64,000 bases of DNA from assembly GCA_903834465.1 (NCBI GenBank), contig CAILJB010000046.1, positions 1 to 64,000 of the forward strand, read 5' to 3'. The position numbers were made by a program, and so were the translations under genes. Source of the stretch: an uncultured Pseudomonadota bacterium. GTDB taxonomy: Bacteria > Pseudomonadota > Gammaproteobacteria > Methylococcales > Methylomonadaceae. Below are positions 1 through 64,000 of the stretch, one piece after another; positions within the stretch are counted from its first letter, which is position 1; each line of letters begins with the position of its first letter. The notes beneath the pieces are model-generated. The model did not search any database. It was not told the origin of the DNA and was given only the letters and a program-made list of their open reading frames with translations.

Positions 1-35
1 ATAGCGGTTTGTTTTTGAGTTAATTCGTTAATCAT
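1..35 (-). CDS. possible 5' end of a gene leaving the window
   Basis: On the minus strand an ATG at 35-33 opens a frame that stays open to the window edge (11 codons, beginning M-I-N-E-L-T-Q). A purine-rich stretch (GAGAGAC) sits a few bases upstream and could be its ribosome-binding site. Too short to name. It points the same way as the metal-efflux operon and may follow it, but there are about 280 bases between them. Confidence 0.3.
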   Translation of the reverse strand, partial: MINELTQKQTA

Positions 36-314
36 GAGAAGTCTCTCTATGTTTTCGTGAAGAAAAGGTGTGTTAGCTTTCAAAAAATTTAGCTAGTGAA
101 AATATATTATATTTAACAGTCTAGTGCAATTTGTTTTTAAAGTGGATTATAACATTGCACAATCACAGCTAAATGAGAATTGCCGGTTTCACTGGCAACT
201 GGAAATGTATTGTAAAGCAATCTATCTGGTAAATCACTCTAAACAGACTAGGCTTAAATGATAACATCCGGTCTTCATTTTCTATCATGACAACGCGATA
301 TTTGAAATATCATA
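36..314. other. AT-rich intergenic region with a perfect dyad at the operon end
   Basis: No gene seen. A perfect 7-1-7 inverted repeat (GATATTT-G-AAATATC, 297-311) lies three bases beyond the stop codon of the last metal-efflux gene. It has almost no G/C pairs and no following T-run, so it is a poor intrinsic terminator; it could mark the end of the operon or be a protein-binding site. Confidence 0.4.
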
Positions 315-620
315 TTAAAACACGCCATTTTCTAATACGGGTGTCACCCAATATTGAATTCCTGATCCAGAAAATTTTTCACGCAATTGCACCAGTAATT
401 TTGCTAAATCGTCACCATTTACATACATTTGAAATCGAATGCGTTTTTGCCTCCCGGTGACTTGTTCGGCTAACGATAAACCTTTATTTTCATGATGATG
501 TGCGGAAACAGGATAACTACTAAAGCCCTGTTCACACTCTAACATCAACAAACAATCGACCACTATTTCTTCAAGTGCAGGCAGCACGTTTAAAGTCACT
601 AAATATTCTTTGCTCATCAT
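315..620 (-). CDS. DUF3240 family protein of a metal-efflux operon
   Basis: A 101-residue soluble protein that I recognise as DUF3240-like: a small ferredoxin/PII-like fold protein usually encoded beside CzcA/CusA pumps. Visible features are a triple histidine at about residues 41-43 followed by the conserved-looking E-Q-V-T-G-R-Q-K-R-I-R-F stretch. The histidines could bind metal; that is inference. Its ATG overlaps the stop of the RND pump gene (ATGA at 617-620), so the two are translationally coupled and it is the last gene of the operon. The exact role of the family (metal sensing or pump modulation) is not established as far as I know. Confidence 0.75.
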   Translation of the reverse strand: MMSKEYLVTLNVLPALEEIVVDCLLMLECEQGFSSYPVSAHHHENKGLSLAEQVTGRQKRIRFQMYVNGDDLAKLLVQLREKFSGSGIQYWVTPVLENGVF

Positions 621-3600
621 TGAGCCTCTTTTGTCTGTCCAAATAATCGAAATAAAATCGGTAATAAAAATAGTGTCAAAAATGTTGATGACACCAAACC
701 ACCAATCACGACAATAGCGAGGGGGCGTTGAATCTCTGAGCCAGGTCCTGTTGCATATAATAATGGAATAAGTCCAAACGCAGCGATGCTTGCCGTCATC
801 AAAACGGGACGTAATCGCCGTGACGAACCAATCATTACCACTTTCGCGATATTCATGCCTGTTGCAAGTAGTTGGTTAAAATAACTCACCATCACCACAC
901 CATTTAAAACTGCAATCCCCAATAGCGCAATAAATCCAACCGATGCCGGTACAGATAAATATTCACCCGAAATCCATAACGCGAATACGCCACCAATCAT
1001 CGCCAATGGTATATTTGATAACACTAAAACAGCTTGTTTTACTGAACCAAAGGTTGAAAATAACAGCAAAAAAATCAAGCTCAACGAGATGGGAATCACC
1101 ACAGATAATGTCGCGGCAGCGCGTTGTTGATTTTCAAATTGTCCACCAAATTGCACCGTGTAACCGGTTGGTAATTTCACTTTTTCAGCAACTAATCGAC
1201 GTGCTTCTTCAACAAAACCAACTAAATCACGCCCTTCAACATTACTGCGAACAACCGTAAAACGTTGCCCTTTTTCGCGTCCAATGGATACTACGCCTTC
1301 TACTTGTTCAATTTTTGCGATTTCAGTCAGTGGCACGCGCCCAGCGTTATTTGGTAATGTAATTTGCAAGCTGTCAAAACTTGCACTGGTACTATCACCA
1401 CGCAAAATCAAAGGGGTACGCCGGATGCCTTCTTGCACGATGCCCAAATTTAAGCCTTCAACTTCAGAACGTAACAATGTTTCGATACTGTCGCTGTCTA
1501 ATCCAAAACGTCCGGCAGCCGTTTTATCAATTTTTAATTGCAAAAATTTCATGCCATCATTTTGTTTCGCCACTACATCGCTGGAACCGTGAATTTGTCT
1601 CAAAACCTCAGCGATTTCGTTCGCCTTTTCGTTTAAAATGGCTAAATCAAAACCAAATAATTTCACAGCAACATCGCCGCGTGTGCCAGTCAACATTTCA
1701 GAAACACGCATTTCAATGGGTTGTGTAAAACTGAACGCCACACCTGGCGTTTCACTCATCACGGTGCGAATTTTTTCAATCAAAGCGGCTTTATCTGGCA
1801 CTTGCCATTGTTCTTTGGGTTTTAAAACTAAAAAGGTGTCCGTTTCATTTAACCCCATCGGGTCTAAACCCAATTCATCTGAGCCAACCCGCCCTAAAAC
1901 GGTTTCAATTTCAGGAATATTTTTTAGCAAATTTTTTTGAATCTGTTCATCCAAAATCACAGATTGTGCGAGAGTAATCGACGGTAATTTTTCAACTTGT
2001 AAAATAATATCGCCCTCGTCCATATTCGGCATAAACGTGCTGCCAATTTGTCCAAATACCAGCACCGTTACCGCCAACATACTGCCGACTACAACAAATA
2101 CTTTTTTACTATTTTCCAGACACCACGCCAATGCGGGTTGATAGAGTTGTTGTAATTTTCGCGGCAACCACGGTTCTTCGTGCGAAACCTTTGTCATCAA
2201 ATACGATGCGACAACGGGAATAACAGTGAGTGATAAAATCAACGAACCGCTTAATGCAAATACAATCGTTAATGCTACCGGTGTAAATAATTTCCCTTCC
2301 AAACCTTGTAGCGTCAGCAGCGGCAGAAATACGATAATAATAATTAAAATTCCCGATGTAACAGAACTTGCAACTTCGGATGTTGCGCGATAAATGACAT
2401 GTAAACGAGGCAAACGTTGAGCCGTTTTGGCATGTGCTAAATGGGTAATCAGGTTTTCCACCACCACAACTGCCGCGTCAACAAGCATCCCAATCGCAAT
2501 TGCCAAACCGCCTAAACTCATTAAGTTTGCCGACATCCCCATGATTTTCATCAAAATAAATGTAAACAATGCGGCTAACGGTAATACGATTGCAACAACA
2601 ATGGCGGCGCGTAAATTTCCCAAAAACAGCAGCAATAAAATCAAAACTAATCCAATCGCTTCGCCCAGCGCATGAATAACCGTATCGACAGCTCGATTAA
2701 CCAAATGTCCTCGATTATAGAAAACATCAAGATGCACACCTTTTGGTAAACTGGGCGTGAGTTCAGCAATTTTTGCTTCAATTCCTTCAACCGTTTGTCG
2801 TGCATTTGCACCACGCAAACTTAATACCACGCCTGTTACGGCTTCACCAACCCCATTTTTACTCACCGCGCCATAACGTGTCATTGAACCAATACGAACA
2901 TCAGCAATATCACCCACTTTTATCGGAGATTGCCCAGTGCCACTTACCACAATGGCACGCACATCGTCTAAGGTTTTAATTCGTCCTTCAGCGCGAACAA
3001 TTAACGCTTCTTCACCTTCGGTTAAACGCCCTGCGCCATCGTTACGATTATTACTTTGCAAAGCATTGATTAAATCAGCAATCGCAATCCCTCGCGCTGA
3101 CATTTTCATATTGTCAGGAACAACTTCAAAACTCCGCACAAATCCGCCAAGTGCATTCACATCCGCTACACCTGAAACCGTGCGTAATGCGGGGCGAATT
3201 ACCCAATCAAGTAAATCACGTTTTTGCATTAGCGTTAAATCACCACCATCCACAGAAAACATGAACATTTCGCCAAGCGGTGTGGTCATTGGCGCAATAC
3301 CGCCTTCAACCCCTGCCGGTAAATTGCCCCACAATGTATTCAACCGTTCAGCGATTTGTTGACGCGCCCAAAAAACATCTGTGCCTTCTTCAAAATCAAT
3401 CGTAATATCGGTTAGTGCGTATTTGGCAATTGAGCGCAACATACTTTGATGCGGAATGCCGAGTAATTCGACTTCAATCGGTGCGGTAATGCGTGATTCA
3501 ACTTCTTCGGGGGTCATTCCCGCCGCTTTGACAATAATTTTAACTTGCGTTGGCGATACTTCGGGAAACGCATCAATGGGTAAATGCTTAAACGCATAAT

Positions 3601-3679
3601 AACCACCGCCACCTAACATCAACACCAGCACCATCATCAACAAACGTTGACTTAGGGCAAAACGAATTAGTCCTGTCAT
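617..3679 (-). CDS. CzcA/CusA-type heavy-metal RND efflux pump
   Basis: Inner-membrane, proton-driven RND transporter that expels metal cations through a tripartite envelope complex. About 1020 residues, normal for the family. It begins T-G-L-I-R-F-A-L-S-Q-R, a typical CzcA N-terminus, then shows the first membrane helix, a large periplasmic loop, helices 2-6, and the repeat of this plan in the second half. The helix-4 motif (about residue 400) reads G-M-L-V-D-A-A-V-V-V-V-E-N: the D...E pair marks the heavy-metal subfamily, unlike the D-D pair of drug pumps. I chose the ATG at 3679, which overlaps the upstream stop as ATGA; an upstream in-frame start at 3712 would add 11 residues inside the preceding gene. 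The exact metal (Cu/Ag or Zn/Co/Cd) cannot be read from the sequence. Confidence 0.93.
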   Translation of the reverse strand: MTGLIRFALSQRLLMMVLVLMLGGGGYYAFKHLPIDAFPEVSPTQVKIIVKAAGMTPEEVESRITAPIEVELLGIPHQSMLRSIAKYALTDITIDFEEGTDVFWARQQIAERLNTLWGNLPAGVEGGIAPMTTPLGEMFMFSVDGGDLTLMQKRDLLDWVIRPALRTVSGVADVNALGGFVRSFEVVPDNMKMSARGIAIADLINALQSNNRNDGAGRLTEGEEALIVRAEGRIKTLDDVRAIVVSGTGQSPIKVGDIADVRIGSMTRYGAVSKNGVGEAVTGVVLSLRGANARQTVEGIEAKIAELTPSLPKGVHLDVFYNRGHLVNRAVDTVIHALGEAIGLVLILLLLFLGNLRAAIVVAIVLPLAALFTFILMKIMGMSANLMSLGGLAIAIGMLVDAAVVVVENLITHLAHAKTAQRLPRLHVIYRATSEVASSVTSGILIIIIVFLPLLTLQGLEGKLFTPVALTIVFALSGSLILSLTVIPVVASYLMTKVSHEEPWLPRKLQQLYQPALAWCLENSKKVFVVVGSMLAVTVLVFGQIGSTFMPNMDEGDIILQVEKLPSITLAQSVILDEQIQKNLLKNIPEIETVLGRVGSDELGLDPMGLNETDTFLVLKPKEQWQVPDKAALIEKIRTVMSETPGVAFSFTQPIEMRVSEMLTGTRGDVAVKLFGFDLAILNEKANEIAEVLRQIHGSSDVVAKQNDGMKFLQLKIDKTAAGRFGLDSDSIETLLRSEVEGLNLGIVQEGIRRTPLILRGDSTSASFDSLQITLPNNAGRVPLTEIAKIEQVEGVVSIGREKGQRFTVVRSNVEGRDLVGFVEEARRLVAEKVKLPTGYTVQFGGQFENQQRAAATLSVVIPISLSLIFLLLFSTFGSVKQAVLVLSNIPLAMIGGVFALWISGEYLSVPASVGFIALLGIAVLNGVVMVSYFNQLLATGMNIAKVVMIGSSRRLRPVLMTASIAAFGLIPLLYATGPGSEIQRPLAIVVIGGLVSSTFLTLFLLPILFRLFGQTKEAQ

Positions 3680-4755
3680 TGTTCTGCACTCTCTAAACCT
3701 AAACCCAACCAATTTGCTTTAAGTGCTGCCGCGCCTTTAATTGCCACGATTTCATCGCCTGTAAATTGTCCGGCGATAATCGACTCATCGTCTTGTTTAC
3801 GAATAATGGTGATGGGTTTTACATCAAAACCGGTTTGACTACGCACGAATAAAAACGCTTTACCATCATTTTGTGCGATAGCAGTATTTGGAATTTTGAA
3901 AACAATTTGTTTACTAATTTGATTGATTTGGACGTTTAATTTTTGTCCGGCACGAATTTGTTTGGGCGCATTTTTTATCACGGCTCGCGCTAAAATGGTT
4001 TGATTCTCAAGATTGACACTTTGTCCGAGCAAACTAATTTCTGCCTTAAACGATGTATTTTCAATCGTCACCAAATCGCCCACTTTGACATTGGCAATGC
4101 GTTCTTGCGGAATCGCAATTTCAAGCCATAACGTGTGTAAATCTGCAACACGATAAAGCGGTGTTAGATTGTCGATGCGTGTGCCAACAACTGCAATACG
4201 TTCAATCACCACGCCTGAAATTGGCGAACGAATCATTAAATGACTGTTCAGTTGACCACTTGCACTTCCGCCTGCAATTTCGAGTAAACGTTTTGCTTCC
4301 TGCACATCGAGCGAAGCCGCGTTAAATTTACTTTCAGTTTCTTGAACCCGTCGATTGGCGATAATGCCATCTTTTGCCAGTGTTTTATCACGTTGATAAG
4401 CAGAATTTGCCAACTGCATCGTACTACTCGCTTTCAAATAATTACTTTGCAAGGTCAGCAAATTCGGGCTATCAATTTGTGCTAACACATCGCCTTTTTT
4501 TACGTCATCACCAAGCGCGGCGTTGAGCTGATTGATAATTCCCGCTTGTGATGCGCTGACAACATATTCGTTATTAGGCGGAATTAACACTTTCGCAGGC
4601 GCAAATAGCACTGGAATGTCCGTAATGCGCGTGAATTTTCCTAACACAATTCCTAAACTTTCAATATGTTCAGCTGGTAATTGAATGGTATTTTCAAGCG
4701 CGAAACTCGACGCATTGATTGCCGCTAAAACTAAAATTAACAAAATGCATTTCAT
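3676..4755 (-). CDS. periplasmic membrane-fusion protein of the metal pump (CzcB/CusB-like)
   Basis: Periplasmic adaptor that joins the RND pump to the outer-membrane channel. 359 residues with an N-terminal signal peptide (M-K-C-I-L-L-I-L-V-L-A-A, cleavage probably near residue 19). It shows the biotinyl/lipoyl half-motifs (D-D-V-K-K-G-D-V-L-A-Q-I-D-S-P near residue 83 and S-P-I-S-G-V-V near 178) flanking a helical hairpin, then a beta-barrel and a membrane-proximal domain. No extra metal-binding N-terminal extension (as in CusB or SilB Met-rich forms) is seen. Its start overlaps the TolC-type gene's stop (ATGA at 4752-4755), and its own stop overlaps the pump's start the same way. Confidence 0.9.
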   Translation of the reverse strand: MKCILLILVLAAINASSFALENTIQLPAEHIESLGIVLGKFTRITDIPVLFAPAKVLIPPNNEYVVSASQAGIINQLNAALGDDVKKGDVLAQIDSPNLLTLQSNYLKASSTMQLANSAYQRDKTLAKDGIIANRRVQETESKFNAASLDVQEAKRLLEIAGGSASGQLNSHLMIRSPISGVVIERIAVVGTRIDNLTPLYRVADLHTLWLEIAIPQERIANVKVGDLVTIENTSFKAEISLLGQSVNLENQTILARAVIKNAPKQIRAGQKLNVQINQISKQIVFKIPNTAIAQNDGKAFLFVRSQTGFDVKPITIIRKQDDESIIAGQFTGDEIVAIKGAAALKANWLGLGLESAEQ

Positions 4756-5999
4756 GGCAAAACTCCAACCGCTTGATTATAAAAAGCGTAATCACGTTGC
4801 AACATGATGGCGCGTTCTTTAGCGGCTAACACCGCTATTTGTGTTTGAGATTGAATTTTTAGTAAGTCAATTAAATCAATTTCGCCAACGGAAAAACTCA
4901 ATTGCATCATTTTCAAATGCTTTTCTGCGACGGTTTTTAATTCATTGGTAATGACTAATTCAGCTTGATTGATTTGTAAATTATGTTCGGCTTCGTGATG
5001 ATTTTGTTCTAAATTACGAAAAAGTTGATCCCGTTCAGCGCGTAATTTGTTTAATTCAACATTTAACGCCGCAGTTTGCGGGGCTAAATGCGCTTCACCA
5101 CCAAATGGCACATTTACGCCAATATTAAAACTTTCAGTATTATTACTGCGAGGGTCAGCATTGCTTGGACGATCACTATTTACTCCGACCGCTACACTGC
5201 TTTGCCCAGAACCCACGAGTTGAAGTGCCTCTAATTCAGCTTGTTTGCGTTCAATTTGAGAATTTACCGCTTGTAACGCTGGATGCGTTTGTTCAATTTC
5301 TTTTTGCTGCGTTAACGTTTCTTGATACGTTGCAGGAACTTTAGTGGATTGCGTAATGGAACTGTAGCGTTTGCGGGCGTGCATCACTTCCGCTTCGGCA
5401 AGTGTGAGCGCAGAACGTTTTTTCAAGACCTCCGTTTGTACTAAAAGTTCGTCTGTTTGCGCTAAATCACCCGCTTGCACACGACGTTTCACATCATTTG
5501 CTAATTGTTCAGCAGCTGTCAATTCGATTTGTGCTTGTTGTTGCCGCAGCTCTTGTAATGAAATATCCCATAACGCTGCACGAATTAGACCTGCAACACG
5601 CCATTTTGTCGCGGCAGATTGCATCGAACTGTCGAATTGGGCTTTTTCGCCAATGCGTTGAACAGCATCGCGTTGACCTAAATTCCATAATGGCACTTGT
5701 ACTGTGCCATCGAGATAATGCAACGTGCCACTAGTGGCTTCTTGATAACGAAAGCCCGCCGTTGCCACGCCCGCCGTCCAACTATTGCCACGTTGGCGAA
5801 GAGCGGCAACTTCATTTTCCAGCGCGTTGAGCCATTGCATATCGGGATATTTTTCGAGCGTTAAATCAACCAGTTTTGCTAATGAAAGCTGTGCATCAAC
5901 AATCATCGGATCATGATGCTCAACACGCAGTAAATTTTCAGCGTGCGAGAAAATAGGGGTTAAAAGTAAGGGTATTAAAAGTGGTAAAAACATGAGCAT
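4752..5999 (-). CDS. TolC-family outer-membrane channel of the metal pump (CzcC/CusC-like)
   Basis: Outer-membrane efflux protein of 415 residues with an N-terminal signal peptide (M-L-M-F-L-P-L-L-I-P-L-L ending near H-A-E). The body is a pair of helical outer-membrane efflux repeats rich in Gln, Ala and Glu, typical of CzcC-like TolC relatives, without a lipobox. Two start ATGs lie two codons apart (5999 and 5993); a GTGGA stretch gives slightly better spacing to the second. It follows the small CzcI-like gene by about 50 bases and is coupled to the fusion-protein gene downstream. Confidence 0.88.
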   Translation of the reverse strand: MLMFLPLLIPLLLTPIFSHAENLLRVEHHDPMIVDAQLSLAKLVDLTLEKYPDMQWLNALENEVAALRQRGNSWTAGVATAGFRYQEATSGTLHYLDGTVQVPLWNLGQRDAVQRIGEKAQFDSSMQSAATKWRVAGLIRAALWDISLQELRQQQAQIELTAAEQLANDVKRRVQAGDLAQTDELLVQTEVLKKRSALTLAEAEVMHARKRYSSITQSTKVPATYQETLTQQKEIEQTHPALQAVNSQIERKQAELEALQLVGSGQSSVAVGVNSDRPSNADPRSNNTESFNIGVNVPFGGEAHLAPQTAALNVELNKLRAERDQLFRNLEQNHHEAEHNLQINQAELVITNELKTVAEKHLKMMQLSFSVGEIDLIDLLKIQSQTQIAVLAAKERAIMLQRDYAFYNQAVGVLP

Positions 6000-6048
6000 T
6001 CCACGTTGTTATTGAAAATAATGTCATCGCATGGCGCGAATTTTACAA

Positions 6049-6450
6049 TTAACGAGCGTAGAAAAAAGGCGGGGCGCGGGGCGCAGAAAGATTAAAAAAA
6101 TATGTATGTAAAATGGGTTCGGTTTGCAACGCAAAACAACGAATCAATAGCTGTGGTTTAGCTATAAAAAACACGTTGACTAACAAAGCAATGAAATTTA
6201 AATTAGCATTTAACTGCCACTTTTCCGTCTCATTTTTCATGCCCGCACTCATGACAACCATATTGTCATTTTGGCTCGTTGGTGCAAGAAATTCTGGCGC
6301 GTGCTGCAAGGCATTGACTTGCTCAAATTCGGGTAAATGCACCGATGCACCCAAATGCGCCACACTGTTTGTGTGAGCATGAATTAACGGTGCCGCAAAT
6401 TGCAGCAACACCAACACACTAATCAAATAAAGGCGAGCAAATGAAATCAT
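6049..6450 (-). CDS. small secreted protein heading the metal-efflux operon (CzcI-like)
   Basis: About 133 residues from the ATG at 6450 (an upstream TTG would add 12 unlikely residues). It has a signal peptide (I-S-F-A-R-L-Y-L-I-S-V-L-V-L-L ending at H-A-H), scattered histidines, a second hydrophobic stretch near residues 80-95, and ends in R-A-P-P-F-F-Y-A-R. Small leader proteins ending in an R-A-P-P-type tail are common first genes of czc/cus-like operons; family assignment rests on that tail and on position. Its role, perhaps metal binding or regulation of pump expression, is inferred only. Confidence 0.6.
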   Translation of the reverse strand: MISFARLYLISVLVLLQFAAPLIHAHTNSVAHLGASVHLPEFEQVNALQHAPEFLAPTSQNDNMVVMSAGMKNETEKWQLNANLNFIALLVNVFFIAKPQLLIRCFALQTEPILHTYFFNLSAPRAPPFFYAR

Positions 6451-6563
6451 GACACAAATACTATGTGATAAACCGTTACAACGCAATGACAGCCTTTTGC
6501 ATTATGTCGTTATTCTAGGTATTCTTTGCGTTTCCCATTTTTATTTCATTAGAGTGCCGACAA

Positions 6564-8015
6564 ATGACTGAAAAAACCGCGAGTAAACATTTAATCTATC
6601 TTCAAAGTCAATTTGCTGTAGACAATGCGGTGTTACAAAACGCCATCCAAGTCTTTCATGAACTCGACCAATTCGAATATGATTTGGGATTGATTGAAAA
6701 TGAAGATTCCGCCGCAATTCAAACTTCGTGGTGGCCCATTGTCAGCGTCATCGGTGGGAATTCGGGCGATAAAAACACGTTTTTAGCACGGTATTTAAAT
6801 GTTGAACTGGCAGCAACACATAAAACAACCGTGTTATTACACAGTCCGCAAGCCAGTCAAACTATTTTGCCTGCCACCGCATTAGACGTTGATTACCGTT
6901 ATCCTTTTTATCGTATTAGCCAAAAAATAGAACAATTACAAAAAGGCGAAGGCGAACGAATTAACGCCTATTTAGAACTTAAAACGTTAAATAGTCCAAA
7001 TTTGCAAGGCAAATTGATTATCGATATTCCAAGTTTTATTCATGCCACTAACTTTGAAGTGTCGAATTTACTGACCACTTACAGCATGGAACAATCGGAC
7101 GTGGTATTGGTATTTTGCGATATTTTCAATTCAACTTCGGATTTGACAAAAGCTTTAACCGCAACGCTTATCAAACAACAAGAAAGTAATAAACTCATTT
7201 ATTTATTTGATGACACCACGGCAAATGCGGCAACATGGCAGAAAAAATTAGCGCATTTAGGGCTTACGATTGGTCAATTTATCGGTATTTCTCAACTTGA
7301 AAATACGCAATCACATGAATTTGCATTGTTAGAACAACGTCTTGCCAACGCTGGTTTGCAACGTTCATATCGGGTTTTACATTCGCTTGAAAAAAGTATT
7401 CGTGATGTGGAAGATGTTGCTATTCACGAAGTAAAAAGAGCCATTTACCATTGGAAAGAAGGTTCGACATTTTCAAGTTTGTTAATTTTAGGCTTTTTTG
7501 CCATGCTCGCAGTATTCGCAGAAATCGCAGGATTAGGCTTTTTAGAAATGTTAATTGACCCAATTGTTGGTTCAGCGATAGTGCTAACGACACTTGCGTT
7601 TATGATTCCAACGCATATTTTATTTAGCAAAATGGTGGCAAAAATAACAATTCGTTCACTTGCCAGACGACAAAAACATCTACATTTGACTGAGAATTTA
7701 GCGGCTTTCTTTGAAAGAAACATTACCTTTTCACGCATGATGTTACCGATTAGCGAGCCGACTGGTTGGAATAAAAAATCGAAAGCGCAACTTGCGAATT
7801 TGCGTACTAAAGCTAAAGATTTGGTGCAATCGCTTAACGATAATTTCAGTGTTTACAGCACGCCTGTTGTTCGACAAACTGTTATCACGCCAAAACCTGC
7901 GCCAGTCATCACACAAACAGTTGTTGCACCACAAATCGTTCAACCCACTGTAACAGCGCAACCAACTCAACCACAACGTCAATCGGCGTTAATGCAAAAA
8001 ATTCTTAAAAAATAA
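6564..8015 (+). CDS. dynamin-like membrane GTPase relative with degenerate P-loop
   Basis: A 483-residue protein of uncertain function. Near residue 63 lies I-G-G-N-S-G-D-K-N-T-F, which sits where a Walker A motif (G-x-x-x-x-G-K-S/T) would be but lacks the adjacent G-K. Residues about 152-158 read I-I-D-I-P-S-F, in the place of a D-x-P-G switch, and L-I-Y-L-F-D-D-T follows further on. Two adjacent hydrophobic segments lie at about 305-325 and 332-352, as in membrane-inserting bacterial dynamin relatives. The C-terminal 60 residues are a Pro/Gln/Thr/Val-rich low-complexity tail ending in a basic L-M-Q-K-I-L-K-K. GTP binding is doubtful. It precedes the ATP-grasp-like gene by six bases. Confidence 0.5.
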   Translation: MTEKTASKHLIYLQSQFAVDNAVLQNAIQVFHELDQFEYDLGLIENEDSAAIQTSWWPIVSVIGGNSGDKNTFLARYLNVELAATHKTTVLLHSPQASQTILPATALDVDYRYPFYRISQKIEQLQKGEGERINAYLELKTLNSPNLQGKLIIDIPSFIHATNFEVSNLLTTYSMEQSDVVLVFCDIFNSTSDLTKALTATLIKQQESNKLIYLFDDTTANAATWQKKLAHLGLTIGQFIGISQLENTQSHEFALLEQRLANAGLQRSYRVLHSLEKSIRDVEDVAIHEVKRAIYHWKEGSTFSSLLILGFFAMLAVFAEIAGLGFLEMLIDPIVGSAIVLTTLAFMIPTHILFSKMVAKITIRSLARRQKHLHLTENLAAFFERNITFSRMMLPISEPTGWNKKSKAQLANLRTKAKDLVQSLNDNFSVYSTPVVRQTVITPKPAPVITQTVVAPQIVQPTVTAQPTQPQRQSALMQKILKK

Positions 8016-8021
8016 TCACGC

Positions 8022-9254
8022 ATGACTGTTGCCCACTGTCGCACTGACAGTTTAGAAAATGAATTAAATCACACTTGTCATTGCGTCACATTGAATCGAG
8101 ACACGTTAGCGCGTCTCGATGTGACACTTCCAGAAAATATCTTTGCTAATTCGCCGGTTTTTGTTGCCGAATCAACATTGCAAGCACAACAAGACATTAT
8201 TGCAGCGATTGAACAGGTTATTACTCTGCCCGCTTATCAAACACACGTTTTAAGTTATGCGCCAAAAATCGCGCAATTTGTTACGCCCGCACAAGGTGTT
8301 TTTTTAGGCTATGATTTTCATATCGACACGCACGGCAAACCCTGGCTGATTGAAATTAACACTAACGCTGGAGGTGCATTGCTGAATGCGTTGTTATTGA
8401 ACGCGCAAAATCCGTGTTTGCATGCGCCAGGTTTGCCAACACCATTCGACGACACGCAGTTTGTCACCATGTTTCAGCGAGAATGGCTATTAGCCGGCTC
8501 TCAACCTTTACGCACTATTGCCATTGTGGATGATACGCCTGAGCAGCAATATCTTTATGCTGAATTTGTGTTATTCAAACGGCTTTTTGAACAACACGGC
8601 ATTCAAGCCATTATCTGTGCGCCTCAAGAGTTACGTTATCATTCGCAACAACTTTGGTATGAAAATACGCCGATTGATTTGGTGTACAACCGTCTAACAG
8701 ATTTTTCCTTGCTCGAAAAAAATCAACAAGCCTTAGCCGCCGCCTATTTAGCCGGAAATGCCGTGATTACACCGCATCCTCGCGCTCACGCGCTGTATGC
8801 CGATAAACAGAATTTAACGATATTAAGCAATGCAGCAATTTTAGAAGAATTAGGCGTTGACGAAAAAACGCGCCACATTTTAATCAACGGCATTGCGCCA
8901 ACCATTTCAGTCGAAAATAAAAATGCGGATTGTCTTTGGGCTGAACGCAAACAATTATTTTTCAAACCCACAAAAGGTTATGGCAGTAAAGCCGCATATC
9001 GTGGCGATAAATTAACCAAACGGGTGTTTGGTGAAATTTTGACAGCCGATTATGTTGCACAAACATTCATCCCCCCCAGTTCACGGCAATTACGCCTTCT
9101 CGACAAACTCGAAACGTTTAAAATAGACATACGCGCTTACGTTTACGCAGGCGAAATTCAATTGACTTGTGCGCGGTTGTATCAAGGTCAAACCACCAAT
9201 TTTCGAACACCTGGCGGTGGTTTTGCGCCAGTCATTACACACTTTCAAGGTTAA
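8022..9254 (+). CDS. ATP-grasp-like protein, possibly circularly permuted
   Basis: 410 residues, no signal peptide or membrane helix. About residue 111 shows W-L-I-E-I-N-T-N-A-G-G, which resembles the C-terminal metal/ATP-binding strand of ATP-grasp enzymes, while the basic F-F-K-P-T-K-G-Y-G-S-K and F-K-I-D-I-R-A-Y-V-Y motifs that normally precede it appear near residues 310-375. This reversed order suggests a circular permutation. The protein ends in G-G-G-F-A-P. Likely a ligase of carboxylate and amine substrates; the substrate is unknown. It lies between the dynamin-like and YlqF-like genes in an apparent operon. Confidence 0.5.
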   Translation: MTVAHCRTDSLENELNHTCHCVTLNRDTLARLDVTLPENIFANSPVFVAESTLQAQQDIIAAIEQVITLPAYQTHVLSYAPKIAQFVTPAQGVFLGYDFHIDTHGKPWLIEINTNAGGALLNALLLNAQNPCLHAPGLPTPFDDTQFVTMFQREWLLAGSQPLRTIAIVDDTPEQQYLYAEFVLFKRLFEQHGIQAIICAPQELRYHSQQLWYENTPIDLVYNRLTDFSLLEKNQQALAAAYLAGNAVITPHPRAHALYADKQNLTILSNAAILEELGVDEKTRHILINGIAPTISVENKNADCLWAERKQLFFKPTKGYGSKAAYRGDKLTKRVFGEILTADYVAQTFIPPSSRQLRLLDKLETFKIDIRAYVYAGEIQLTCARLYQGQTTNFRTPGGGFAPVITHFQG

Positions 9255-9257
9255 AAA

Positions 9258-10172
9258 ATGCTCATTCAGTGGTATCCAGGACACATGCACAAAGCCAGTC
9301 GTGAAATTAAAGCGGCAATGGAACATATCGATTTAACGATTGAAATTCTCGACGCGCGGATTCCGTTTAGCAGTCAAAATCCAGCGTTAGCCAAACTGCG
9401 TGGCGATAAACCGTGTATTAAAGTATTGAGTAAATGTGATTTAGCCGACGAGCAACGCACGCAACAATGGCAAGAGTATTTAGAACGCGAACAAGGCGTG
9501 AAAACGCTTGCCGTGGCAATGAGTCAAGTGGATAAAATTCGCCAACTGACCGCGCTTTGCCACAAATTAGTGCCGCGATTGGAAAGTCGTACAAAACCTT
9601 TGCACGCTTTAATTACCGGCATTCCTAATGTTGGAAAATCGACCATTATTAACATTCTCGCTGGTCGCACTATTGCTAAAACCGGCGATGAACCTGCCGT
9701 CACAAAATACCAACAACGCATTGATTTAGGCAACGGTTTAGTGCTTTTTGATACGCCCGGTGTGTTATGGGGGAATATTGAAAATCAAAACAGCGGTTAT
9801 CGTTTAGCCGCAACCGGTGCAATTAAAGACACCGCGTTTACGCATGAAGATGTGGCATCCTTTGTCGCTGAATATTTATTACACGATTATCCAGAATTAC
9901 TCAAAGCGCGTTTTCAGATTGATGTTTTGCCCCAAACCGAAGTCGAATTACTCAATTTAATTGGTAAAAAACGCGGTTGTTTACGTTCAGGTGGACGCAT
10001 TGAATTGGATAAAGTGGCGAAAATTTTAGTCGGCGAATTACGCAGCGCAACGTTAGGACGCATTACGATGGAAACTCCCGAAATGGTCGAAATCGAATTA
10101 GCAGAACTCGAAATTATTCGTGCTGAAAAAGCGGCGAAAAAACAAGCACGGTCAAAAAAACGTGAACACTAA
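9258..10172 (+). CDS. YlqF/RbgA-type ribosome-biogenesis GTPase
   Basis: A circularly permuted GTPase of 304 residues. The motifs appear in the order G4 (S-K-C-D-L-A-D, near residue 58), G1 (G-I-P-N-V-G-K-S-T, near 122), G3 (D-T-P-G, near 165), which is diagnostic for the YlqF/YawG group. The N-terminus W-Y-P-G-H-M-H-K-A matches RbgA/YlqF proteins that act in assembly of the large ribosomal subunit. The tail is very basic (K-K-Q-A-R-S-K-K-R) and may bind RNA. ATG at 9258 has an AAGG six to eight bases upstream. The tail overlaps the upstream-extended frame of the next gene. Confidence 0.9.
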   Translation: MLIQWYPGHMHKASREIKAAMEHIDLTIEILDARIPFSSQNPALAKLRGDKPCIKVLSKCDLADEQRTQQWQEYLEREQGVKTLAVAMSQVDKIRQLTALCHKLVPRLESRTKPLHALITGIPNVGKSTIINILAGRTIAKTGDEPAVTKYQQRIDLGNGLVLFDTPGVLWGNIENQNSGYRLAATGAIKDTAFTHEDVASFVAEYLLHDYPELLKARFQIDVLPQTEVELLNLIGKKRGCLRSGGRIELDKVAKILVGELRSATLGRITMETPEMVEIELAELEIIRAEKAAKKQARSKKREH

Positions 10173-10191
10173 ACCAAAAACGTATGACACA

Positions 10192-10626
10192 ATGGATGCG
10201 TTAATCATAAATTATTTACAAGATGGTTTTCCGATTTGTGACACGCCTTATTTGCACGTTGCAAATCAATTGGGGTTGACCGAAGAAGACGTTTTAGCAC
10301 GGCTAAAAAAATTGTTGGATAACGGCACGCTGACGCGGTTTGGTGCGTTGTACAATGCTGAACGAATGGGTGGCGCGTTGACCTTAGCTGCAATAAAAGT
10401 ACCTGAAAAGGATTTTGAATACGTTACGAATATTGTTAATACGTTCCCCGAAGTCGCACACAATTACGCCCGTAATCATGAACTCAATATGTGGTTTGTC
10501 GTTGCTACCGAAACGCCTGAACAGCTCGATAACACACTGGCGGCAATTGAACAGCAAACTGGTTTGCATGTTTACAATATGCCTAAAATTAACGAGTATT
10601 TTGTTGGTTTGAAATTGGAGGCGTGA
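10192..10626 (+). CDS. siroheme decarboxylase subunit, NirD/AhbA-like (Lrp/AsnC fold)
   Basis: About 144 residues from the ATG at 10192; a GTG at 10162 or ATG at 10120 would overlap the GTPase gene. The family has an AsnC-type winged helix (residues about 1-55, M-D-A-L-I-I-N-Y-L-Q-D-G-F-P) and a ligand-binding alpha/beta domain. Residues N-T-F-P-E-V-A-H-N-Y-A-R-N-H-E-L-N-M-W-F carry the H-N-Y and N-x-W-F signature of siroheme decarboxylases, which convert siroheme to 12,18-didecarboxysiroheme for heme d1 (NirDLGH) or alternative heme b (AhbAB). The next gene, two bases later, encodes the partner subunit. No nirS, nirF or nirJ is seen in this window. Confidence 0.82.
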   Translation: MDALIINYLQDGFPICDTPYLHVANQLGLTEEDVLARLKKLLDNGTLTRFGALYNAERMGGALTLAAIKVPEKDFEYVTNIVNTFPEVAHNYARNHELNMWFVVATETPEQLDNTLAAIEQQTGLHVYNMPKINEYFVGLKLEA

Positions 10627-10627
10627 A

Positions 10628-11113
10628 ATGGATTTTAACGACATAGATTTAACCATTATGCGAGCAACTCAAGCCGGTTTGCCGCTTACCTCACAGCCTT
10701 ATCACGCATTGGCAGAACAATTAAATTTATCCGTTGACTTGGTAATGGCACGTTTTAAAACGATGCAACATAATGGTGTAATTCGTCGCATCGGCGTTGT
10801 GCCAAATCATTACAAATTAGGCTATCGCTTTAACGGCATGACGGTGTGGAATGTACCAGATGAACAGATTGATTCACTGGGCGAACAAATTGGCAAACTG
10901 CCTTTTGTCAGTCATTGCTATCATCGACCACGTCATTTACCCGATTGGACGTATAACTTGTTTGCGATGGTACACGGCAAAAGTGAGACGGAAGTCAATC
11001 AACAAATTGCACAAATTGCCGTGTTGCTAGGTGAATTTAATTTGGGTAACGACGTGCTTTACAGCACTAAAATTTTGAAAAAGACCGGTTTTCGCAGTGC
11101 CACAACAGCATAA
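10628..11113 (+). CDS. siroheme decarboxylase subunit, NirG/NirL/AhbB-like
   Basis: 161 residues, same Lrp/AsnC-like two-domain plan as the preceding gene. The sequence V-S-H-C-Y-H-R-P-R-H-L-P-D-W-T-Y-N-L-F-A-M-V-H-G near residues 95-118 is the strongly conserved core of AhbB/NirG-type subunits, including the histidines proposed to act in decarboxylation. An ideal GGAGG lies at 10618-10622 just before the ATG. It forms a two-gene unit with the upstream NirD-like gene, so a heterodimeric or fused-activity enzyme is likely. It ends two bases from a convergent gene, leaving no room for a separate terminator. Confidence 0.82.
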   Translation: MDFNDIDLTIMRATQAGLPLTSQPYHALAEQLNLSVDLVMARFKTMQHNGVIRRIGVVPNHYKLGYRFNGMTVWNVPDEQIDSLGEQIGKLPFVSHCYHRPRHLPDWTYNLFAMVHGKSETEVNQQIAQIAVLLGEFNLGNDVLYSTKILKKTGFRSATTA

Positions 11114-11115
11114 CG

Positions 11116-11400
11116 CTATTTCAACAGTGGATAGGCAGATCGACTTTGTAAATGCCCTTCGTTTGGATTTATCCCCAGTTCTTTTAATCGCATCCAATTT
11201 AAATTAAGAAGTGCCATCGCGTGTTTTTGCTGTGCTGCTTTTAAATACCAAAACTCGGCAAGTTTGCAGTCTTTTGCAACGCCTTTTCCATGCTCGTAAA
11301 TTTCACCCAATTTAAATTGCGATTCAGCATGCCCCTCTTCGGCTTTTTTGTGATATTGAAGATATTTTTCTTTATATTCCCGTTTTGTCCACATTACCAT
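11116..11400 (-). CDS. small Sel1-repeat protein
   Basis: About 94 residues from the ATG at 11400, or 92 from the ATG at 11394; the AAAGGA motif upstream suits the second better. It contains one clear Sel1-like repeat: A-E-S-Q-F-K-L-G-E-I-Y-E-H-G-K-G-V-A-K-D then A-E-F-W-Y-L-K-A-A, followed by a partial second one. Sel1 repeats are alpha-alpha protein-interaction units. Its start lies seven bases after the stop of the 61-residue gene, so the two are an operon. The frame is open back to 11514 but the extra residues overlap the other gene and look non-coding. Confidence 0.6.
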   Translation of the reverse strand: MVMWTKREYKEKYLQYHKKAEEGHAESQFKLGEIYEHGKGVAKDCKLAEFWYLKAAQQKHAMALLNLNWMRLKELGINPNEGHLQSRSAYPLLK

Positions 11401-11407
11401 GTTTCCT

Positions 11408-11593
11408 TTATGTCGCTGATTTAATAGCCTTGAAATAAGATTCATTCGAATGCGTTTCCCCTTGACCACAGGCAACTTGTAATTCATATAGCTTCTTTCT
11501 ATCCCTAACCACACCTAAAACACTTTGCTGATATAGCTCTGGGAGTTGTTTAAAACTTTCAATCATTTCTTCTATTTCTTCATTGCTACACAT
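11408..11593 (-). CDS. small hypothetical protein
   Basis: 61 residues, acidic N-terminal half (N-E-E-I-E-E-M-I-E-S-F), helical by composition, no signal peptide. Not recognised. It has an ATG with AGGT five bases upstream and is followed at seven bases by the Sel1-repeat gene, which supports its being real. A tract of eleven G residues on its coding strand lies about 28 bases before the start. The size and position before a second small gene would suit a regulatory or antitoxin-like protein, but nothing in the sequence proves this. Confidence 0.45.
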   Translation of the reverse strand: MCSNEEIEEMIESFKQLPELYQQSVLGVVRDRKKLYELQVACGQGETHSNESYFKAIKSAT

Positions 11594-11996
11594 AATGACC
11601 TGCCAAAATTGATAGGTTAACCCCCCCCCCCTTTTACAATTAAAAAAATGTGTAAAAAGAGACGTATCAGATGACTATAGGCGCACTTTGATTTAATTAC
11701 TACTAAGTATTACTTGTTATTTCACCCGCAGGAAAGGTGCAAGTTAAAGTAAATTCTTTCAAATAAAACATAACGTTAAGTAAAAAATGATTTTAATTAT
11801 TCGAAAAATATAAGACAATCCAAGTTGTCTCCATTCGTATTCGGATTTAATTTGGTATCATTGTGCATGCGACATGACTAAAACCATGCAATCAAAAAAT
11901 CTCAACTTCAAGCTATTGGCGACTTTAAGCATTTATTGGATGCTAATTTAGTAGTATATTGTTGAGTCTTTATCTAACCTGACTTGAGCAACGTCT
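11594..11996. other. AT-rich divergent intergenic region
   Basis: No gene seen on either strand. The notable content is the homopolymer at 11621-11631. Upstream of the XRE gene a TATATT hexamer at 11955-11960 is a plausible -10 element. Otherwise unstructured, AT-rich sequence. Confidence 0.5.
11621..11631. repeat. 11-base C (G on minus strand) homopolymer
   Basis: Eleven consecutive C residues on the plus strand, in otherwise AT-rich sequence, about 28 bases upstream of the ATG of the 61-residue minus-strand gene. Tracts of this type are prone to slippage and can vary promoter spacing; they are also prone to sequencing length errors. Confidence 0.9.
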
Positions 11997-12395
11997 ATGA
12001 CAATACATGAAAAAATACGTTTTTTAAGACAATTAAAAGGCTGGTCACAAGAAGACATGGCGGGTAAATTAAATATGTCGCCAAATGGTTATGGAAGTAT
12101 TGAACGCGGTGAGACCGATGTGAATTTATCTCGACTTGAGCAAATCGCACAGATATTTGATGTTCGTTTATCTGAATTATTTGCATTAAATGAACAAATT
12201 ATTTTAAACACAATAGAAATCAATAATGTAGAAATTTCGCATCTTCCCACAAATTCTTTTAACACAGACTCAACTGAATATGAAAATAAACGTTTATTAG
12301 CCGAATCTGTACTCGAAACACAAAAACTCGTCACTGAGCAAAAAGAACGGAATCTTAAATCGTTAATAGAAACCTTCTTTCCTACAACAAAATGA
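11997..12395 (+). CDS. XRE-family transcriptional regulator
   Basis: 132 residues. Residues about 4-62 form a Cro/C1-type helix-turn-helix: I-R-F-L-R-Q-L-K-G-W-S-Q-E-D-M-A, then N-M-S-P-N-G-Y-G-S-I-E-R-G and L-S-R-L-E-Q-I-A-Q-I-F-D-V. The remaining half is a Glu/Lys-rich, probably coiled-coil tail, often used for dimerisation. It stands alone between non-coding DNA and a convergent HD-GYP gene six bases beyond its stop. Targets unknown; autoregulation would be usual for this class. Confidence 0.85.
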   Translation: MTIHEKIRFLRQLKGWSQEDMAGKLNMSPNGYGSIERGETDVNLSRLEQIAQIFDVRLSELFALNEQIILNTIEINNVEISHLPTNSFNTDSTEYENKRLLAESVLETQKLVTEQKERNLKSLIETFFPTTK

Positions 12396-12400
12396 CGGCG

Positions 12401-13525
12401 TTATCTATCAACGTCTGCATCAGCAGCGGCAATGGCTTTAAAGTCATCTTGTAATTCCAAAAATGCGTCAACCACATCTGGATCAAAATGATGCCCTTTG
12501 TTTTCACGGATAATTTGTACGGCTTCCTCGTGCGATATGCCTTCTTTGTAAACGCGATGACTAATTAACGCATCATAAACATCCACCACAGCCATCAAAC
12601 GGGCTGAAATTGGAATATTTTCACCTACCAAACCCTCAGGATAACCTGAACCGTCCCATTTTTCGTGGTGACTATAAGTAATTTCTTTTGCATATTTGAA
12701 AAAAGGAACTTCACTACCCGCTTCATTTTCTGCTTGAAAAATGGTATCTCTACCGCGTACGGTGTGCGTTTTCATAATTTCAAATTCTTCGGGTTCAAAA
12801 CGTGCCGGTTTGAGCAAAATATAATCAGGAATTCGCGCTTTACCAATATCATGCAGTGGTGCTAATTTGAATAACATCTCAATATTTTTGTCGTTATTAA
12901 GAAAATGTGCGAAACGCGGGTGAAGGCGTAACTTTTCTGCTAAAAATTTGATATATTGCCGGACACGACGAATATGATGACTGCCAGTATTACTGCGACC
13001 TTCCGCTAACGATGCCATTGCGTTAATAGCTACGTTATGGATGGCTATCATTTCAGAATCGTGTTGCATGGCTTTAGCTTCTAAGCAACTATTTTGATTG
13101 CGTAAATAGTCCTGCATTTTTTGCATCGTAATGTGTGTTTTGACACGCGCCATTAAAATTGCGGCACTAATGGGTTTTGTAATGTAATCAACTGCGCCAA
13201 GTCCTAATCCGCGTGCCTCATCTTCAACTTCATTTTTCATCGTAAGAAATATCACGGGGATATTTGCGGTAGTAGGATTACTTTTTAATTGTTTACAAAC
13301 TTCGTAACCGTCCATTTTTGGCATCATGATGTCGAGCAAAATTAAATCAGGTGGCGTATTCGATTGGGCTATTTTGAGAGCTTTTTCGCCATTATTTGCT
13401 ACTTTAATGTGATACTCTTTTTTTAATAATTCGCCGATAAGTGTTAAGTTATCAAGTGCGTCATCAACGACGAGAATGGTTGATTTTTCGAGTAAAAATG
13501 ACATTTCTGACATCATCTTAGTCAC
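12401..13525 (-). CDS. response regulator with HD-GYP c-di-GMP phosphodiesterase domain
   Basis: 374 residues. An N-terminal receiver domain (about 15-135) has the D-D pair and the phospho-acceptor Asp65 in L-L-D-I-M-M-P. After a short helical linker comes an HD-GYP domain (about 160-365): L-H-D-I-G-K, the H-H-E-K-W-D-G-S-G-Y-P signature and a downstream D-V-Y-D-A-L. These are the metal ligands and the GYP loop of c-di-GMP hydrolases of the RpfG type. It is the last gene of the minus-strand signalling island, 34 bases after a hybrid kinase, and is the probable output of one or more of those kinases: phosphorylation would change c-di-GMP level. Confidence 0.92.
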   Translation of the reverse strand: MTKMMSEMSFLLEKSTILVVDDALDNLTLIGELLKKEYHIKVANNGEKALKIAQSNTPPDLILLDIMMPKMDGYEVCKQLKSNPTTANIPVIFLTMKNEVEDEARGLGLGAVDYITKPISAAILMARVKTHITMQKMQDYLRNQNSCLEAKAMQHDSEMIAIHNVAINAMASLAEGRSNTGSHHIRRVRQYIKFLAEKLRLHPRFAHFLNNDKNIEMLFKLAPLHDIGKARIPDYILLKPARFEPEEFEIMKTHTVRGRDTIFQAENEAGSEVPFFKYAKEITYSHHEKWDGSGYPEGLVGENIPISARLMAVVDVYDALISHRVYKEGISHEEAVQIIRENKGHHFDPDVVDAFLELQDDFKAIAAADADVDR

Positions 13526-13559
13526 CTAAAGTTGTGTATTGTTAAATAGTTAGCTGAGA

Positions 13560-16500
13560 TTAGCTTTTAAGCCATTGCAATGCCAAGTCAAAATTAAATT
13601 GCTTAATTGCCAATTCAACTTCAACAAAAATATCTATGCCAAGTGCAATGCTCAATGCCTTACGATTTTCTTCGAAAAAATCACCGGTTTCATAGTCATC
13701 ATTTACCAGTAATTCACTAAGACGCTCTAGTGCCTCTGCGGCATTCAACGTATTAGCGGTTACAAGAACAGTTTCAAAATCTTTTGGCGAAAAAGTAAGT
13801 TTAAGGGCGGAAATCAACGTAGTTTGAGCGTTTTCAAATGTGGCAATTTGCGCGTCAATAATCGCGCGACTGACACCTGTTTTAATCATTTTTTCAAGTT
13901 CCCATGCCATTTTTTGCAAATTCGTCGCGCCAATATTACCGTTCACACCTTGAATTGTATGAGCAATGCGTTCCGCCGTTTTGACATCATTGGCATCCAA
14001 TGCTGCACGCAATTCAGCAGGCATGGATTCTTGATTAGGGGCGTAATTACGAAGCATATTTAGATAAATCGACTTTCGTCCTCCTATTCGACGCAATACC
14101 AATTCAACATTTAAACCGTCAATTTTTGGTAAGTCATCAATGTCCTCAGTAGTCATCTGATTTACAGACAACACTGCGTTGTTATATTTCGGTCTTATCC
14201 ATTTGAGTAAAATATGAAATAAATCATCTGGATAAATAGGTTTTACGACATGATCGTTCATCCCCGCTGCCACACATTTTTCCTTATCATGTGTCATAGC
14301 ATTTGCGGTCATGGAAATAATTGGTAGCTCATTAAACCGTGCATTTTTACGAATTTCAATAGTCGCCGCCACACCATCCATAACAGGCATGTGCATATCC
14401 ATAAGTACCATATCGTAATTACCTTGAATAATTCGCTCAATCGCTTCTTTGCCATTATTTGCCAGTGTAATTTCAAAACCATACTCGGCTAACAATCCCG
14501 TAATAACTTCTTGATTAAATTCATTATCTTCAACAATCAAAATTGCCGCCCCTTTAATTCTCGCCAACGCGCCAGTGAGATTAGGATCTTCGTAGCAATA
14601 AGCATAACCATTGGATTTCCCCAGCTTTGCGGTGAACCAAAAAGTGCTGCCCTTCCCTACTTCGCTATCAACACCTATTTCACCCGCCATTAATGTGGCA
14701 AGTTGTTTCGAAATTGCTAAACCTAATCCAGTGCCGCCATATTTACGACTGATTGAACTATCTGCCTGTTGGAAAGGTTGAAACAATTTGGCTTGTGCTT
14801 CGGGAGTTAAACCGATACCACTATCACACACACTAAAGTGCAAGCATACCTCACTTTCTGTTTCTTCCAATAATTTCACGTCAATAAAGATGTCGCCATG
14901 CTCGGTAAATTTCACTGCATTGTTGACGTAATTGATAAGAATTTGACCTAATCGCAACGCATCACCCTTCAGATATTTGGGTATTTTCGGGTCAATATCG
15001 ACCACAAGATTCAATCCTTTTTCGTTTACTTTATCTGAAATAAGAGATGTAAGATTTGCCAATACATTTTCAAACTCAAAATCCGTCTGCTCAATGGTTA
15101 ATTTGCCGGCTTCAATCTTTGAAAAATCAAGAATGTCGTTAATAATTCCCAATAAATGATCGCCAGAAAGTTGGATTTTATTAAGGTAATCTCTTTGTTT
15201 GGGCGAAAGTTCTGTTTTCAAAGCCAAATGAGACATACCAATAATCGCATTCATTGGCGTGCGAATTTCATGACTCATATTTGCCAAAAAATCAGACTTC
15301 ATTTTAGTGGCTTCTTCAGCTAAGTCTTTGGCGTGACGAACCGCTTTTTCTGCAATATCGCGTTCGGTAATATCTCGGCTAATACCTAAGATACCCAATA
15401 ATTTTCTGCCTTCATCACCCCAAAACGGCATTTTCAACGTGTGTAACAAAACGCGCTGCCCATTTGGATAATCTACCCATTCTTCATTTGACTGTCGTGT
15501 CAATGTGAATAATGCGGCGGTGTCTTTGATACGAGAAAACTCAGCAACTTTACGCGAAAATAAGTCGTAGTCGGTCTTACCGATAATTTCAGATGCCGGT
15601 CGTCCAATCAATTCACCAAAAGAATCATTGCAAAAAAGATACGTTCCATCTAAATTCTTATAAAAAATTAAATCGGGAATCGAATTGATTAACGTCACGG
15701 TTGTCGCGCGATTATCAGATAATTCCATTTCCACCATTCTACGTTCCGTAATATCTTTATGTGTACCAGTAACTCGAATGGCGCGACCGCCTGAATCGCG
15801 TGAAGCCTTGCCTTGTATGCGTATCCAATGCCACGAACCATCCTTGTGACGAAATCGCACAATAACGCGGTATTCCTGTTTCGGATCCGCCAAATGCGCG
15901 TGCCATTGTGACCACAGAACCGCCCAATCTTCTGGATTAGCAATCAATTTCCAGGCCTCAATATTAGGTGGGAGTTCTTCAATGGTATAGCCGAGCATCT
16001 CGCGCATACGCGGTGATTGATAAATTTCACCGCTAAGAAGATTCATGTCCCAAACACCTTCCTCTGCGCCTTCGACAGCAAGTTCAAATCGTTTTTCGCT
16101 TTCTTTTAGCGCAACTTCTCTTTGTGCTAATATTTCCAATAAGTGATTAAACGCACGAATCAAATCCCCGAATTCATCCTGTTTTTTCATTGGTAGCGGT
16201 TGCGGCGGTTCGTTTGAATCTGCCAACATAGTTAAAATTTTTACGGTACTTAACAATGGAGAAAGTTGCTGTTTTAACACCCATAATGTCAAACTACCCG
16301 CCCAAAAAGTGAGGAGAAGCGTAGCGAGGAACATGCGTTGCTGCATGGTGTTAATGGGAGAAAAGGCTTCGGTAGCAGGAAGTTCGGCTGCAATGTACCA
16401 ACCTACGATGGGAATATGTTTAACTGATTGCAACACTTCCAGCCCATACGGATTGATAAAAACCTTCGTCCCTTCATAGCCTTGAATAAATTCATCGATT

Positions 16501-17207
16501 ATGGGACTAATACCCGGAGCAGGAAGTGCCTCCATGATGAGTTGTTTATCCGTAGCTGTCACAATCACTCTGTCTTGTCTTGCAACAATTAAATAACCGC
16601 CTGTTTTACCATAATGACTATTCGTTATTTTACTTAAAAAATTGGGAGTACGAAGATTGATTGCGCCTGCTACGGTTCCCATTACTTTTCCCTGTGAATC
16701 TCGAATTGGAATTGCCATGATAAAAATTGGGGCATTCAATATTTCGCACATAAACGGTTGTCCAATAACAGATTGCCCTTTAAGAGTGGCGGCAATCACA
16801 TCACTATTTCCATAATTAACGCCAATTCGTTGGGCAGAACGCGGAATATCCACGATTACCGTACCATCTAATTTCGTAATAAAAATCCCCGCATTAAACA
16901 AGCCAGTAAAAATAAGGTGATTTTCTATTTGTAACTGCAAAGCCGACGGATTGTTTAGTAATTCAGGCGTAATGTTTTTTGAAACAGTCGCTAACGCATC
17001 TAAGCGGTCAGTAAGTTCTTGATTGATTTGAGCAGCGAGCAATGAAACGGTTGAAAATTGCTGTTCCCCTAGCAGATGTTGTGTATCTTCTCGCAACAAT
17101 CTACTAGCGTAAAACGTTAGCGACCACAGGCTAATTATGAAAATAACCAAAATGAATAACATCACTCTTGTCTTGAGCGAATGCAGATGAAAAATATTTA
17201 ATTTCAT
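13560..17207 (-). CDS. hybrid sensor histidine kinase (Cache-HAMP-PAS-PAS-HisKA-HATPase-REC-Hpt)
   Basis: 1215 residues. A membrane helix at about 13-33 and another near 290-310 bracket a periplasmic dCache-like ligand domain. HAMP follows (about 310-365), then two PAS/PAC domains (about 370-495 and 500-625). The kinase core has His646 in S-H-E-I-R-T-P-M-N, an ATPase domain with N, G1 (D-S-G-I-G-L) and G2 (G-G-T-G-L-G-L) boxes, a receiver with Asp937 in L-M-D-M-H-M-P, and a C-terminal Hpt with His1083 in A-H-T-I-Q-G. This supports a four-step phosphorelay, with the HD-GYP protein downstream as a likely acceptor. It lies 23 bases after the previous kinase gene. The ligand is unknown. Confidence 0.93.
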
Positions 17208-17230
17208 ACGAGTGACTTCTCGAAATTCGC

Positions 17231-19048
17231 TTAACCTAATGCTGCTAATAATTTATCTAATCTGAAATTATCTACCCAATAGTTAATCATTTGTGCATGA
17301 GCGGGATAATTGAGCATTTGTGCCGTGATACTTTGTAAGGCTTCCATATCTAATTGTTCGGCGGCGGCTTTAAGTTCAATTCGCAAAAGTTCTGGCAACT
17401 GATTTAAATCTGGCGATGAATTTTCTATTTCTGTTTGATGCACCTGACTCGTCTCATCATAGCAATACTCAAGATTTAACAAGCGTCCCATCACTTGCAA
17501 TAAATATTGTTCATCTAAAGGCTTAGATACAACTTCATCGCAACCAGCGGTAATAATTTTCTCTTGTTCTTCTTTAAAAACACTCGCCGTGAGCGCAGCG
17601 ATTTTTACTTTATTACCCCCCGTTAATACACGAATTTGCTGCGTGGCTTGATAACCATCGACAAACGGCATTCGCATATCGATCCAAATAAAATGTGGAT
17701 GCCAGTTTTTAAAAACGGTAATAGCTTCTTGACCATTCGTAACCGCACGAATTTGAAAACCTGCCCGCTCAAGCAATCGACTGAGTAGTTCGCGGCTATC
17801 TGCATCGTCTTCAGCAACTAATACACGCACCAATGGTTGATTAGGAATAAGACTTACAATTCGTTTAGCCGTTACAGCAATGGTATGCGTGATAACTTCG
17901 GGTAACCGTACACTAAAACTAAAAGTGCTACCTCGACCCAATTGGCTATGAACACGCAATTCACCGCCCATCAGCCGCACAAATTCTGTACTAATCGTCA
18001 GACCTAAACCACTGCCATCACCTTTTGCAATACCAGCGTCTGTTTGATAAAAAGCATGGAATAAACGACTTTGATCTTCCAAACTAATGCCGATACCCGT
18101 GTCAATAACGGCAAAATTGATTCGATTATCCCTGTTGATAGTAAGTTGTAATACGATGTTACCGTTATCAGTAAACTTAACGGCGTTGCCCAATAAATTG
18201 ATTAAAATTTGGCGCAACCGATTTGCATCGCCATGAACGTAATGCGGCAACTCACCATTGATTTCCACTCGAAAATTCAACTTCTTCGCTTCCGCCCGTC
18301 CCCGAATTATCTCTTCAACGGTATTTAAAGTTTGAATTAAATCAAACGTTTCATTATGTAACGCGCTTCGACCAGCTTCGATACGCGCAATTTCGAGAAC
18401 ATCGTTAATTAAAGCCAGCAGATGTTGACCTGCACGATTGATGGTATTAACTTCAGACTTGTGCTGCTCGCTTAATGTGGAATCATGTTCCAAAAGTTGT
18501 GAAAAACCTAAAATGGCATTCAATGGTGTGCGGAATTCATGACTCATGTTGGACAAAAACACGCTTTTAGCGCGATTTGCCGCTTCCGCTATATTTTTCA
18601 AATTCAATAACTCTTGTTCGCGCTTTTGTAATAAATCGATAGTTTCTTCTAACTCGCATTGATGGCTAAATAAACGCTGATACAGTTTGACGCGATTTAA
18701 CATCAAGTTATCATCGATAGGTTTAGTCAAATAATCCACTGCGCCGATACTGTAACCACGTTGAATAAATTCTTCTGACTTAAATACTGCTGTGACAAAC
18801 ACAACAGGAATGTGGCGGGTGCGTTCCGTCATTTGCAAATGACGCGCAGTTTCAAAACCATCCATAACGGGCATTTGCACATCTAATAAAATTAGGTGTA
18901 TCTGGTGTTCAATGGTTTTAATAAGAGCAGTTTCGCCCGAATCGGCTTCAATAATTTCACAATTAGGTAGTTGGTGTAATAACGTGCGTAACGTAAAGCG
19001 ATTATTGGCATTATCATCAACCACCAAAATGACAAATTTTTCAGTCAT
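17231..19048 (-). CDS. cytoplasmic hybrid histidine kinase (REC-HisKA-HATPase-REC)
   Basis: 605 residues without membrane helices. An N-terminal receiver (Asp56 in L-L-D-V-Q-M-P) is followed by a coiled-coil linker, HisKA with His170 in S-H-E-F-R-T-P-L-N, a complete HATPase domain (N box, [13 protein letters not shown]) and a second receiver (Asp457 in W-I-D-M-R-M-P). The leading receiver indicates that it takes phosphate from another kinase, so it probably works as a relay node in this cluster. Its ATG lies two bases after the stop of the CheB-CheR fusion gene, so they are co-transcribed. Confidence 0.92.
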
Positions 19049-19050
19049 GA

Positions 19051-20748
19051 TTATGCCTCGGCTTGCAATTTATAGATGTGGCTACCAGTACGATAAGGAA
19101 CAAATCCTGCCGCCCGTGCCGCATTTTGTAAACCATCTTGAGGCCCTAACATTAAAAAACCATCTGGATGCAAGGAATTTGCAAAACACTGTAAAACTTT
19201 TTGTTGCGTTTGAGCATTCAGGTAAATCAATACATTGCGGCAGACAATCAACTCAAATTCGTTAAACACCCCGTCTTGCGTTAGTGAATGACAATGAAAC
19301 AAAATTCGTTCGCTTAACGTATCGATAATTTTAAAAAAACTACCGTAAGATTTTATGACAGTATCAAATTTAGCTTGCCCGCCGCTGGCTAAATAATTAG
19401 CGCGACTTATTTCAAGTTCTTCGATAGGAAAAAACTGCATTTTAGCCAGTTCTAATGAATAAGGATTTAAATCTGTGGCAAAAATACGACTATTTCTCAA
19501 TAAGCCTAATTCATTTAATAAAATCGCTAATGAATAAGGTTCTTCGCCGGTTGAGCAACCAGCAGACCAAACTTTAATCAAGGGAAAACTGGCTAAATAA
19601 GGAAAAATTTCTTCGCGTAATAATTGAAACTGCTCAGGGTGACGAAAAAAATTACTGACACTCACCGTTATTTCGGCAATTAAACGTTGAAATAGCTTTG
19701 GATTACTCAACACCAACCGTTGAAAATCACAAAAACTATTCACGCCAAAACTGGTCATCATCGTTTTAAAACGACGTTCTAAACTATCCGTTTGGTAGCC
19801 TAAAAAGTCATAACCGTAATCTACCTTGAGTGCTTGTAAAAACAGCTGTTGCAATACGCCGGCGGGTGTGGCGGTTTTACCAGCAATTGCCGCCGCTATC
19901 ACACTCGCAATCGATGCACAACTAAAACTGTGATCAAAATGACCAGCTTGACGAGCGTTATCTGGCAATACACACGCCTCTTGGCATTCTGCGCTATTTT
20001 CCAAAATGACACACGCGCCAGCAGCCTTGAGCGTTTCACAACCCTTAACGCCATCTTGTCCAAAACCACACAGCAAAACAGCGATTGCTTTATTACCATA
20101 CTCACCCGCTACCGATTCAAACAGGACATCAATAGATGGACGCGCAAATTGAATTTTGCGATCACGAGTTAAATACACTAATCCATGTGCGACACGCAAA
20201 TGATGCGCGGGTGGCGCGACGTAAATGGTTCCGAGTTCAACGGGCATTAGATTTTGTGGCATTACCACTTGATAATTGGTAACAACTTTGAGTAAATTAT
20301 CTAACAAATTGGTTTGGTCTTCGCACACATGTTGCGCTACAAAAATAGAGACATCGGCTTCTGGTAGACAATGGATGATATTGAGAATTTTATCTAAACT
20401 GTTTGCCGAACCTGCCAGCACTACAGCTTTACATTCGGGTAACGGCGAGAGTGACAATTGGCTGGTTACTTTGCGAAACGGTACGCCTAAGCGTGCTAAA
20501 GCATGAGCTAATAATTCTCGATAAACCACCACCTTAATTCCAACACCTGTACTCAACAGCTCACTAATAGCTTCTATAATTTTGCTAGGTAACAAATCAG
20601 CATCGTAAAAATCTAATTCCAACGGTGCAATCGATGAAACATCCGGTTTTAAAATGGTTAATAATTGTTCACATTCGCTAGGCAATTCTAACTGCCCTAG
20701 CACCGCGACTTTTCGCAGTTTTTCCGTATTTTGAATAGTGATGTTCAT
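19051..20748 (-). CDS. STAS-like / CheB methylesterase / CheR methyltransferase fusion
   Basis: 565 residues carrying both opposing chemotaxis-receptor modification enzymes. Residues about 1-95 look like a STAS-type alpha/beta domain. About 105-290 is a CheB catalytic domain without a receiver: Ser114 (A-G-S-A-N-S), His140 (A-Q-H-V) and Asp232 (G-F-G-Q-D-G) match the family triad. About 300-560 is a CheR: the basic N-terminal helix domain (L-E-R-R-F-K-T-M-M) and the SAM-binding [14 protein letters not shown], with C-R-N-V-L-I-Y later. CheB-CheR fusions usually carry PAS and kinase parts; here these are separate neighbouring genes. No receptor with methylation helices is in the window, so targets are unknown. 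Confidence 0.88.
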
Positions 20749-20755
20749 CCGTTAC

Positions 20756-22255
20756 TCAATGTTTGCCAGCACACCAAACCACTGCCATGCTGATTAAAAC
20801 TTCGTAATCAACCGGTTTGGCTAAATAGTCATCTGCACCAAAAACTAACGCTTTTTCCCGATCTGGACTGAGGGCTTTGGCAGTCAAAGCCACGACCGGT
20901 ATTTTTGTCAATGCGGGATTAGCGCGTAAAGCGGTGAGCGTTTGATAGCCATCCATTTCCGGCATCATAATATCCATAAACACCATATCAACACTGTTTT
21001 TTTCTAAAAATTCTAACGCGCGATGTCCGTTTAATACACCGTCCACTTTTGCCCCTTCTTTTTCTAATGCGGCGGTAATCACAAATAAATTTCGGGCATC
21101 GTCATCGACGACCAAAATATGTCGTCCAAGTAATCGGACACTATTATTATGATTTTGCGAACTGAAGGGGGTTTTATTTTCTGAATTAAGCGAGGTTTTG
21201 GCTAAAAACCGTTCAATATTTTTTAATAACCGTTGTTCAGATTGCGGCGTTTTGATAATAATACTGTCTGAATACGGATACATTCGCGCTTCATCTTCAT
21301 CACTTAAGGCTTGCTGTCCAAAAAATACAAAGTTCATATTCGCGTTGATTTGTCGTAATTTTTTTGCAACACCTAAGGCTTGCGTCACTTCATGACTGTC
21401 TAAATCGATAATGGCTAGGCGACAAGGCTGTTCAGATAAAAGTGTTTCAAAATCATCCGTCACATTAGCTTTTAAGACCGTGATAAACTGTGAATCAACT
21501 AATTGCGTAATTTGTTCTGCGGTAATACCGCCATTTTCAATAACTAAAATCATTTGAGCCGCTGTTTGCCGAATAAATGCTAACAACTCCGCTTCTACCG
21601 CCCCAATTTGTTGAACATCAACCGGTTTTTGTAAATAGCCCAGTATGCCTTCTTGCATTAGAGCCGCGTTTTTTTCACGCCCCGATACAATATAAACGGG
21701 AATATCTGCTAATTCAGGTTGTGTTTTTATTTTGTGCAGCACTTCCGTTCCATCTATATCGGGCAGACCTAAATCCAACAAAATTCCTTTTGGTTGATAA
21801 TGCCGCGCCAGTTCTAAACCTTCTTTTCCAGTTATAGCTAACAAGGTTTTATAACCCAATTTACGATTGATTTCTAATAGAGCCTGACCGAATAACGGAT
21901 CATCATCGATCAATAAAATCACGGAGTCTTGCAAACTTAATTGTTCGCGGTCATCGCTTATTTCTAACTTATCAAGTGGTACTGGTGATGATAAACGTGG
22001 CTTGTTTTTAGGTGAATCGAAAGAAATGTCTGTCAATGTTTCGGGCAACAATAATGCAAACTCGCTGCCTTCCCCGACGGTACTTTCTAGTTCGATAATA
22101 CCACCTAATAATTTGGCAAAACGTAAGCTAATCGAAAGTCCCAAGCCGGTACCGCCATATTGGCGCGAAATAGAACCATCTGCTTGCTGGAACGCTTCAA
22201 AAATAACTTTACGTTTCTCTTCAGGGATGCCTATACCAGTATCTTTTACACTAAT
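20756..22255 (-). CDS. 3' part of frameshifted hybrid kinase: HATPase end and three receivers
   Basis: This frame continues the kinase encoded just upstream. It opens with I-S-V-K-D-T-G-I-G-I-P, the G1 box that the upstream frame lacks, then G-G-T-G-L-G-L-S-I-S and the end of the ATPase domain. Three receiver-like domains follow: one intact (L-L-I-D-D-D with acceptor in L-L-D-L-G-L-P), one degenerate (M-I-L-V-I-E-N-G, acceptor region I-I-D-L-D-S), and one intact (I-L-V-V-D-D-D, acceptor in F-M-D-I-M-M-P). The first ATG in this frame is at 22144 and cuts the ATPase domain, so an independent start there would give an inactive kinase fragment with working receivers. Confidence 0.85.
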   Translation of the reverse strand: MSVKDTGIGIPEEKRKVIFEAFQQADGSISRQYGGTGLGLSISLRFAKLLGGIIELESTVGEGSEFALLLPETLTDISFDSPKNKPRLSSPVPLDKLEISDDREQLSLQDSVILLIDDDPLFGQALLEINRKLGYKTLLAITGKEGLELARHYQPKGILLDLGLPDIDGTEVLHKIKTQPELADIPVYIVSGREKNAALMQEGILGYLQKPVDVQQIGAVEAELLAFIRQTAAQMILVIENGGITAEQITQLVDSQFITVLKANVTDDFETLLSEQPCRLAIIDLDSHEVTQALGVAKKLRQINANMNFVFFGQQALSDEDEARMYPYSDSIIIKTPQSEQRLLKNIERFLAKTSLNSENKTPFSSQNHNNSVRLLGRHILVVDDDARNLFVITAALEKEGAKVDGVLNGHRALEFLEKNSVDMVFMDIMMPEMDGYQTLTALRANPALTKIPVVALTAKALSPDREKALVFGADDYLAKPVDYEVLISMAVVWCAGKH

Positions 22256-24831
22256 TCGATAGGTAATTTACTATTTTCGCTACGACCTATAGACAAGCTA
22301 ATACCGCCCGTTTTTGTGAACTTTAACGCATTGGATAGTAAATTACGCACGATTTGTGACAATCGATTCAAGTCACTGACAAATTCGCCATTCAAATTAT
22401 CGTGTAATTCAAAAGTAAGATTTTTTTCTTTTGCACTGTGTTCAAATAATTCATGCAATTCAGACAAGAAAATTCTACTCGTAATTTTTTCAAGATGCAG
22501 TTCCATTTGTCCAGCTTCGATTTTCGACAAATCAAGTACATCGTTAATTAACCGCAGTAATTCTTGCCCTGCATTATAAATAATTTCAGATTGATGAACC
22601 TCGTCGTCACTGAGATGTTTTTCACTGTTACTCGCCATCATTTTTGATAGCAAAATAATGGAATTTAATGGCGTACGCAGTTCATGCGACATATTAGCGA
22701 GGAATTCTGATTTATACTGACTAGATAATTCAAGTTGTTTCGCTCGGTCATCGAGTTCATTTTGTGACTCAACTAAACGACGATTTTGTTGTTGCAATTG
22801 CTGTTGTGTCTCTTCCATTTGAGCATTCGTCTGTTGCAATTCCTCTGTTTGTTGCTGCAACTGCTGCTGTTGCTCTTCCATTTGAGCATTACTTTGTTGC
22901 AGTTCTTCGGATTGTTGTTGCAATTTTTGCTGCTGTTCTTCCATTTGAGCGTTAATTTCTTGCAAACGTTTACTTTGATCGCGGGCTTCTTTTTCTGCCG
23001 ATTCAGAAATAACCAATAATTCTTTAATGCGTTCACCTTGCTGAACAATATACAAAAAAGATGCGATAGTGTTATTTGCTTCTTGTAAAAATATCAGCCC
23101 CACTTCATCAAAATGCGTAAAACTCGCCAATTCGATAACGCCTAATAATGCGCCTTCACGCAACAATGGATAAGTGTAAGTATAAAGCGGCGTACTTGAA
23201 CTCGTACCAGTGACAATAGGTGGTTGGTCTGTATTCAGCGTCGTTAAAAAAATAGGTTTTCTTTCTCGCGCAACTTGACCGATTGCACCCTCCCCTATTT
23301 GAAAACGGCTGCCCACTTGATTGCGTTCGCTATACATATAGCTACCAAGCAATTCGAGCAACTTCGTATTCGCATTGTAACTGTAAAACACACCTCGTCC
23401 CGCAGACAAGTAACGCCCTAAAATACTAATTGATATATCCGCTAATTGCGCGGAATTCAAATCACCCGTTAAGGCTTTTGATAATTGTTCCAAGCCATCA
23501 CGCAACCAGTTTCGACTTTGGTTTTCTTGTTTAGCGGTTTGTAACAAACAAGTCATGTTGTTAATAGCTAAACCTAAACGATCTTGCTCTGATAACACCA
23601 TAATTGTACCGGAAAAATCGCCTTTACCAATCGCATCGGCTTGTTTTGCCAAACGTTCCATATTGGTTATTAGTATTTGCGTTGATTCGAGCATATCACT
23701 TAACTCATCGCGCCCAGAATACACAAACGTTTCTACTTTGACTTCACCACGCCCTAACGATTGCAACTGACGGGTCACAAATTCTAAAGGGCGCATTAAA
23801 TTTCCCAAAAAATAATGTGAACTAAAAAATACCAGAACAATTACAAACAAAAATAATCCAACAAATGCGTATTCAAAACTCAACAAGTCTTTTAGTGCGA
23901 AAGAAATGGGAACAACGCCAACTAACACCCAATAATTTTCATCGTTGTTTAATGCTGGATAAATAGCTTGATAGGAAATAATGTTGTTAGCGTCAGTAAT
24001 AACCCCTTTTTTGTTTTGTTTTATTTGAGGCAGTAAGGTTGGAAAGTCTTGCTCAAAATTAGCACGATGCCCTAATAATGAACCAAAAGTCTTTTCTGAA
24101 TCGGGGTGAAATAAATAATCGCCATTGGATGCAATCAAATAAAATACGCGCTCTTGTTGATTATTGTTGGCATCACGAATGTATTTAAAAAAAGATTCGG
24201 CAAGAACGTTGATGACTACGACCCCATATCTCACTTTATTATCCCCTATCAATGGCGTAGCCAGACGCACTACGGGCAAGTGAGGTGTCTCGATTTTCCC
24301 TTTCTCCGTGTTTAAATCTAACGATGAGACAAATACTTGTCCTTTCGGTAACAACATGGTTTGTGAAAAAAAATCCCTCTGACTTTCATCTTCTAGTTCG
24401 TTATCAGAACTTATCTGAGTAAGATTCGTTTCAAGATTGCGACGTATTTTAATATGCTCACGACCGTCAATATCGATAATCCGAATTTTAAAATCATTCG
24501 CGTAGGAAACAACAAAACCACGCAGGGTGTCAGCAACAATTTGATGATATTGGCGCTGTTTGTCTTCTTCGCCAATGTCTATCCAATAAGCATGTCTTTG
24601 TACCGCATAACTATTGGCAATAAAATTTAAATCGCTATGAGAAAGGTGTAAAACGTCTTCAATATGTACACTAACTTCACTGGTATAGCCTTTTGCAAGA
24701 TCTAATGCCGCTTTCATATAGGCATTTTTGGCATTTTCATAGCCATACCATCCCACTATGAGCATCGCACCTAACGAAACGGCATAAAACAGCATCGCAA
24801 ATTTAGCTTTTAATCTAACCAATTTAAACAT
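22246..24831 (-). CDS. 5' part of frameshifted hybrid kinase: sensor, GAF, coiled coil, HisKA, half ATPase
   Basis: 861 residues ending early inside the ATPase domain. A membrane helix (about 12-30), a large periplasmic dCache-like region, a second helix (about 318-338) and a HAMP region lead into a GAF domain (about 450-590). A Gln/Glu-rich coiled coil follows (about 605-690; repeats of M-E-E-Q-Q-Q-x-L-Q-Q-Q), then HisKA with His716 (S-H-E-L-R-T-P-L-N) and the ATPase N box. The frame then stops after L-P-I-E-L-V; adding one A in GAATT at 22253-22257 restores ...L-P-I-E-I-S-V-K-D-T-G-I-G. The rejoined protein would be about 1358 residues. It lies 10 bases after the helical-repeat gene. Confidence 0.88.
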   Translation of the reverse strand: MFKLVRLKAKFAMLFYAVSLGAMLIVGWYGYENAKNAYMKAALDLAKGYTSEVSVHIEDVLHLSHSDLNFIANSYAVQRHAYWIDIGEEDKQRQYHQIVADTLRGFVVSYANDFKIRIIDIDGREHIKIRRNLETNLTQISSDNELEDESQRDFFSQTMLLPKGQVFVSSLDLNTEKGKIETPHLPVVRLATPLIGDNKVRYGVVVINVLAESFFKYIRDANNNQQERVFYLIASNGDYLFHPDSEKTFGSLLGHRANFEQDFPTLLPQIKQNKKGVITDANNIISYQAIYPALNNDENYWVLVGVVPISFALKDLLSFEYAFVGLFLFVIVLVFFSSHYFLGNLMRPLEFVTRQLQSLGRGEVKVETFVYSGRDELSDMLESTQILITNMERLAKQADAIGKGDFSGTIMVLSEQDRLGLAINNMTCLLQTAKQENQSRNWLRDGLEQLSKALTGDLNSAQLADISISILGRYLSAGRGVFYSYNANTKLLELLGSYMYSERNQVGSRFQIGEGAIGQVARERKPIFLTTLNTDQPPIVTGTSSSTPLYTYTYPLLREGALLGVIELASFTHFDEVGLIFLQEANNTIASFLYIVQQGERIKELLVISESAEKEARDQSKRLQEINAQMEEQQQKLQQQSEELQQSNAQMEEQQQQLQQQTEELQQTNAQMEETQQQLQQQNRRLVESQNELDDRAKQLELSSQYKSEFLANMSHELRTPLNSIILLSKMMASNSEKHLSDDEVHQSEIIYNAGQELLRLINDVLDLSKIEAGQMELHLEKITSRIFLSELHELFEHSAKEKNLTFELHDNLNGEFVSDLNRLSQIVRNLLSNALKFTKTGGISLSIGRSENSKLPIELV
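22250..22262 (-). other. one-base frameshift site in hybrid kinase gene
   Basis: On the minus strand the sequence reads CCT ATC GAA TTA GTG TAA. Both flanking frames encode conserved, contiguous kinase sequence (N box in one, G1/F/G2 boxes and receivers in the other) and meet exactly here. One missing base (GAAATT to GAATT) explains the break. No classic slippery heptamer for programmed -1 shifting is seen directly at the site. Confidence 0.85.
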
Positions 24832-24841
24832 TACAGATCTC

Positions 24842-25747
24842 TCATAAATGTTGAATCAATACAAGTTTGTTTGTAACGTAACCTAGAAGTTGTAGCACAT
24901 CAGCGGGCGTTTTATTTTCATAGTGATTTGCAGGGACGGTAACAACATGTCTTAGTCCAATTTGGTATTTGAGTGGTTGCAGCTCTGCTAACGTTAAGCA
25001 AATCATATTAAAAACATCGTATGCTGTAATTTGCTCGGTTTTACGAAAAGCTGACAAATCTGCAATGTCTAATCCCGCTAACTTTTTTAATCGTTGTAAT
25101 TGTTCTAGGACTAAAAATATTTGCGTTAAAGAATTGGCTGGAATGGCGGTGACATTTTTTTCTGGTGGGATAGCATCATCAAATAGACCTAAGTGCCGTA
25201 ATATTACATCGACTTCTTCATTCAAACGCATAGCCTGACCAAAAGCATAAGACGCATCAAAATCTGCACCGGTCAGCGCATCCCACTCTGCTTCAATTTG
25301 TGATAGTTTGTTGAACACATCCAAGGGGACTTTACCTTCAACCGGTAAAGCGGCTCCCGCTTCACCACTAATCCCCAGTAGCATACGAATAATACGGATT
25401 TCAACTAAAATTCGCTGTGTCTGCGCCCAAGTATATCGTGGATCCATGTCTTTCACAGGTTCTATTTCAACAGGAGTTAGCGCATCCAATTGATGTTTAC
25501 GCCGAAACGCGACCAATTTTTTTTGTAACATGTAACATTTCTGCCAAACATGACGTGGCATTATATTAGCGTTCACTTCTGCAACAGCAATTGGCTGTTT
25601 AGCATAATTAAAATGGTGCTTTACTAATTCGGTTTCTTTTTCAATGAGTAACACCTGACCATAGACTTCAGAAGGTGTAATCGTGGCTTCTGCCTGCACA
25701 TTTAAAAATCCTAAACATAACACCGCGAATAAGAGCAACTGTGGCAT
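24842..25747 (-). CDS. secreted helical-repeat protein of the signalling island
   Basis: 301 residues with a signal peptide (M-P-Q-L-L-L-F-A-V-L-C-L-G-F ending near Q-A-E). Not recognised by family. The mature part is built of about six or seven copies of a 30-45-residue helical unit with the pattern P-x-D-V-(F/W/Y)-x-x-(hydrophobic)-x-x-(I/L)-x-x-E-(L/V)-x-x-(L/I), for example at T-P-S-E-V-Y, V-P-L-D-V-F, D-A-S-Y-A-F, I-T-A-Y-D-V-F and T-P-A-D-V-L. It is the first gene of the island, 10 bases before the large sensor kinase, so it may be a periplasmic partner presenting a ligand to the Cache-domain kinases. That role is inference. Confidence 0.6.
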   Translation of the reverse strand: MPQLLLFAVLCLGFLNVQAEATITPSEVYGQVLLIEKETELVKHHFNYAKQPIAVAEVNANIMPRHVWQKCYMLQKKLVAFRRKHQLDALTPVEIEPVKDMDPRYTWAQTQRILVEIRIIRMLLGISGEAGAALPVEGKVPLDVFNKLSQIEAEWDALTGADFDASYAFGQAMRLNEEVDVILRHLGLFDDAIPPEKNVTAIPANSLTQIFLVLEQLQRLKKLAGLDIADLSAFRKTEQITAYDVFNMICLTLAELQPLKYQIGLRHVVTVPANHYENKTPADVLQLLGYVTNKLVLIQHL

Positions 25748-25785
25748 TGTTTATTTTCCTGTTTGAAAATTCACATTTTCGACAT

Positions 25786-25809
25786 ATTCACACCGTGAAT
25801 ATAGGTGTG
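25786..25809. promoter_or_regulatory. overlapping inverted repeats between divergent operons
   Basis: ATTCAC-ACC-GTGAAT (25786-25800) is a perfect 6-bp dyad, overlapped by CACACC-N9-GGTGTG (25789-25809). It sits between the signalling island (reading left) and the phosphorylase gene (reading right), 13 bases before a TATACT hexamer at 25822-25827 that could be the -10 element of the rightward promoter. Possible operator; the binding protein is unknown. Confidence 0.4.
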
Positions 25810-25908
25810 TCAATTATTCGTTATACTATTCTCAACGTGCGTGTCGAGGCATCCTGTGCTAATTTAGTTCACGTCTTTATAATTTCGTATTTTTCAACAG
25901 GAAACAAC

Positions 25909-26649
25909 ATGACCACTTTAGCCATTATTGGCGGCACAGGTTTAAGTCAACTCGCCGCGTTAAATATTACACGCCACGAAACAGTCAACACACCTTACGG
26001 TAATCCATCAGCAGATTTTATAATCGGCGAAATTCAAAACAAACGTGTGATTTTCCTTGCTCGCCACGGCAATCCACACGCTATTCCACCGCATAAAATT
26101 AACTATCGCGCGAATATATGGGCGTTAAAACACTTAGGTGTAAAAGATATTATTGCTGTTGCCGCAGTGGGAGGAATTACAACAAAAATGACACCGGCAC
26201 ATCTTGCTATTCCCGATCAAATTATTGATTACACTTATTCACGCGAACATACATTTTTCGACGGCAATGATGGGAACGTTATACATATTGATTTTACCTA
26301 TCCATACAGCCAGAAATTACGCGCAGGGTTAATTACGGCTGCCGCATCCGTGAATTTACAAGTTAGCCCGATTGCGACTTATGGTTGCACGCAAGGGCCG
26401 CGTTTAGAAACAGCGGCTGAAATTGCGCGAATGGAACGTGACGGCTGTGATATTGTCGGCATGACCGGTATGCCCGAAGCGACTTTAGCTAAGGAATTAG
26501 GGATGGATTACGCTGCATTAGCGGTTATGGCTAATTGGGGGGCTGGCAAAACGGATGGTGAAATCACGATGGCAGAAATTGAAGAAAACTTGCATCACGG
26601 CATGGCGAACGCCGCCGTTTTGTTACAAACCTTTGTGGCGGCATATTAA
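25909..26649 (+). CDS. S-methyl-5'-thioinosine phosphorylase-like (MTA phosphorylase family)
   Basis: 246 residues from the ATG at 25909, which has AGGAAA upstream; the frame is open 56 codons further but those residues do not belong to the family. It is a purine nucleoside phosphorylase-fold enzyme that uses phosphate to split a methylthio-nucleoside. Visible motifs: G-G-T-G-L at the N-terminus, A-R-H-G (phosphate binding), Q-G-P-R-L-E-T, and the D-I-V-G-M-T-G-M-P-E-A substrate loop. The length near 245 and the A-A-V-G-G-I segment in place of the S-A-C/T-G of MTA phosphorylases favour the methylthioinosine enzyme known from Pseudomonas. It recycles the by-product of polyamine or homoserine-lactone synthesis. 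Confidence 0.85.
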   Translation: MTTLAIIGGTGLSQLAALNITRHETVNTPYGNPSADFIIGEIQNKRVIFLARHGNPHAIPPHKINYRANIWALKHLGVKDIIAVAAVGGITTKMTPAHLAIPDQIIDYTYSREHTFFDGNDGNVIHIDFTYPYSQKLRAGLITAAASVNLQVSPIATYGCTQGPRLETAAEIARMERDGCDIVGMTGMPEATLAKELGMDYAALAVMANWGAGKTDGEITMAEIEENLHHGMANAAVLLQTFVAAY

Positions 26650-26652
26650 AAA

Positions 26653-27468
26653 ATGTCCAACATCTTTGCTTATGCCGACATCGCGTTACATCAAAGTAGT
26701 TGTGCCGAACTGTTAACATTAACACATGAAGCCCAGCAACTTGCCACGCGAGATAAATTGGATTTTGCATCATTAAACGCAGTACGACCAATCGAAGATG
26801 TACGTTTTCCAGAACGTCCCGTTTTATTACCACCGCGCGAAATGCCTAAACGAAAATTCTCTACGCCAACAGGTTTAGCTGCATTTTTTCATGCGATTGC
26901 TCACGTTGAATTTGTAGCAATTTATTTGGCGTGGGATATTTTGTATCGTTTTCGTGGCATGCCTGAAGATTTTTATCGAGATTGGTTACGGGTTGCCGAC
27001 GAGGAAGCCCAGCATTTTGAGATATTACGTTCAAAATTACAGACGTTTAATGTCGATTATGGCAATTTACCCGCGCACAGCGGTTTGTGGGATTTAGCCC
27101 AATATACTGCGCCAGATTTATTGATTCGATTAGCGTTAGTACCTCGAAATATGGAAGCGCACGGTTTAGATGTTACACCACCTCTTATTGAAAAATTTAA
27201 ACAACTTGGCGATGACAGTGCTGTGGCAATTCTAACGCGAATTTTGAACGATGAAGTTGGTCACGTTGCATTAGGGTCAAAATGGTTTAAATGGATGTGT
27301 GAACAACATGGTCTTGACCATGAAAGTAAATATCAAAAGCTGTTGCTCGATTATCACGCCGAAAAAGGCGGTACATTAAAAGGGGATTTTAATCGTGCAT
27401 TGCGCCTTGCTGCGGGATTTTCTGAAGCTGAAATAAACTGGCTAGCAACGCATAATCATAAAAAATAA
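26653..27468 (+). CDS. ferritin-like DUF455 family protein
   Basis: 271 residues, four bases after the phosphorylase gene. A ferritin-like four-helix bundle is suggested by carboxylate/histidine motifs in sequence: H-A-I-A-H-V-E near residue 80, D-E-E-A-Q-H-F near 116, N-M-E-A-H-G near 168 and N-D-E-V-G-H-V-A near 200. These are the expected ligands for a di-iron centre as in MiaE-like and other DUF455 proteins. The reaction is unknown; an oxygenase or oxidase acting on a small substrate or tRNA is possible. The pairing with nucleoside salvage is only positional. Confidence 0.82.
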   Translation: MSNIFAYADIALHQSSCAELLTLTHEAQQLATRDKLDFASLNAVRPIEDVRFPERPVLLPPREMPKRKFSTPTGLAAFFHAIAHVEFVAIYLAWDILYRFRGMPEDFYRDWLRVADEEAQHFEILRSKLQTFNVDYGNLPAHSGLWDLAQYTAPDLLIRLALVPRNMEAHGLDVTPPLIEKFKQLGDDSAVAILTRILNDEVGHVALGSKWFKWMCEQHGLDHESKYQKLLLDYHAEKGGTLKGDFNRALRLAAGFSEAEINWLATHNHKK

Positions 27469-27498
27469 CATTTTTAAATCTGCAGCGTAGATGATGTT

Positions 27499-27507
27499 TG
27501 TTATAAT
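27499..27507 (+). promoter_or_regulatory. extended -10 promoter
   Basis: TGTTATAAT matches the extended -10 consensus (TG-n-TATAAT) exactly, about 74 bases before the ATG of the CheZ-like gene. A -35 element is not obvious, which is usual for extended -10 promoters. The start would produce a leader of about 65 bases with no strong Shine-Dalgarno sequence. Confidence 0.5.
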
Positions 27508-27580
27508 GCGCGGACATTGACGGTTCATAAAAATAATATTAAACGCCGTCTGATTTTACTTTTTTATTTCGGTACGTCGC

Positions 27581-28126
27581 ATGACTCAAAATTCTAGCTC
27601 TTTTATGCCCGACCTCGACTGGACGCAAGTCCGCGAAACTGCAAAATTACTTAATTTGTCGGCTGGGCAAGTCGAGGATATGCTTAATACCGCTGATATT
27701 TCGGTAAATACGCTGACAGAGTCGTTTACGTCTATCGTTGAACACATGCAAACTATTTACAATCATCTTCTGGACTTGGAAGATACGCCAAATCGTGAAG
27801 AAGCGTTAAAATGTTGTACTGAAACAAGCGATCGAATTCAAGATTCTATAGTCGCATTTCAGTTTTATGATCGATTGCAACAGTGTTTGCAACATGTCAC
27901 ATCCAACTTAAAAGGTTTGTCCTCATTAGTTGAGACACCTGAACGGTTATATAACCCATTCGAGTGGCATAAATTTCAAATGGAGATTCGTTCGCGCTAC
28001 ACGATGGAATCTGAAAAAATTATGTTTGACGCTATCTTGCAGGGCAAATCAATTGAAGAGGCGTTAGCCATTAAAGAAGCAAAAGAAGCAGAGCAATCCG
28101 ATGACGATGATATTGAATTATTTTGA
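27581..28126 (+). CDS. candidate CheZ-like phosphatase
   Basis: 181 residues, predicted all-helical, cytoplasmic. Near residue 90 it reads Q-D-S-I-V-A-F-Q-F-Y-D-R-L-Q-Q; Asp97 and Gln101 have the spacing of the CheZ catalytic pair (D-x-x-x-Q in F-Q-D-L-T-G-Q). The C-terminus E-Q-S-D-D-D-D-I-E-L-F resembles the acidic CheY-docking peptide at the end of CheZ. Overall length is shorter than CheZ (about 214). It would remove phosphate from a receiver protein, many of which are encoded nearby. The assignment rests on these two motifs only; another helical-bundle protein is possible. Confidence 0.45.
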   Translation: MTQNSSSFMPDLDWTQVRETAKLLNLSAGQVEDMLNTADISVNTLTESFTSIVEHMQTIYNHLLDLEDTPNREEALKCCTETSDRIQDSIVAFQFYDRLQQCLQHVTSNLKGLSSLVETPERLYNPFEWHKFQMEIRSRYTMESEKIMFDAILQGKSIEEALAIKEAKEAEQSDDDDIELF

Positions 28127-28133
28127 TGTTGGG

Positions 28134-28895
28134 ATGAGACAATCATTGATTAAAAAGGCCGTTTTAATTGGTAGCAGTGTATTGCCGATTTTTATTACGG
28201 GTTGTACCGGACTAAGTGGAACACAACCGCCTGCGCCCGTTTACAGTAGTAATCGTCCCTATAACGCACCAATGCCTGCTGTGCCTCGACAACCTGTTGT
28301 ATCTAAAAAAACGGATGATGTTGTCAAAGTAGAACCGTTGCAAGATTTCACGCCCATTGTTGAGCCGCTTGAAATTAAAGCTGAACCTATTGCGCCCCTA
28401 CCAGAACCCATAGCACCAGCGGTTAATCCATCCACGTCTACCATTCCAAAAGTCATTGAAGTTGCGCCACCTTCTCGCCCCTTGCTAATGCCCACAACAC
28501 CTGCCTCAACTGGTGTACCTAAATTTGAACCCGCCGCACCCACAGAGTTCAAACCCGCAGAATCTAATTCTGCTTTATCGCCTGCTGTGACAGCATTAGT
28601 CACGGCTGCAAATCAAAGCACTAAATCCGGTGATATAGAATCTGCTGCCGCTGCAATTGAACGCGCCATTCGTATCGAACCGCGCAACGGTGAATTGTTG
28701 TATAAATTAGCCGTGTTACGTTTGAAGCAATCTAAACCTGTCCTAGCCGAAGAATTGGCGAAAAAATCCGCGTTACTCGCAGGCAAAGATAATGTGTTAA
28801 AGAAAAACAGTTGGTTATTGATTGCTCACGCGAAAGAAATGCAAGGTGACAGCGCAGGAGCTGCTGAAGCGCAAACAAAAGCGGCTGGATTTTAG
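28134..28895 (+). CDS. TPR-containing outer-membrane lipoprotein
   Basis: About 253 residues from the ATG at 28134, seven bases after the previous stop (an earlier in-frame ATG lies inside that gene). The signal peptide ends in a lipobox (F-I-T-G-C). A Pro-rich linker of roughly 110 residues (many P-x-P and E-P motifs) could span the periplasm. The C-terminal 90 residues form two to three tetratricopeptide-like helix pairs (A-A-A-I-E-R-A-I-R-I-E-P-R-N-G-E-L-L-Y-K-L-A). Such proteins are often scaffolds at the envelope. No specific partner can be named. Confidence 0.75.
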   Translation: MRQSLIKKAVLIGSSVLPIFITGCTGLSGTQPPAPVYSSNRPYNAPMPAVPRQPVVSKKTDDVVKVEPLQDFTPIVEPLEIKAEPIAPLPEPIAPAVNPSTSTIPKVIEVAPPSRPLLMPTTPASTGVPKFEPAAPTEFKPAESNSALSPAVTALVTAANQSTKSGDIESAAAAIERAIRIEPRNGELLYKLAVLRLKQSKPVLAEELAKKSALLAGKDNVLKKNSWLLIAHAKEMQGDSAGAAEAQTKAAGF

Positions 28896-28904
28896 GCAAA
28901 AAAA

Positions 28905-28927
28905 AGACGACTTAAATACAGTCGTCT
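28905..28927. terminator. perfect hairpin after the lipoprotein gene
   Basis: AGACGACT (28905-28912) and AGTCGTCT (28920-28927) form a perfect 8-bp stem with a 7-base loop, 10 bases after the stop. It has an A-run on its left side rather than a T-run on its right, so as an intrinsic terminator it fits the minus strand better, although no minus-strand gene lies there. It may still end or stabilise the plus transcript. Confidence 0.5.
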
Positions 28928-29033
28928 GAGGTATTAGGAAGGATATAACACAACTTTAGCAATCAGCTACGAAAAAAATAGTTAAGAAATTTAAAAGTTG
29001 ACCCATCTTAGCAAGAAATTTCACCCAACAAAA

Positions 29034-29050
29034 TGCGACAAATTGTCGCA
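29034..29050. promoter_or_regulatory. putative RegA-type binding site upstream of regB
   Basis: TGCGACA-AAT-TGTCGCA is a perfect 7-3-7 palindrome containing GCGAC and GTCGC half-sites. RegA/PrrA-family sites are described as inverted GCGNC and GNCGC halves with variable spacing, which this matches. It lies about 88 bases before the kinase ATG of the adjacent RegB/RegA pair, consistent with autoregulation. Confidence 0.55.
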
Positions 29051-29137
29051 GGCTTGTTTTATAACGCTTTCAACCCTGTTTATATTTAAAAATCCCTTTA
29101 AACTACTCTCAATTTCAAACTTTTGTTGCGAGTCGTC

Positions 29138-30514
29138 ATGTTTTCCTACGTTGCTTCTAAATCAGAATTATCGGTACGACAAAATTTAAAATGGTTGTTT
29201 GTGCTGCGTAATTTAATGTTGTTTAGCGAAGCCTTCTTAATTTTTGTTTCCACTTATGGTTTATACATTCATTTACCGCAACGCCCTTTGTGGTGGATTA
29301 TCGTCAGCATTGCCGCCGTCAATATTTATACTTGGTTACGACTGCAAGATGTTTCACCTGTCACAACGCAAGAAATTTTTGCTCAACTGGTACTCGATGT
29401 CATCGGTATTACTGCTTTACTTTATACAACAGGCGGTGCGTCAAATCCGATTATTTGGGTTTATTTACTACCACTGATGATTACTGCCATCATGCTGCCG
29501 CCTTTATATGCGTGGTACATGGTGATTCTAACTACTTCGATGTACACCATACTAATGGTTTACAACATTCCGTTGCCATCGATTGCGCCGCATTTAAGTC
29601 ATGGCGCGAGCATTGATTTTTCGAATATGACCCATTTGGAAATACTCGAACAAGCACACACCATTAGTGACAAAAATTATTTTAATTTACATATTTTTGG
29701 AATGTGGTTTGGGTTTGTATTCAGTGCGGGATTAGTCGCTTTTTTCGTGGTGGAACTTGCCAAAACCTTAAAAATCCGTGAACGCAGTTTAGCCGAAGCA
29801 CGAGAAAATGCGTTACGCGATGAACGTGTTGTGGCATTGGGTACGTTAGCAGCAAGTGCCGCGCACGATATGGGAACACCATTAGGGACAATGGCTATCG
29901 TCGTGCATGAACTCACGCAAGATTATTCGTATTGTAATCACCCCGATTTATACGAAAAAATGGCAATTATTCAAGATCAGATTAACCGTTGTAAAGAAGC
30001 CTTATCGGTCATGTCCGCGTCAGCAGGTGAAATGCGTGCAGAATCTGGAAATGTGATGCTATTGAGTAATTATTTAGATGATGTGATTAAGCAATGGCGA
30101 ACCCATAAAGCGAGTACAAAATTAAATTTTTTTATCAACCCTGACGTGGTGATGGATGCACAAATTATTGCTGAACGCACGTTGACGCATTCGCTGATTA
30201 ACATTTTAAATAATGCCGCCGAAGCGACCGATTCTGAATTAGGGATTGAATTTCATGCCACATGGGATAGACATATCGCTACGCTTAAAATTTGCGATTT
30301 TGGCGCAGGTTTTTCTGATGACATTATTGAATTCGCCGGTCAACAACCTGTTATGAGCCGAAAACACGGTTTAGGCGTTGGATTATTTTTAAGTTATTCA
30401 ACTTTGCAACGTCTTGGCGGCAAAATTGAACTCTCTAATCGCCCTGAAGGTGGGGCGCAAATCCTAATTACCTTACCCTTATTAACTAATGAGACAGAAG
30501 ATGACAGCCAGTGA
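29138..30514 (+). CDS. regB: RegB/PrrB-type redox sensor histidine kinase
   Basis: About 458 residues from the ATG at 29138 (an upstream TTG adds five). Six membrane helices occupy roughly residues 20-200; between them lies T-T-G-G-A-S-N-P, the conserved quinone-sensing loop of RegB (G-G-x-x-N-P-F). The H-box is A-A-S-A-A-H-D-M-G-T-P-L with His243. Cys285 in Q-I-N-R-C-K corresponds to the redox-active cysteine of RegB (Cys265 in Rhodobacter). The ATPase domain ends in G-L-G-V-G-L-F-L. RegB signals respiratory redox state to RegA. The response regulator gene overlaps the 3' end. Confidence 0.9.
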   Translation: MFSYVASKSELSVRQNLKWLFVLRNLMLFSEAFLIFVSTYGLYIHLPQRPLWWIIVSIAAVNIYTWLRLQDVSPVTTQEIFAQLVLDVIGITALLYTTGGASNPIIWVYLLPLMITAIMLPPLYAWYMVILTTSMYTILMVYNIPLPSIAPHLSHGASIDFSNMTHLEILEQAHTISDKNYFNLHIFGMWFGFVFSAGLVAFFVVELAKTLKIRERSLAEARENALRDERVVALGTLAASAAHDMGTPLGTMAIVVHELTQDYSYCNHPDLYEKMAIIQDQINRCKEALSVMSASAGEMRAESGNVMLLSNYLDDVIKQWRTHKASTKLNFFINPDVVMDAQIIAERTLTHSLINILNNAAEATDSELGIEFHATWDRHIATLKICDFGAGFSDDIIEFAGQQPVMSRKHGLGVGLFLSYSTLQRLGGKIELSNRPEGGAQILITLPLLTNETEDDSQ

Positions 30515-31052
30515 AGAACTCGACAAACCACGTTTGTTATTGGTCGATGACGATCAAACGTTTTGTATGGTGCTAAAAAGTGCGTTAGAAAAACGGCATT
30601 ACGAAGTTTTAGTTGCACACGATGTGGCGGCGGGAATGAGGCTTGCCGAACAAATGTTACCCGAATATGCAGTAATTGATTTGCGGATTGGTATTGAATC
30701 GGGTTTAGAATTGGTAAAAAAACTGATTTCACTCGATGACAACACGCGCATCGTCATGTTGACGGGATTTGCGAGTATTACCACGGCAGTAGAAGCCATT
30801 AAGTTAGGGGCGACGCATTATTTAACCAAACCTGCAAATACCGATGAGATTGTCTCGGCATTACTCAAAAACGAAGGCGACTCTTCGGCGGCAATTAGTG
30901 AAGTGCCGTTATCGGTGAAACGCTTGGAATGGGAACATTTACAAAAAGTGTTAATGCAGCACGAAGGCAATATTTCAGCCGCTGCGCGAGCATTAAATAT
31001 GCACCGCCGCTCGCTGCAACGCAAATTAGATAAACGGCCGGTTCTGTCATAA
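30501..31052 (+). CDS. regA: RegA/PrrA-type response regulator
   Basis: 183 residues from the ATG at 30501 (an ATG at 30489 adds four). The receiver domain has L-L-V-D-D-D and the acceptor Asp60 in V-I-D-L-R. A Fis-type helix-turn-helix ends the protein: G-N-I-S-A-A-A-R-A-L-N-M-H-R-R-S-L-Q-R-K-L, very close to the nearly invariant RegA recognition helix. It overlaps the 3' end of the kinase gene by 14 bases. RegA family members control respiration, carbon fixation, nitrogen and sulfur metabolism genes; targets here are not visible except the palindrome upstream of the kinase. Confidence 0.92.
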   Translation: MTASEELDKPRLLLVDDDQTFCMVLKSALEKRHYEVLVAHDVAAGMRLAEQMLPEYAVIDLRIGIESGLELVKKLISLDDNTRIVMLTGFASITTAVEAIKLGATHYLTKPANTDEIVSALLKNEGDSSAAISEVPLSVKRLEWEHLQKVLMQHEGNISAAARALNMHRRSLQRKLDKRPVLS

Positions 31053-31199
31053 ATTCGTCTTGAATTCATTGAAAAAAAGAAAATTCACGTTCTTACCTGT
31101 TATTGGACTACTTGTTAATAATCTGTAAGTTAGTATTGATATTCATGTAAAATTCCAGCCGAACGTAACTGTATTTTACAAATTTATACGGATTATTTT

Positions 31200-33050
31200 A
31201 TGCCCAATACTAAATTATTTTTATTTTCATTGTTATCGTCTTTATCGACTAGCGTAATTGCTGATAATGACATTATTCCGCTACCTCAGATGACAGTTTA
31301 TATCGATTCGATTACGCCAAAACTCGTCGATTCTCCAATGAAAAATGAGTTGGAAAGAGATGACTTGCAAACCTCCGAAATGCCAGATTTGAATAATATT
31401 TTAAGAAATCAATCTGGCATAACGCTCAATCAAGGCAGTGGACAGATGACAAGTGCTATTGTTTTGCGTGGTGCAGGCGGAGGGGGACAAGGGCTAGTGA
31501 CTTTAGATGGCGTGCCGTTGTTTGGCAACTTTGCAGGATTTTTCTCGCTAAGCCATTATTCACCGGATGCGTTAGATAAAGTAACCGTCACTCGTGGTTC
31601 GGGCGGCGAACAAAATGGCAGTCGCACACTTGGCGGAGCCATTCATTTGCAAACGCGAAAAATGACCGAAAAAGATACGTTTCTGCATGTCGAAGGCGGT
31701 AGTTACGATACGGTGCGCGGCACAACTGGTAGTGGCGTAACAACAGATGTTGGTGATTTTTCAGTCGTTGTTGGACGTAGCGATATTTTCAATGGCATTA
31801 GTCAAGCCCAAAGCGGATCAGAACGTGATGATTTTGGCTTGACTCACGCATCAGGGAATTGGCTTAAATCGTTTGAGCATGGCAAGTTAAATGCGTCGCT
31901 TTATTTTGTGCGTAGTGATGAAGATATTGATGGCCCGGGTTTTCTCCCTACACGCCGTACAATGAGTTGGGTTGATGATAAACGCGGAAAACTTTCTGAT
32001 GAAACGTGGGTCGCGCAATTACATGGCGATTATAATTTAACTAACTATTGGAATAGTTCATTGCAAGTTGGTTTTACCCAAGATAGACAAAAAATGGTGA
32101 CGACGCTCATCAAACCATTTTCGCTTACAAATCAATTACTGATGTTAGATTGGAAAAATAATCATCATTTGTCTTTAGATGAGAATTCTAAAAATCAGGC
32201 TTCATTCATTTGGGGAATAAATACCCAGCATCAAGAAACCTTAAATGTTCAATCTGCACAAACAGTAATCAGCCCAAATGTTCATGGTGGATTGGTCATT
32301 GACGATTGGCAATTAAACGCGGATGGGCGTTTTGATTATGCTGACGTTTATGGCAATCATCAGGTATTTTCATTGGGTGTGAATCGTACCTTAACGCAAA
32401 ATATAAATCTTTTTGCCAACGGCGGTACAGGATATCGTCAACCAGGTGTCAGTGAATTGATGAATCCTGTGTTTGGTAATAAAGCGTTAAAAGGTGAAAG
32501 TAGCACTGGCGGCGAAGTTGGATTTATCTGGAAACCATTATCTCAAAGTGAAATTAAGGTCAGCGGCTATCATCAAAATTATCACCAAATGATTACCTTG
32601 CAGCTTGATTCAACAACAGGTGTGATAAAAGCCGCGAATATAGAAAAAGCCGATGTTTGGGGTGCAGAAGTACAAGCGCGTCATCGCTGGACAAGTAGTT
32701 TGGAAAGCGGTTTAACTTATGGTTATATGAATGCGATGAATCCTATTACGCATCTGCACGTTTCCAGTCGCCCTGAACAGCAAGGCACTTTTTGGAGTGA
32801 AATGAAAATACTGCAACCATTAAAGTTCCGCATGGAATTTACGATACATGGTGATTATTGGTTTGATGCCGCCAACACAGCTAAAGCAAATACAGCACCA
32901 CGCATCAATGCGTTATTAGAATATCAGCTCATGCCAAAAACCGCTTTATATTTGCGTGGTGAAAATATTACCGGTAATCGTACAATTGAAGTTAACGACA
33001 TGGGTTTTAATGGTGCGGCGGTTTATGCTGGTTTTCGCACAGGTTTTTGA
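31200..33050 (+). CDS. TonB-dependent outer-membrane receptor
   Basis: 616 residues: signal peptide (ending near V-I-A-D), a plug domain (about 40-155, with L-R-G-A-G-G-G-G-Q-G-L-V-T-L-D-G-V-P-L and V-T-R-G-S-G-G), then a beta-barrel closing on the terminal Phe of A-G-F-R-T-G-F. Length matches small BtuB/vitamin or metal receptors rather than siderophore receptors of 700 or more residues. The substrate cannot be read, and no cobalamin riboswitch fits in the 147-base leader. The stop is followed at two bases by the ATG of a sensor kinase, an unusual coupling for such a receptor. Confidence 0.88.
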   Translation: MPNTKLFLFSLLSSLSTSVIADNDIIPLPQMTVYIDSITPKLVDSPMKNELERDDLQTSEMPDLNNILRNQSGITLNQGSGQMTSAIVLRGAGGGGQGLVTLDGVPLFGNFAGFFSLSHYSPDALDKVTVTRGSGGEQNGSRTLGGAIHLQTRKMTEKDTFLHVEGGSYDTVRGTTGSGVTTDVGDFSVVVGRSDIFNGISQAQSGSERDDFGLTHASGNWLKSFEHGKLNASLYFVRSDEDIDGPGFLPTRRTMSWVDDKRGKLSDETWVAQLHGDYNLTNYWNSSLQVGFTQDRQKMVTTLIKPFSLTNQLLMLDWKNNHHLSLDENSKNQASFIWGINTQHQETLNVQSAQTVISPNVHGGLVIDDWQLNADGRFDYADVYGNHQVFSLGVNRTLTQNINLFANGGTGYRQPGVSELMNPVFGNKALKGESSTGGEVGFIWKPLSQSEIKVSGYHQNYHQMITLQLDSTTGVIKAANIEKADVWGAEVQARHRWTSSLESGLTYGYMNAMNPITHLHVSSRPEQQGTFWSEMKILQPLKFRMEFTIHGDYWFDAANTAKANTAPRINALLEYQLMPKTALYLRGENITGNRTIEVNDMGFNGAAVYAGFRTGF

Positions 33051-33052
33051 GC

Positions 33053-36000
33053 ATGCACTGTGTAATAAAAGCATTTTTAAAAAATGGTTTTATGTATTTT
33101 TTCATTTTTATTGGATTGCAAATATTTTCAACCGGTGTTTTTGCTGCGGATAAAATCTTAACTATAGGTGCATTTAATGACAACGCTATTTCTTTAACAG
33201 AATACTTTTCTGTTTTTGAAAATTCCGCCGCAAACCTAACGCTAAAAGATATTCAATCACCTGAAGTATCCAATCGTTTTGTCACCAATCAGAGTTCAGT
33301 CGAAGCGTTGAATTATGGCATTACATCTTCTGCCTATTGGCTTCGATTAACGTTACGCAATACAACAGACAGTTCCGTTGCGCGACTGATTGAAATAAGT
33401 GATGCCCGCCTTTCAAATGTAACGTTTTATCAGTTAGATAAGGAAAATCATTATCAGCCCATTATTACGGGAATGAATTTTCCTTTTTCAACAAGAGCTT
33501 ATAGAAATCGTTATTTTGTTTTTCCTTTAACATTGCCAGCTAATTCTGAGCAAACTTACTATATCCGAGTTGCATCGATATATTCGATTATAATTCCCGC
33601 GAAATTATGGTTGCCCGACCGTTTTCATGTTCACGAACGCAACGATTATCTACTCCAAACTTGGTATTTTGGGATAGCGACAGCAATGATAATTTTCAAT
33701 TTGTTGCTTTTTATAATGCTACGAGATTTTATTTATTTGTTGTATGTCATCTACACGACGCTTTTTTCTCTTTATACCTTAGCAATGAATGGTTTAGGGC
33801 GTGAATTTTTATGGTCTGACATACCCTTAAATCCTGATATTTCTTCTTCTGAATTATTTTATCTTGCCATTGTCTCTTTGTTGCTATTTATGCGACAAAT
33901 GTTAAATGTAAAAAAAATTAGTCCCATTGGTGATTTGTTCATAAAACTTTGTATTGGAATTTATCTCTTACAATTCATCATTTGTCCAATTAGTTTTCAA
34001 CTCGTTATCTATCCAAAAATCAATTATTTGCACCTGACATTAGCGTTTTTTACATTGTTTATTGGAATTTTTTGCGCGATAAAAAGACAACGTAGTGCTT
34101 ATTTTTTCTTAACTGCTTTTTTCATGTTTTTTTTAGGCGGTTTGTTAATGAGTCTACGAACATTACATCTGTTACCTACCAACGTTTTTACAATGTATGG
34201 ATTTCAATTTGGTTCTGCATGGGAAATGCTTTTCTTAGCTTTTGCCTTAGCAGACAGGTTTAATATAATCCGAAAAGAAAAAGAAAGAGTCCAAGCAGAA
34301 TTAGTTGAAAATTTAAGAAAATCCGAACAAATTTTAGAAAAACGAGTAACCGAACGTACTATTGATTTACAACAACTTAATAACAAACTACACCAAAAAG
34401 AACGTTATCAACGTGCGTTAATTGATAATTTTCCATTTATGGTTTGGCTCAAAGATACGAAAAGTCGTTTCCTTGCTGTCAATAAAGCACTTGCGCGAAA
34501 TTTTAACGAAAGTCATACCGATAATATGCTGGGTAAAACGGATTTTGATTATTCCCCTAAAGAAATGGCAGAGAGTTATCAAAAAGATGATTTATTAGTT
34601 TTAACAACGAAAAAACAAAAAACGCTAGAGGAACCAATAATCAATCACTTAGGTGAGCATTTATGGTTTGAAACATTCAAAGCACCTGTATTCGATGACA
34701 ATGGTAACGCATTAGGAACCGTTGGTTTTGCCCGAGACATCTCAGTTCGCAAGAATGCCGAAGAAGCCGCAGAAAAACTTGATCGTGCTAAATCAAATTT
34801 TTTTGCCAATATGTCACATGAAATTCGTACGCCAATGAATGGCATCATGGGGCTATCTCAATTGGCACTACAGCAAGACATTTCTGATAAAGTTAAAACT
34901 TATTTAGAAAAAATTTATAAATCATCTAATAATTTATTAACTATTCTTAACGATATTCTCGACTTCTCAAAACTTGAAGCCAATGGTTTTGTTTTTGATA
35001 AAGTAGCATTCAATCTGGATTCTGTATTGGATGATGTGACCAATTTATTTGAACATAATCTTGATGATAAACCCCTCGACTTTAAAATTGAGATAGCTAA
35101 AACTGTTCCGCGTGACTTGATTGGCGACCCCACTAAATTGCGACAAGTGTTAATCAATTTGATAAGCAATGCCAAAAAATTTACTGAACAAGGCAGCGTG
35201 ACCATCGTTATTAACATTAAAAATCGGAGCGAAAATACTGTTGAAATGTGTTTCACGGTTTGTGACACGGGTATCGGCATGACAGCTGACCAAATTAAAA
35301 AATTATTCAATCCATTCTCTCAAGCGGATACTTCAATTACTCGCAAATATGGGGGAACGGGTTTAGGTTTATCTATTTGCAAACAATTCGTCGAACTCAT
35401 GGGAGGCGAATTTTATGTCTCCAGTGTTTACGGTCAGGGCAGCACCTTCACGTTTAACATCCCCTTTATCATTGATACGAAATCACTATCAAACACGACT
35501 GAAACCGTTAATTCTTCTATAAATCCACCATATCATTCAAAACGTATTTTATTGGTCGAAGATAATGAGATAAATCAATTAGTCGCGGAAGAGTTATTAA
35601 CATCAATTGGTCTACACGTTGAAATTGCTCATAATGGTCAAGAAGCCTTAGCATGTGTGTTAGAAAATCCTTTTGATTTGATTTTTATGGATATTCAAAT
35701 GCCTATCATGGATGGATTAACCGCGACACGGCTCATTCGAGCAGAACACAAATTCAAAGATATTCCAATCATTGCGTTGACAGCTCACGCAATGGAAAGT
35801 GATTTAGACAAAAGTTTAGCCGCAGGCATGAATGCTCACTTAACTAAACCCATTGAAATGAATAAATTGGTAACGGTTTTAAACCATTGGTTAGTGCGTG
35901 ACAATTCAGAAAAAACAATGACTATCACCCCGCCAATGACAGAAAAAAGTAATGTCTTACCAGAATCATTACCACCGTTTAATTTAAAACAAGCGTTAAT

Positions 36001-36556
36001 GTTTTGTAACAATAATACAAGACTTTTACATCAATCATTATTGAGCTTTCGTAGTCGTTATGGAAATGCAGTAGAGCAATTAACCAATTTAATTCACACC
36101 AATGATTTTTTGAAAGCAAAACAGTTAGCACATTCCATTAAGGGAACAGCTGCCACATTAGCAGCAAATGAACTGCAAAATGCCGCATCAGAAATTGAAA
36201 TTGCACTTGGTTCAGAACAATTTAACGTTGCGAATATCCAACTTAATGAATTTAAAGTGCAATTGACTACTGCGTTAATGGCAATAACATTATTACCACC
36301 ATTACCCGAAACAACAGAATTATTAAATTTGAGTACAGATAATCTAAATGATTTATTGCAACAACTAAAACACGCATTATATAAAAATGATTTTAAAGCG
36401 ATAGAGATTTTTTCGAAGTTAAAACCCTATTTGTTGCAGCACGATTTGGAACCCGTAGCAGAAAAATTGAACCATTGGATAGATGAGTTAAATTTTACGG
36501 AGGCATCCCTAGTTTTAGAATCTTTTTGTAAAAAAATAGACAGCAGTAGTTTGTAA
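33053..36556 (+). CDS. hybrid histidine kinase with 7TMR-DISM sensor (DISMED2-7TM-PAS-HisKA-HATPase-REC-Hpt)
   Basis: 1167 residues. After a signal peptide (ending near F-A-A-D) comes a periplasmic DISMED2-type carbohydrate-like-binding domain (about 45-185, with Y-W-L-R-L-T-L-R-N), seven membrane helices (about 200-400), a coiled coil, and a PAS domain (about 445-570). The kinase core carries His589 in S-H-E-I-R-T-P-M-N and complete N/G boxes. A receiver follows with Asp880 in F-M-D-I-Q-M-P, and an Hpt with His1027 in A-H-S-I-K-G. A TTG start at 33047 overlapping the receptor stop is possible; the ATG at 33053 is more ordinary. The ligand may be linked to the upstream TonB receptor. Confidence 0.92.
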   Translation: MHCVIKAFLKNGFMYFFIFIGLQIFSTGVFAADKILTIGAFNDNAISLTEYFSVFENSAANLTLKDIQSPEVSNRFVTNQSSVEALNYGITSSAYWLRLTLRNTTDSSVARLIEISDARLSNVTFYQLDKENHYQPIITGMNFPFSTRAYRNRYFVFPLTLPANSEQTYYIRVASIYSIIIPAKLWLPDRFHVHERNDYLLQTWYFGIATAMIIFNLLLFIMLRDFIYLLYVIYTTLFSLYTLAMNGLGREFLWSDIPLNPDISSSELFYLAIVSLLLFMRQMLNVKKISPIGDLFIKLCIGIYLLQFIICPISFQLVIYPKINYLHLTLAFFTLFIGIFCAIKRQRSAYFFLTAFFMFFLGGLLMSLRTLHLLPTNVFTMYGFQFGSAWEMLFLAFALADRFNIIRKEKERVQAELVENLRKSEQILEKRVTERTIDLQQLNNKLHQKERYQRALIDNFPFMVWLKDTKSRFLAVNKALARNFNESHTDNMLGKTDFDYSPKEMAESYQKDDLLVLTTKKQKTLEEPIINHLGEHLWFETFKAPVFDDNGNALGTVGFARDISVRKNAEEAAEKLDRAKSNFFANMSHEIRTPMNGIMGLSQLALQQDISDKVKTYLEKIYKSSNNLLTILNDILDFSKLEANGFVFDKVAFNLDSVLDDVTNLFEHNLDDKPLDFKIEIAKTVPRDLIGDPTKLRQVLINLISNAKKFTEQGSVTIVINIKNRSENTVEMCFTVCDTGIGMTADQIKKLFNPFSQADTSITRKYGGTGLGLSICKQFVELMGGEFYVSSVYGQGSTFTFNIPFIIDTKSLSNTTETVNSSINPPYHSKRILLVEDNEINQLVAEELLTSIGLHVEIAHNGQEALACVLENPFDLIFMDIQMPIMDGLTATRLIRAEHKFKDIPIIALTAHAMESDLDKSLAAGMNAHLTKPIEMNKLVTVLNHWLVRDNSEKTMTITPPMTEKSNVLPESLPPFNLKQALMFCNNNTRLLHQSLLSFRSRYGNAVEQLTNLIHTNDFLKAKQLAHSIKGTAATLAANELQNAASEIEIALGSEQFNVANIQLNEFKVQLTTALMAITLLPPLPETTELLNLSTDNLNDLLQQLKHALYKNDFKAIEIFSKLKPYLLQHDLEPVAEKLNHWIDELNFTEASLVLESFCKKIDSSSL

Positions 36557-36801
36557 CGATTTTATGTCGAAGGCGAAATATAAGGTAACAATACTTTCAC
36601 TATTCGAATAAATGAGGCTTAATATGAGCCGCCCTTTCCATTTTACAGACATAGACTTGAATATTCATGACAAGCTCTCAGAATTTCGGATTTCCATTTC
36701 TCTCTGATTCGAGAACTCGGCAAAAATTATCCAATTAGTAAAATGTTTCAGTTAAACTGTTCGTCAGTATTTCAGCTTGTACAATCGCCCCACACACACT
36801 C
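36557..36801. other. intergenic region upstream of mdtA
   Basis: 245 bases. A 27-codon frame at 36624-36707 (beginning M-S-R-P-F-H-F-T-D-I-D) has no visible ribosome site and is not recognised. No terminator for the kinase gene and no clear operator were seen. Confidence 0.35.
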
Positions 36802-38055
36802 ATGAATAAAAACAATAACCACAAATTACCTAAACGTCGCCCTTTTGCGTTACTGATTTCGCTATTTATATTGGCAATTGTTGGGATAGGTTTTTATTTT
36901 CAACATTCGGTAGCGACATCAGACGATACAAAACACAAATCCAACGGCGGTAAACATAATCGTGATGATGAAGATAAACCTTCTGTGGTTTCTGTTGAAA
37001 CAACAAGTAAAACAGATTTTCCCTTATATTTAAATGGTTTAGGAACAGTAACTGCCTTACGAACCGTCACCGTTCGTCCGCGTGTAGATGGTGAATTGGT
37101 GCGCGTTGCCTTTACGGAAGGTCAAACGGTTAAAGAAGGCGATTTACTCGCTGAAATTGATCCGCGTCCGTTTCAAATTCAATTGCAACAAACCGAAGGG
37201 CAATTGTTGCGCGATGAAGCGTTATTGAAAAATGCTGAAATTGATTACACCCGTTATCAAACGTTACTCGCGCAAGATTCCATTGCCGCACAACAAACGG
37301 TCACGCAAGAATCACAAGTCAAACAATATCACGGCATTGTGGAAATGGATAAGGCGCAAGTCAATAATGCGAAATTACAATTAAATTACGCGCATTTGAC
37401 CGCGCCGATTTCTGGGCGCGTGGGATTACGGCAAATTGACCAAGGCAATATTGTTCATGCTAACGACACCAATGGGCTGGTCGTAATTACGCAATTACAA
37501 CCGATTAACGTCGTATTTACCTTACCTGAAGACACTATCCAAGCCTTGATACAACGCAAACGCAGCAATGAATCGATTAGCATCACAGCCTATGACCGTG
37601 CAGGAAAAACGAAATTAGCCGACGGTAAATTGCTCGCCATAGATAATCAGATTGACCCGACGACTGGCACATTAAAACTCAAAGCCCAATTCGATAATAA
37701 CGACAGTGTTTTATTTGCTAACCAATTTGTAAATATCAAAATGCACTTAGAGACTCTAAAAGACGTAACGCAAGTATCGAGTGCTGCGATTCAAAACGAC
37801 ACCCAAGGCGCATTTGTTTATGTAGTCAGTCCAGCTGAAAAAACCGTGCAAGTTCGGCGCGTCACATTAGGCGCAACGGAAGGCGATAAAGTCGCTGTAA
37901 TCAATAATCTCGCGCCGAATGAAATTGTCGTATTAGAAGGCGTTGACCGATTGCACGAAGGTAGTCAAATCGATATTGCTAAAAAGGACGGGCAATCCAT
38001 CGCAGAAGTTATCGATAAAAAAGCCAAATCTGGCGATAAATCGCCTAAACACTAA
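36802..38055 (+). CDS. mdtA: MdtA-type membrane-fusion protein of a drug efflux system
   Basis: 417 residues, close to MdtA of E. coli (415). One N-terminal membrane anchor (about 15-35), a charged spacer, then the conserved [22 protein letters not shown] lipoyl half-motif near residue 79, a helical hairpin, [11 protein letters not shown], and the beta-barrel domain. It links the heteromeric MdtBC pump to an outer-membrane channel to expel bile-salt-like and other amphipathic drugs. The stop overlaps the next start by one base (TAATG). No Shine-Dalgarno is evident before the ATG. Confidence 0.92.
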
Positions 38056-41000
38056 TGAATTCAGCTAATAGTTTTAATCCGTCGCGGCTTTTTATTCTGC
38101 GTCCTGTGGCAACATCGCTCCTAATGATTGCGATGTTATTGATTGGTATTTTAGCTTATCGATTATTGCCAGTTTCAGCATTACCGCAAGTGGATTATCC
38201 GACCATTCAAGTGGTGACGTTATATCCAGGTGCAAGTCCTGATGTGATGACCTCGGTAATTACCGCGCCGTTAGAACGGCAATTCGGACAAATGCCAGGT
38301 CTTACGCAAATGTCATCGAGCAGTTCGGGCGGCGCGTCAGTTATTACATTGCAATTTAATTTAAATTTAGATTTGGATATTGCCGAACAAACTGTGCAAG
38401 CGGCTATCAATGCGGCAATGAATTTTTTGCCCACTGATTTGCCGCAAGCGCCCATTTATAGCAAAGTGAATCCCGCCGACACGCCGATTATGACTTTAGC
38501 GGTCAGTTCAGAATCGTTGCCCTTATTCAAAGTTGAAGATTTAGTTGATACCCGCGTGGCGCAAAAAATCGCGCAATTATCCGGTATCGGCATGGTCAGT
38601 ATTAGTGGCGGACAACGTCCCGCCGTACGAATTCAAGCGAATCATAATGCCTTAGCGGCTTATGGATTAAGTTTGGAGGACGTGCGAACGGCGATCGCGG
38701 CGGCGAATGTCAATCAACCCAAAGGGATGTTTAACGGCGCGTTGCGTTCGGCAATTATCGACAGCAACGACCAATTACGTTCGGCAAGTGAATACCGTGA
38801 TTTAATCGTAACATATCGCAATGGTGCGCCGGTAAAATTATCCGAAGTCGCCAATGTTATCGATGATGTGGAAAATAAGCGACTTGCAGCGTGGGCAAAC
38901 GAAAAATCTGCCGTCATTATCAATATCCAACGCCAACCGGGTGCAAATGTCATTGAAGTGGTCAATCGCATCAAAGAATTGCTGCCGACATTACAAGCCG
39001 CCTTGCCACTCAGTATTGAAGCTTTACCGCTGACTGATCGAACCGTCACAATTCGCGCGTCGGTACATGATGTGCAATTTGAATTATTGCTATCAGTCGC
39101 TTTGGTAGTGATGGTTATTTTCCTCTTTTTACGGAACATTCCCGCCACAATTATTCCCGCCGTTGCCGTACCATTATCGTTAATTGGCACGTTTGCCGTC
39201 ATGTATTTAGCCGATTTTAGTATCAACAATTTAACGTTGATGGCATTGACGATTGCCACGGGATTTGTAGTGGATGATGCTATTGTCGTCATTGAAAACA
39301 TTTCGCGCTATATCGAAAAAGGCGATTCACCGCTAAACGCCGCGTTAAAAGGTTCGGAGCAAATCGGTTTTACCATTATTTCACTTACTTTTTCATTGAT
39401 TGCGGTGTTGATTCCCTTGTTATTTATGAGCGATGTGGTCGGACGATTATTCCGCGAATTTGCAATTACGTTAGCCGTGGCAATTCTAATTTCAGCAATC
39501 GTATCGTTGACGCTTACGCCGATGATGTGCGCGAAATTATTGCGCTCGCACAATCTTGTTGAACCGCGAAAAGATTGGTTTGATGGCGTGATTGCCGGTT
39601 ACGGGCGAACGCTAGAATGGGTTTTACGTCATCAAATTCTCACGATGTTGGTGTTTTCAACAACCGTGGCGTTGACGGTCATGTTGTATATTTTCATTCC
39701 CAAAGGTTTTTTCCCCACGCAAGATACAGGTCTCATTCAAGGCTTTTCCGAAGCCCCGCAAAATGTGTCTTTTTCAGCGATGAGCGATTATCAACAAAAA
39801 CTGGCTAAAGAAATTTTGAAAGAACCTGCGGTTGAAAGTTTATCGTCATTCATTGGCGTAGACGGTATTAACACCACACCGAATGCAGGACGTTTTCTCA
39901 TCAATTTAAAACCGCAATCTGAACGTAACGTTACAGCGAGCGAAGTGATTGAACGACTCAAACCAAAATTAGCAGAATTGACAGGCATAAAACTGTATTT
40001 GCAACCTGTGCAAGATTTAACAATGGAAAACCGTGTCAGTCGCACGCAATATCAGTTCACTTTAGAAACAGCAGATATTGATGAATTGAATCGTTGGACG
40101 CATAAATTGGTTGAGGAATTGTCTAATCAACCCGAATTAAGGGAAGTGACCAGTGATGTGCAAGACAAAGGGCAACAAGTTTATGTGAACATCGACCGTA
40201 GCACCGCAAGTCGGCTTGGTGTTACGACTGCCGCCATTGATAACGCGCTTTATAGTGCATATGGACAACGTTTGGTATCGACGATTTTTACGCAATCGAA
40301 TCAATATCGTGTTGTGCTTGAAGTTGACCCTGCGGCGCAAATTCGCCCTGAATCGCTTAATGATTTGCGAATTCCATCGAGTAACGGCACGCAGGTGTCG
40401 TTGTCTACGATTGCTGAATTATCCGAACGCGCAACACCGCTTTCCATCAATCATCTCGACCAATTTCCTGTCGCAACATTGTCGTTTAACTTAGCTCCTG
40501 ATGCGTCATTAGGGGATGCAGTCGCAGCAATTGAGCGCGTTAAACAAGACATTGAGTTACCGTTAGGTATTCGTACCAATTATCAAGGCGCGGCATTAGC
40601 TTTTAAAGCGTCATTAGGTAACACGTTGTGGCTGATTCTGGCGGCGATTGTGACGGTTTATATTGTTTTAGGCGTTTTGTACGAAAGTTATATTCATCCA
40701 ATTACCATCATTTCCACGTTACCGTCGGCGGGCGTTGGTGCATTGCTCGCGTTAATAATTTCGAAGAATGACTTAGGTATCATCGGCATCATTGGCATTA
40801 TTTTGTTAATCGGCATCGTTAAGAAAAATGCCATCATGATGATTGATTTCGCGCTCGAAGCCGAACGCAAACAAGGCATGTTGCCAGCAGATGCGATTTT
40901 TCAGGCGTGTTTATTACGCTTTCGTCCGATTTTGATGACCACGTTAGCCGCATTATTGGGTGCGTTGCCTTTGATGCTTGGTAGTGGTGTAGGTTCAGAA

Positions 41001-41165
41001 TTACGGCATCCATTAGGCATTACGATGGTGGGCGGTTTACTGCTCAGTCAATTACTAACGCTTTACACCACGCCCGTAATTTATTTGTGGATGGACAGTT
41101 TAGCCAAACGTGTTGCTCGTGGATTAGGTTTGAATCAGCCTGAACCGTTTGAAAGTGAACGATAA
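38055..41165 (+). CDS. mdtB: MdtB-type RND multidrug pump subunit
   Basis: 1036 residues (E. coli MdtB 1040). Standard RND plan of twelve membrane helices with two large periplasmic loops. Helix 4 holds [14 protein letters not shown], the D-D proton-relay pair of the drug (HAE) subfamily, distinct from the metal pump earlier in the window. The N-terminus [12 protein letters not shown] is typical. In the MdtABC system, MdtB and MdtC form a mixed trimer; here the two genes are adjacent in the same order as E. coli. A pair of in-frame homologues by duplication is evident from near-identical C-terminal helices in the next gene. Confidence 0.93.
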
Positions 41166-41168
41166 GCT

Positions 41169-44100
41169 ATGAATTTATCGGCACTTTTTATTTATCGTCC
41201 TGTTGCGACGAGTTTATTGACGTTAGCGATTGCCTTGAGTGGTATTTTAGCGTTTTTAAATTTACCCGTTGCCTCGTTGCCGCAAGTCGATTTCCCCACG
41301 ATTACCGTGCAAGCACAATTACCTGGTGCCAGTGCAGAAACGATGGCGGCAACCGTTGCCACACCGTTAGAACGTGCATTAGGCCGCATTGCCGGTGTGT
41401 CCGAAATGACATCAAGTAGTAATTCAGGTTCAACGCGAATTACATTGCAATTTGATTTAGACCGAGACATTAACGGTGCATCGCGTGATGTACAAGCTGC
41501 TATCAATGCGGCGGCGAGTTTATTACCCAGTAATATGCCAAATCGCCCCAGTTATAAACGTGATAATCCTGCCGATGCGCCCATTATGGTTTTAGCATTA
41601 ACGTCAGATAGCATAAGTCGTGGGCAAATGTACGACATGGCATCGACAGTTTTAATGCAAAAAATTTCGCAAATTCCGGGCATTGGTCAAGTACAAATCG
41701 GCGGTGCAACGCTGCCTGCGGTGCGTGTTGAATTAAATCCGAATGCGCTCAATAAATACGACATCAGTCTTGAGGATGTCAGAATCGCGATCACCCAAAC
41801 TAACGTCAGTCGTCCTAAAGGCGTTATTGAAAATAATCAGCAACGTTGGCAAGTGCAAGCCAATGACCAAGCGCGAACAGCAGCGGATTATTTGCCGCTC
41901 ATTGTCAGTTATCGTAATGGTGCTGCCGTAAGACTTGCCGATTTAGGAAAAGTTGATGATTCGGTAGAAGATTTGCGTAATACAGGTTTGAAAGATAGCA
42001 AACCGTCTGTGGTATTGATTATTAAAAAACAACCCATGGCGAATGTATTGGAAACCGTTGACCAAATTAAAGCCTTGTTACCCGAATTAAGTGCGATGCT
42101 AGACAGCAAGATTGATTTATCGGTGGTTGTGGATAGGTCATTGTCTATTCGCGCGTCTATCGATGAAGTGGAATACAGTTTACTGATTTCGATTGCACTG
42201 GTGATTTTGGTGGTGCTGTTATTTTTACGGAATTTTCGTTCGGCTCTTATTCCCATTATTACTGTTCCCATTTCGCTCATCGGCGCGTGTACGGTGATGT
42301 ATTTTTTCAATTACAGCTTAAATAATCTGTCTGTAATGGCGTTGACGATTGCGACGGGATTTGTGGTGGACGACACGATTGTGGTGCTAGAAAACACCAG
42401 CCGTCATATTGAAAAAGGTGTGCCACCGTTTAAAGCTGCGTTACTTGCGACGAAAGAAGTGAGTTTTACCGTTCTCGCAATGAGTGTGTCACTGGTCGCC
42501 GTATTTATTCCCATTTTGTTAATGGGTGGCGTGGTTGGACGATTATTTCGAGAATTTGCCGTAACCTTATCAGCGGCGGTATTGGTCTCACTGTTAATTT
42601 CGCTGACGGTTGCGCCCATGTTGTGTGCGCGATGGTTGCACAAAGAAAGTCTGAATCATGGGCGTTTTTATTTAGGTATTGGACATATTTTTAACACCGT
42701 AGAAATGGGTTATGAACGTTCGTTACATTGGGCGATACGTCACAGCCGTATTATGATGTTAATTTTATTTGGCACGATTGGATTAAATTTTTATTTATAT
42801 GTGGCGATTGATAAAGGTTTTTTTCCAACTCAAGATGGTGGACGATTACAAGGCAGCATTCAAGCCGATCAAAGCACCTCTTTTTGGGCATTACAAAAAA
42901 AACTCTTCGAATACTCAGCGTTAATCCAACAAGACCCCGCAGTAAAAACAGTCGCGGGATTTGCCGGAAGTGACGCAAATAATGCGTCCATTTTTGTTAT
43001 CTTAAAACCGCACGATGCACGCGAGTCGATTGATAAAGTGATGGCACGTTTGCGTAAAAATTTAAATCGTATTGTGGGCGCAAAAATTTTTCTGCAACCC
43101 TCGCAAGAATTACGAATCGGCGGACGACCTTCGGCGGCAATGTATGATTTTAGTTTGCAAGCCGATGATTTAGATTTATTGCGTGAATGGACACCCAACG
43201 TTGTTAGCGCACTGTCCAAGTTGCCCGAATTAAAAGACGTGAATACCAATCAGCAAGACAAAGGTCAGCAAATTACGCTAGTGGTGAATCGAGAAATGGC
43301 GGCACGCTACGGCATTACGCAAGCCATGATTGATAGCACACTTAACGATGCGTTTGGGCAACGTCAGGTTTCTGTTATTTATAATCCACTCAATCAATAT
43401 CGCGTTGTGCTAGAACTTGCGCCTGAATATTGGCAAAGTTCCGAAACATTGAAACAACTTTATATCAGTGTGCCGGCGGCAGCTAAAGGTTCTGCCGCCC
43501 ATCAAGTACCGTTATCAAGTGTCGCTAGTTTCACGCCAACCAATACGCCGCTGACCGTGAATCATCAAGGACAATTTGCCGCTGCAACGATTTCTTTTAA
43601 TCTCCAAGAAGGCACATCACTTTCTAACGCGACGCAATTGATTGAAAAAACAATGGATGACATCGGCGCGCCAAATACTATACAAAGCAGTTTTCAAGGT
43701 TCAGCAAAAGCATTTCGAGAATCGTTGAAAAATCAGCCGTGGCTAATTTTGGCGGCATTAGTCAGTATTTATATTGTGTTAGGTGTTTTATATGAAAGTT
43801 ATATTCATCCGCTGACGATTTTATCGACATTGCCATCGGCTGGCGTGGGCGCATTACTCGCGTTAATTGTCACAGGTGGCGAGTTGGATATTATTGGCAT
43901 TATTGGCATTATTTTGTTAATTGGTATCGTGAAGAAAAATGCCATTATGATGATTGATTTCGCGCTTTCGGCGGAACGTAAACAAAATTTACCACCGGAT
44001 GAAGCCATTTTTAACGCCTGCGTGTTACGATTTAGACCCATTTTAATGACTACATTAGCCGCCTTATTTGGCGCATTGCCGTTAGCGTTTGCAACCGGTT

Positions 44101-44255
44101 ACGGCGCAGAGCTTCGTCAACCGTTGGGCATTTCCATTGTCGGCGGTTTAATTTTTAGCCAAATGCTCACGCTTTACACCACGCCGGTGGTTTATCTTTA
44201 CCTTGATCGTTTTCGATTGTGGTTTCATCGCCAATTTTTTAACCGTACCGCTTGA
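41169..44255 (+). CDS. mdtC: MdtC-type RND multidrug pump subunit
   Basis: 1028 residues (E. coli MdtC 1025), three bases after mdtB. It shows the same fold and a helix-4 motif T-G-F-V-V-D-D-T-I-V-V-L-E-N. Segments around helices 8-11 ([11 protein letters not shown] and [17 protein letters not shown]) are almost identical to mdtB, indicating ancient duplication. In E. coli MdtC is thought to bind the drug while MdtB carries protons; whether that division holds here is not shown by the sequence, since both keep the D-D pair. Confidence 0.93.
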   Translation: MNLSALFIYRPVATSLLTLAIALSGILAFLNLPVASLPQVDFPTITVQAQLPGASAETMAATVATPLERALGRIAGVSEMTSSSNSGSTRITLQFDLDRDINGASRDVQAAINAAASLLPSNMPNRPSYKRDNPADAPIMVLALTSDSISRGQMYDMASTVLMQKISQIPGIGQVQIGGATLPAVRVELNPNALNKYDISLEDVRIAITQTNVSRPKGVIENNQQRWQVQANDQARTAADYLPLIVSYRNGAAVRLADLGKVDDSVEDLRNTGLKDSKPSVVLIIKKQPMANVLETVDQIKALLPELSAMLDSKIDLSVVVDRSLSIRASIDEVEYSLLISIALVILVVLLFLRNFRSALIPIITVPISLIGACTVMYFFNYSLNNLSVMALTIATGFVVDDTIVVLENTSRHIEKGVPPFKAALLATKEVSFTVLAMSVSLVAVFIPILLMGGVVGRLFREFAVTLSAAVLVSLLISLTVAPMLCARWLHKESLNHGRFYLGIGHIFNTVEMGYERSLHWAIRHSRIMMLILFGTIGLNFYLYVAIDKGFFPTQDGGRLQGSIQADQSTSFWALQKKLFEYSALIQQDPAVKTVAGFAGSDANNASIFVILKPHDARESIDKVMARLRKNLNRIVGAKIFLQPSQELRIGGRPSAAMYDFSLQADDLDLLREWTPNVVSALSKLPELKDVNTNQQDKGQQITLVVNREMAARYGITQAMIDSTLNDAFGQRQVSVIYNPLNQYRVVLELAPEYWQSSETLKQLYISVPAAAKGSAAHQVPLSSVASFTPTNTPLTVNHQGQFAAATISFNLQEGTSLSNATQLIEKTMDDIGAPNTIQSSFQGSAKAFRESLKNQPWLILAALVSIYIVLGVLYESYIHPLTILSTLPSAGVGALLALIVTGGELDIIGIIGIILLIGIVKKNAIMMIDFALSAERKQNLPPDEAIFNACVLRFRPILMTTLAALFGALPLAFATGYGAELRQPLGISIVGGLIFSQMLTLYTTPVVYLYLDRFRLWFHRQFFNRTA

Positions 44256-44262
44256 GATTTGC

Positions 44263-45741
44263 ATGACCCTTGCCATAAAAAAAAGTTTGATTGTGACGTT
44301 GCTTGCCATGCCATTAACCGGCTGTGTGGTAGGACCTGATTACATTAAACCCCAAGCAATTATTTCCCCCGAATTCAAAGAGCTAAAAGGTTGGAAACAA
44401 ACCCAACCGCGTGATACAGCGTTGCCAAGTAATTGGTGGGAAATTTTTAATGATTCGCGACTGAATACCTTAGAAGAACAAGTCGCCACAGCAAATCAGT
44501 CAATTATTCAAGCGCAAGCGCAATACAGCCAAGCTCAACATTTAGTGCAAGCCGCGCAATCCTCTTTTTTGCCAATTTTGACGATGACGGGAACAACCAG
44601 TCGTTTCCAAGCGGCAACAGGTCAAAGTGTGGCGGTGGCAGGTGTGCGAAATTTATTTGGCAGTGCGGCGAGCGTGGCATGGGAACCCGATTTGTGGGGC
44701 AGCGTGGCGCGACAAGTCGAAGCAAATACCGGCAATGCCCAAGCCAGTGCTGCGACATTGCAAGCATTGCAACTTTCTACGCAAGCGATGTTGGCGCAAA
44801 ATTATTTTCAAATAAAAGTGTTGGATGCACAAAAAACTTTGCTCGATGAAACGACTCTCGCTTATAGCAAAACGTTAGACATTATTAAAAATCGTTACGC
44901 CGTTGGCATGGTGGCAAAAAGCGATGTCATGCAAGCGCAAACACAAGTTGAGTCCATTCGCGCTCAAGCCATCAATCTCGGTATCGCTCGCGCGAAATTA
45001 GAACACGCGATTGCGGTTTTAATTGGCAAAACGCCTGCGGAATTATCGTTAAGTCCAACGGTGTTAGAGGCAAAACCACCAGCAGTTCCCGTGAGTTTGC
45101 CCTCAGAATTGTTAGAACGTCGCCCCGATATTGCAGCGGCGGAACGTAAAATTGCAGCGGCAAATGCTCAAATCGGTGTGGCGAAAGCGGCTTACTATCC
45201 GACTTTAAATTTAGCCGCAAACAATGGTTTTCAATCTACTGACCTCAGCTCAATGTTTACAATGGCGCGGCGTTATTGGGCATTAGGCCCTGCGGGGGCG
45301 GCAATGACATTGTTTGATGGCGGTGCAAAAAATGCTCAATATAAACAAGCTATCGACGGTTTTGATGCCAGTGTAGCGGCATATCGTCAAACCGTTCTGA
45401 CGGGTTTTCAAGAAGTAGAAGACAATTTAGCCGCATTACGCATTTTAGAACAAGAAATTGACGTGCAAGACAAAGCCGTTGCCGCTGCAAATCAAGCATT
45501 ATTATTGACTATTAACCAATATCAAGCGGGAACACTGAGTTATTTAAATGTCATGACCGCACAAACGGCAACATTATCCAACCGACAAACTGCCGTATCG
45601 TTGCGGGGGGAACAATTCGCCGCAACGGTATTACTCGTTAAAGCCTTAGGGGGTGGTTGGAATGAAACATTATTGCCGACATCCGAAGAAGCTACTGGCG
45701 AAAGAAAATGGACGGATTTTTTGATATTACCGCTTGAGTAA
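44263..45741 (+). CDS. OprM/NodT-type outer-membrane efflux lipoprotein
   Basis: About 492 residues from the ATG at 44263, just after the mdtC stop; the frame open from 44203 overlaps mdtC. The signal peptide ends in a lipobox (M-P-L-T-G-C), followed by V-V-G-P-D-Y-I-K-P, the hallmark of the NodT family. Two outer-membrane efflux repeats follow, with R-R-P-D-I-A-A-A-E-R near residue 305. E. coli MdtABC borrows TolC from elsewhere, whereas here a dedicated channel closes the operon, as in pseudomonads and many other gammaproteobacteria. An intrinsic terminator follows the stop. Confidence 0.92.
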   Translation: MTLAIKKSLIVTLLAMPLTGCVVGPDYIKPQAIISPEFKELKGWKQTQPRDTALPSNWWEIFNDSRLNTLEEQVATANQSIIQAQAQYSQAQHLVQAAQSSFLPILTMTGTTSRFQAATGQSVAVAGVRNLFGSAASVAWEPDLWGSVARQVEANTGNAQASAATLQALQLSTQAMLAQNYFQIKVLDAQKTLLDETTLAYSKTLDIIKNRYAVGMVAKSDVMQAQTQVESIRAQAINLGIARAKLEHAIAVLIGKTPAELSLSPTVLEAKPPAVPVSLPSELLERRPDIAAAERKIAAANAQIGVAKAAYYPTLNLAANNGFQSTDLSSMFTMARRYWALGPAGAAMTLFDGGAKNAQYKQAIDGFDASVAAYRQTVLTGFQEVEDNLAALRILEQEIDVQDKAVAAANQALLLTINQYQAGTLSYLNVMTAQTATLSNRQTAVSLRGEQFAATVLLVKALGGGWNETLLPTSEEATGERKWTDFLILPLE

Positions 45742-45758
45742 AAATTACTTCAAAACAG

Positions 45759-45790
45759 CCCAACCATTTTTATGATTGTTGGGATTTTTT
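45759..45790 (+). terminator. intrinsic terminator of the mdt operon
   Basis: CCCAAC (45759-45764) pairs with GTTGGG (45778-45783), directly followed by A and six T residues. It lies 18 bases after the stop of the outer-membrane channel gene and just before the convergent HNH gene's stop, so it may work on both transcripts, though the minus-strand T-run is weak. Confidence 0.8.
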
Positions 45791-45794
45791 CAAT

Positions 45795-46457
45795 TCAACC
45801 AAAATGCGCTTCTCTATGACAATTCGGACATAACGCAATGGCATTTTCAACAGAATCGTCGCCATCGTCAGCCAATCGAATAATGTGATGAACTTCTAAA
45901 TAAGGCGTGTTGTCTTTTTTTCTATTAAATGGCGCAGGCTTTTTACATTCTTCACAAATGCCGTCTGCCCTTTCAAGAACTTCAGCGACAACATCGGGAT
46001 TTCTTTTAAAAGTGACTGATGTTGTCGTTATTTTTTCAGGTTTCTTCAGGGTATTTTTCAATCTTTTTTGTCGTTCAGCAGAATTAGATTGTTTTGATTT
46101 TTCAACGGCTGATTCAAATTCATTTTGAACATGAGATGATGAAAGTAAATGTAATTCTTTTCTTTTTAAGTATTCTCTGGCTAATCCATGTGCATAAATC
46201 TTATTTCCAGCTCCCAACCCTGCTTTATGCAAAACATCATCAACCGAAATAGAATTCTTGTTAATCTTACTAAGATCATCTATTAACGCTGAAATTTTTT
46301 GATAATTCACTCGATGAAAATTACCACTACTTATCACTTTTATCCGAACTAATCGGTTATCAATTTTTGCTATTTCAAAACTACTTCGACCGCCACCTGT
46401 GCTAACAACATCACCAATAGAAAAGTATTTTTCGATTTCTTGTTTATCAATTGCCAT
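45795..46457 (-). CDS. HNH endonuclease family protein
   Basis: 220 residues. The C-terminal 60 hold a complete zinc-supported HNH module: C-E-E-C, then L-E-V-H-H-I-I, N-A-I-A-L-C-P-N-C-H-R-E-A-H. The N-terminal 100 residues are not recognised (F-E-I-A-K-I-D-N-R-L-V-R-I-K-V-I), and a Lys/Ser-rich linker joins them. Such proteins occur as restriction-like or phage-defence nucleases and as housekeeping genes of unknown use; nothing nearby indicates which. A hairpin lying between it and htpG ends the htpG transcript, so it probably has its own promoter. Confidence 0.8.
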   Translation of the reverse strand: MAIDKQEIEKYFSIGDVVSTGGGRSSFEIAKIDNRLVRIKVISSGNFHRVNYQKISALIDDLSKINKNSISVDDVLHKAGLGAGNKIYAHGLAREYLKRKELHLLSSSHVQNEFESAVEKSKQSNSAERQKRLKNTLKKPEKITTTSVTFKRNPDVVAEVLERADGICEECKKPAPFNRKKDNTPYLEVHHIIRLADDGDDSVENAIALCPNCHREAHFG

Positions 46458-46482
46458 TTTAATTACCTAAAGTTCAAATAAT

Positions 46483-46508
46483 AAAAAAGGCCAGATTTCT
46501 CCAGCCTT
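46483..46508 (-). terminator. intrinsic terminator of htpG
   Basis: On the minus strand AAGGC (46508-46504) pairs with GCCTT (46491-46487) across a 12-base loop and runs into TTTT with further T/A residues. It lies about 30 bases after the htpG stop codon. The stem is short, so efficiency may be moderate. Confidence 0.6.
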
Positions 46509-46537
46509 CTTTTTCTATCTCGAATTAGCGTTGAAAA

Positions 46538-48472
46538 TTATTTCAACAAGCCTTGCAACAAACCGTTCAATTTATGAACAAACGCTGCGGGGTCGTCTAA
46601 ATGTCCGCCTTCGCTCAAAATCGCTTGGTCAAACAAAATTTGCGTTAAATCGGCAAAACGCGCGTCATCTTGCTCAACTTTCAAACGTTGTACAAGTCCG
46701 TGGTCAGGATTGATTTCGAAAATCGGTTTTTTACCCATTCCCATACCACCCAGAGCTTGCCCAGCATCTTTTAAAATACGTTCCATGTGCAAACTCATTC
46801 CGTAAACATCTGCCACCAAACACGCTGGCGATTCTGTCAAACGATGACTTAATTTAACTTCGCTGACTTTTTCGCCCAACACGTCTTTAATTTGCTTAAT
46901 CACCGATTCAAAGTCTTTATTAACTTCTTCTTGCGCGGCTTTTTCTTCTTCGGTTTCAGTTTTACCTAAATCCAAATCGCCTTTGGCAACCGATTGTAAA
47001 TGTTTGCCGTCGAATTCATCTAAATGCGACACGAGCCATTCGTCGATACGGTCAGAAAGCAATAACACTTCAATGCCTTTTTTGCGGAAAATTTCCAAAT
47101 GCGGGCTATTTTTCGCCGCCGAATAACTTTCAGCCGTGACGTAATAAATATTAGTTTGCCCTTCTTGCATACGGCTGACGTAATCTTCTAGCGTCACATC
47201 TTGTTTATCAGAATCGTTATGTGTTGATGCAAAACGGAATAATTTGGCAACACGTTCTTTGTTCGCATTGTCTTCAATCGGAGCCTCTTTTAACACTACG
47301 CCAAATTGTGACCAGAAAGTGGCGTATTTTTCAGACTCATCTTTTGCCAAATTTTCGAGCATGCCCAACACTTTTTTCACTGCACCCGATTTGATGGTGT
47401 TGATTTGTTTGCCTTGTTGCAAAATTTCGCGTGACACGTTGAGCGGCAACGAATTTGAATCAATAATCCCGCGAATAAAACGTAAATAACGCGGCATCAA
47501 TTGTTCCGCATCGTCCATAATGAAAACTTTACGAACATAGAGTTTTACGCCATGTTTTGCGTCTTTATCCCACATATCAAACGGCGCACGGCTTGGCACA
47601 TAAAGCAATAACGTAAATTCGTTTGTGCCTTCGACTTTGCTGTGAACGTGCGTTAAAGGGTCTTGGAAATCGTGGGCGACGTGTTTATAAAATTCGGTGT
47701 AATTTTCGTCAGAAATTTCCTGACGCGCTTTTGTCCAAAGAGCTGACGCGCTGTTAATGGTTTCTTCGACAATTTCAGGCACTTGTTTTGCCATTTCTTC
47801 GTCTTCTTCATCACCAAACGACGGTTGCACTTCTTTATCCATCACAATCGGCAATGAAATATGGTCAGAGAATTTGCGAACAATTGAACGCAATTTCCAA
47901 CCGTCTAATAATTCGTCTTCACCTTCTTTCAAATGCAATACGATTTCCGTGCCGCGCGTCGCTTTTTCAACAACTTCGATGGTGTAATCGCCCTCGCCTG
48001 CTGATTCCCAGCGTGTCGCTTCGGTTGAACCTGCTTTGCGTGTGGTCAAAGTCACTTTGTCCGCAACGATAAAGGCTGAATAAAAACCTACGCCGAATTG
48101 TCCGATTAACTCGCTGTCTTTGGCTTGTTCGCCGGTTAAGGCTTCAAAGAATTGTTTTGTGCCAGATTTTGCAATTGTGCCGATGTGTTCTTGCACTTCA
48201 GCGCGGGTCATACCGATACCGTTATCGATAATCGTCAAGGTGCGTTTGTCTTTGTCGAACTCTAAACGGATTTTTAATTCGCCGTCGCCATCGTACAAAC
48301 CATCGTTTGATAAGGCTTCAAAACGCAATTTATCCGCTGCGTCAGACGCATTTGAAATCAATTCGCGCAAGAAAATTTCTTTATTGCTATAGAGCGAGTG
48401 AATCATCAAATGCAATAAATGTTTTACTTCGGTTTGAAAGCCTAAGGTTTCTTTTTGTGTTGCTGTAGTCAC
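46538..48472 (-). CDS. htpG: molecular chaperone HtpG (Hsp90)
   Basis: 644 residues, slightly longer than E. coli HtpG (624). ATP-dependent dimeric chaperone of the cytoplasm. The N-terminal GHKL ATPase domain has [18 protein letters not shown] (catalytic Glu), D-N-G-I-G-M and [10 protein letters not shown]. The middle domain follows with [15 protein letters not shown], then the dimerisation domain. There is an acidic insertion near residue 225 (D-E-E-D-E-E). GTG start at 48472 with AAAGGA seven bases upstream. A sigma-32-like promoter is visible upstream, and a terminator follows. Confidence 0.97.
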
Positions 48473-48525
48473 TGTTTTTTCCTTTGTTTGAAAAGTAACG
48501 TTAAAAAATGAATCAGCAACGATTT

Positions 48526-48549
48526 ATGGGCGAGTTTATTTTTTTCAAG
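48526..48549 (-). promoter_or_regulatory. sigma-32-like heat-shock promoter of htpG
   Basis: Reading the minus strand, CTTGAA (48549-48544), 13 bases, then CCCAT (48530-48526). This matches the heat-shock sigma factor consensus (CTTGAA, 13-15 bases, CCCCAT). It lies about 54 bases before the GTG start of htpG, a classic heat-shock gene. Confidence 0.7.
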
Positions 48550-48608
48550 CATCACGTTCTGATGCCAACGACTAAAAATTTCAAAAATGTCAGTTACAAC
48601 ATGAAAAA

Positions 48609-49475
48609 CTATTTAGATTTATCTATTTCACCAGTTTTAAATGAGCTAAACATTTTTTCCTGTGCATCTTTGTCTTGTTTTTCCCACATTTTTTTCTTGT
48701 CGATGGCTTGCTTTTTTGCCTTTGTAATTTGTTCGGGAGTCATATCTTGTTCGAGATTAGCAAGCTGTGTTTTAACTCCGTTTTTAAATTCTGATTGCCT
48801 ATGTAATTGTAATAAATACCACATATAAGCAGTTACATAATCGTTAGGGACACCATTACCTTCCTGATACATAAGACCAAGACGGTATCTTGCCGAAGAA
48901 TCATAATCACAGTAAGAACAATCGGCAGCTTCTATGTACCATTTCAAAGCCTTATCGTAATCCAAAGGAACACCTTTACCCTCTTCATACATAAGACCTA
49001 AAATGTACTTTGAGTGATTTCTACCTTTGGAAGCGTTACACATGTCATGTGCCTCAGTATAATTGCCCATGCTATAGTATTTTTCACAAAGTATTTCTTG
49101 AGCAGATACATTACCTTGATTGGCGGCTTTGCGACACCACGTCTCTTTTTCACTTTCTGGTAAATTGAAATCATTACTAAACATACAAAGATGATATTGC
49201 CCCTCGACATTACCTTGTTCGGCAGATTTTAATGCCCATTTAAACCTATTCGCATTATCTTTTTCATAGACCATAAAATATTTAACCATTTCATTTTGAG
49301 CTTCAGCATTTCCAAGTTCAGCTGACACTCTGTCAATAATAGTACCTATAGCCGACATGGTATTACAGAGATCACATTCTTCTATTTGTTCATGATGATT
49401 AAACTCACTGATATAAGCACGATAATGAAAGAAAAGAGGCAAAAACAGTAATATGATGGCAGCAATTATTTTCAT
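48609..49475 (-). CDS. Sel1-repeat protein with signal anchor
   Basis: 288 residues. A hydrophobic N-terminus (K-I-I-A-A-I-I-L-L-F-L-P-L-F-F) is a signal peptide or membrane anchor, so the rest is probably periplasmic. It contains five or six Sel1-like repeats, clearest at I-L-G-L-M-Y-E-E-G-K-G-V-P-L-D-Y and R-L-G-L-M-Y-Q-E-G-N-G-V-P-N-D-Y. Cysteines are numerous (about ten) and may form disulfides. The C-terminal 60 residues are Lys/Gln-rich. Sel1 proteins act as adaptors in envelope signalling; no partner is seen. It is related only by repeat type to the small Sel1 gene near 11300. Confidence 0.75.
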   Translation of the reverse strand: MKIIAAIILLFLPLFFHYRAYISEFNHHEQIEECDLCNTMSAIGTIIDRVSAELGNAEAQNEMVKYFMVYEKDNANRFKWALKSAEQGNVEGQYHLCMFSNDFNLPESEKETWCRKAANQGNVSAQEILCEKYYSMGNYTEAHDMCNASKGRNHSKYILGLMYEEGKGVPLDYDKALKWYIEAADCSYCDYDSSARYRLGLMYQEGNGVPNDYVTAYMWYLLQLHRQSEFKNGVKTQLANLEQDMTPEQITKAKKQAIDKKKMWEKQDKDAQEKMFSSFKTGEIDKSK

Positions 49476-49697
49476 GGTTTATTTACCATATAAGATTTAT
49501 GAGATGGTTCGCATCTTACGAGATTTTAAAATTTATGTAAAACACCCTATTACAACTCAGTTTTACTCCGTTTCATTTCTCCGGCAACGCATTCACAATT
49601 TCACTAAAATTTGCTGCGTTATCTAGCGTTTTGCTATTAAATTTTCTGAACAACTGATTGGTTATTTAACTTTAAAAACGCCGTTACACCAAACCAT

Positions 49698-50933
49698 TTA
49701 CTGCGACCGCACCCAATCCCCAACGCGAATTCCCAATTTACTTGCTGGTTCTTCAATACTGCCGATTGCATAACGCGGTGTCACACTTTGAATCGTCAGT
49801 ACACTAACGGGTTGTCTGTCGTTAGTAACGAAACTGCTACCGCCTTCCAAATGCAACCCTTCGCTAGCTGTGCCATAAACAATCAATTGGTCGCCAACAT
49901 TGAGCTTTTCTTGTGCGCCGGCATCAATAAAAATTTTATCGCCTTTAATATCGGCAATGCGTGTTACAAACGGATAACACGTCAATGCTTGCTGAATATC
50001 GTTACTGGCTTTGTTGATAATTTCTGTGATTTTTTTACCGGTTTCAGTTGTTCTAAAACCATCGCTGCCCACCGTGTAGCTGGCTGGAATGAACACATTG
50101 CCTTCGGATTTATCCACATAACGGCGTTGCAACAACAACGCCCCGCTCATACCATCGTGAACGTAAACATCAATGCCAATATTACGTTTACCTGAAATAT
50201 GGCGTTCCCAACTATCAACCAACGCGCCAAAACCACTGCCTTGCATATATTCATCCGAGGCAATTTTCAAATCCCGAATCACACCCGACAACACAAATTG
50301 TGCGCCGGCTTTACCTGCCATTTTGACAATTTTAGGTGTTTGATAAGGGTCGCGTTCTTGCGTATCAGGTGCTAAATCAGGACGCGGGTACAGCGCGATA
50401 TTCGTGGCGTTGACACCAATAAATTGCCCCGACTCCATCAATAAATTGTTTATTTCTCGTGAAATACCATTGTCTAAATCATTGGTTTCATAATCACTGA
50501 TTTGCTCTGCGGCAACGCGCGGAAACGCTGTGGCAAGAATACGTTTACGATACGTTTGTTGGCACATTCCTGTTGGCGATAATTCGACCATTGCTTTGAC
50601 GTGATAAATGCCGCCCGCTTCCCACTCACGCAAAACTTTCGTATTACTCACCGCCGCTGCTGAACGCATCGTCATCGAATCAAGTAATTGATTACTGTTA
50701 TTCATCGTTGATTGACTGTGTACGGCAACCGATGATTGTTGCGAGGCAACGCGAATCGCATCTTGTAAGGCTTGTTTTTTAGCCAGTAAAACTGCGCCAT
50801 TGTGAACAGCCGCCTGTCCTTCGACAGTGACAATATTTTGCGGTGTCGCGGCAGGCGGTGTGGTAAAAGTCGCGCAAGACGAAGTGCTGATTAAAGCACC
50901 TAGCGCAGCAAGCCTAAACAAGAGCGTCATCAT
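49698..50933 (-). CDS. FlgT-like flagellar assembly lipoprotein
   Basis: 411 residues. A signal sequence ends in T-S-S-C, a possible lipobox. The order of parts resembles FlgT: an N-terminal domain (about 33-130, V-E-G-Q-A-A-V-H-N-G-A-V-L-L-A-K-K-Q-A-L-Q-D-A), a TolB-N-like middle domain (about 140-310, with F-V-L-S-G-V-I-R-D-L), and a C-terminal barrel-like domain with I-A-D-I-K-G-D-K-I-F-I-D-A-G near 335. In Vibrio FlgT forms the H-ring around the flagellar basal body. It starts three bases after the FlgP-like gene. No other flagellar gene lies in the window, so a non-flagellar envelope role is possible. Confidence 0.7.
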   Translation of the reverse strand: MMTLLFRLAALGALISTSSCATFTTPPAATPQNIVTVEGQAAVHNGAVLLAKKQALQDAIRVASQQSSVAVHSQSTMNNSNQLLDSMTMRSAAAVSNTKVLREWEAGGIYHVKAMVELSPTGMCQQTYRKRILATAFPRVAAEQISDYETNDLDNGISREINNLLMESGQFIGVNATNIALYPRPDLAPDTQERDPYQTPKIVKMAGKAGAQFVLSGVIRDLKIASDEYMQGSGFGALVDSWERHISGKRNIGIDVYVHDGMSGALLLQRRYVDKSEGNVFIPASYTVGSDGFRTTETGKKITEIINKASNDIQQALTCYPFVTRIADIKGDKIFIDAGAQEKLNVGDQLIVYGTASEGLHLEGGSSFVTNDRQPVSVLTIQSVTPRYAIGSIEEPASKLGIRVGDWVRSQ

Positions 50934-50936
50934 GCG

Positions 50937-51623
50937 TTATTCCTCTATTGGTAGAGGGCGATTGAAGCCAGAAGTGAGTGGATAATCGTAGCAATCCATG
51001 CTATTGCAATGCGCGGGAGTACCCGTTACTGCGCTGGCAATTACTGTTCCAGAAGCAGGTTGCACGCTAGGCGAAACGCTAGAAAATGGTGTTAATAATT
51101 CAGAGTCTGCGGCTGGTTGCACAGGATGTTGCATACATTGACTTACCAAAGTCGGTGAACCATTCATACATTCGTAAAAACGCGGCGTTAATTCAATTTC
51201 AACCACGGTTTCAAACGTATCATCCCCCGCGTACATATCTTTGTTGATTGCCACAGTGCGCGTCACTTTTGCGCCACGCAAGTACGCATCGACATACGAT
51301 TTATAATTGTCATGCGTGATAATCATATTTTCGACCGTCGTCACACCGGTTAGATGTACGCCGTAAACTTGCTCAGATAAACTGCGATACGCATCTAATT
51401 TTGATGACCGCATTGCCATCAATTTAATTTGTGAGCGTGAATATTTATCGCTTTTTTCAGCCGTACCGTAACCAGTGGCAGTAAGTATTTTATAAGCAGG
51501 TGCGTATTCTTCAGTATTATCAGTATGCGTAGACATAGACATGGTGGTCATCGCCGTACATGCAGGCAGCGTAAGACTTAACAATGCACCAAATAAAACA
51601 GGTTTAAAATTGTGACGATTCAT
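50937..51623 (-). CDS. LPP20/FlgP-like lipoprotein
   Basis: 228 residues. Signal peptide with lipobox (S-L-T-L-P-A-C). The LPP20-type domain spans about 45-155, with the motif A-M-R-S-S-K-L-D-A-Y-R-S-L-S-E-Q-V-Y-G-V near residues 72-90. FlgP and its LPP20 relatives form outer-membrane-associated rings or discs around flagellar motors. The C-terminal 60 residues, including several cysteines (C-N-S-M-D-C), are not recognised. It heads a two-gene unit with the FlgT-like gene, the same pairing seen in flagellated Vibrio and Shewanella. Confidence 0.7.
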   Translation of the reverse strand: MNRHNFKPVLFGALLSLTLPACTAMTTMSMSTHTDNTEEYAPAYKILTATGYGTAEKSDKYSRSQIKLMAMRSSKLDAYRSLSEQVYGVHLTGVTTVENMIITHDNYKSYVDAYLRGAKVTRTVAINKDMYAGDDTFETVVEIELTPRFYECMNGSPTLVSQCMQHPVQPAADSELLTPFSSVSPSVQPASGTVIASAVTGTPAHCNSMDCYDYPLTSGFNRPLPIEE

Positions 51624-51773
51624 CGGGAAACTCCTTTGTTAGTAGGTGGTATAGCGACCGATAACATGATTTCTTGAATTTAATTCGCTTAAACATAAAG
51701 TTGATTAAACAGGAAATTTAACACCGTGTAAAATAGTGCGACGAATTTTTTTGCACCTTGGGATTTGATTTTA

Positions 51774-52988
51774 ATGAAAACGTATCTTGTTGGCGGCGCA
51801 GTCCGCGATCAATTATTAAATCGACCTGTTACAGAGCGTGATTGGGTGGTTTTAGGTGAAACGCCCGAATCGATGTTGCAACGTGGATTTCGTCCTGTCG
51901 GCAAAGATTTTCCGGTATTTTTACACCCTAAAACTAGCGAAGAATACGCACTAGCGCGAATCGAACGTAAAACGGCAAAAGGTTATAAAGGCTTTAGCGT
52001 TCATGCCGCCCCCAATGTAACATTGGAACAAGATTTATTGCGCCGTGATTTAACCATCAACGCAATGGCGATGACCGAACAAGGCGAATTGATTGATCCT
52101 TACGGCGGACAACATGATTTAGAACAACGTTTGTTTCGTCACGTCTCCCCTGCTTTTGCCGAAGATCCAGTGCGAATTTTACGTTTAGCCCGTTTTGCGG
52201 CACGTTACGCGCCATTGGGGTTTACCATTGCGCCCGAAACGCAAATGTTAATGCGTTCCATGGTGGATGCTGGTGAAGTCGATGCCCTTGTGCCAGAACG
52301 CATTTGGGCAGAAGTTGCCAAAGCCTTGGGCGAAATGCAACCATCTGCCTTTTTTTATACGTTAAAACATTGTGGCGCGTTGGCAAAAATTTTCCCTGAA
52401 ATTGACGCGCTTTTCGGCGTACCGCAACCAGAAAAACATCATCCTGAAATCGATTGTGGCGTACACAGTCTGATGGCATTAGAACAAGCCGCATTGTTGT
52501 CACCGCGTTTAGAAGTGCGCTTTGCTGCTTTGGTACACGATTTAGGTAAAGCTGTTTCACCTAAAGATAATTTGCCGCATCATTACAGACATGAATTAAA
52601 AGGCGTGCCGATTGTGGAAAAATTATGCGCCCGATTGCGCGTACCGAATAGTTTTAAAATGCTCGCATTGCAAGTAACGCAATACCATACGCATTGCCAT
52701 AAAGTGCGTGAATTACGCGCTGCAACACTGGTTGATTTATTGCAAACGTTGGGGGCATTTAAACCAGATAATCATTTGCACGATTTTATACTTGCCTGCG
52801 AAGCCGATGCGCGGGGACGATTAGGATTTGAGCAAACAACTTATTTCCAACGTGAATTTTTTATGCAAACCGCGCAAATCGCAGTAAATATCGATACTTC
52901 CGCTGCTTTAAATCGGGGTTTGCAAGGCGCAAAAGTAGGCGAGGCAATCCGTCAATTGCGCGTACAAGCAATCAATTCTGCTGGATAA
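51774..52988 (+). CDS. cca: CCA-adding enzyme (tRNA nucleotidyltransferase) with HD domain
   Basis: 404 residues from the ATG at 51774; a TTG three codons upstream is less well spaced from the GGGA motif. It adds or repairs the 3' CCA end of tRNA. Visible: L-V-G-G-A-V-R-D (5-12), the catalytic carboxylates in E-R-D-W (Glu21, Asp23; E. coli has Asp21, Asp23), [10 protein letters not shown] near 90, and [11 protein letters not shown] near 135. The C-terminal HD phosphohydrolase module (V-H-D-L-G-K near 255) is the feature of E. coli-type enzymes, which also have phosphatase and phosphodiesterase activity. Confidence 0.95.
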
Positions 52989-53046
52989 AGCCCGTTTCCG
53001 CCCTCATACTTTCACTCTTTACTTATTTAATTTTTAGAAAATATCA

Positions 53047-54762
53047 ATGAAACTTTTTTCTTGGCTTACGTTAATCATTTTGCTTAACAGTGCTTTTAGT
53101 TATTTCACAAACTTACCGCAAAACGTCGGTGATGATGTGCCTGCGGGTAAACTCAATAGCTTATCCTTTGCGCCTTTTCGTGATGGACAAGACCCGATGT
53201 TAGGTATTTTTCCAAATGAAAAACACTTAGATGAAGATTTAGCGTTGATGGGGCAAGTCACACACAATATTCGCACTTATGCCAGCGCAGAAGGCACGAT
53301 GCCGTTAATTCCCGATTTGGCACGCAAACACGGTTTGACCATGTTGCAAGGCGCGTGGTTAGGAGCATTGAAAGCGGACAATGACATTGAAATTGCTGAA
53401 TTGATTCGCTCCGCCAACGCGCATCCTGATGTCGTTAAACGGGTGATTGTTGGAAATGAAGTTTTATTGCGTGGGGATTTAGAACCCGAAGAATTGATTG
53501 AATACATTCGCCAAGTGAAACGTGCGGTGAAACAGCCCGTTTCGTATGCAGACGTGTGGTCGATGTATATGAAATATCCCGAATTGATTAAAGAAGTCGA
53601 TTTCATCACGATTCACATTTTGCCGTATTGGGAAGATGAACCCATTGCCGTTGCTGATGCGCCCGCGCACATTGAACGTATTTACAAACAGGTTCAGCAT
53701 GAAGCCAATACGCTTGCACCGAATAAACCCATTTTGATTGGTGAATCGGGCTGGCCAAGTGGCGGTAAACAACGTGGTTGGTCTGTACCAAGCGTGGCAA
53801 ATGAAGCGCAATTTATTCGTGCGTTAATTAAAGTGGCGAACGAAAATGGCTTTGATTACAACATCGTTGAAGCCTTTAATCAACCGTGGAAAGCGGCTTT
53901 TGAAGGGGTTATTGGGGCAAATTGGGGCTTGTACGACAGTTCACGTCAGCAAGTTTTTCCATTAACTGGCAAAATTTATGAAAATCCAAACTGGTACAAA
54001 ACACTTGCCGCCGGAACGGTTTTATTTTTAAGCATTATTGTCCTATTTAGAAAAACCTTGATTAACTTATCCACCGTTCGTTTATTGAGTTTTCTAATCA
54101 TTACGCAAGTATTGGCAACATTATTTGTCTCGCAAATTACAACATTATGGTTGAGCAGTTACACCGATTTTCAACGCTTGCAAACACTGTTCGTATTAAG
54201 TTTTAATGTTTTGTTGGTGAGTTTTGCATTGCAGCGCATTATCGCTGTTTTAAACGCGCAAACCACAGCATCGGAGTTATCAAAACGTCTGTATTATTGT
54301 GTATTGGTGGTGATTACTTTCGCCTTGTATAAAACGGCAATATTGGCATGGGATGGGCGTTACGTTACTTTTCCGACCATTATCACGCAATTGACAGTCG
54401 TGAGTTTAATAGCTCTTGCGGCAATCAATTGTTTTGTTGAGAAAATCCACGTTACTCGTGGTCTCACATTAACCGCATTATTGGGTTATGTACCACGCAA
54501 ACCTTCGCACCTTAAACGTGTAAGTGTTTGGCTTGTTGCGTTGAGCATCGCGTTACTCATTGGCGAAACGTATTCGTTTATGGTGAGTCGTGATTTCATT
54601 ATGGCGTATCCTTCCATACTTAATCGTTTGGCAAAAGCTATCCTATTTACGCTTACTAATGGACAGTTATTAGTTTGGTTAGCGAGTTTAGGCGTACTTG
54701 CCGTGCCGTTTTATGTCAGTGCAATAGCGTGGGAAAATAATGAAAAGTCATTGACGCGCTGA
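53047..54762 (+). CDS. membrane-bound GH17-family beta-1,3-glucan enzyme
   Basis: 571 residues. After a signal/anchor helix, residues about 35-310 form a glycoside hydrolase family 17 barrel: Glu138 in V-G-N-E-V is the expected acid/base and Glu233 in I-G-E-S-G-W-P-S the nucleophile. The rest holds about seven membrane helices. GH17 proteins with this membrane tail act as beta-1,3-glucosyltransferases or glucan-modifying enzymes in cyclic or linear beta-glucan synthesis, often beside an NdvB-type glycosyltransferase. No such transferase is adjacent here. Product and substrate are inferred from the family. Confidence 0.82.
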   Translation: MKLFSWLTLIILLNSAFSYFTNLPQNVGDDVPAGKLNSLSFAPFRDGQDPMLGIFPNEKHLDEDLALMGQVTHNIRTYASAEGTMPLIPDLARKHGLTMLQGAWLGALKADNDIEIAELIRSANAHPDVVKRVIVGNEVLLRGDLEPEELIEYIRQVKRAVKQPVSYADVWSMYMKYPELIKEVDFITIHILPYWEDEPIAVADAPAHIERIYKQVQHEANTLAPNKPILIGESGWPSGGKQRGWSVPSVANEAQFIRALIKVANENGFDYNIVEAFNQPWKAAFEGVIGANWGLYDSSRQQVFPLTGKIYENPNWYKTLAAGTVLFLSIIVLFRKTLINLSTVRLLSFLIITQVLATLFVSQITTLWLSSYTDFQRLQTLFVLSFNVLLVSFALQRIIAVLNAQTTASELSKRLYYCVLVVITFALYKTAILAWDGRYVTFPTIITQLTVVSLIALAAINCFVEKIHVTRGLTLTALLGYVPRKPSHLKRVSVWLVALSIALLIGETYSFMVSRDFIMAYPSILNRLAKAILFTLTNGQLLVWLASLGVLAVPFYVSAIAWENNEKSLTR

Positions 54763-54822
54763 GCCTGCACTCTTATAGTTTGAATACCTGAGTTTTTAAT
54801 TTTTTATCCATGGAGAAAGATT

Positions 54823-55152
54823 GTGAGTAGTGATGCCGTAGTTCATGTTAATGACAGTGATTTTAACGAATTAGTTTTAGAATCTGAGTTGCCCGTATTG
54901 CTTGATTATTGGGCAGAATGGTGTGGTCCTTGCAAAATGATTGCCCCACTTTTAGACACGATTGCCACAGAATTTGCGGGTAAATTAACTGTTGCAAAAC
55001 TTAACATCGATGACAGTCCACAAACACCACAAAAATACGGTGTGCGTGGCATCCCAACGTTAATGTTGTTTAAAGACGGTGAAGTTGAAGCCACTAAAGT
55101 TGGTGCGTTGAGCAAAGTGCAATTGGTTGAATTTATTAACAGCCACTTGTAA
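54823..55152 (+). CDS. trxA: thioredoxin
   Basis: 109 residues, standard length. The redox centre W-C-G-P-C is at residues 33-37, with D-Y-W-A-E before it and the cis-Pro in G-I-P-T-L-M-L-F near 76. Cytoplasmic disulfide reductase. It starts at GTG 54823 with GGAGAAAG ideally placed upstream; no in-frame ATG would keep the first beta strand. It is a single transcription unit ending in a strong terminator. Confidence 0.97.
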
Positions 55153-55180
55153 TTTTTCCTCACGTTAAACACAGATAACG

Positions 55181-55216
55181 ACGCTAAACTTGGCTATTGC
55201 TGAGTTTAGCGTTTTT
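55181..55216 (+). terminator. strong intrinsic terminator after trxA
   Basis: ACGCTAAACT (55181-55190) and AGTTTAGCGT (55203-55212) make a perfect 10-bp stem with a 12-base loop, followed by TTTT. It lies 28 bases after the trxA stop. The frame of the next gene is open across it, which argues that nadK starts downstream at 55250. Confidence 0.9.
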
Positions 55217-55249
55217 AGTTTCAAGACTTTCGATAATTTGAGAGATTTC

Positions 55250-56122
55250 ATGCAACGTCCTTTTAATACAATTGGCATTATTGGCAAACCTAGTGATCCA
55301 AGTATCGCTAACACGCTTACGCGCCTTTGTAATTATCTCATCGCGCAACATTATCGCGTCGTCGTCGCGCAAGACAGTGCGCGTTTCGTTCAAGAAAGTA
55401 ACGTGCGTGTTTGTGAAGTGGCTGAATTGGGAGCGCAATGTGACGTGGTGATTGCGTTAGGCGGTGACGGTACATTTCTGAGTGCGGCACGCGCAATTGT
55501 CGCGCATGATATTCCGTTAATTGGCGTAAATTTAGGTCGATTAGGTTTCTTAGTCGATATTTCGCCTTCGACATTAGTTGAAACGCTCACACAAATGTTG
55601 GAGGGACATTACACCGAAGAACGGCGTTATTTATTACGCGCGAAAATTGTCCGCGCCAATCAAATCATTCATGAAGAATCTGCCGTCAACGAGGTCGCTA
55701 TTCATCGCTGGATTACGCCGAGTATGATTGAAATTATCACCAAAATTGATGGCGTTTTTTTGAATTCACAACGTTCTGATGGGCTAATTATCGCCACGCC
55801 AACCGGTTCAACGGCGTATTCGTTATCTGCTGGTGGTCCGATTTTATATCCATCTTTAAACGCACTGGTATTAGTTCCACTCAATCCGCATACGTTATCA
55901 AATCGTCCGATTGTGATTCATGATTCGGCAGAAATTGAAATCAGTTTTTGTCAAAACAAACAAATTAACGCGCTGGTAACATGCGATCACATCGAAATTC
56001 CCGACGTGTTAATCAGTGACAAAATCCTAATTAAAAAAGAACCGTTGCCCGTCACCATTTTACATCCGGATGGACACGATTTTTTTGAAATTTTGCGTAA
56101 CAAATTGAATTGGAGTCATTGA
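55250..56122 (+). CDS. nadK: NAD kinase
   Basis: 290 residues from the ATG at 55250; the open frame begins at 55190 but inside the trxA terminator. It phosphorylates NAD to NADP using ATP. The Gly-rich G-G-D-G-T motif is at residues 71-75, N-L-G-R-L-G-F-L soon after, V-N-E-V near 147 and P-T-G-S-T-A-Y-S-L-S-A-G-G-P near 183, all diagnostic. Length agrees with E. coli NadK (292). A weak GAGAG lies upstream of the ATG. Confidence 0.96.
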   Translation: MQRPFNTIGIIGKPSDPSIANTLTRLCNYLIAQHYRVVVAQDSARFVQESNVRVCEVAELGAQCDVVIALGGDGTFLSAARAIVAHDIPLIGVNLGRLGFLVDISPSTLVETLTQMLEGHYTEERRYLLRAKIVRANQIIHEESAVNEVAIHRWITPSMIEIITKIDGVFLNSQRSDGLIIATPTGSTAYSLSAGGPILYPSLNALVLVPLNPHTLSNRPIVIHDSAEIEISFCQNKQINALVTCDHIEIPDVLISDKILIKKEPLPVTILHPDGHDFFEILRNKLNWSH

Positions 56123-56132
56123 ATAATTTTAA

Positions 56133-56150
56133 CTCCCACGCATGTGGGGA
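56133..56150. other. short hairpin resembling a lone CRISPR repeat
   Basis: CTCCCAC-GCAT-GTGGGGA has a five-pair stem, plus one G-T pair, and resembles the core of type I-E repeats (TTCCCCACGCATGTGGGGATGAAC-like). Only one copy is present, with no second repeat at the expected 61-base distance. It lies 10 bases after nadK and has no T-run. Confidence 0.35.
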
Positions 56151-56362
56151 AGATGTTAGCAACACCGACAAACTGTAGTACAAGGACGTGCATTTTTTAG
56201 ATGAAATTATGAAAAAGTAATTTTTACATTACAAAATATTTGCATGAACATCTAAATAACATTGCGGATAAATATCCGATGGCATTGCATGTGTTTCGCG
56301 ACAATTAACAAGCTAAAAACATTGGTACAACAGCGCATTATCGATTTAAAAAAACGAACAGA

Positions 56363-56470
56363 ATGGATTTATTACTGATTGGATCTTCTGGCGTAGACAA
56401 ATCACATATTGTAGCTACCTGTCATTGTAATTATCATCAGGCGGTCAAAGTAATTGACTCGGAACAATAA
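56363..56470 (+). pseudogene. fragment with P-loop-like motif, possible IstB-type ATPase relic
   Basis: A 35-codon frame begins M-D-L-L-L-I-G-S-S-G-V-D-K-S-H-I-V. This resembles the Walker A segment of IstB/DnaC-type helper ATPases (L-L-I-G-x-x-G-V-G-K-S/T-H) with the second Gly changed to Asp. The flanking sequence is broken by stops in all frames. The similarity is short and may be chance. Confidence 0.3.
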
Positions 56471-56687
56471 TAGCTGAATTTTGCTGTTCTCGTACTTTGA
56501 TGGCAGTTTGAATCCTAAATTATCAGGCGTTTTAGCATACAACGCTGCAATGTAGCCTAATAATCACGTTAAACTATCCCTCGGAGTGAATTTATTTCAA
56601 GTAACACATTGTTGTAAAAATTCTTAATATAAAATAAAAGATAATATTATCAATAACTTTTATCTCCAACTTAGGTTGTTTAAAACA

Positions 56688-56731
56688 ATGGTATAGGCAT
56701 CTGGCGGCATCCAGTTTTTAGCCCATACCAT
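56688..56731 (-). terminator. large hairpin downstream of the RTX gene
   Basis: ATGGTATAGGC (56688-56698) pairs with GCCCATACCAT (56721-56731), 11 pairs with one G-T wobble, enclosing a second small stem CTGG/CCAG. On the minus strand the hairpin is followed by TGTTTT. It lies about 58 bases after the stop of the RTX protein gene and is its likely terminator. Confidence 0.55.
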
Positions 56732-56788
56732 CGAAACTTTTTGAAACCTACCACCCTTTTAATGGTGATAATTTGTCAATTTTTGCGT

Positions 56789-58504
56789 TTAAATAATCAT
56801 AAAATCTGTATTCGTTAAGGTAGGATGCGTAGATATGCCAACGATTGCGAATTGCACAGCCGCCTTAGAACCACTACCATCGGAATCATAAAAAAGCGCA
56901 CCGTTGCTGGGATTGTAGATAATGCGATCCGATGAATCGAGAGCTTGTGTTGACAGTTTGAAATCATTGACATTTAACGTTCCCACCGCACCTAAAGTGG
57001 TCATAATATTTTTAGCTAATTCGATTTTATCGGTACCATGAACAAACGAGACAATCTTATCGACGTTGGTAGTTGAATTTAATGCGGTATCGAATAGGTA
57101 ATAGTTTGTACCTGCACCGCCATCAAGTGTATCGTTGCCCAAACCGCCATCAAGTGTGTCATTGCCCAAACCACCTTTGATGGAATCATTACCCGCTCCT
57201 CCATCGATACTATCATCACCCGCTCCTCCATCAATAACATCATTACCTGCTAATCCATAAATGGTATCGTTTCCTAGTCCAGCTAAGAGAGTATCGGCAC
57301 CAGCCGTCCCTTTAATTAAGGGAACATTTGTTATATTTAATGTAAAAGTTGTAGGCGTTACAGCACCATGTCCATCATTTGCACTAACGGTAATGGTATT
57401 GACAGGACTATCGGCGGCGGCATAAGAGGGAGTACCGCTAAATGTTCCTGCTGAGGTGAGTTTTAACCATGTTGGTAATGGCTGGTTATCAAAGGTAGCT
57501 GTAAAAGAGAGTTTGTCATTATCAATATCGGAAAACGTATTATTAGGTATTGAAAAACTAAACGCCTTGCCTTCTGTTGCTACTTGGGGTGCGATAGAAT
57601 TAGCTACTGTTGGCGCACTGTTTGCCACAACGGCAGTTACCGCCGATGTGGAACTTGAAGATACACTTTCTGCTGTTCCAGCACCATCAATATAGTTAGC
57701 GATGACACTGATGTTTTTTCCTACGTCATTTTTGCCAAGGAAATAGGTGTTACCCGTTCCCAGCAACGTATTACCAGACTCCCATTGATACGTTATCACG
57801 CCCAAACCATCTAAATCGGCAAGGGAATTGGTCGCGGTTAAAGTTTGTCCCTGAATTGCAGTTCCCGTAATAGAAACTGAGCCAGTGGGAGCATGATTAG
57901 TTACGCCTTGGGTGGTAAAATCGTAACCTGCTGCGTTTGAATAAGCATTTCCAGATAAATCTTTAATTGCGCCTGAATCTATGGTGACAAAGTAATGCGT
58001 ATTGTTTGCAAGGCTAATGTCGGGAGTAATGGTTAACGTATCTTGAGCAAAAGATACTAGCTTACTACTTGCAACAGAAAAGGCTTCTAAAATTGAACCT
58101 GATGCAGAGTTTGCGTGAATGGTTATATTTCCATTACCTGGCTGAATAGCTTCATTAAATTTCAAAATGATGGGGCTATTCGTTGGTACGTTAATCGCTG
58201 AATTTGCGGGTGTATATGAGACGACTTTTGGAAAAAAATTCGTTAAATCAATTTGCTGTGTGCCATTGTTATAGACAAGAATCTCCATATTTTTTAATAC
58301 AATATGACTTGCTAGCTGACCACTAGCCCCCGCGACCGTATCAATTGTTACGCTACCATCGGCGTTTGGAGTAAGTGAAAAACCAGACCTTGTTAAAGTA
58401 CCAAGTCCAAGTGTATCAACGCCACCTAACCCATCCAATGTTCCTGAGTAATAACCCGTTAAGTTCCAACTATCATTGTTATTAGTACCTGTCGTTGTTG
58501 ACAT
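56789..58504 (-). CDS. secreted RTX/Ig-like repeat protein
   Basis: 571 residues from the ATG at 58504, which has AGGTGA upstream (a GTG three codons earlier is possible). No N-terminal signal peptide. Order: an N-terminal Gly/Asn-rich region, a Big_5/SwmB-like Ig domain (about 95-205, Y-T-P-A-N-S-A-I-N-V-P), a second Ig-like region, a cadherin-like putative-Ig domain (about 300-400), then six RTX nonapeptides (G-G-x-G-N-D-x-x-x, about 405-475) that bind calcium, and a C-terminal domain. This is the plan of proteins exported by type I secretion, typically adhesins. No secretion ABC transporter is in the window. It follows apbE by about 38 bases. Confidence 0.82.
   Translation of the reverse strand: MSTTTGTNNNDSWNLTGYYSGTLDGLGGVDTLGLGTLTRSGFSLTPNADGSVTIDTVAGASGQLASHIVLKNMEILVYNNGTQQIDLTNFFPKVVSYTPANSAINVPTNSPIILKFNEAIQPGNGNITIHANSASGSILEAFSVASSKLVSFAQDTLTITPDISLANNTHYFVTIDSGAIKDLSGNAYSNAAGYDFTTQGVTNHAPTGSVSITGTAIQGQTLTATNSLADLDGLGVITYQWESGNTLLGTGNTYFLGKNDVGKNISVIANYIDGAGTAESVSSSSTSAVTAVVANSAPTVANSIAPQVATEGKAFSFSIPNNTFSDIDNDKLSFTATFDNQPLPTWLKLTSAGTFSGTPSYAAADSPVNTITVSANDGHGAVTPTTFTLNITNVPLIKGTAGADTLLAGLGNDTIYGLAGNDVIDGGAGDDSIDGGAGNDSIKGGLGNDTLDGGLGNDTLDGGAGTNYYLFDTALNSTTNVDKIVSFVHGTDKIELAKNIMTTLGAVGTLNVNDFKLSTQALDSSDRIIYNPSNGALFYDSDGSGSKAAVQFAIVGISTHPTLTNTDFMII
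57111..57297 (-). repeat. RTX calcium-binding nonapeptide repeats
   Basis: Within the RTX gene, about seven 27-base units encode G-G-x-G-(N/D)-D-(T/S)-(I/L)-x. Two neighbouring units near 57111-57175 are nearly identical at the DNA level (CCATCAAGTGT-TCNTTGCCCAA), a substrate for slippage or recombination. Confidence 0.8.
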
Positions 58505-58542
58505 GTTTGTCACCTATAAATTTAATGTTAAATGTAAGCAAA

Positions 58543-59466
58543 TCAGTTATTGCTATTTTTTATATAATTTCCGCCACATTGACCATTTATATCAATCCAT
58601 TGATAAGGTAAATTGAGACGGTTTAGCCACGAAATCCCCTCTTCTTCTTTGAGCATTGCAATTGTTGATGCACTGCCAGCCAGCACGCAATAATCACTAA
58701 TGACTGTTATGGAGGAGAAATGTTGAACAGGGTATCCCGTTTTAGGATTAAGAATGTGACCATAGCGTTTACCGTCTATTTCAATACATCTTTCATAATC
58801 GCCACTGCTCGCCATTGCGCCTGATGTGAGTTCAATAACATTCACAACCGCGTTTTTATTTTCAGGATTACGAATGCCAATGTGCCATGCGGATAAATCT
58901 GGATGACTACCGATAACTTTTATATCACCACCCAAATTTATGATGCCATGCTTTATACCCATTTCAGTACATAATGCAGCTGCTCTATCTGCCGCATATT
59001 CTTTTACAATTCCACCAAAATCTAATTCTAATTTAGGTATCGGAAAGCTCAGTTTTGACATTTTCCAGTCAACTTTATCCCATCCAATAAAGTGTAAAAT
59101 TTTGTCAATTTCTGCTTCGCTAGGCATAGCTGGTGTGGCAGTATTGAATTGCCAAATTTTCCTAAGTACGCCAGATGTAATATCAAATAGTCCATCACTT
59201 TGCTCATAGCAAGTGACGGCGTAATTTAGTAAATGAGCCGTTTCGGCATCCACATCAATAGAGCCACCGATTGCGGCACAGCGATTGATTTCAGATAAGA
59301 AACTATCATTTCGATAACGCGAATACTTTTTTTCCAACCGCATCATGTCATTAACAATGTTTTGCGAAACGATTTGAAATTGTTTCTCATCAAAAACATA
59401 TAGCTGGAGTTCGCAGGGTGAACCCATTGAAGTGAAACGACAGCCGAATAAAGAAAGTGTTTTCAA
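58543..59466 (-). CDS. apbE: ApbE-family FAD:protein FMN transferase
   Basis: 307 residues. Transfers FMN from FAD onto Thr/Ser of target proteins. Motifs: Y-S-R-Y-R-N-D-S near 48, L-D-F-G-G-I-V-K-E-Y-A-A-D near 150-162, I-N-L-G-G-D near 178, and A-S-S-G-D-Y-E near 220. A signal peptide is not evident, although most ApbE proteins are exported lipoproteins, so a cytoplasmic or non-classical location is possible. It sits 16 bases after the DUF3570 gene. No FMN-binding-domain protein (NqrC, RnfG or similar) with an obvious flavinylation site is in the window, so its target is unknown. Confidence 0.92.
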   Translation of the reverse strand: MKTLSLFGCRFTSMGSPCELQLYVFDEKQFQIVSQNIVNDMMRLEKKYSRYRNDSFLSEINRCAAIGGSIDVDAETAHLLNYAVTCYEQSDGLFDITSGVLRKIWQFNTATPAMPSEAEIDKILHFIGWDKVDWKMSKLSFPIPKLELDFGGIVKEYAADRAAALCTEMGIKHGIINLGGDIKVIGSHPDLSAWHIGIRNPENKNAVVNVIELTSGAMASSGDYERCIEIDGKRYGHILNPKTGYPVQHFSSITVISDYCVLAGSASTIAMLKEEEGISWLNRLNLPYQWIDINGQCGGNYIKNSNN

Positions 59467-59482
59467 ATTATTTTATTTGAGG

Positions 59483-60823
59483 TCAAAATTTGAAATTGAT
59501 TTTGGCGTTGTACATAGAAAAATTAAAATTATCTACGCTTGTTCCCGCCCCACTGTTCAAACTGTAAGAGTTTCTTCGTTCATAAAAATCAACGCCAAAC
59601 CCCAGCGTTAATTGGTCGAAAAATTCTTTGCTCAGTTGCAGCCCACCACCTAAAGAGCCGAATTGCGCCAAACGATAATCTGATGAATAGTAGCCATCTG
59701 CTCTAGGTGTTAAAAAATAAGGCTGGTAAAAATCGGCAGACCCTTGCGTGTAATACCTCACGGTGGGACTTATTTTCCAATCTTGCCAAATGGGTTGAAT
59801 CCATGTTGCTTCAAATGTATGAGCAATAACGCCCCAAGTATCTGCATAAAATCGATAATCTAAATGTACAGCGGCAGAATTCAATTTAGAAAAATGCCGA
59901 ACATAGCGTGTCAAAATAGCGACCTGATTACGATTGGTCGGTCTTGTATCATGTGAATATCCGCCCGCGTCAGAATAAAACGGGTAAGGTGTTGTAACCC
60001 AAGGCGTATAAACAACTTTATATGGATCAGATAGATACCCTTGACTATAGGTATAAGTAAGATTGGCTTGGAGCAATGAATCTTTATCTAAAATTTGGGT
60101 GACACCAACAATTCCTTGATGTGTTGTTTTATCGCCGCCGACATTTGGTCGTTTATATGAGCTTGGTGCTGGAGGACTCGATAAAGTAGATGTACTTGAT
60201 AAACCCGAAGAGGAATCCGACAAACCAGACGAACTTGATAAGCTAGCGGATGAATCTGATAAGCAGTGCGGCGGACAGTGATCAACTGCCCAAACTCTAT
60301 CTGACGAAAAACCATACCCTGTTTCAAGGGTGGTTGTTTTTTGATTAAAATCGAGCCGTGAATCTATATTGAAAAAATTAGATGTGTAATCATTTTCAGT
60401 AGAAACACCACCACCAAGACTTAGGCTTCCGTAGTCGTGTTTATAAGTTGCTGTGCCATCAATTGAATCTCGAACATCTTTAATCGACGCGCCTGACATC
60501 ATTTGAGATACTTGTCCATTTGATTTCAGCGTATTTGTCACAGGCGAGGCACCCGTCACAATATCTTTCACGCTATTTACTCTGAAATTTAGACGATCCG
60601 TTAGAGGAATTGCCGCAGCAGCTTGATAAACATCGACTTTAATGCGATTTTTACCTTCTTCGTAGTGACTGAATTCTGAATTTAAATCAAGATACTCCGC
60701 TTCTGCTGCCTCAAGATTAGGACTCATGCTGAGTAACGATAGTACAGCCAACGTGAATGTGTTTAATAACGCGGGTTGCGTTGTTTCTTCAATTACATCC
60801 ACAACCACCTCCGCCAACGCCAT
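59483..60823 (-). CDS. DUF3570 family outer-membrane barrel-like protein
   Basis: About 446 residues; ATGs at 60829 and 60823 and a GTG at 60802 preceded by GGAGG are all possible starts inside the DUF4266 3' end. A hydrophobic signal segment (L-L-N-T-F-T-L-A-V-L-S-L-L, ending near E-A-A) is followed by alternating beta strands ending in a terminal Phe (I-N-F-K-F), typical of outer-membrane barrels. DUF3570 motifs include S-G-A-S-I-K-D-V-R-D. Unusual is a loop at about 183-225 with D-H-C-P-P-H-C followed by about 30 Ser/Leu/Pro-rich residues. It is always found, as I recall, with DUF4266 and ApbE; its role is not known. Confidence 0.82.
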   Translation of the reverse strand: MALAEVVVDVIEETTQPALLNTFTLAVLSLLSMSPNLEAAEAEYLDLNSEFSHYEEGKNRIKVDVYQAAAAIPLTDRLNFRVNSVKDIVTGASPVTNTLKSNGQVSQMMSGASIKDVRDSIDGTATYKHDYGSLSLGGGVSTENDYTSNFFNIDSRLDFNQKTTTLETGYGFSSDRVWAVDHCPPHCLSDSSASLSSSSGLSDSSSGLSSTSTLSSPPAPSSYKRPNVGGDKTTHQGIVGVTQILDKDSLLQANLTYTYSQGYLSDPYKVVYTPWVTTPYPFYSDAGGYSHDTRPTNRNQVAILTRYVRHFSKLNSAAVHLDYRFYADTWGVIAHTFEATWIQPIWQDWKISPTVRYYTQGSADFYQPYFLTPRADGYYSSDYRLAQFGSLGGGLQLSKEFFDQLTLGFGVDFYERRNSYSLNSGAGTSVDNFNFSMYNAKINFKF

Positions 60824-61013
60824 AACCACCAGAAGCGGCTTCTTTTGAACTATAACTGTGCGCCATTATCCCAGATTTTAATGGGTCATAATCTAGCATC
60901 ATTTGTGGTTTCGCAAGATTGCCTCTTTCCCACGGATTTACAGTTTGCATACATCCAGCGAGGACAATACAAGCGAAAATTATGATAAAAAATGAATTCA
61001 TTTTTTTAATCAT
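60789..61013 (-). CDS. DUF4266 small lipoprotein with Gly-Cys tail
   Basis: 74 residues from the ATG at 61013, one base after the tlpA stop. Signal peptide with lipobox (C-I-V-L-A-G-C). The mature part has W-E-R-G-x-L-A-K-P-x-M, the DUF4266 core, and ends in G-G-Y-G-V-G-G-G-G-C-G-C-N. The two terminal cysteines and the glycine tail are characteristic of the family and may bind metal, form a disulfide (reduced by the neighbouring TlpA-like protein) or carry a modification. Function unknown. Its 3' end overlaps the start of the DUF3570 gene. Confidence 0.85.
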   Translation of the reverse strand: MIKKMNSFFIIIFACIVLAGCMQTVNPWERGNLAKPQMMLDYDPLKSGIMAHSYSSKEAASGGYGVGGGGCGCN

Positions 61014-61014
61014 T

Positions 61015-61497
61015 TTATTCTGCCAATAATTTTTCAACTTTCTGCGTCACATCGTTTCTATTTTCACTAAAAAAGCCGAGTTCGATATAACGTAGTTTTC
61101 CTTTTTTATCGAATAAATAACTTGATGGCATCGTTTGCACACTAAACAAACCTGCACAAGTTGAATCTGGATTTGTTGCAATAGGAAATGTGACGTTCAT
61201 TTTTTCTAAAAATTTAATGCCATCGGCTTTATCATCATCAACATTGATAGCAATAACGTCTAAGCCTTTCGTTTTAAATTTTTGATGTAATTCTTCCAAA
61301 AAAGGCATCGATTTAGCACAAGGCGCACACCATGAAGCCCAAAAATCAACATAAACAACTTTCCCCGAAGTGGGCATTGATACGTCAGAATTTTTTGATA
61401 TATCTGTCAGCGTGCAAGCAGGCATAGAAGCACCAGTATCTATAGCAAAAGAAATTGGCGAAAAAGCGAGCAGTAAAATAATGGAAATTTTATTCAT
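61015..61497 (-). CDS. TlpA-like periplasmic thioredoxin
   Basis: 160 residues. Signal peptide (I-S-I-I-L-L-L-A-F-S-P-I-S-F-A) then a thioredoxin fold of the AhpC/TSA-TlpA class: V-D-F-W-A-S-W-C-A-P-C-A-K-S with Cys57 and Cys60, and the cis-Pro in T-M-P-S-S near 122. Two further cysteines (near 28 and 110) might form a second pair. Periplasmic disulfide reductase. As first gene of the cluster with DUF4266, DUF3570 and ApbE, it probably keeps thiols in one of those proteins reduced. Confidence 0.88.
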   Translation of the reverse strand: MNKISIILLLAFSPISFAIDTGASMPACTLTDISKNSDVSMPTSGKVVYVDFWASWCAPCAKSMPFLEELHQKFKTKGLDVIAINVDDDKADGIKFLEKMNVTFPIATNPDSTCAGLFSVQTMPSSYLFDKKGKLRYIELGFFSENRNDVTQKVEKLLAE

Positions 61498-61706
61498 ACG
61501 AGGACAAATATAAAAAATTTAGAAGAAGATGGTCGTTTCTACTCATCTTGCGTTTGTCTGTGTTTATAGGCGTATGTACGCTATAACATCAGTAAACAAC
61601 AAGTCACGAACTTACAAGATGAGCAGCTATTGTGGGAAATTTTCCCATGAAAAAATTCTACATGGGATATTTTCCCACGTCAATATACTTTTGCTATACT
61701 GTTCTT
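61498..61706. promoter_or_regulatory. divergent promoter region rich in dyads
   Basis: Between the tlpA operon and the DUF6502 gene. From left to right: CTCATCTTG (61542-61550) with its exact inverse CAAGATGAG (61615-61623), enclosing GCGTA-TG-TACGC (61570-61581); then the two matched palindromes described separately; then TATACT at 61695-61700, a plausible -10 element of the rightward gene. Confidence 0.5.
61633..61677. promoter_or_regulatory. paired palindromic operators upstream of DUF6502 gene
   Basis: TGGGAAA-T-TTTCCCA (61633-61647, perfect) and TGGGATA-T-TTTCCCA (61663-61677, one mismatch) have centres exactly 30 bases apart, about three helical turns. The two units are also inverse copies of each other (GTGGGAAA...CCCATG against CATGGGA...TCCCACG). 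The right unit overlaps the expected -35 position of the TATACT promoter, as a repressor site would. Confidence 0.65.
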
Positions 61707-62561
61707 ATGAACGAAATTCCTGACAATACAAATTCAACTACAATAATGAGCGGCAATACAGCCCTTATAGAAGCTATTCAACGTGTTCTACGACCTTTAG
61801 TGCGCCTGTTATTAGCTAAACAAATCACCTATACATACTTAATTAGTGTATTAAAGCCTTTATTTGTAGATGTGGCGGTAACAGAATTTCAATTAGAAGG
61901 AAAACAGCAAACCGATAGCCGTTTGAGTCTCCTTACAGGCGTACATCGCAAAGATATTCGCCGTTTTCTTGATGAACCCAGAATTGATTTAACCCCGCCA
62001 GCGAATGTGTCATTAGGGGCTAGATTGATTGCGCGATGGAATGGTGAATCCGATTATTTAGACGAACAGGCATTGCCGATGCCATTACCACGATTGATGC
62101 AATCTGATGGTTCGCCATCGTTTGAAAAACTTGTTTGTGATGAGTCAAAAGATATTCGTGCTAGAGTTGTATTAGATGAATGGTTACGATTAGGATTAGT
62201 AGAAATTGATTCCAATGACGTTGTTCATTTGTGTACAGGTGCTTTTGTGCCTGAACAAGGTTTAGAAGAAAAACTGTACTATTTAGGTCGGAATGTACGC
62301 GACCATATCGAGTCTGCTGTTCATAACGTACTCGATGAAAAACCGCCTTTTTTAGAACGCAGTGTTTATTCGGATGGTCTAAGTCCACAAGCAATAGAAG
62401 AATTAGCGCAGCTTGCTGAAAGTATGAGTATGGACGTATTGCGTGCGATTAACAAAAAAGCGCAAGAACTTAAAAAAACCTCATCAGGCAATCAAAAAAA
62501 TCGTATAACACTGGGTGTTTATTTTTATACTGATGCAACGTTAAAGGGAAGAAAATCGTAA
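61707..62561 (+). CDS. DUF6502 family protein, possible regulator
   Basis: 284 residues from the ATG at 61707; the open frame starts at 61632 but runs through the palindromes. I recognise DUF6502-like features: an N-terminal helical region (about 15-100) with L-L-L-A-K-Q-I-T-Y-T-Y-L and L-S-L-L-T-G-V-H-R-K-D-I-R-R-F-L, which looks like a winged helix-turn-helix, then a helical C-terminal part. A DNA-binding role, possibly at the palindromes just upstream, is inference. It is joined to the DUF5666 gene by a TAATG overlap. Confidence 0.7.
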   Translation: MNEIPDNTNSTTIMSGNTALIEAIQRVLRPLVRLLLAKQITYTYLISVLKPLFVDVAVTEFQLEGKQQTDSRLSLLTGVHRKDIRRFLDEPRIDLTPPANVSLGARLIARWNGESDYLDEQALPMPLPRLMQSDGSPSFEKLVCDESKDIRARVVLDEWLRLGLVEIDSNDVVHLCTGAFVPEQGLEEKLYYLGRNVRDHIESAVHNVLDEKPPFLERSVYSDGLSPQAIEELAQLAESMSMDVLRAINKKAQELKKTSSGNQKNRITLGVYFYTDATLKGRKS

Positions 62562-63877
62562 TGCGATTCACTAATCTAATAAAATCGATTTGGTTACTTC
62601 TTTTTGCCAGTACGACTGATACGTTTGCAGAAGAAAATGTTTGTAAAAATAAATACTGGTTACAAAGTCCTATTGTCGAAGCAAAAGCTAATGATGGAAG
62701 TGGTATAGGTGGTACAGGTTTTTCGCAGCCAACCAAATCTGATTTACTAGTGCAACGAAATGGGGAAGGCGAATCTGGAATCGGCGGTACGGGTATTGTA
62801 GGTACAATCTCTGGTTTTGGTAGCATTTGTGTCAATGGCATTGAAATTCAGTATAATCCGACAACGCCAATTGTCGAAGATGGAATTCCAACACAGTCGA
62901 ACCGTTTAGCTCTTGGACAAACTGTTTCGGTTTTAGCAACACATGAATCACAGAATTACTACGCCCAAGAAATTCATGTATTGAATGAAGTTCAAGGTGT
63001 TGTGGCATCCATAGATTCTCCTAACGGTGTGTTTAGCGTTCTTGGTCAAACAGTTCATCTTCCTAATACTTTATTAGAAAAAATAAAAATTGGAGAGAAT
63101 GTCATCGTGAGTGGTAATCGTTTAACGGATGGCAGTATCGAAGCGGTGCGTGTAGAACAACAGCATGAAGCGATGAATAAAGTAAGTTTGATAGGACCAC
63201 TAGAAATTGATAATTCCTCAGGAAATTTTCACATAGGAAAACAAACTGTAGAGCTTTCAAAGAATGAAAATACATTGCAAATTGGTGATGAAGTTAGAAT
63301 TCAAGGCATTTTAAAAGACGGGGTATTGCATGCTGAAACACTCGAACATAACCCTCGCTGGTCTTTTACTTCAAGAGTAGATCAATTGCTTTTACAAGGC
63401 TATGTTAGACAAGGCGATGGCGCAAAAATCAATATCGATGGTGTGAAAATTACTGTAAATGATGTAGCGGACAAAACCCCAAAAACGGGAGAACACGTTA
63501 ACGTTTGGATTAGAGAAACTGAAAAAGGCAGAATGGTATTAGAACATTGGCAGGTAAAAAATATTTTGCAAGAGCAGCATGACCACAGTAATCATTTAGG
63601 TGACTCACCACTTCTTTCATCACCACATAAACTAGAACCTGTTCAAATCAATCTTCCTGATGTCGATGACAAGCCAAACTTATTACATCCAGAAATCAAT
63701 CGTCCTGATGTTGATGATAAACCAAACTTGTTGCATCCAGAAATCAATCGCCCTGATATTGATAAAACGACATTATTACACCTAGATGTTAATCATTCTG
63801 ATATTGATAAACCAGTTGTGTCACATCCAGAAGTCGATCATCCAACCATTGAACATTCAGAGCGTGTAACTCATTGA
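62561..63877 (+). CDS. DUF5666 repeat protein with 16-residue tail repeats
   Basis: 438 residues with a signal peptide (ending near F-A-E-E). Two G-I-G-G-T-G motifs (near residues 48 and 69) introduce the family. Three or four DUF5666-like OB-fold units follow (about 80-330), each with G-x-V-x-V-x-G and L-x-x-G-x-x-V patterns. The tail from about residue 363 carries copies of I-N-R-P-D-V-D-D-K-P-N-L-L-H-P-E and decayed versions rich in His and Asp. Secreted or periplasmic, function unknown. Translationally coupled to the DUF6502 gene and followed 11 bases later by another secreted-protein gene. Confidence 0.78.
   Translation: MRFTNLIKSIWLLLFASTTDTFAEENVCKNKYWLQSPIVEAKANDGSGIGGTGFSQPTKSDLLVQRNGEGESGIGGTGIVGTISGFGSICVNGIEIQYNPTTPIVEDGIPTQSNRLALGQTVSVLATHESQNYYAQEIHVLNEVQGVVASIDSPNGVFSVLGQTVHLPNTLLEKIKIGENVIVSGNRLTDGSIEAVRVEQQHEAMNKVSLIGPLEIDNSSGNFHIGKQTVELSKNENTLQIGDEVRIQGILKDGVLHAETLEHNPRWSFTSRVDQLLLQGYVRQGDGAKINIDGVKITVNDVADKTPKTGEHVNVWIRETEKGRMVLEHWQVKNILQEQHDHSNHLGDSPLLSSPHKLEPVQINLPDVDDKPNLLHPEINRPDVDDKPNLLHPEINRPDIDKTTLLHLDVNHSDIDKPVVSHPEVDHPTIEHSERVTH
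63647..63846 (+). repeat. 48-base tandem repeats in the DUF5666 gene
   Basis: Units start at 63647 and 63695 and are nearly identical (encoding I-N-x-P-D-V-D-D-K-P-N-L-L-H-P-E); from 63743 the pattern continues in shorter, diverged copies (P-D-I-D-K and S-D-I-D-K-P). The unit is a multiple of three, so copy-number change keeps frame. Confidence 0.85.
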
Positions 63878-63888
63878 TAGTAATCCAA

Positions 63889-64000
63889 ATGACTTTCAAA
63901 TTTATCATCTACGTTGGGCTTTGTTTTATATTTTTCAGCGCAAATGTGTTGGCAAATGATAGATTGAGTCTAGGAACAGTTGTTGATTTTAGTGAAGGTT
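63889..64000 (+). CDS. secreted protein, cut by window end
   Basis: 37 codons visible from the ATG at 63889, open to the edge. A signal peptide is clear (F-K-F-I-I-Y-V-G-L-C-F-I-F-F-S-A-N-V-L-A-N), with cleavage probable after A-N-V-L-A, and the mature part begins N-D-R-L-S-L-G-T-V-V-D-F. It starts 11 bases after the DUF5666 gene, so it belongs to the same operon. Too short to name. Confidence 0.7.
   Translation, partial: MTFKFIIYVGLCFIFFSANVLANDRLSLGTVVDFSEG

Follow-up and report, generated by a model that had tools for sequence, protein, structure and literature searches.

A conserved Cys-Gly-Cys tail on a DUF4266 lipoprotein, a candidate thiol arm for a predicted flavin-bearing outer-membrane barrel

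What does a very small lipoprotein do with a glycine-rich C-terminus whose last residues are Cys-Gly-Cys-Asn? The question is raised by a locus in a window of 64,000 nucleotides (the whole stretch of DNA that was analysed; contig CAILJB010000046.1 of assembly GCA_903834465.1, from an uncultured member of the Methylomonadaceae), where four genes on one strand (58543-61497) encode a thioredoxin, a DUF4266 lipoprotein, a DUF3570 protein and ApbE (Table 1). Since its genome holds two AMO/pMMO subunit A genes and the named DUF4266 relatives come from Methylococcales among others, the host is most likely a methanotroph.

Table 1. Positions of the cluster genes and of the sites discussed in the text.
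Feature	Position	Strand	Basis or detail
Thioredoxin, TlpA/ResA-like, with signal peptide and WCAPC; predicted electron partner	61015..61497	-	Redoxin 1e-24
DUF4266 lipoprotein gene, 74 aa (MIKKMNSFF...GGCGCN)	60789..61013	-	PF14086 match; ATG at 61011-61013
Lipobox Cys (Cys21, LAG-C), predicted lipid anchor; +2 residue Met, not Asp	60951..60953	-	
Gly-rich tail GGYGVGGGGCGCN plus stop	60789..60830	-	ORF translation; family conservation; flexible in prediction
Cys-Gly-Cys codons TGT GGA TGT	60795..60803	-	CGC kept across the family
DUF3570, predicted 16-strand outer-membrane barrel	59483..60829	-	PF12094 6.1e-97
Predicted flavinylation motif 1, TGAS, mature residues 52-55	60545..60556	-	predicted outward end of strand 3
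Predicted flavinylation motif 2, SGAS, mature residues 72-75	60485..60496	-	same predicted outward loop, strands 3-4
ApbE FAD:protein FMN transferase, without signal peptide	58543..59466	-	PF02424 8.4e-78, domain from residue 14

An initial annotation of this DNA had described a 74-residue DUF4266 protein ending in a glycine run and C-G-C-N, and both the translation and the Pfam search confirmed it. The PF14086 profile matches at 1.3e-22 (80.9 bits against a cut-off of 27) over all of its positions (1-50 of 50) and runs to the C-terminus of the protein, and the tail codons (GGT GGT TAT GGC GTT GGC GGA GGT GGT TGT GGA TGT AAT TGA) translate as G-G-Y-G-V-G-G-G-G-C-G-C-N-stop. The same annotation had placed the lipoprotein next to a thioredoxin and a flavin transferase. 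The thioredoxin does lie directly upstream, the DUF4266 gene starting one nucleotide after its stop codon (TAA-A-ATG), but ApbE is not a direct neighbor: the gene that intervenes, absent from that annotation, encodes DUF3570, the key partner.

Part of the answer has already been published. The cluster of ApbE, DUF3570, a thioredoxin-like protein and DUF4266 was described among the 'DsbD systems', together with the conserved C-terminal CXC of DUF4266 and its possible redox cycling (Meheust et al., 2021; PMC8238504), and this trait is present in the window protein as CGCN. The same paper reports that DUF3570 of Chlorobium luteolum was experimentally shown to be flavinylated (FMN, by ApbE) at two [S/T]GA[S/T] motifs, and counts 316 clusters without DsbD, so that DsbD is not obligatory. 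The window agrees with the published system in having all four genes and two [ST]GA[ST] motifs in DUF3570, but differs in that no DsbD stands beside the cluster; the one DsbD found elsewhere in the genome (a 629-aa frame) is on another contig (C5). Neither the tail nor its likely redox character is new, and the window's member is a typical one of this kind. When DUF4266 and DUF3570 were each searched in full text, Meheust et al. (2021) was the sole match, and two later ApbE papers do not take up DUF4266 in their relevant passages (PMC11334425, PMC12052999). In the main text of PMC8238504 the words 'barrel' and 'porin' do not occur, and 'outer membrane' occurs once, on TonB receptors. Relative to that text, our analysis adds the outer-membrane placing of DUF3570, the outward position of its flavin motifs, the strict co-occurrence of the two families and the leaderless ApbE.

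Every profile-found DUF4266 copy above the cut-off with its tail read carries CGC (73/73, a count that excludes L033, a decayed copy ending in RGCY and two ORFs truncated where their locus ends). Tails were read for those matches from profile searches of whole genomes that had a locus (74), and 73 of these 74 end in CGC plus one residue (N in 47, Y in 25, F in 1); the exception, L033, scores 22.9 bits against the cut-off of 27. G-G-C-G-C was likewise complete, column by column, in 80/80 of the named loci, which come from species-representative genomes, a count that is biased, and circular if taken alone, because these loci were seeded partly with GGGGCGCN; their last residue is N in 76, Y in 3 and G in 1. 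The tail had looked conserved from the window alone, and comparison of the family C-termini bears this out: it is not a variable feature of the family.

The 80 named-locus tails are written with 58 different 18-nt sequences in which all four Gly codons are used, indicating that the constraint acts on the protein. In the window the longest DUF3570 ORF overlaps the tail codons, its true start probably lying downstream, and an overlapping frame is also frequent among the named loci (starts such as ATG CAA inside GGA TGC AAY TGA), an arrangement that suggests translational coupling. We rejected the idea that the tail is kept merely through this overlap, because its codons vary widely and because the frame of DUF3570 relative to DUF4266 differs among loci. 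We likewise dropped the idea that the final N or Y tells short DUF3570 proteins from long ones, since N-ending tails accompany long barrels as well (L092, L117, L145) and a short barrel goes with Y (L239, G598).

Other positions are kept as well: Leu, Ala, Met and a His are each found in 80/80 named loci, as is the lipobox Cys in its aligned column (the lipobox regular expression alone matches 74/80). The His is missing from several profile-found members (L015, L022, L027, L028, L239, L240), leaving the cysteines as the most constrained feature, and no lipobox was seen in two profile-found members, L027 and L028. In a decaying copy from a paralogue-rich genome (L089) the tail reads GGGRGCY and the lipobox Cys is also gone.

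Within the available flanks of the 80 named loci, several of which are cut by contig ends, DUF4266 is accompanied by DUF3570 in 77, by a thioredoxin in 76, by ApbE in 71 and by DsbD in 25. All aligned family thioredoxins carry CxxC (76/76); an extra Cys at C28 and at C114 of the thioredoxin is found, for each position, in 11/76. The neighbor groups present in at least 4 of the 80 loci comprise an RTX protein, a response regulator, a histidine kinase, DUF5666-like and DUF6502-like proteins and three others. Two more pairs of neighbors occur in the window's genome, one made up of a second DUF4266 and a second thioredoxin and the other, at a different place, of a second DUF3570 and a second ApbE.

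DUF3570 is the obligate genomic companion of DUF4266. Both domains scored above cut-off in the identical 29 of 398 Pseudomonadota genomes, the sole genome in which just one of the two passes (G018) having a sub-threshold DUF4266 match. In the window's own family, where some of the genomes are incomplete, the two occur in the identical 45/61, and in the phylum to which the Akkermansiaceae record L118 (genome G459) belongs, in the identical 14/145; the three samples overlap in G000 only. Some members of the genera g215, g221, g225, g227, g228 and g238 have both domains and others have neither. The copy numbers are not always equal (12 DUF4266 against 15 DUF3570 matches in G415, 4 against 9 in G441), and tandem arrays with some decaying copies were observed in both of these genomes (L083, L084 and L089-L091 in G415; L085 and L086 in G441). 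The cluster occurs in Pseudomonadota and Chlorobi, in an Akkermansiaceae record and the phylum around it, and in other groups, and it is multiplied in relatives of the window's methanotroph; no viral copies were found.

We modeled mature DUF4266 with AlphaFold2 together with 80 relatives and obtained no confident fold (pLDDT 62). A helix at 24-41 is predicted with modest confidence, and confidence is lowest in the tail, where pLDDT is <50 at mature residues 43-50. The initial annotation had regarded the tail as exposed, in keeping with this predicted flexibility, and as resembling a cofactor, metal or modification site; the tail does look like a site of chemical work. That a conserved sequence has no confident fold and always the same partner suggests that DUF4266 folds on this partner. 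By the Lol sorting rule, a lipoprotein without Asp at position +2 goes to the outer membrane; Asp stands at this position in 0/80 named loci, and DUF4266 is therefore probably anchored there, with its C-terminus 52-58 residues from the lipid Cys.

Mature DUF3570 of the window, modeled with 71 relatives, was predicted to form 16 long strands (pLDDT 89.7, pTM 0.85). The best 50 structure matches listed by Foldseek and by VIA-align were in each case all outer-membrane barrels, led by BamA (Z 22.7 over 284 residues, rmsd 3.6), and it is from these matches that closure of the barrel is deduced. Chain B of the Mtr complex is among the matches (6r2q_B; Z 16.1, rmsd 8.7), no better than many other barrels, and we rejected a special MtrB-like resemblance. 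Searches with the DUF4266 and DUF3570 profiles at E 0.1 returned no solved structure related by sequence. DUF3570 has the even strand number, the C-terminal aromatic residue (F/W/Y in 75/77) and the signal peptide of an outer-membrane barrel; an N-terminal hydrophobic stretch was detected in 64/77 by a crude score.

Successive strands are joined alternately by short turns (24 residues in total) and by mostly long loops (151 residues). In the classic outer-membrane barrel the long loops are outside; on that reading, which combines the model with general rules for outer-membrane proteins, the long loops of DUF3570 would face outward and carry both flavinylation motifs with them (Table 1). Among the 45 most conserved positions 39 are on the predicted outward half (21 versus 6 when strands alone are counted; binomial 0.003). 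The outward loops of ordinary porins are their variable part, whereas here the predicted outward end is conserved, which speaks for a working site there. Mean conservation is 0.29 in the outward loops versus 0.44 in the strands, since two of these loops are long and variable. The Cys residues of the mature window protein are confined to the least conserved loop.

Long DUF3570 proteins (840-1143 aa) were also observed, with a second, His/Met-rich C-terminal domain that nearly always ends in Phe like an outer-membrane barrel (L003:409-2931, from the window's own genome; L063-L092, L105, L117, L125, L128, L145). The second domain of the own-genome copy has no Pfam match.

Among the ApbE proteins of these clusters (loci L092-L171 plus the window), 51/68 have at most 30 residues before the first domain motif, 4/68 being without the motif and one motif position (L120) being a false match. 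The other 13 with the motif include none with a hydrophobic stretch of at least 1.9, and a Cys in or just after the first motif is present in 61 of the 64 found. The cluster ApbE thus looks cytosolic while its substrate is exported, and DUF3570 may be flavinylated before export.

Taking these results together, we think it probable, if by no means assured, that DUF4266 is the mostly unstructured, movable arm of a thiol-to-flavin relay in which CGC cycles between dithiol and disulfide. A redox dithiol is the best fit for CGC given the near-universal thioredoxin partner. The periplasmic thioredoxin, recharged by DsbD where this is present, would reduce the CGC disulfide; the Gly-rich arm of DUF4266 would reach into or through the DUF3570 barrel and reduce its FMN; and the FMN would pass electrons to an acceptor at or outside the outer membrane. 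The direction, the acceptor and the contact are what we infer, and electrons could also flow the opposite way. Several observations count against the relay. The conserved His (80/80 named loci) is more than a thiol shuttle alone would account for and may point to a metal, a leaderless ApbE is odd for an exported substrate, DsbD stands in the flanks of only 25/80 loci and outside the window cluster, and two DUF4266 members are without a visible lipobox. If the relay is true, electrons would move to or through the outer membrane by way of flavin and thiols rather than haem, two widespread DUFs would gain a function, and the role of the 'DsbD-type' flavinylation clusters would be explained. Of all the parts of the system, the tail is where mutation could test this idea directly.

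The hint from the His leads to a reading that we consider unlikely, in which the two Cys, perhaps with this His about 20 residues upstream and with a second chain, would bind Cu, Fe or Zn and exchange the metal with the barrel. DUF4266 does offer vicinal Cys and a conserved His, copper handling matters in a methanotroph genome with two AMO/pMMO-A genes, and the second C-terminal domain of many partner barrels contains 3.0-7.6% His and 3.5-7.8% Met, against mostly ~2% and ~1% in the first barrel. VIT1 iron transporters are moreover noted in 25 of the published clusters (PMC8238504). However, the thioredoxin partner found in 76/80 loci is explained by thiol chemistry, CGC, but not the His, stays invariant when the wider sample is considered, and no metal transporter is among the neighbor groups common to at least 4 of the 80 named loci. 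We give still less credence to a docking or assembly element, with a tail that plugs, locks or disulfide-joins the barrel and a thioredoxin that maintains the state of its Cys, with no electron relay. The obligate pairing with DUF3570 and the want of a fold of its own would suit a chaperone or plug, and the lipoprotein RcsF threads through outer-membrane barrels (PMC4942254); yet a plug has no obvious need of an invariant CXC, and a lasting disulfide would find no conserved thiol in the barrel, since the Cys of the mature window DUF3570 lie only in its least conserved loop.

Least credible of all, and in our view very improbable, is a RiPP-like tail, a core peptide enzymatically modified to a thiazole, thioether, flavin or other group. 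The initial annotation had leaned this way in calling the tail a modification site and almost a core peptide, and a Gly/Cys-rich C-terminus on a short protein in a cluster with the modifying enzyme ApbE does invite the comparison. Core peptides usually vary, however, whereas this tail is invariant, and by eye no RiPP-maturation enzyme is among the neighbor groups common to at least 4 of the 80 loci; we rejected the core peptide on these grounds. Modification of the tail by ApbE, the sole modifier in the cluster, was also rejected, because its motif [ST]GA[ST] occurs in 0/80 named DUF4266 proteins and twice in DUF3570.

The thiol-to-flavin relay has partial counterparts in known systems. Erv2, an ER enzyme with non-covalent FAD, has its CXC on the flavoprotein itself; the DUF4266 arm and the DUF3570 flavoprotein, in contrast, are separate chains. 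The CXC at the C-terminus of this FAD enzyme is its shuttle disulfide (PMC4019985), so that Erv2, one of the ERV/ALR sulfhydryl oxidases, has a flexible C-terminal CXC relaying electrons between a thiol partner and a flavin as proposed for DUF4266, a likeness that is functional and does not come from sequence comparison. RcsF resembles the proposed DUF4266 in being a small lipoprotein with a flexible segment through the lumen of a barrel (PMC4942254); RcsF is a stress sensor, and threading by DUF4266 is our proposal. The MtrCAB porin-cytochrome conduits, like DUF3570, consist of an outer-membrane barrel with a redox partner. Unlike MtrCAB, the window system has flavin and thiol instead of haem, and no CxxCH haem motif was found in the window DUF3570, DUF4266 or thioredoxin.

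More tentatively, the relay could be part of a haem-free outer-membrane electron conduit made of DUF4266 and DUF3570, a possibility that we entertain while holding it doubtful. Electrons would pass from cytosolic thiols through DsbD and thioredoxin to a CGC arm threading the barrel, then to covalently bound flavins at its outer mouth and on to an extracellular metal or other acceptor. Such a conduit would be expanded in some methanotroph relatives as multihaem cytochromes are in metal reducers; one of these relatives has 15 DUF3570 and 12 DUF4266 matches in its genome.

Further genes flank the cluster in the window. DUF6502 and DUF5666 genes (61632-63877; assigned by Pfam for the window copies) are divergent from it, and they seem to recur beside the cluster in 6 and 8 of the 80 named loci, respectively, as assigned by eye. 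Downstream of ApbE lies an RTX/Ig-type protein (56789-58513) whose N-terminal domain has similar counterparts in 18 ORFs of 15 loci. Several of these domains carry D-[TS]-[VL]-SGAS, which resembles the ApbE target motif; the window copy reads AGAS.
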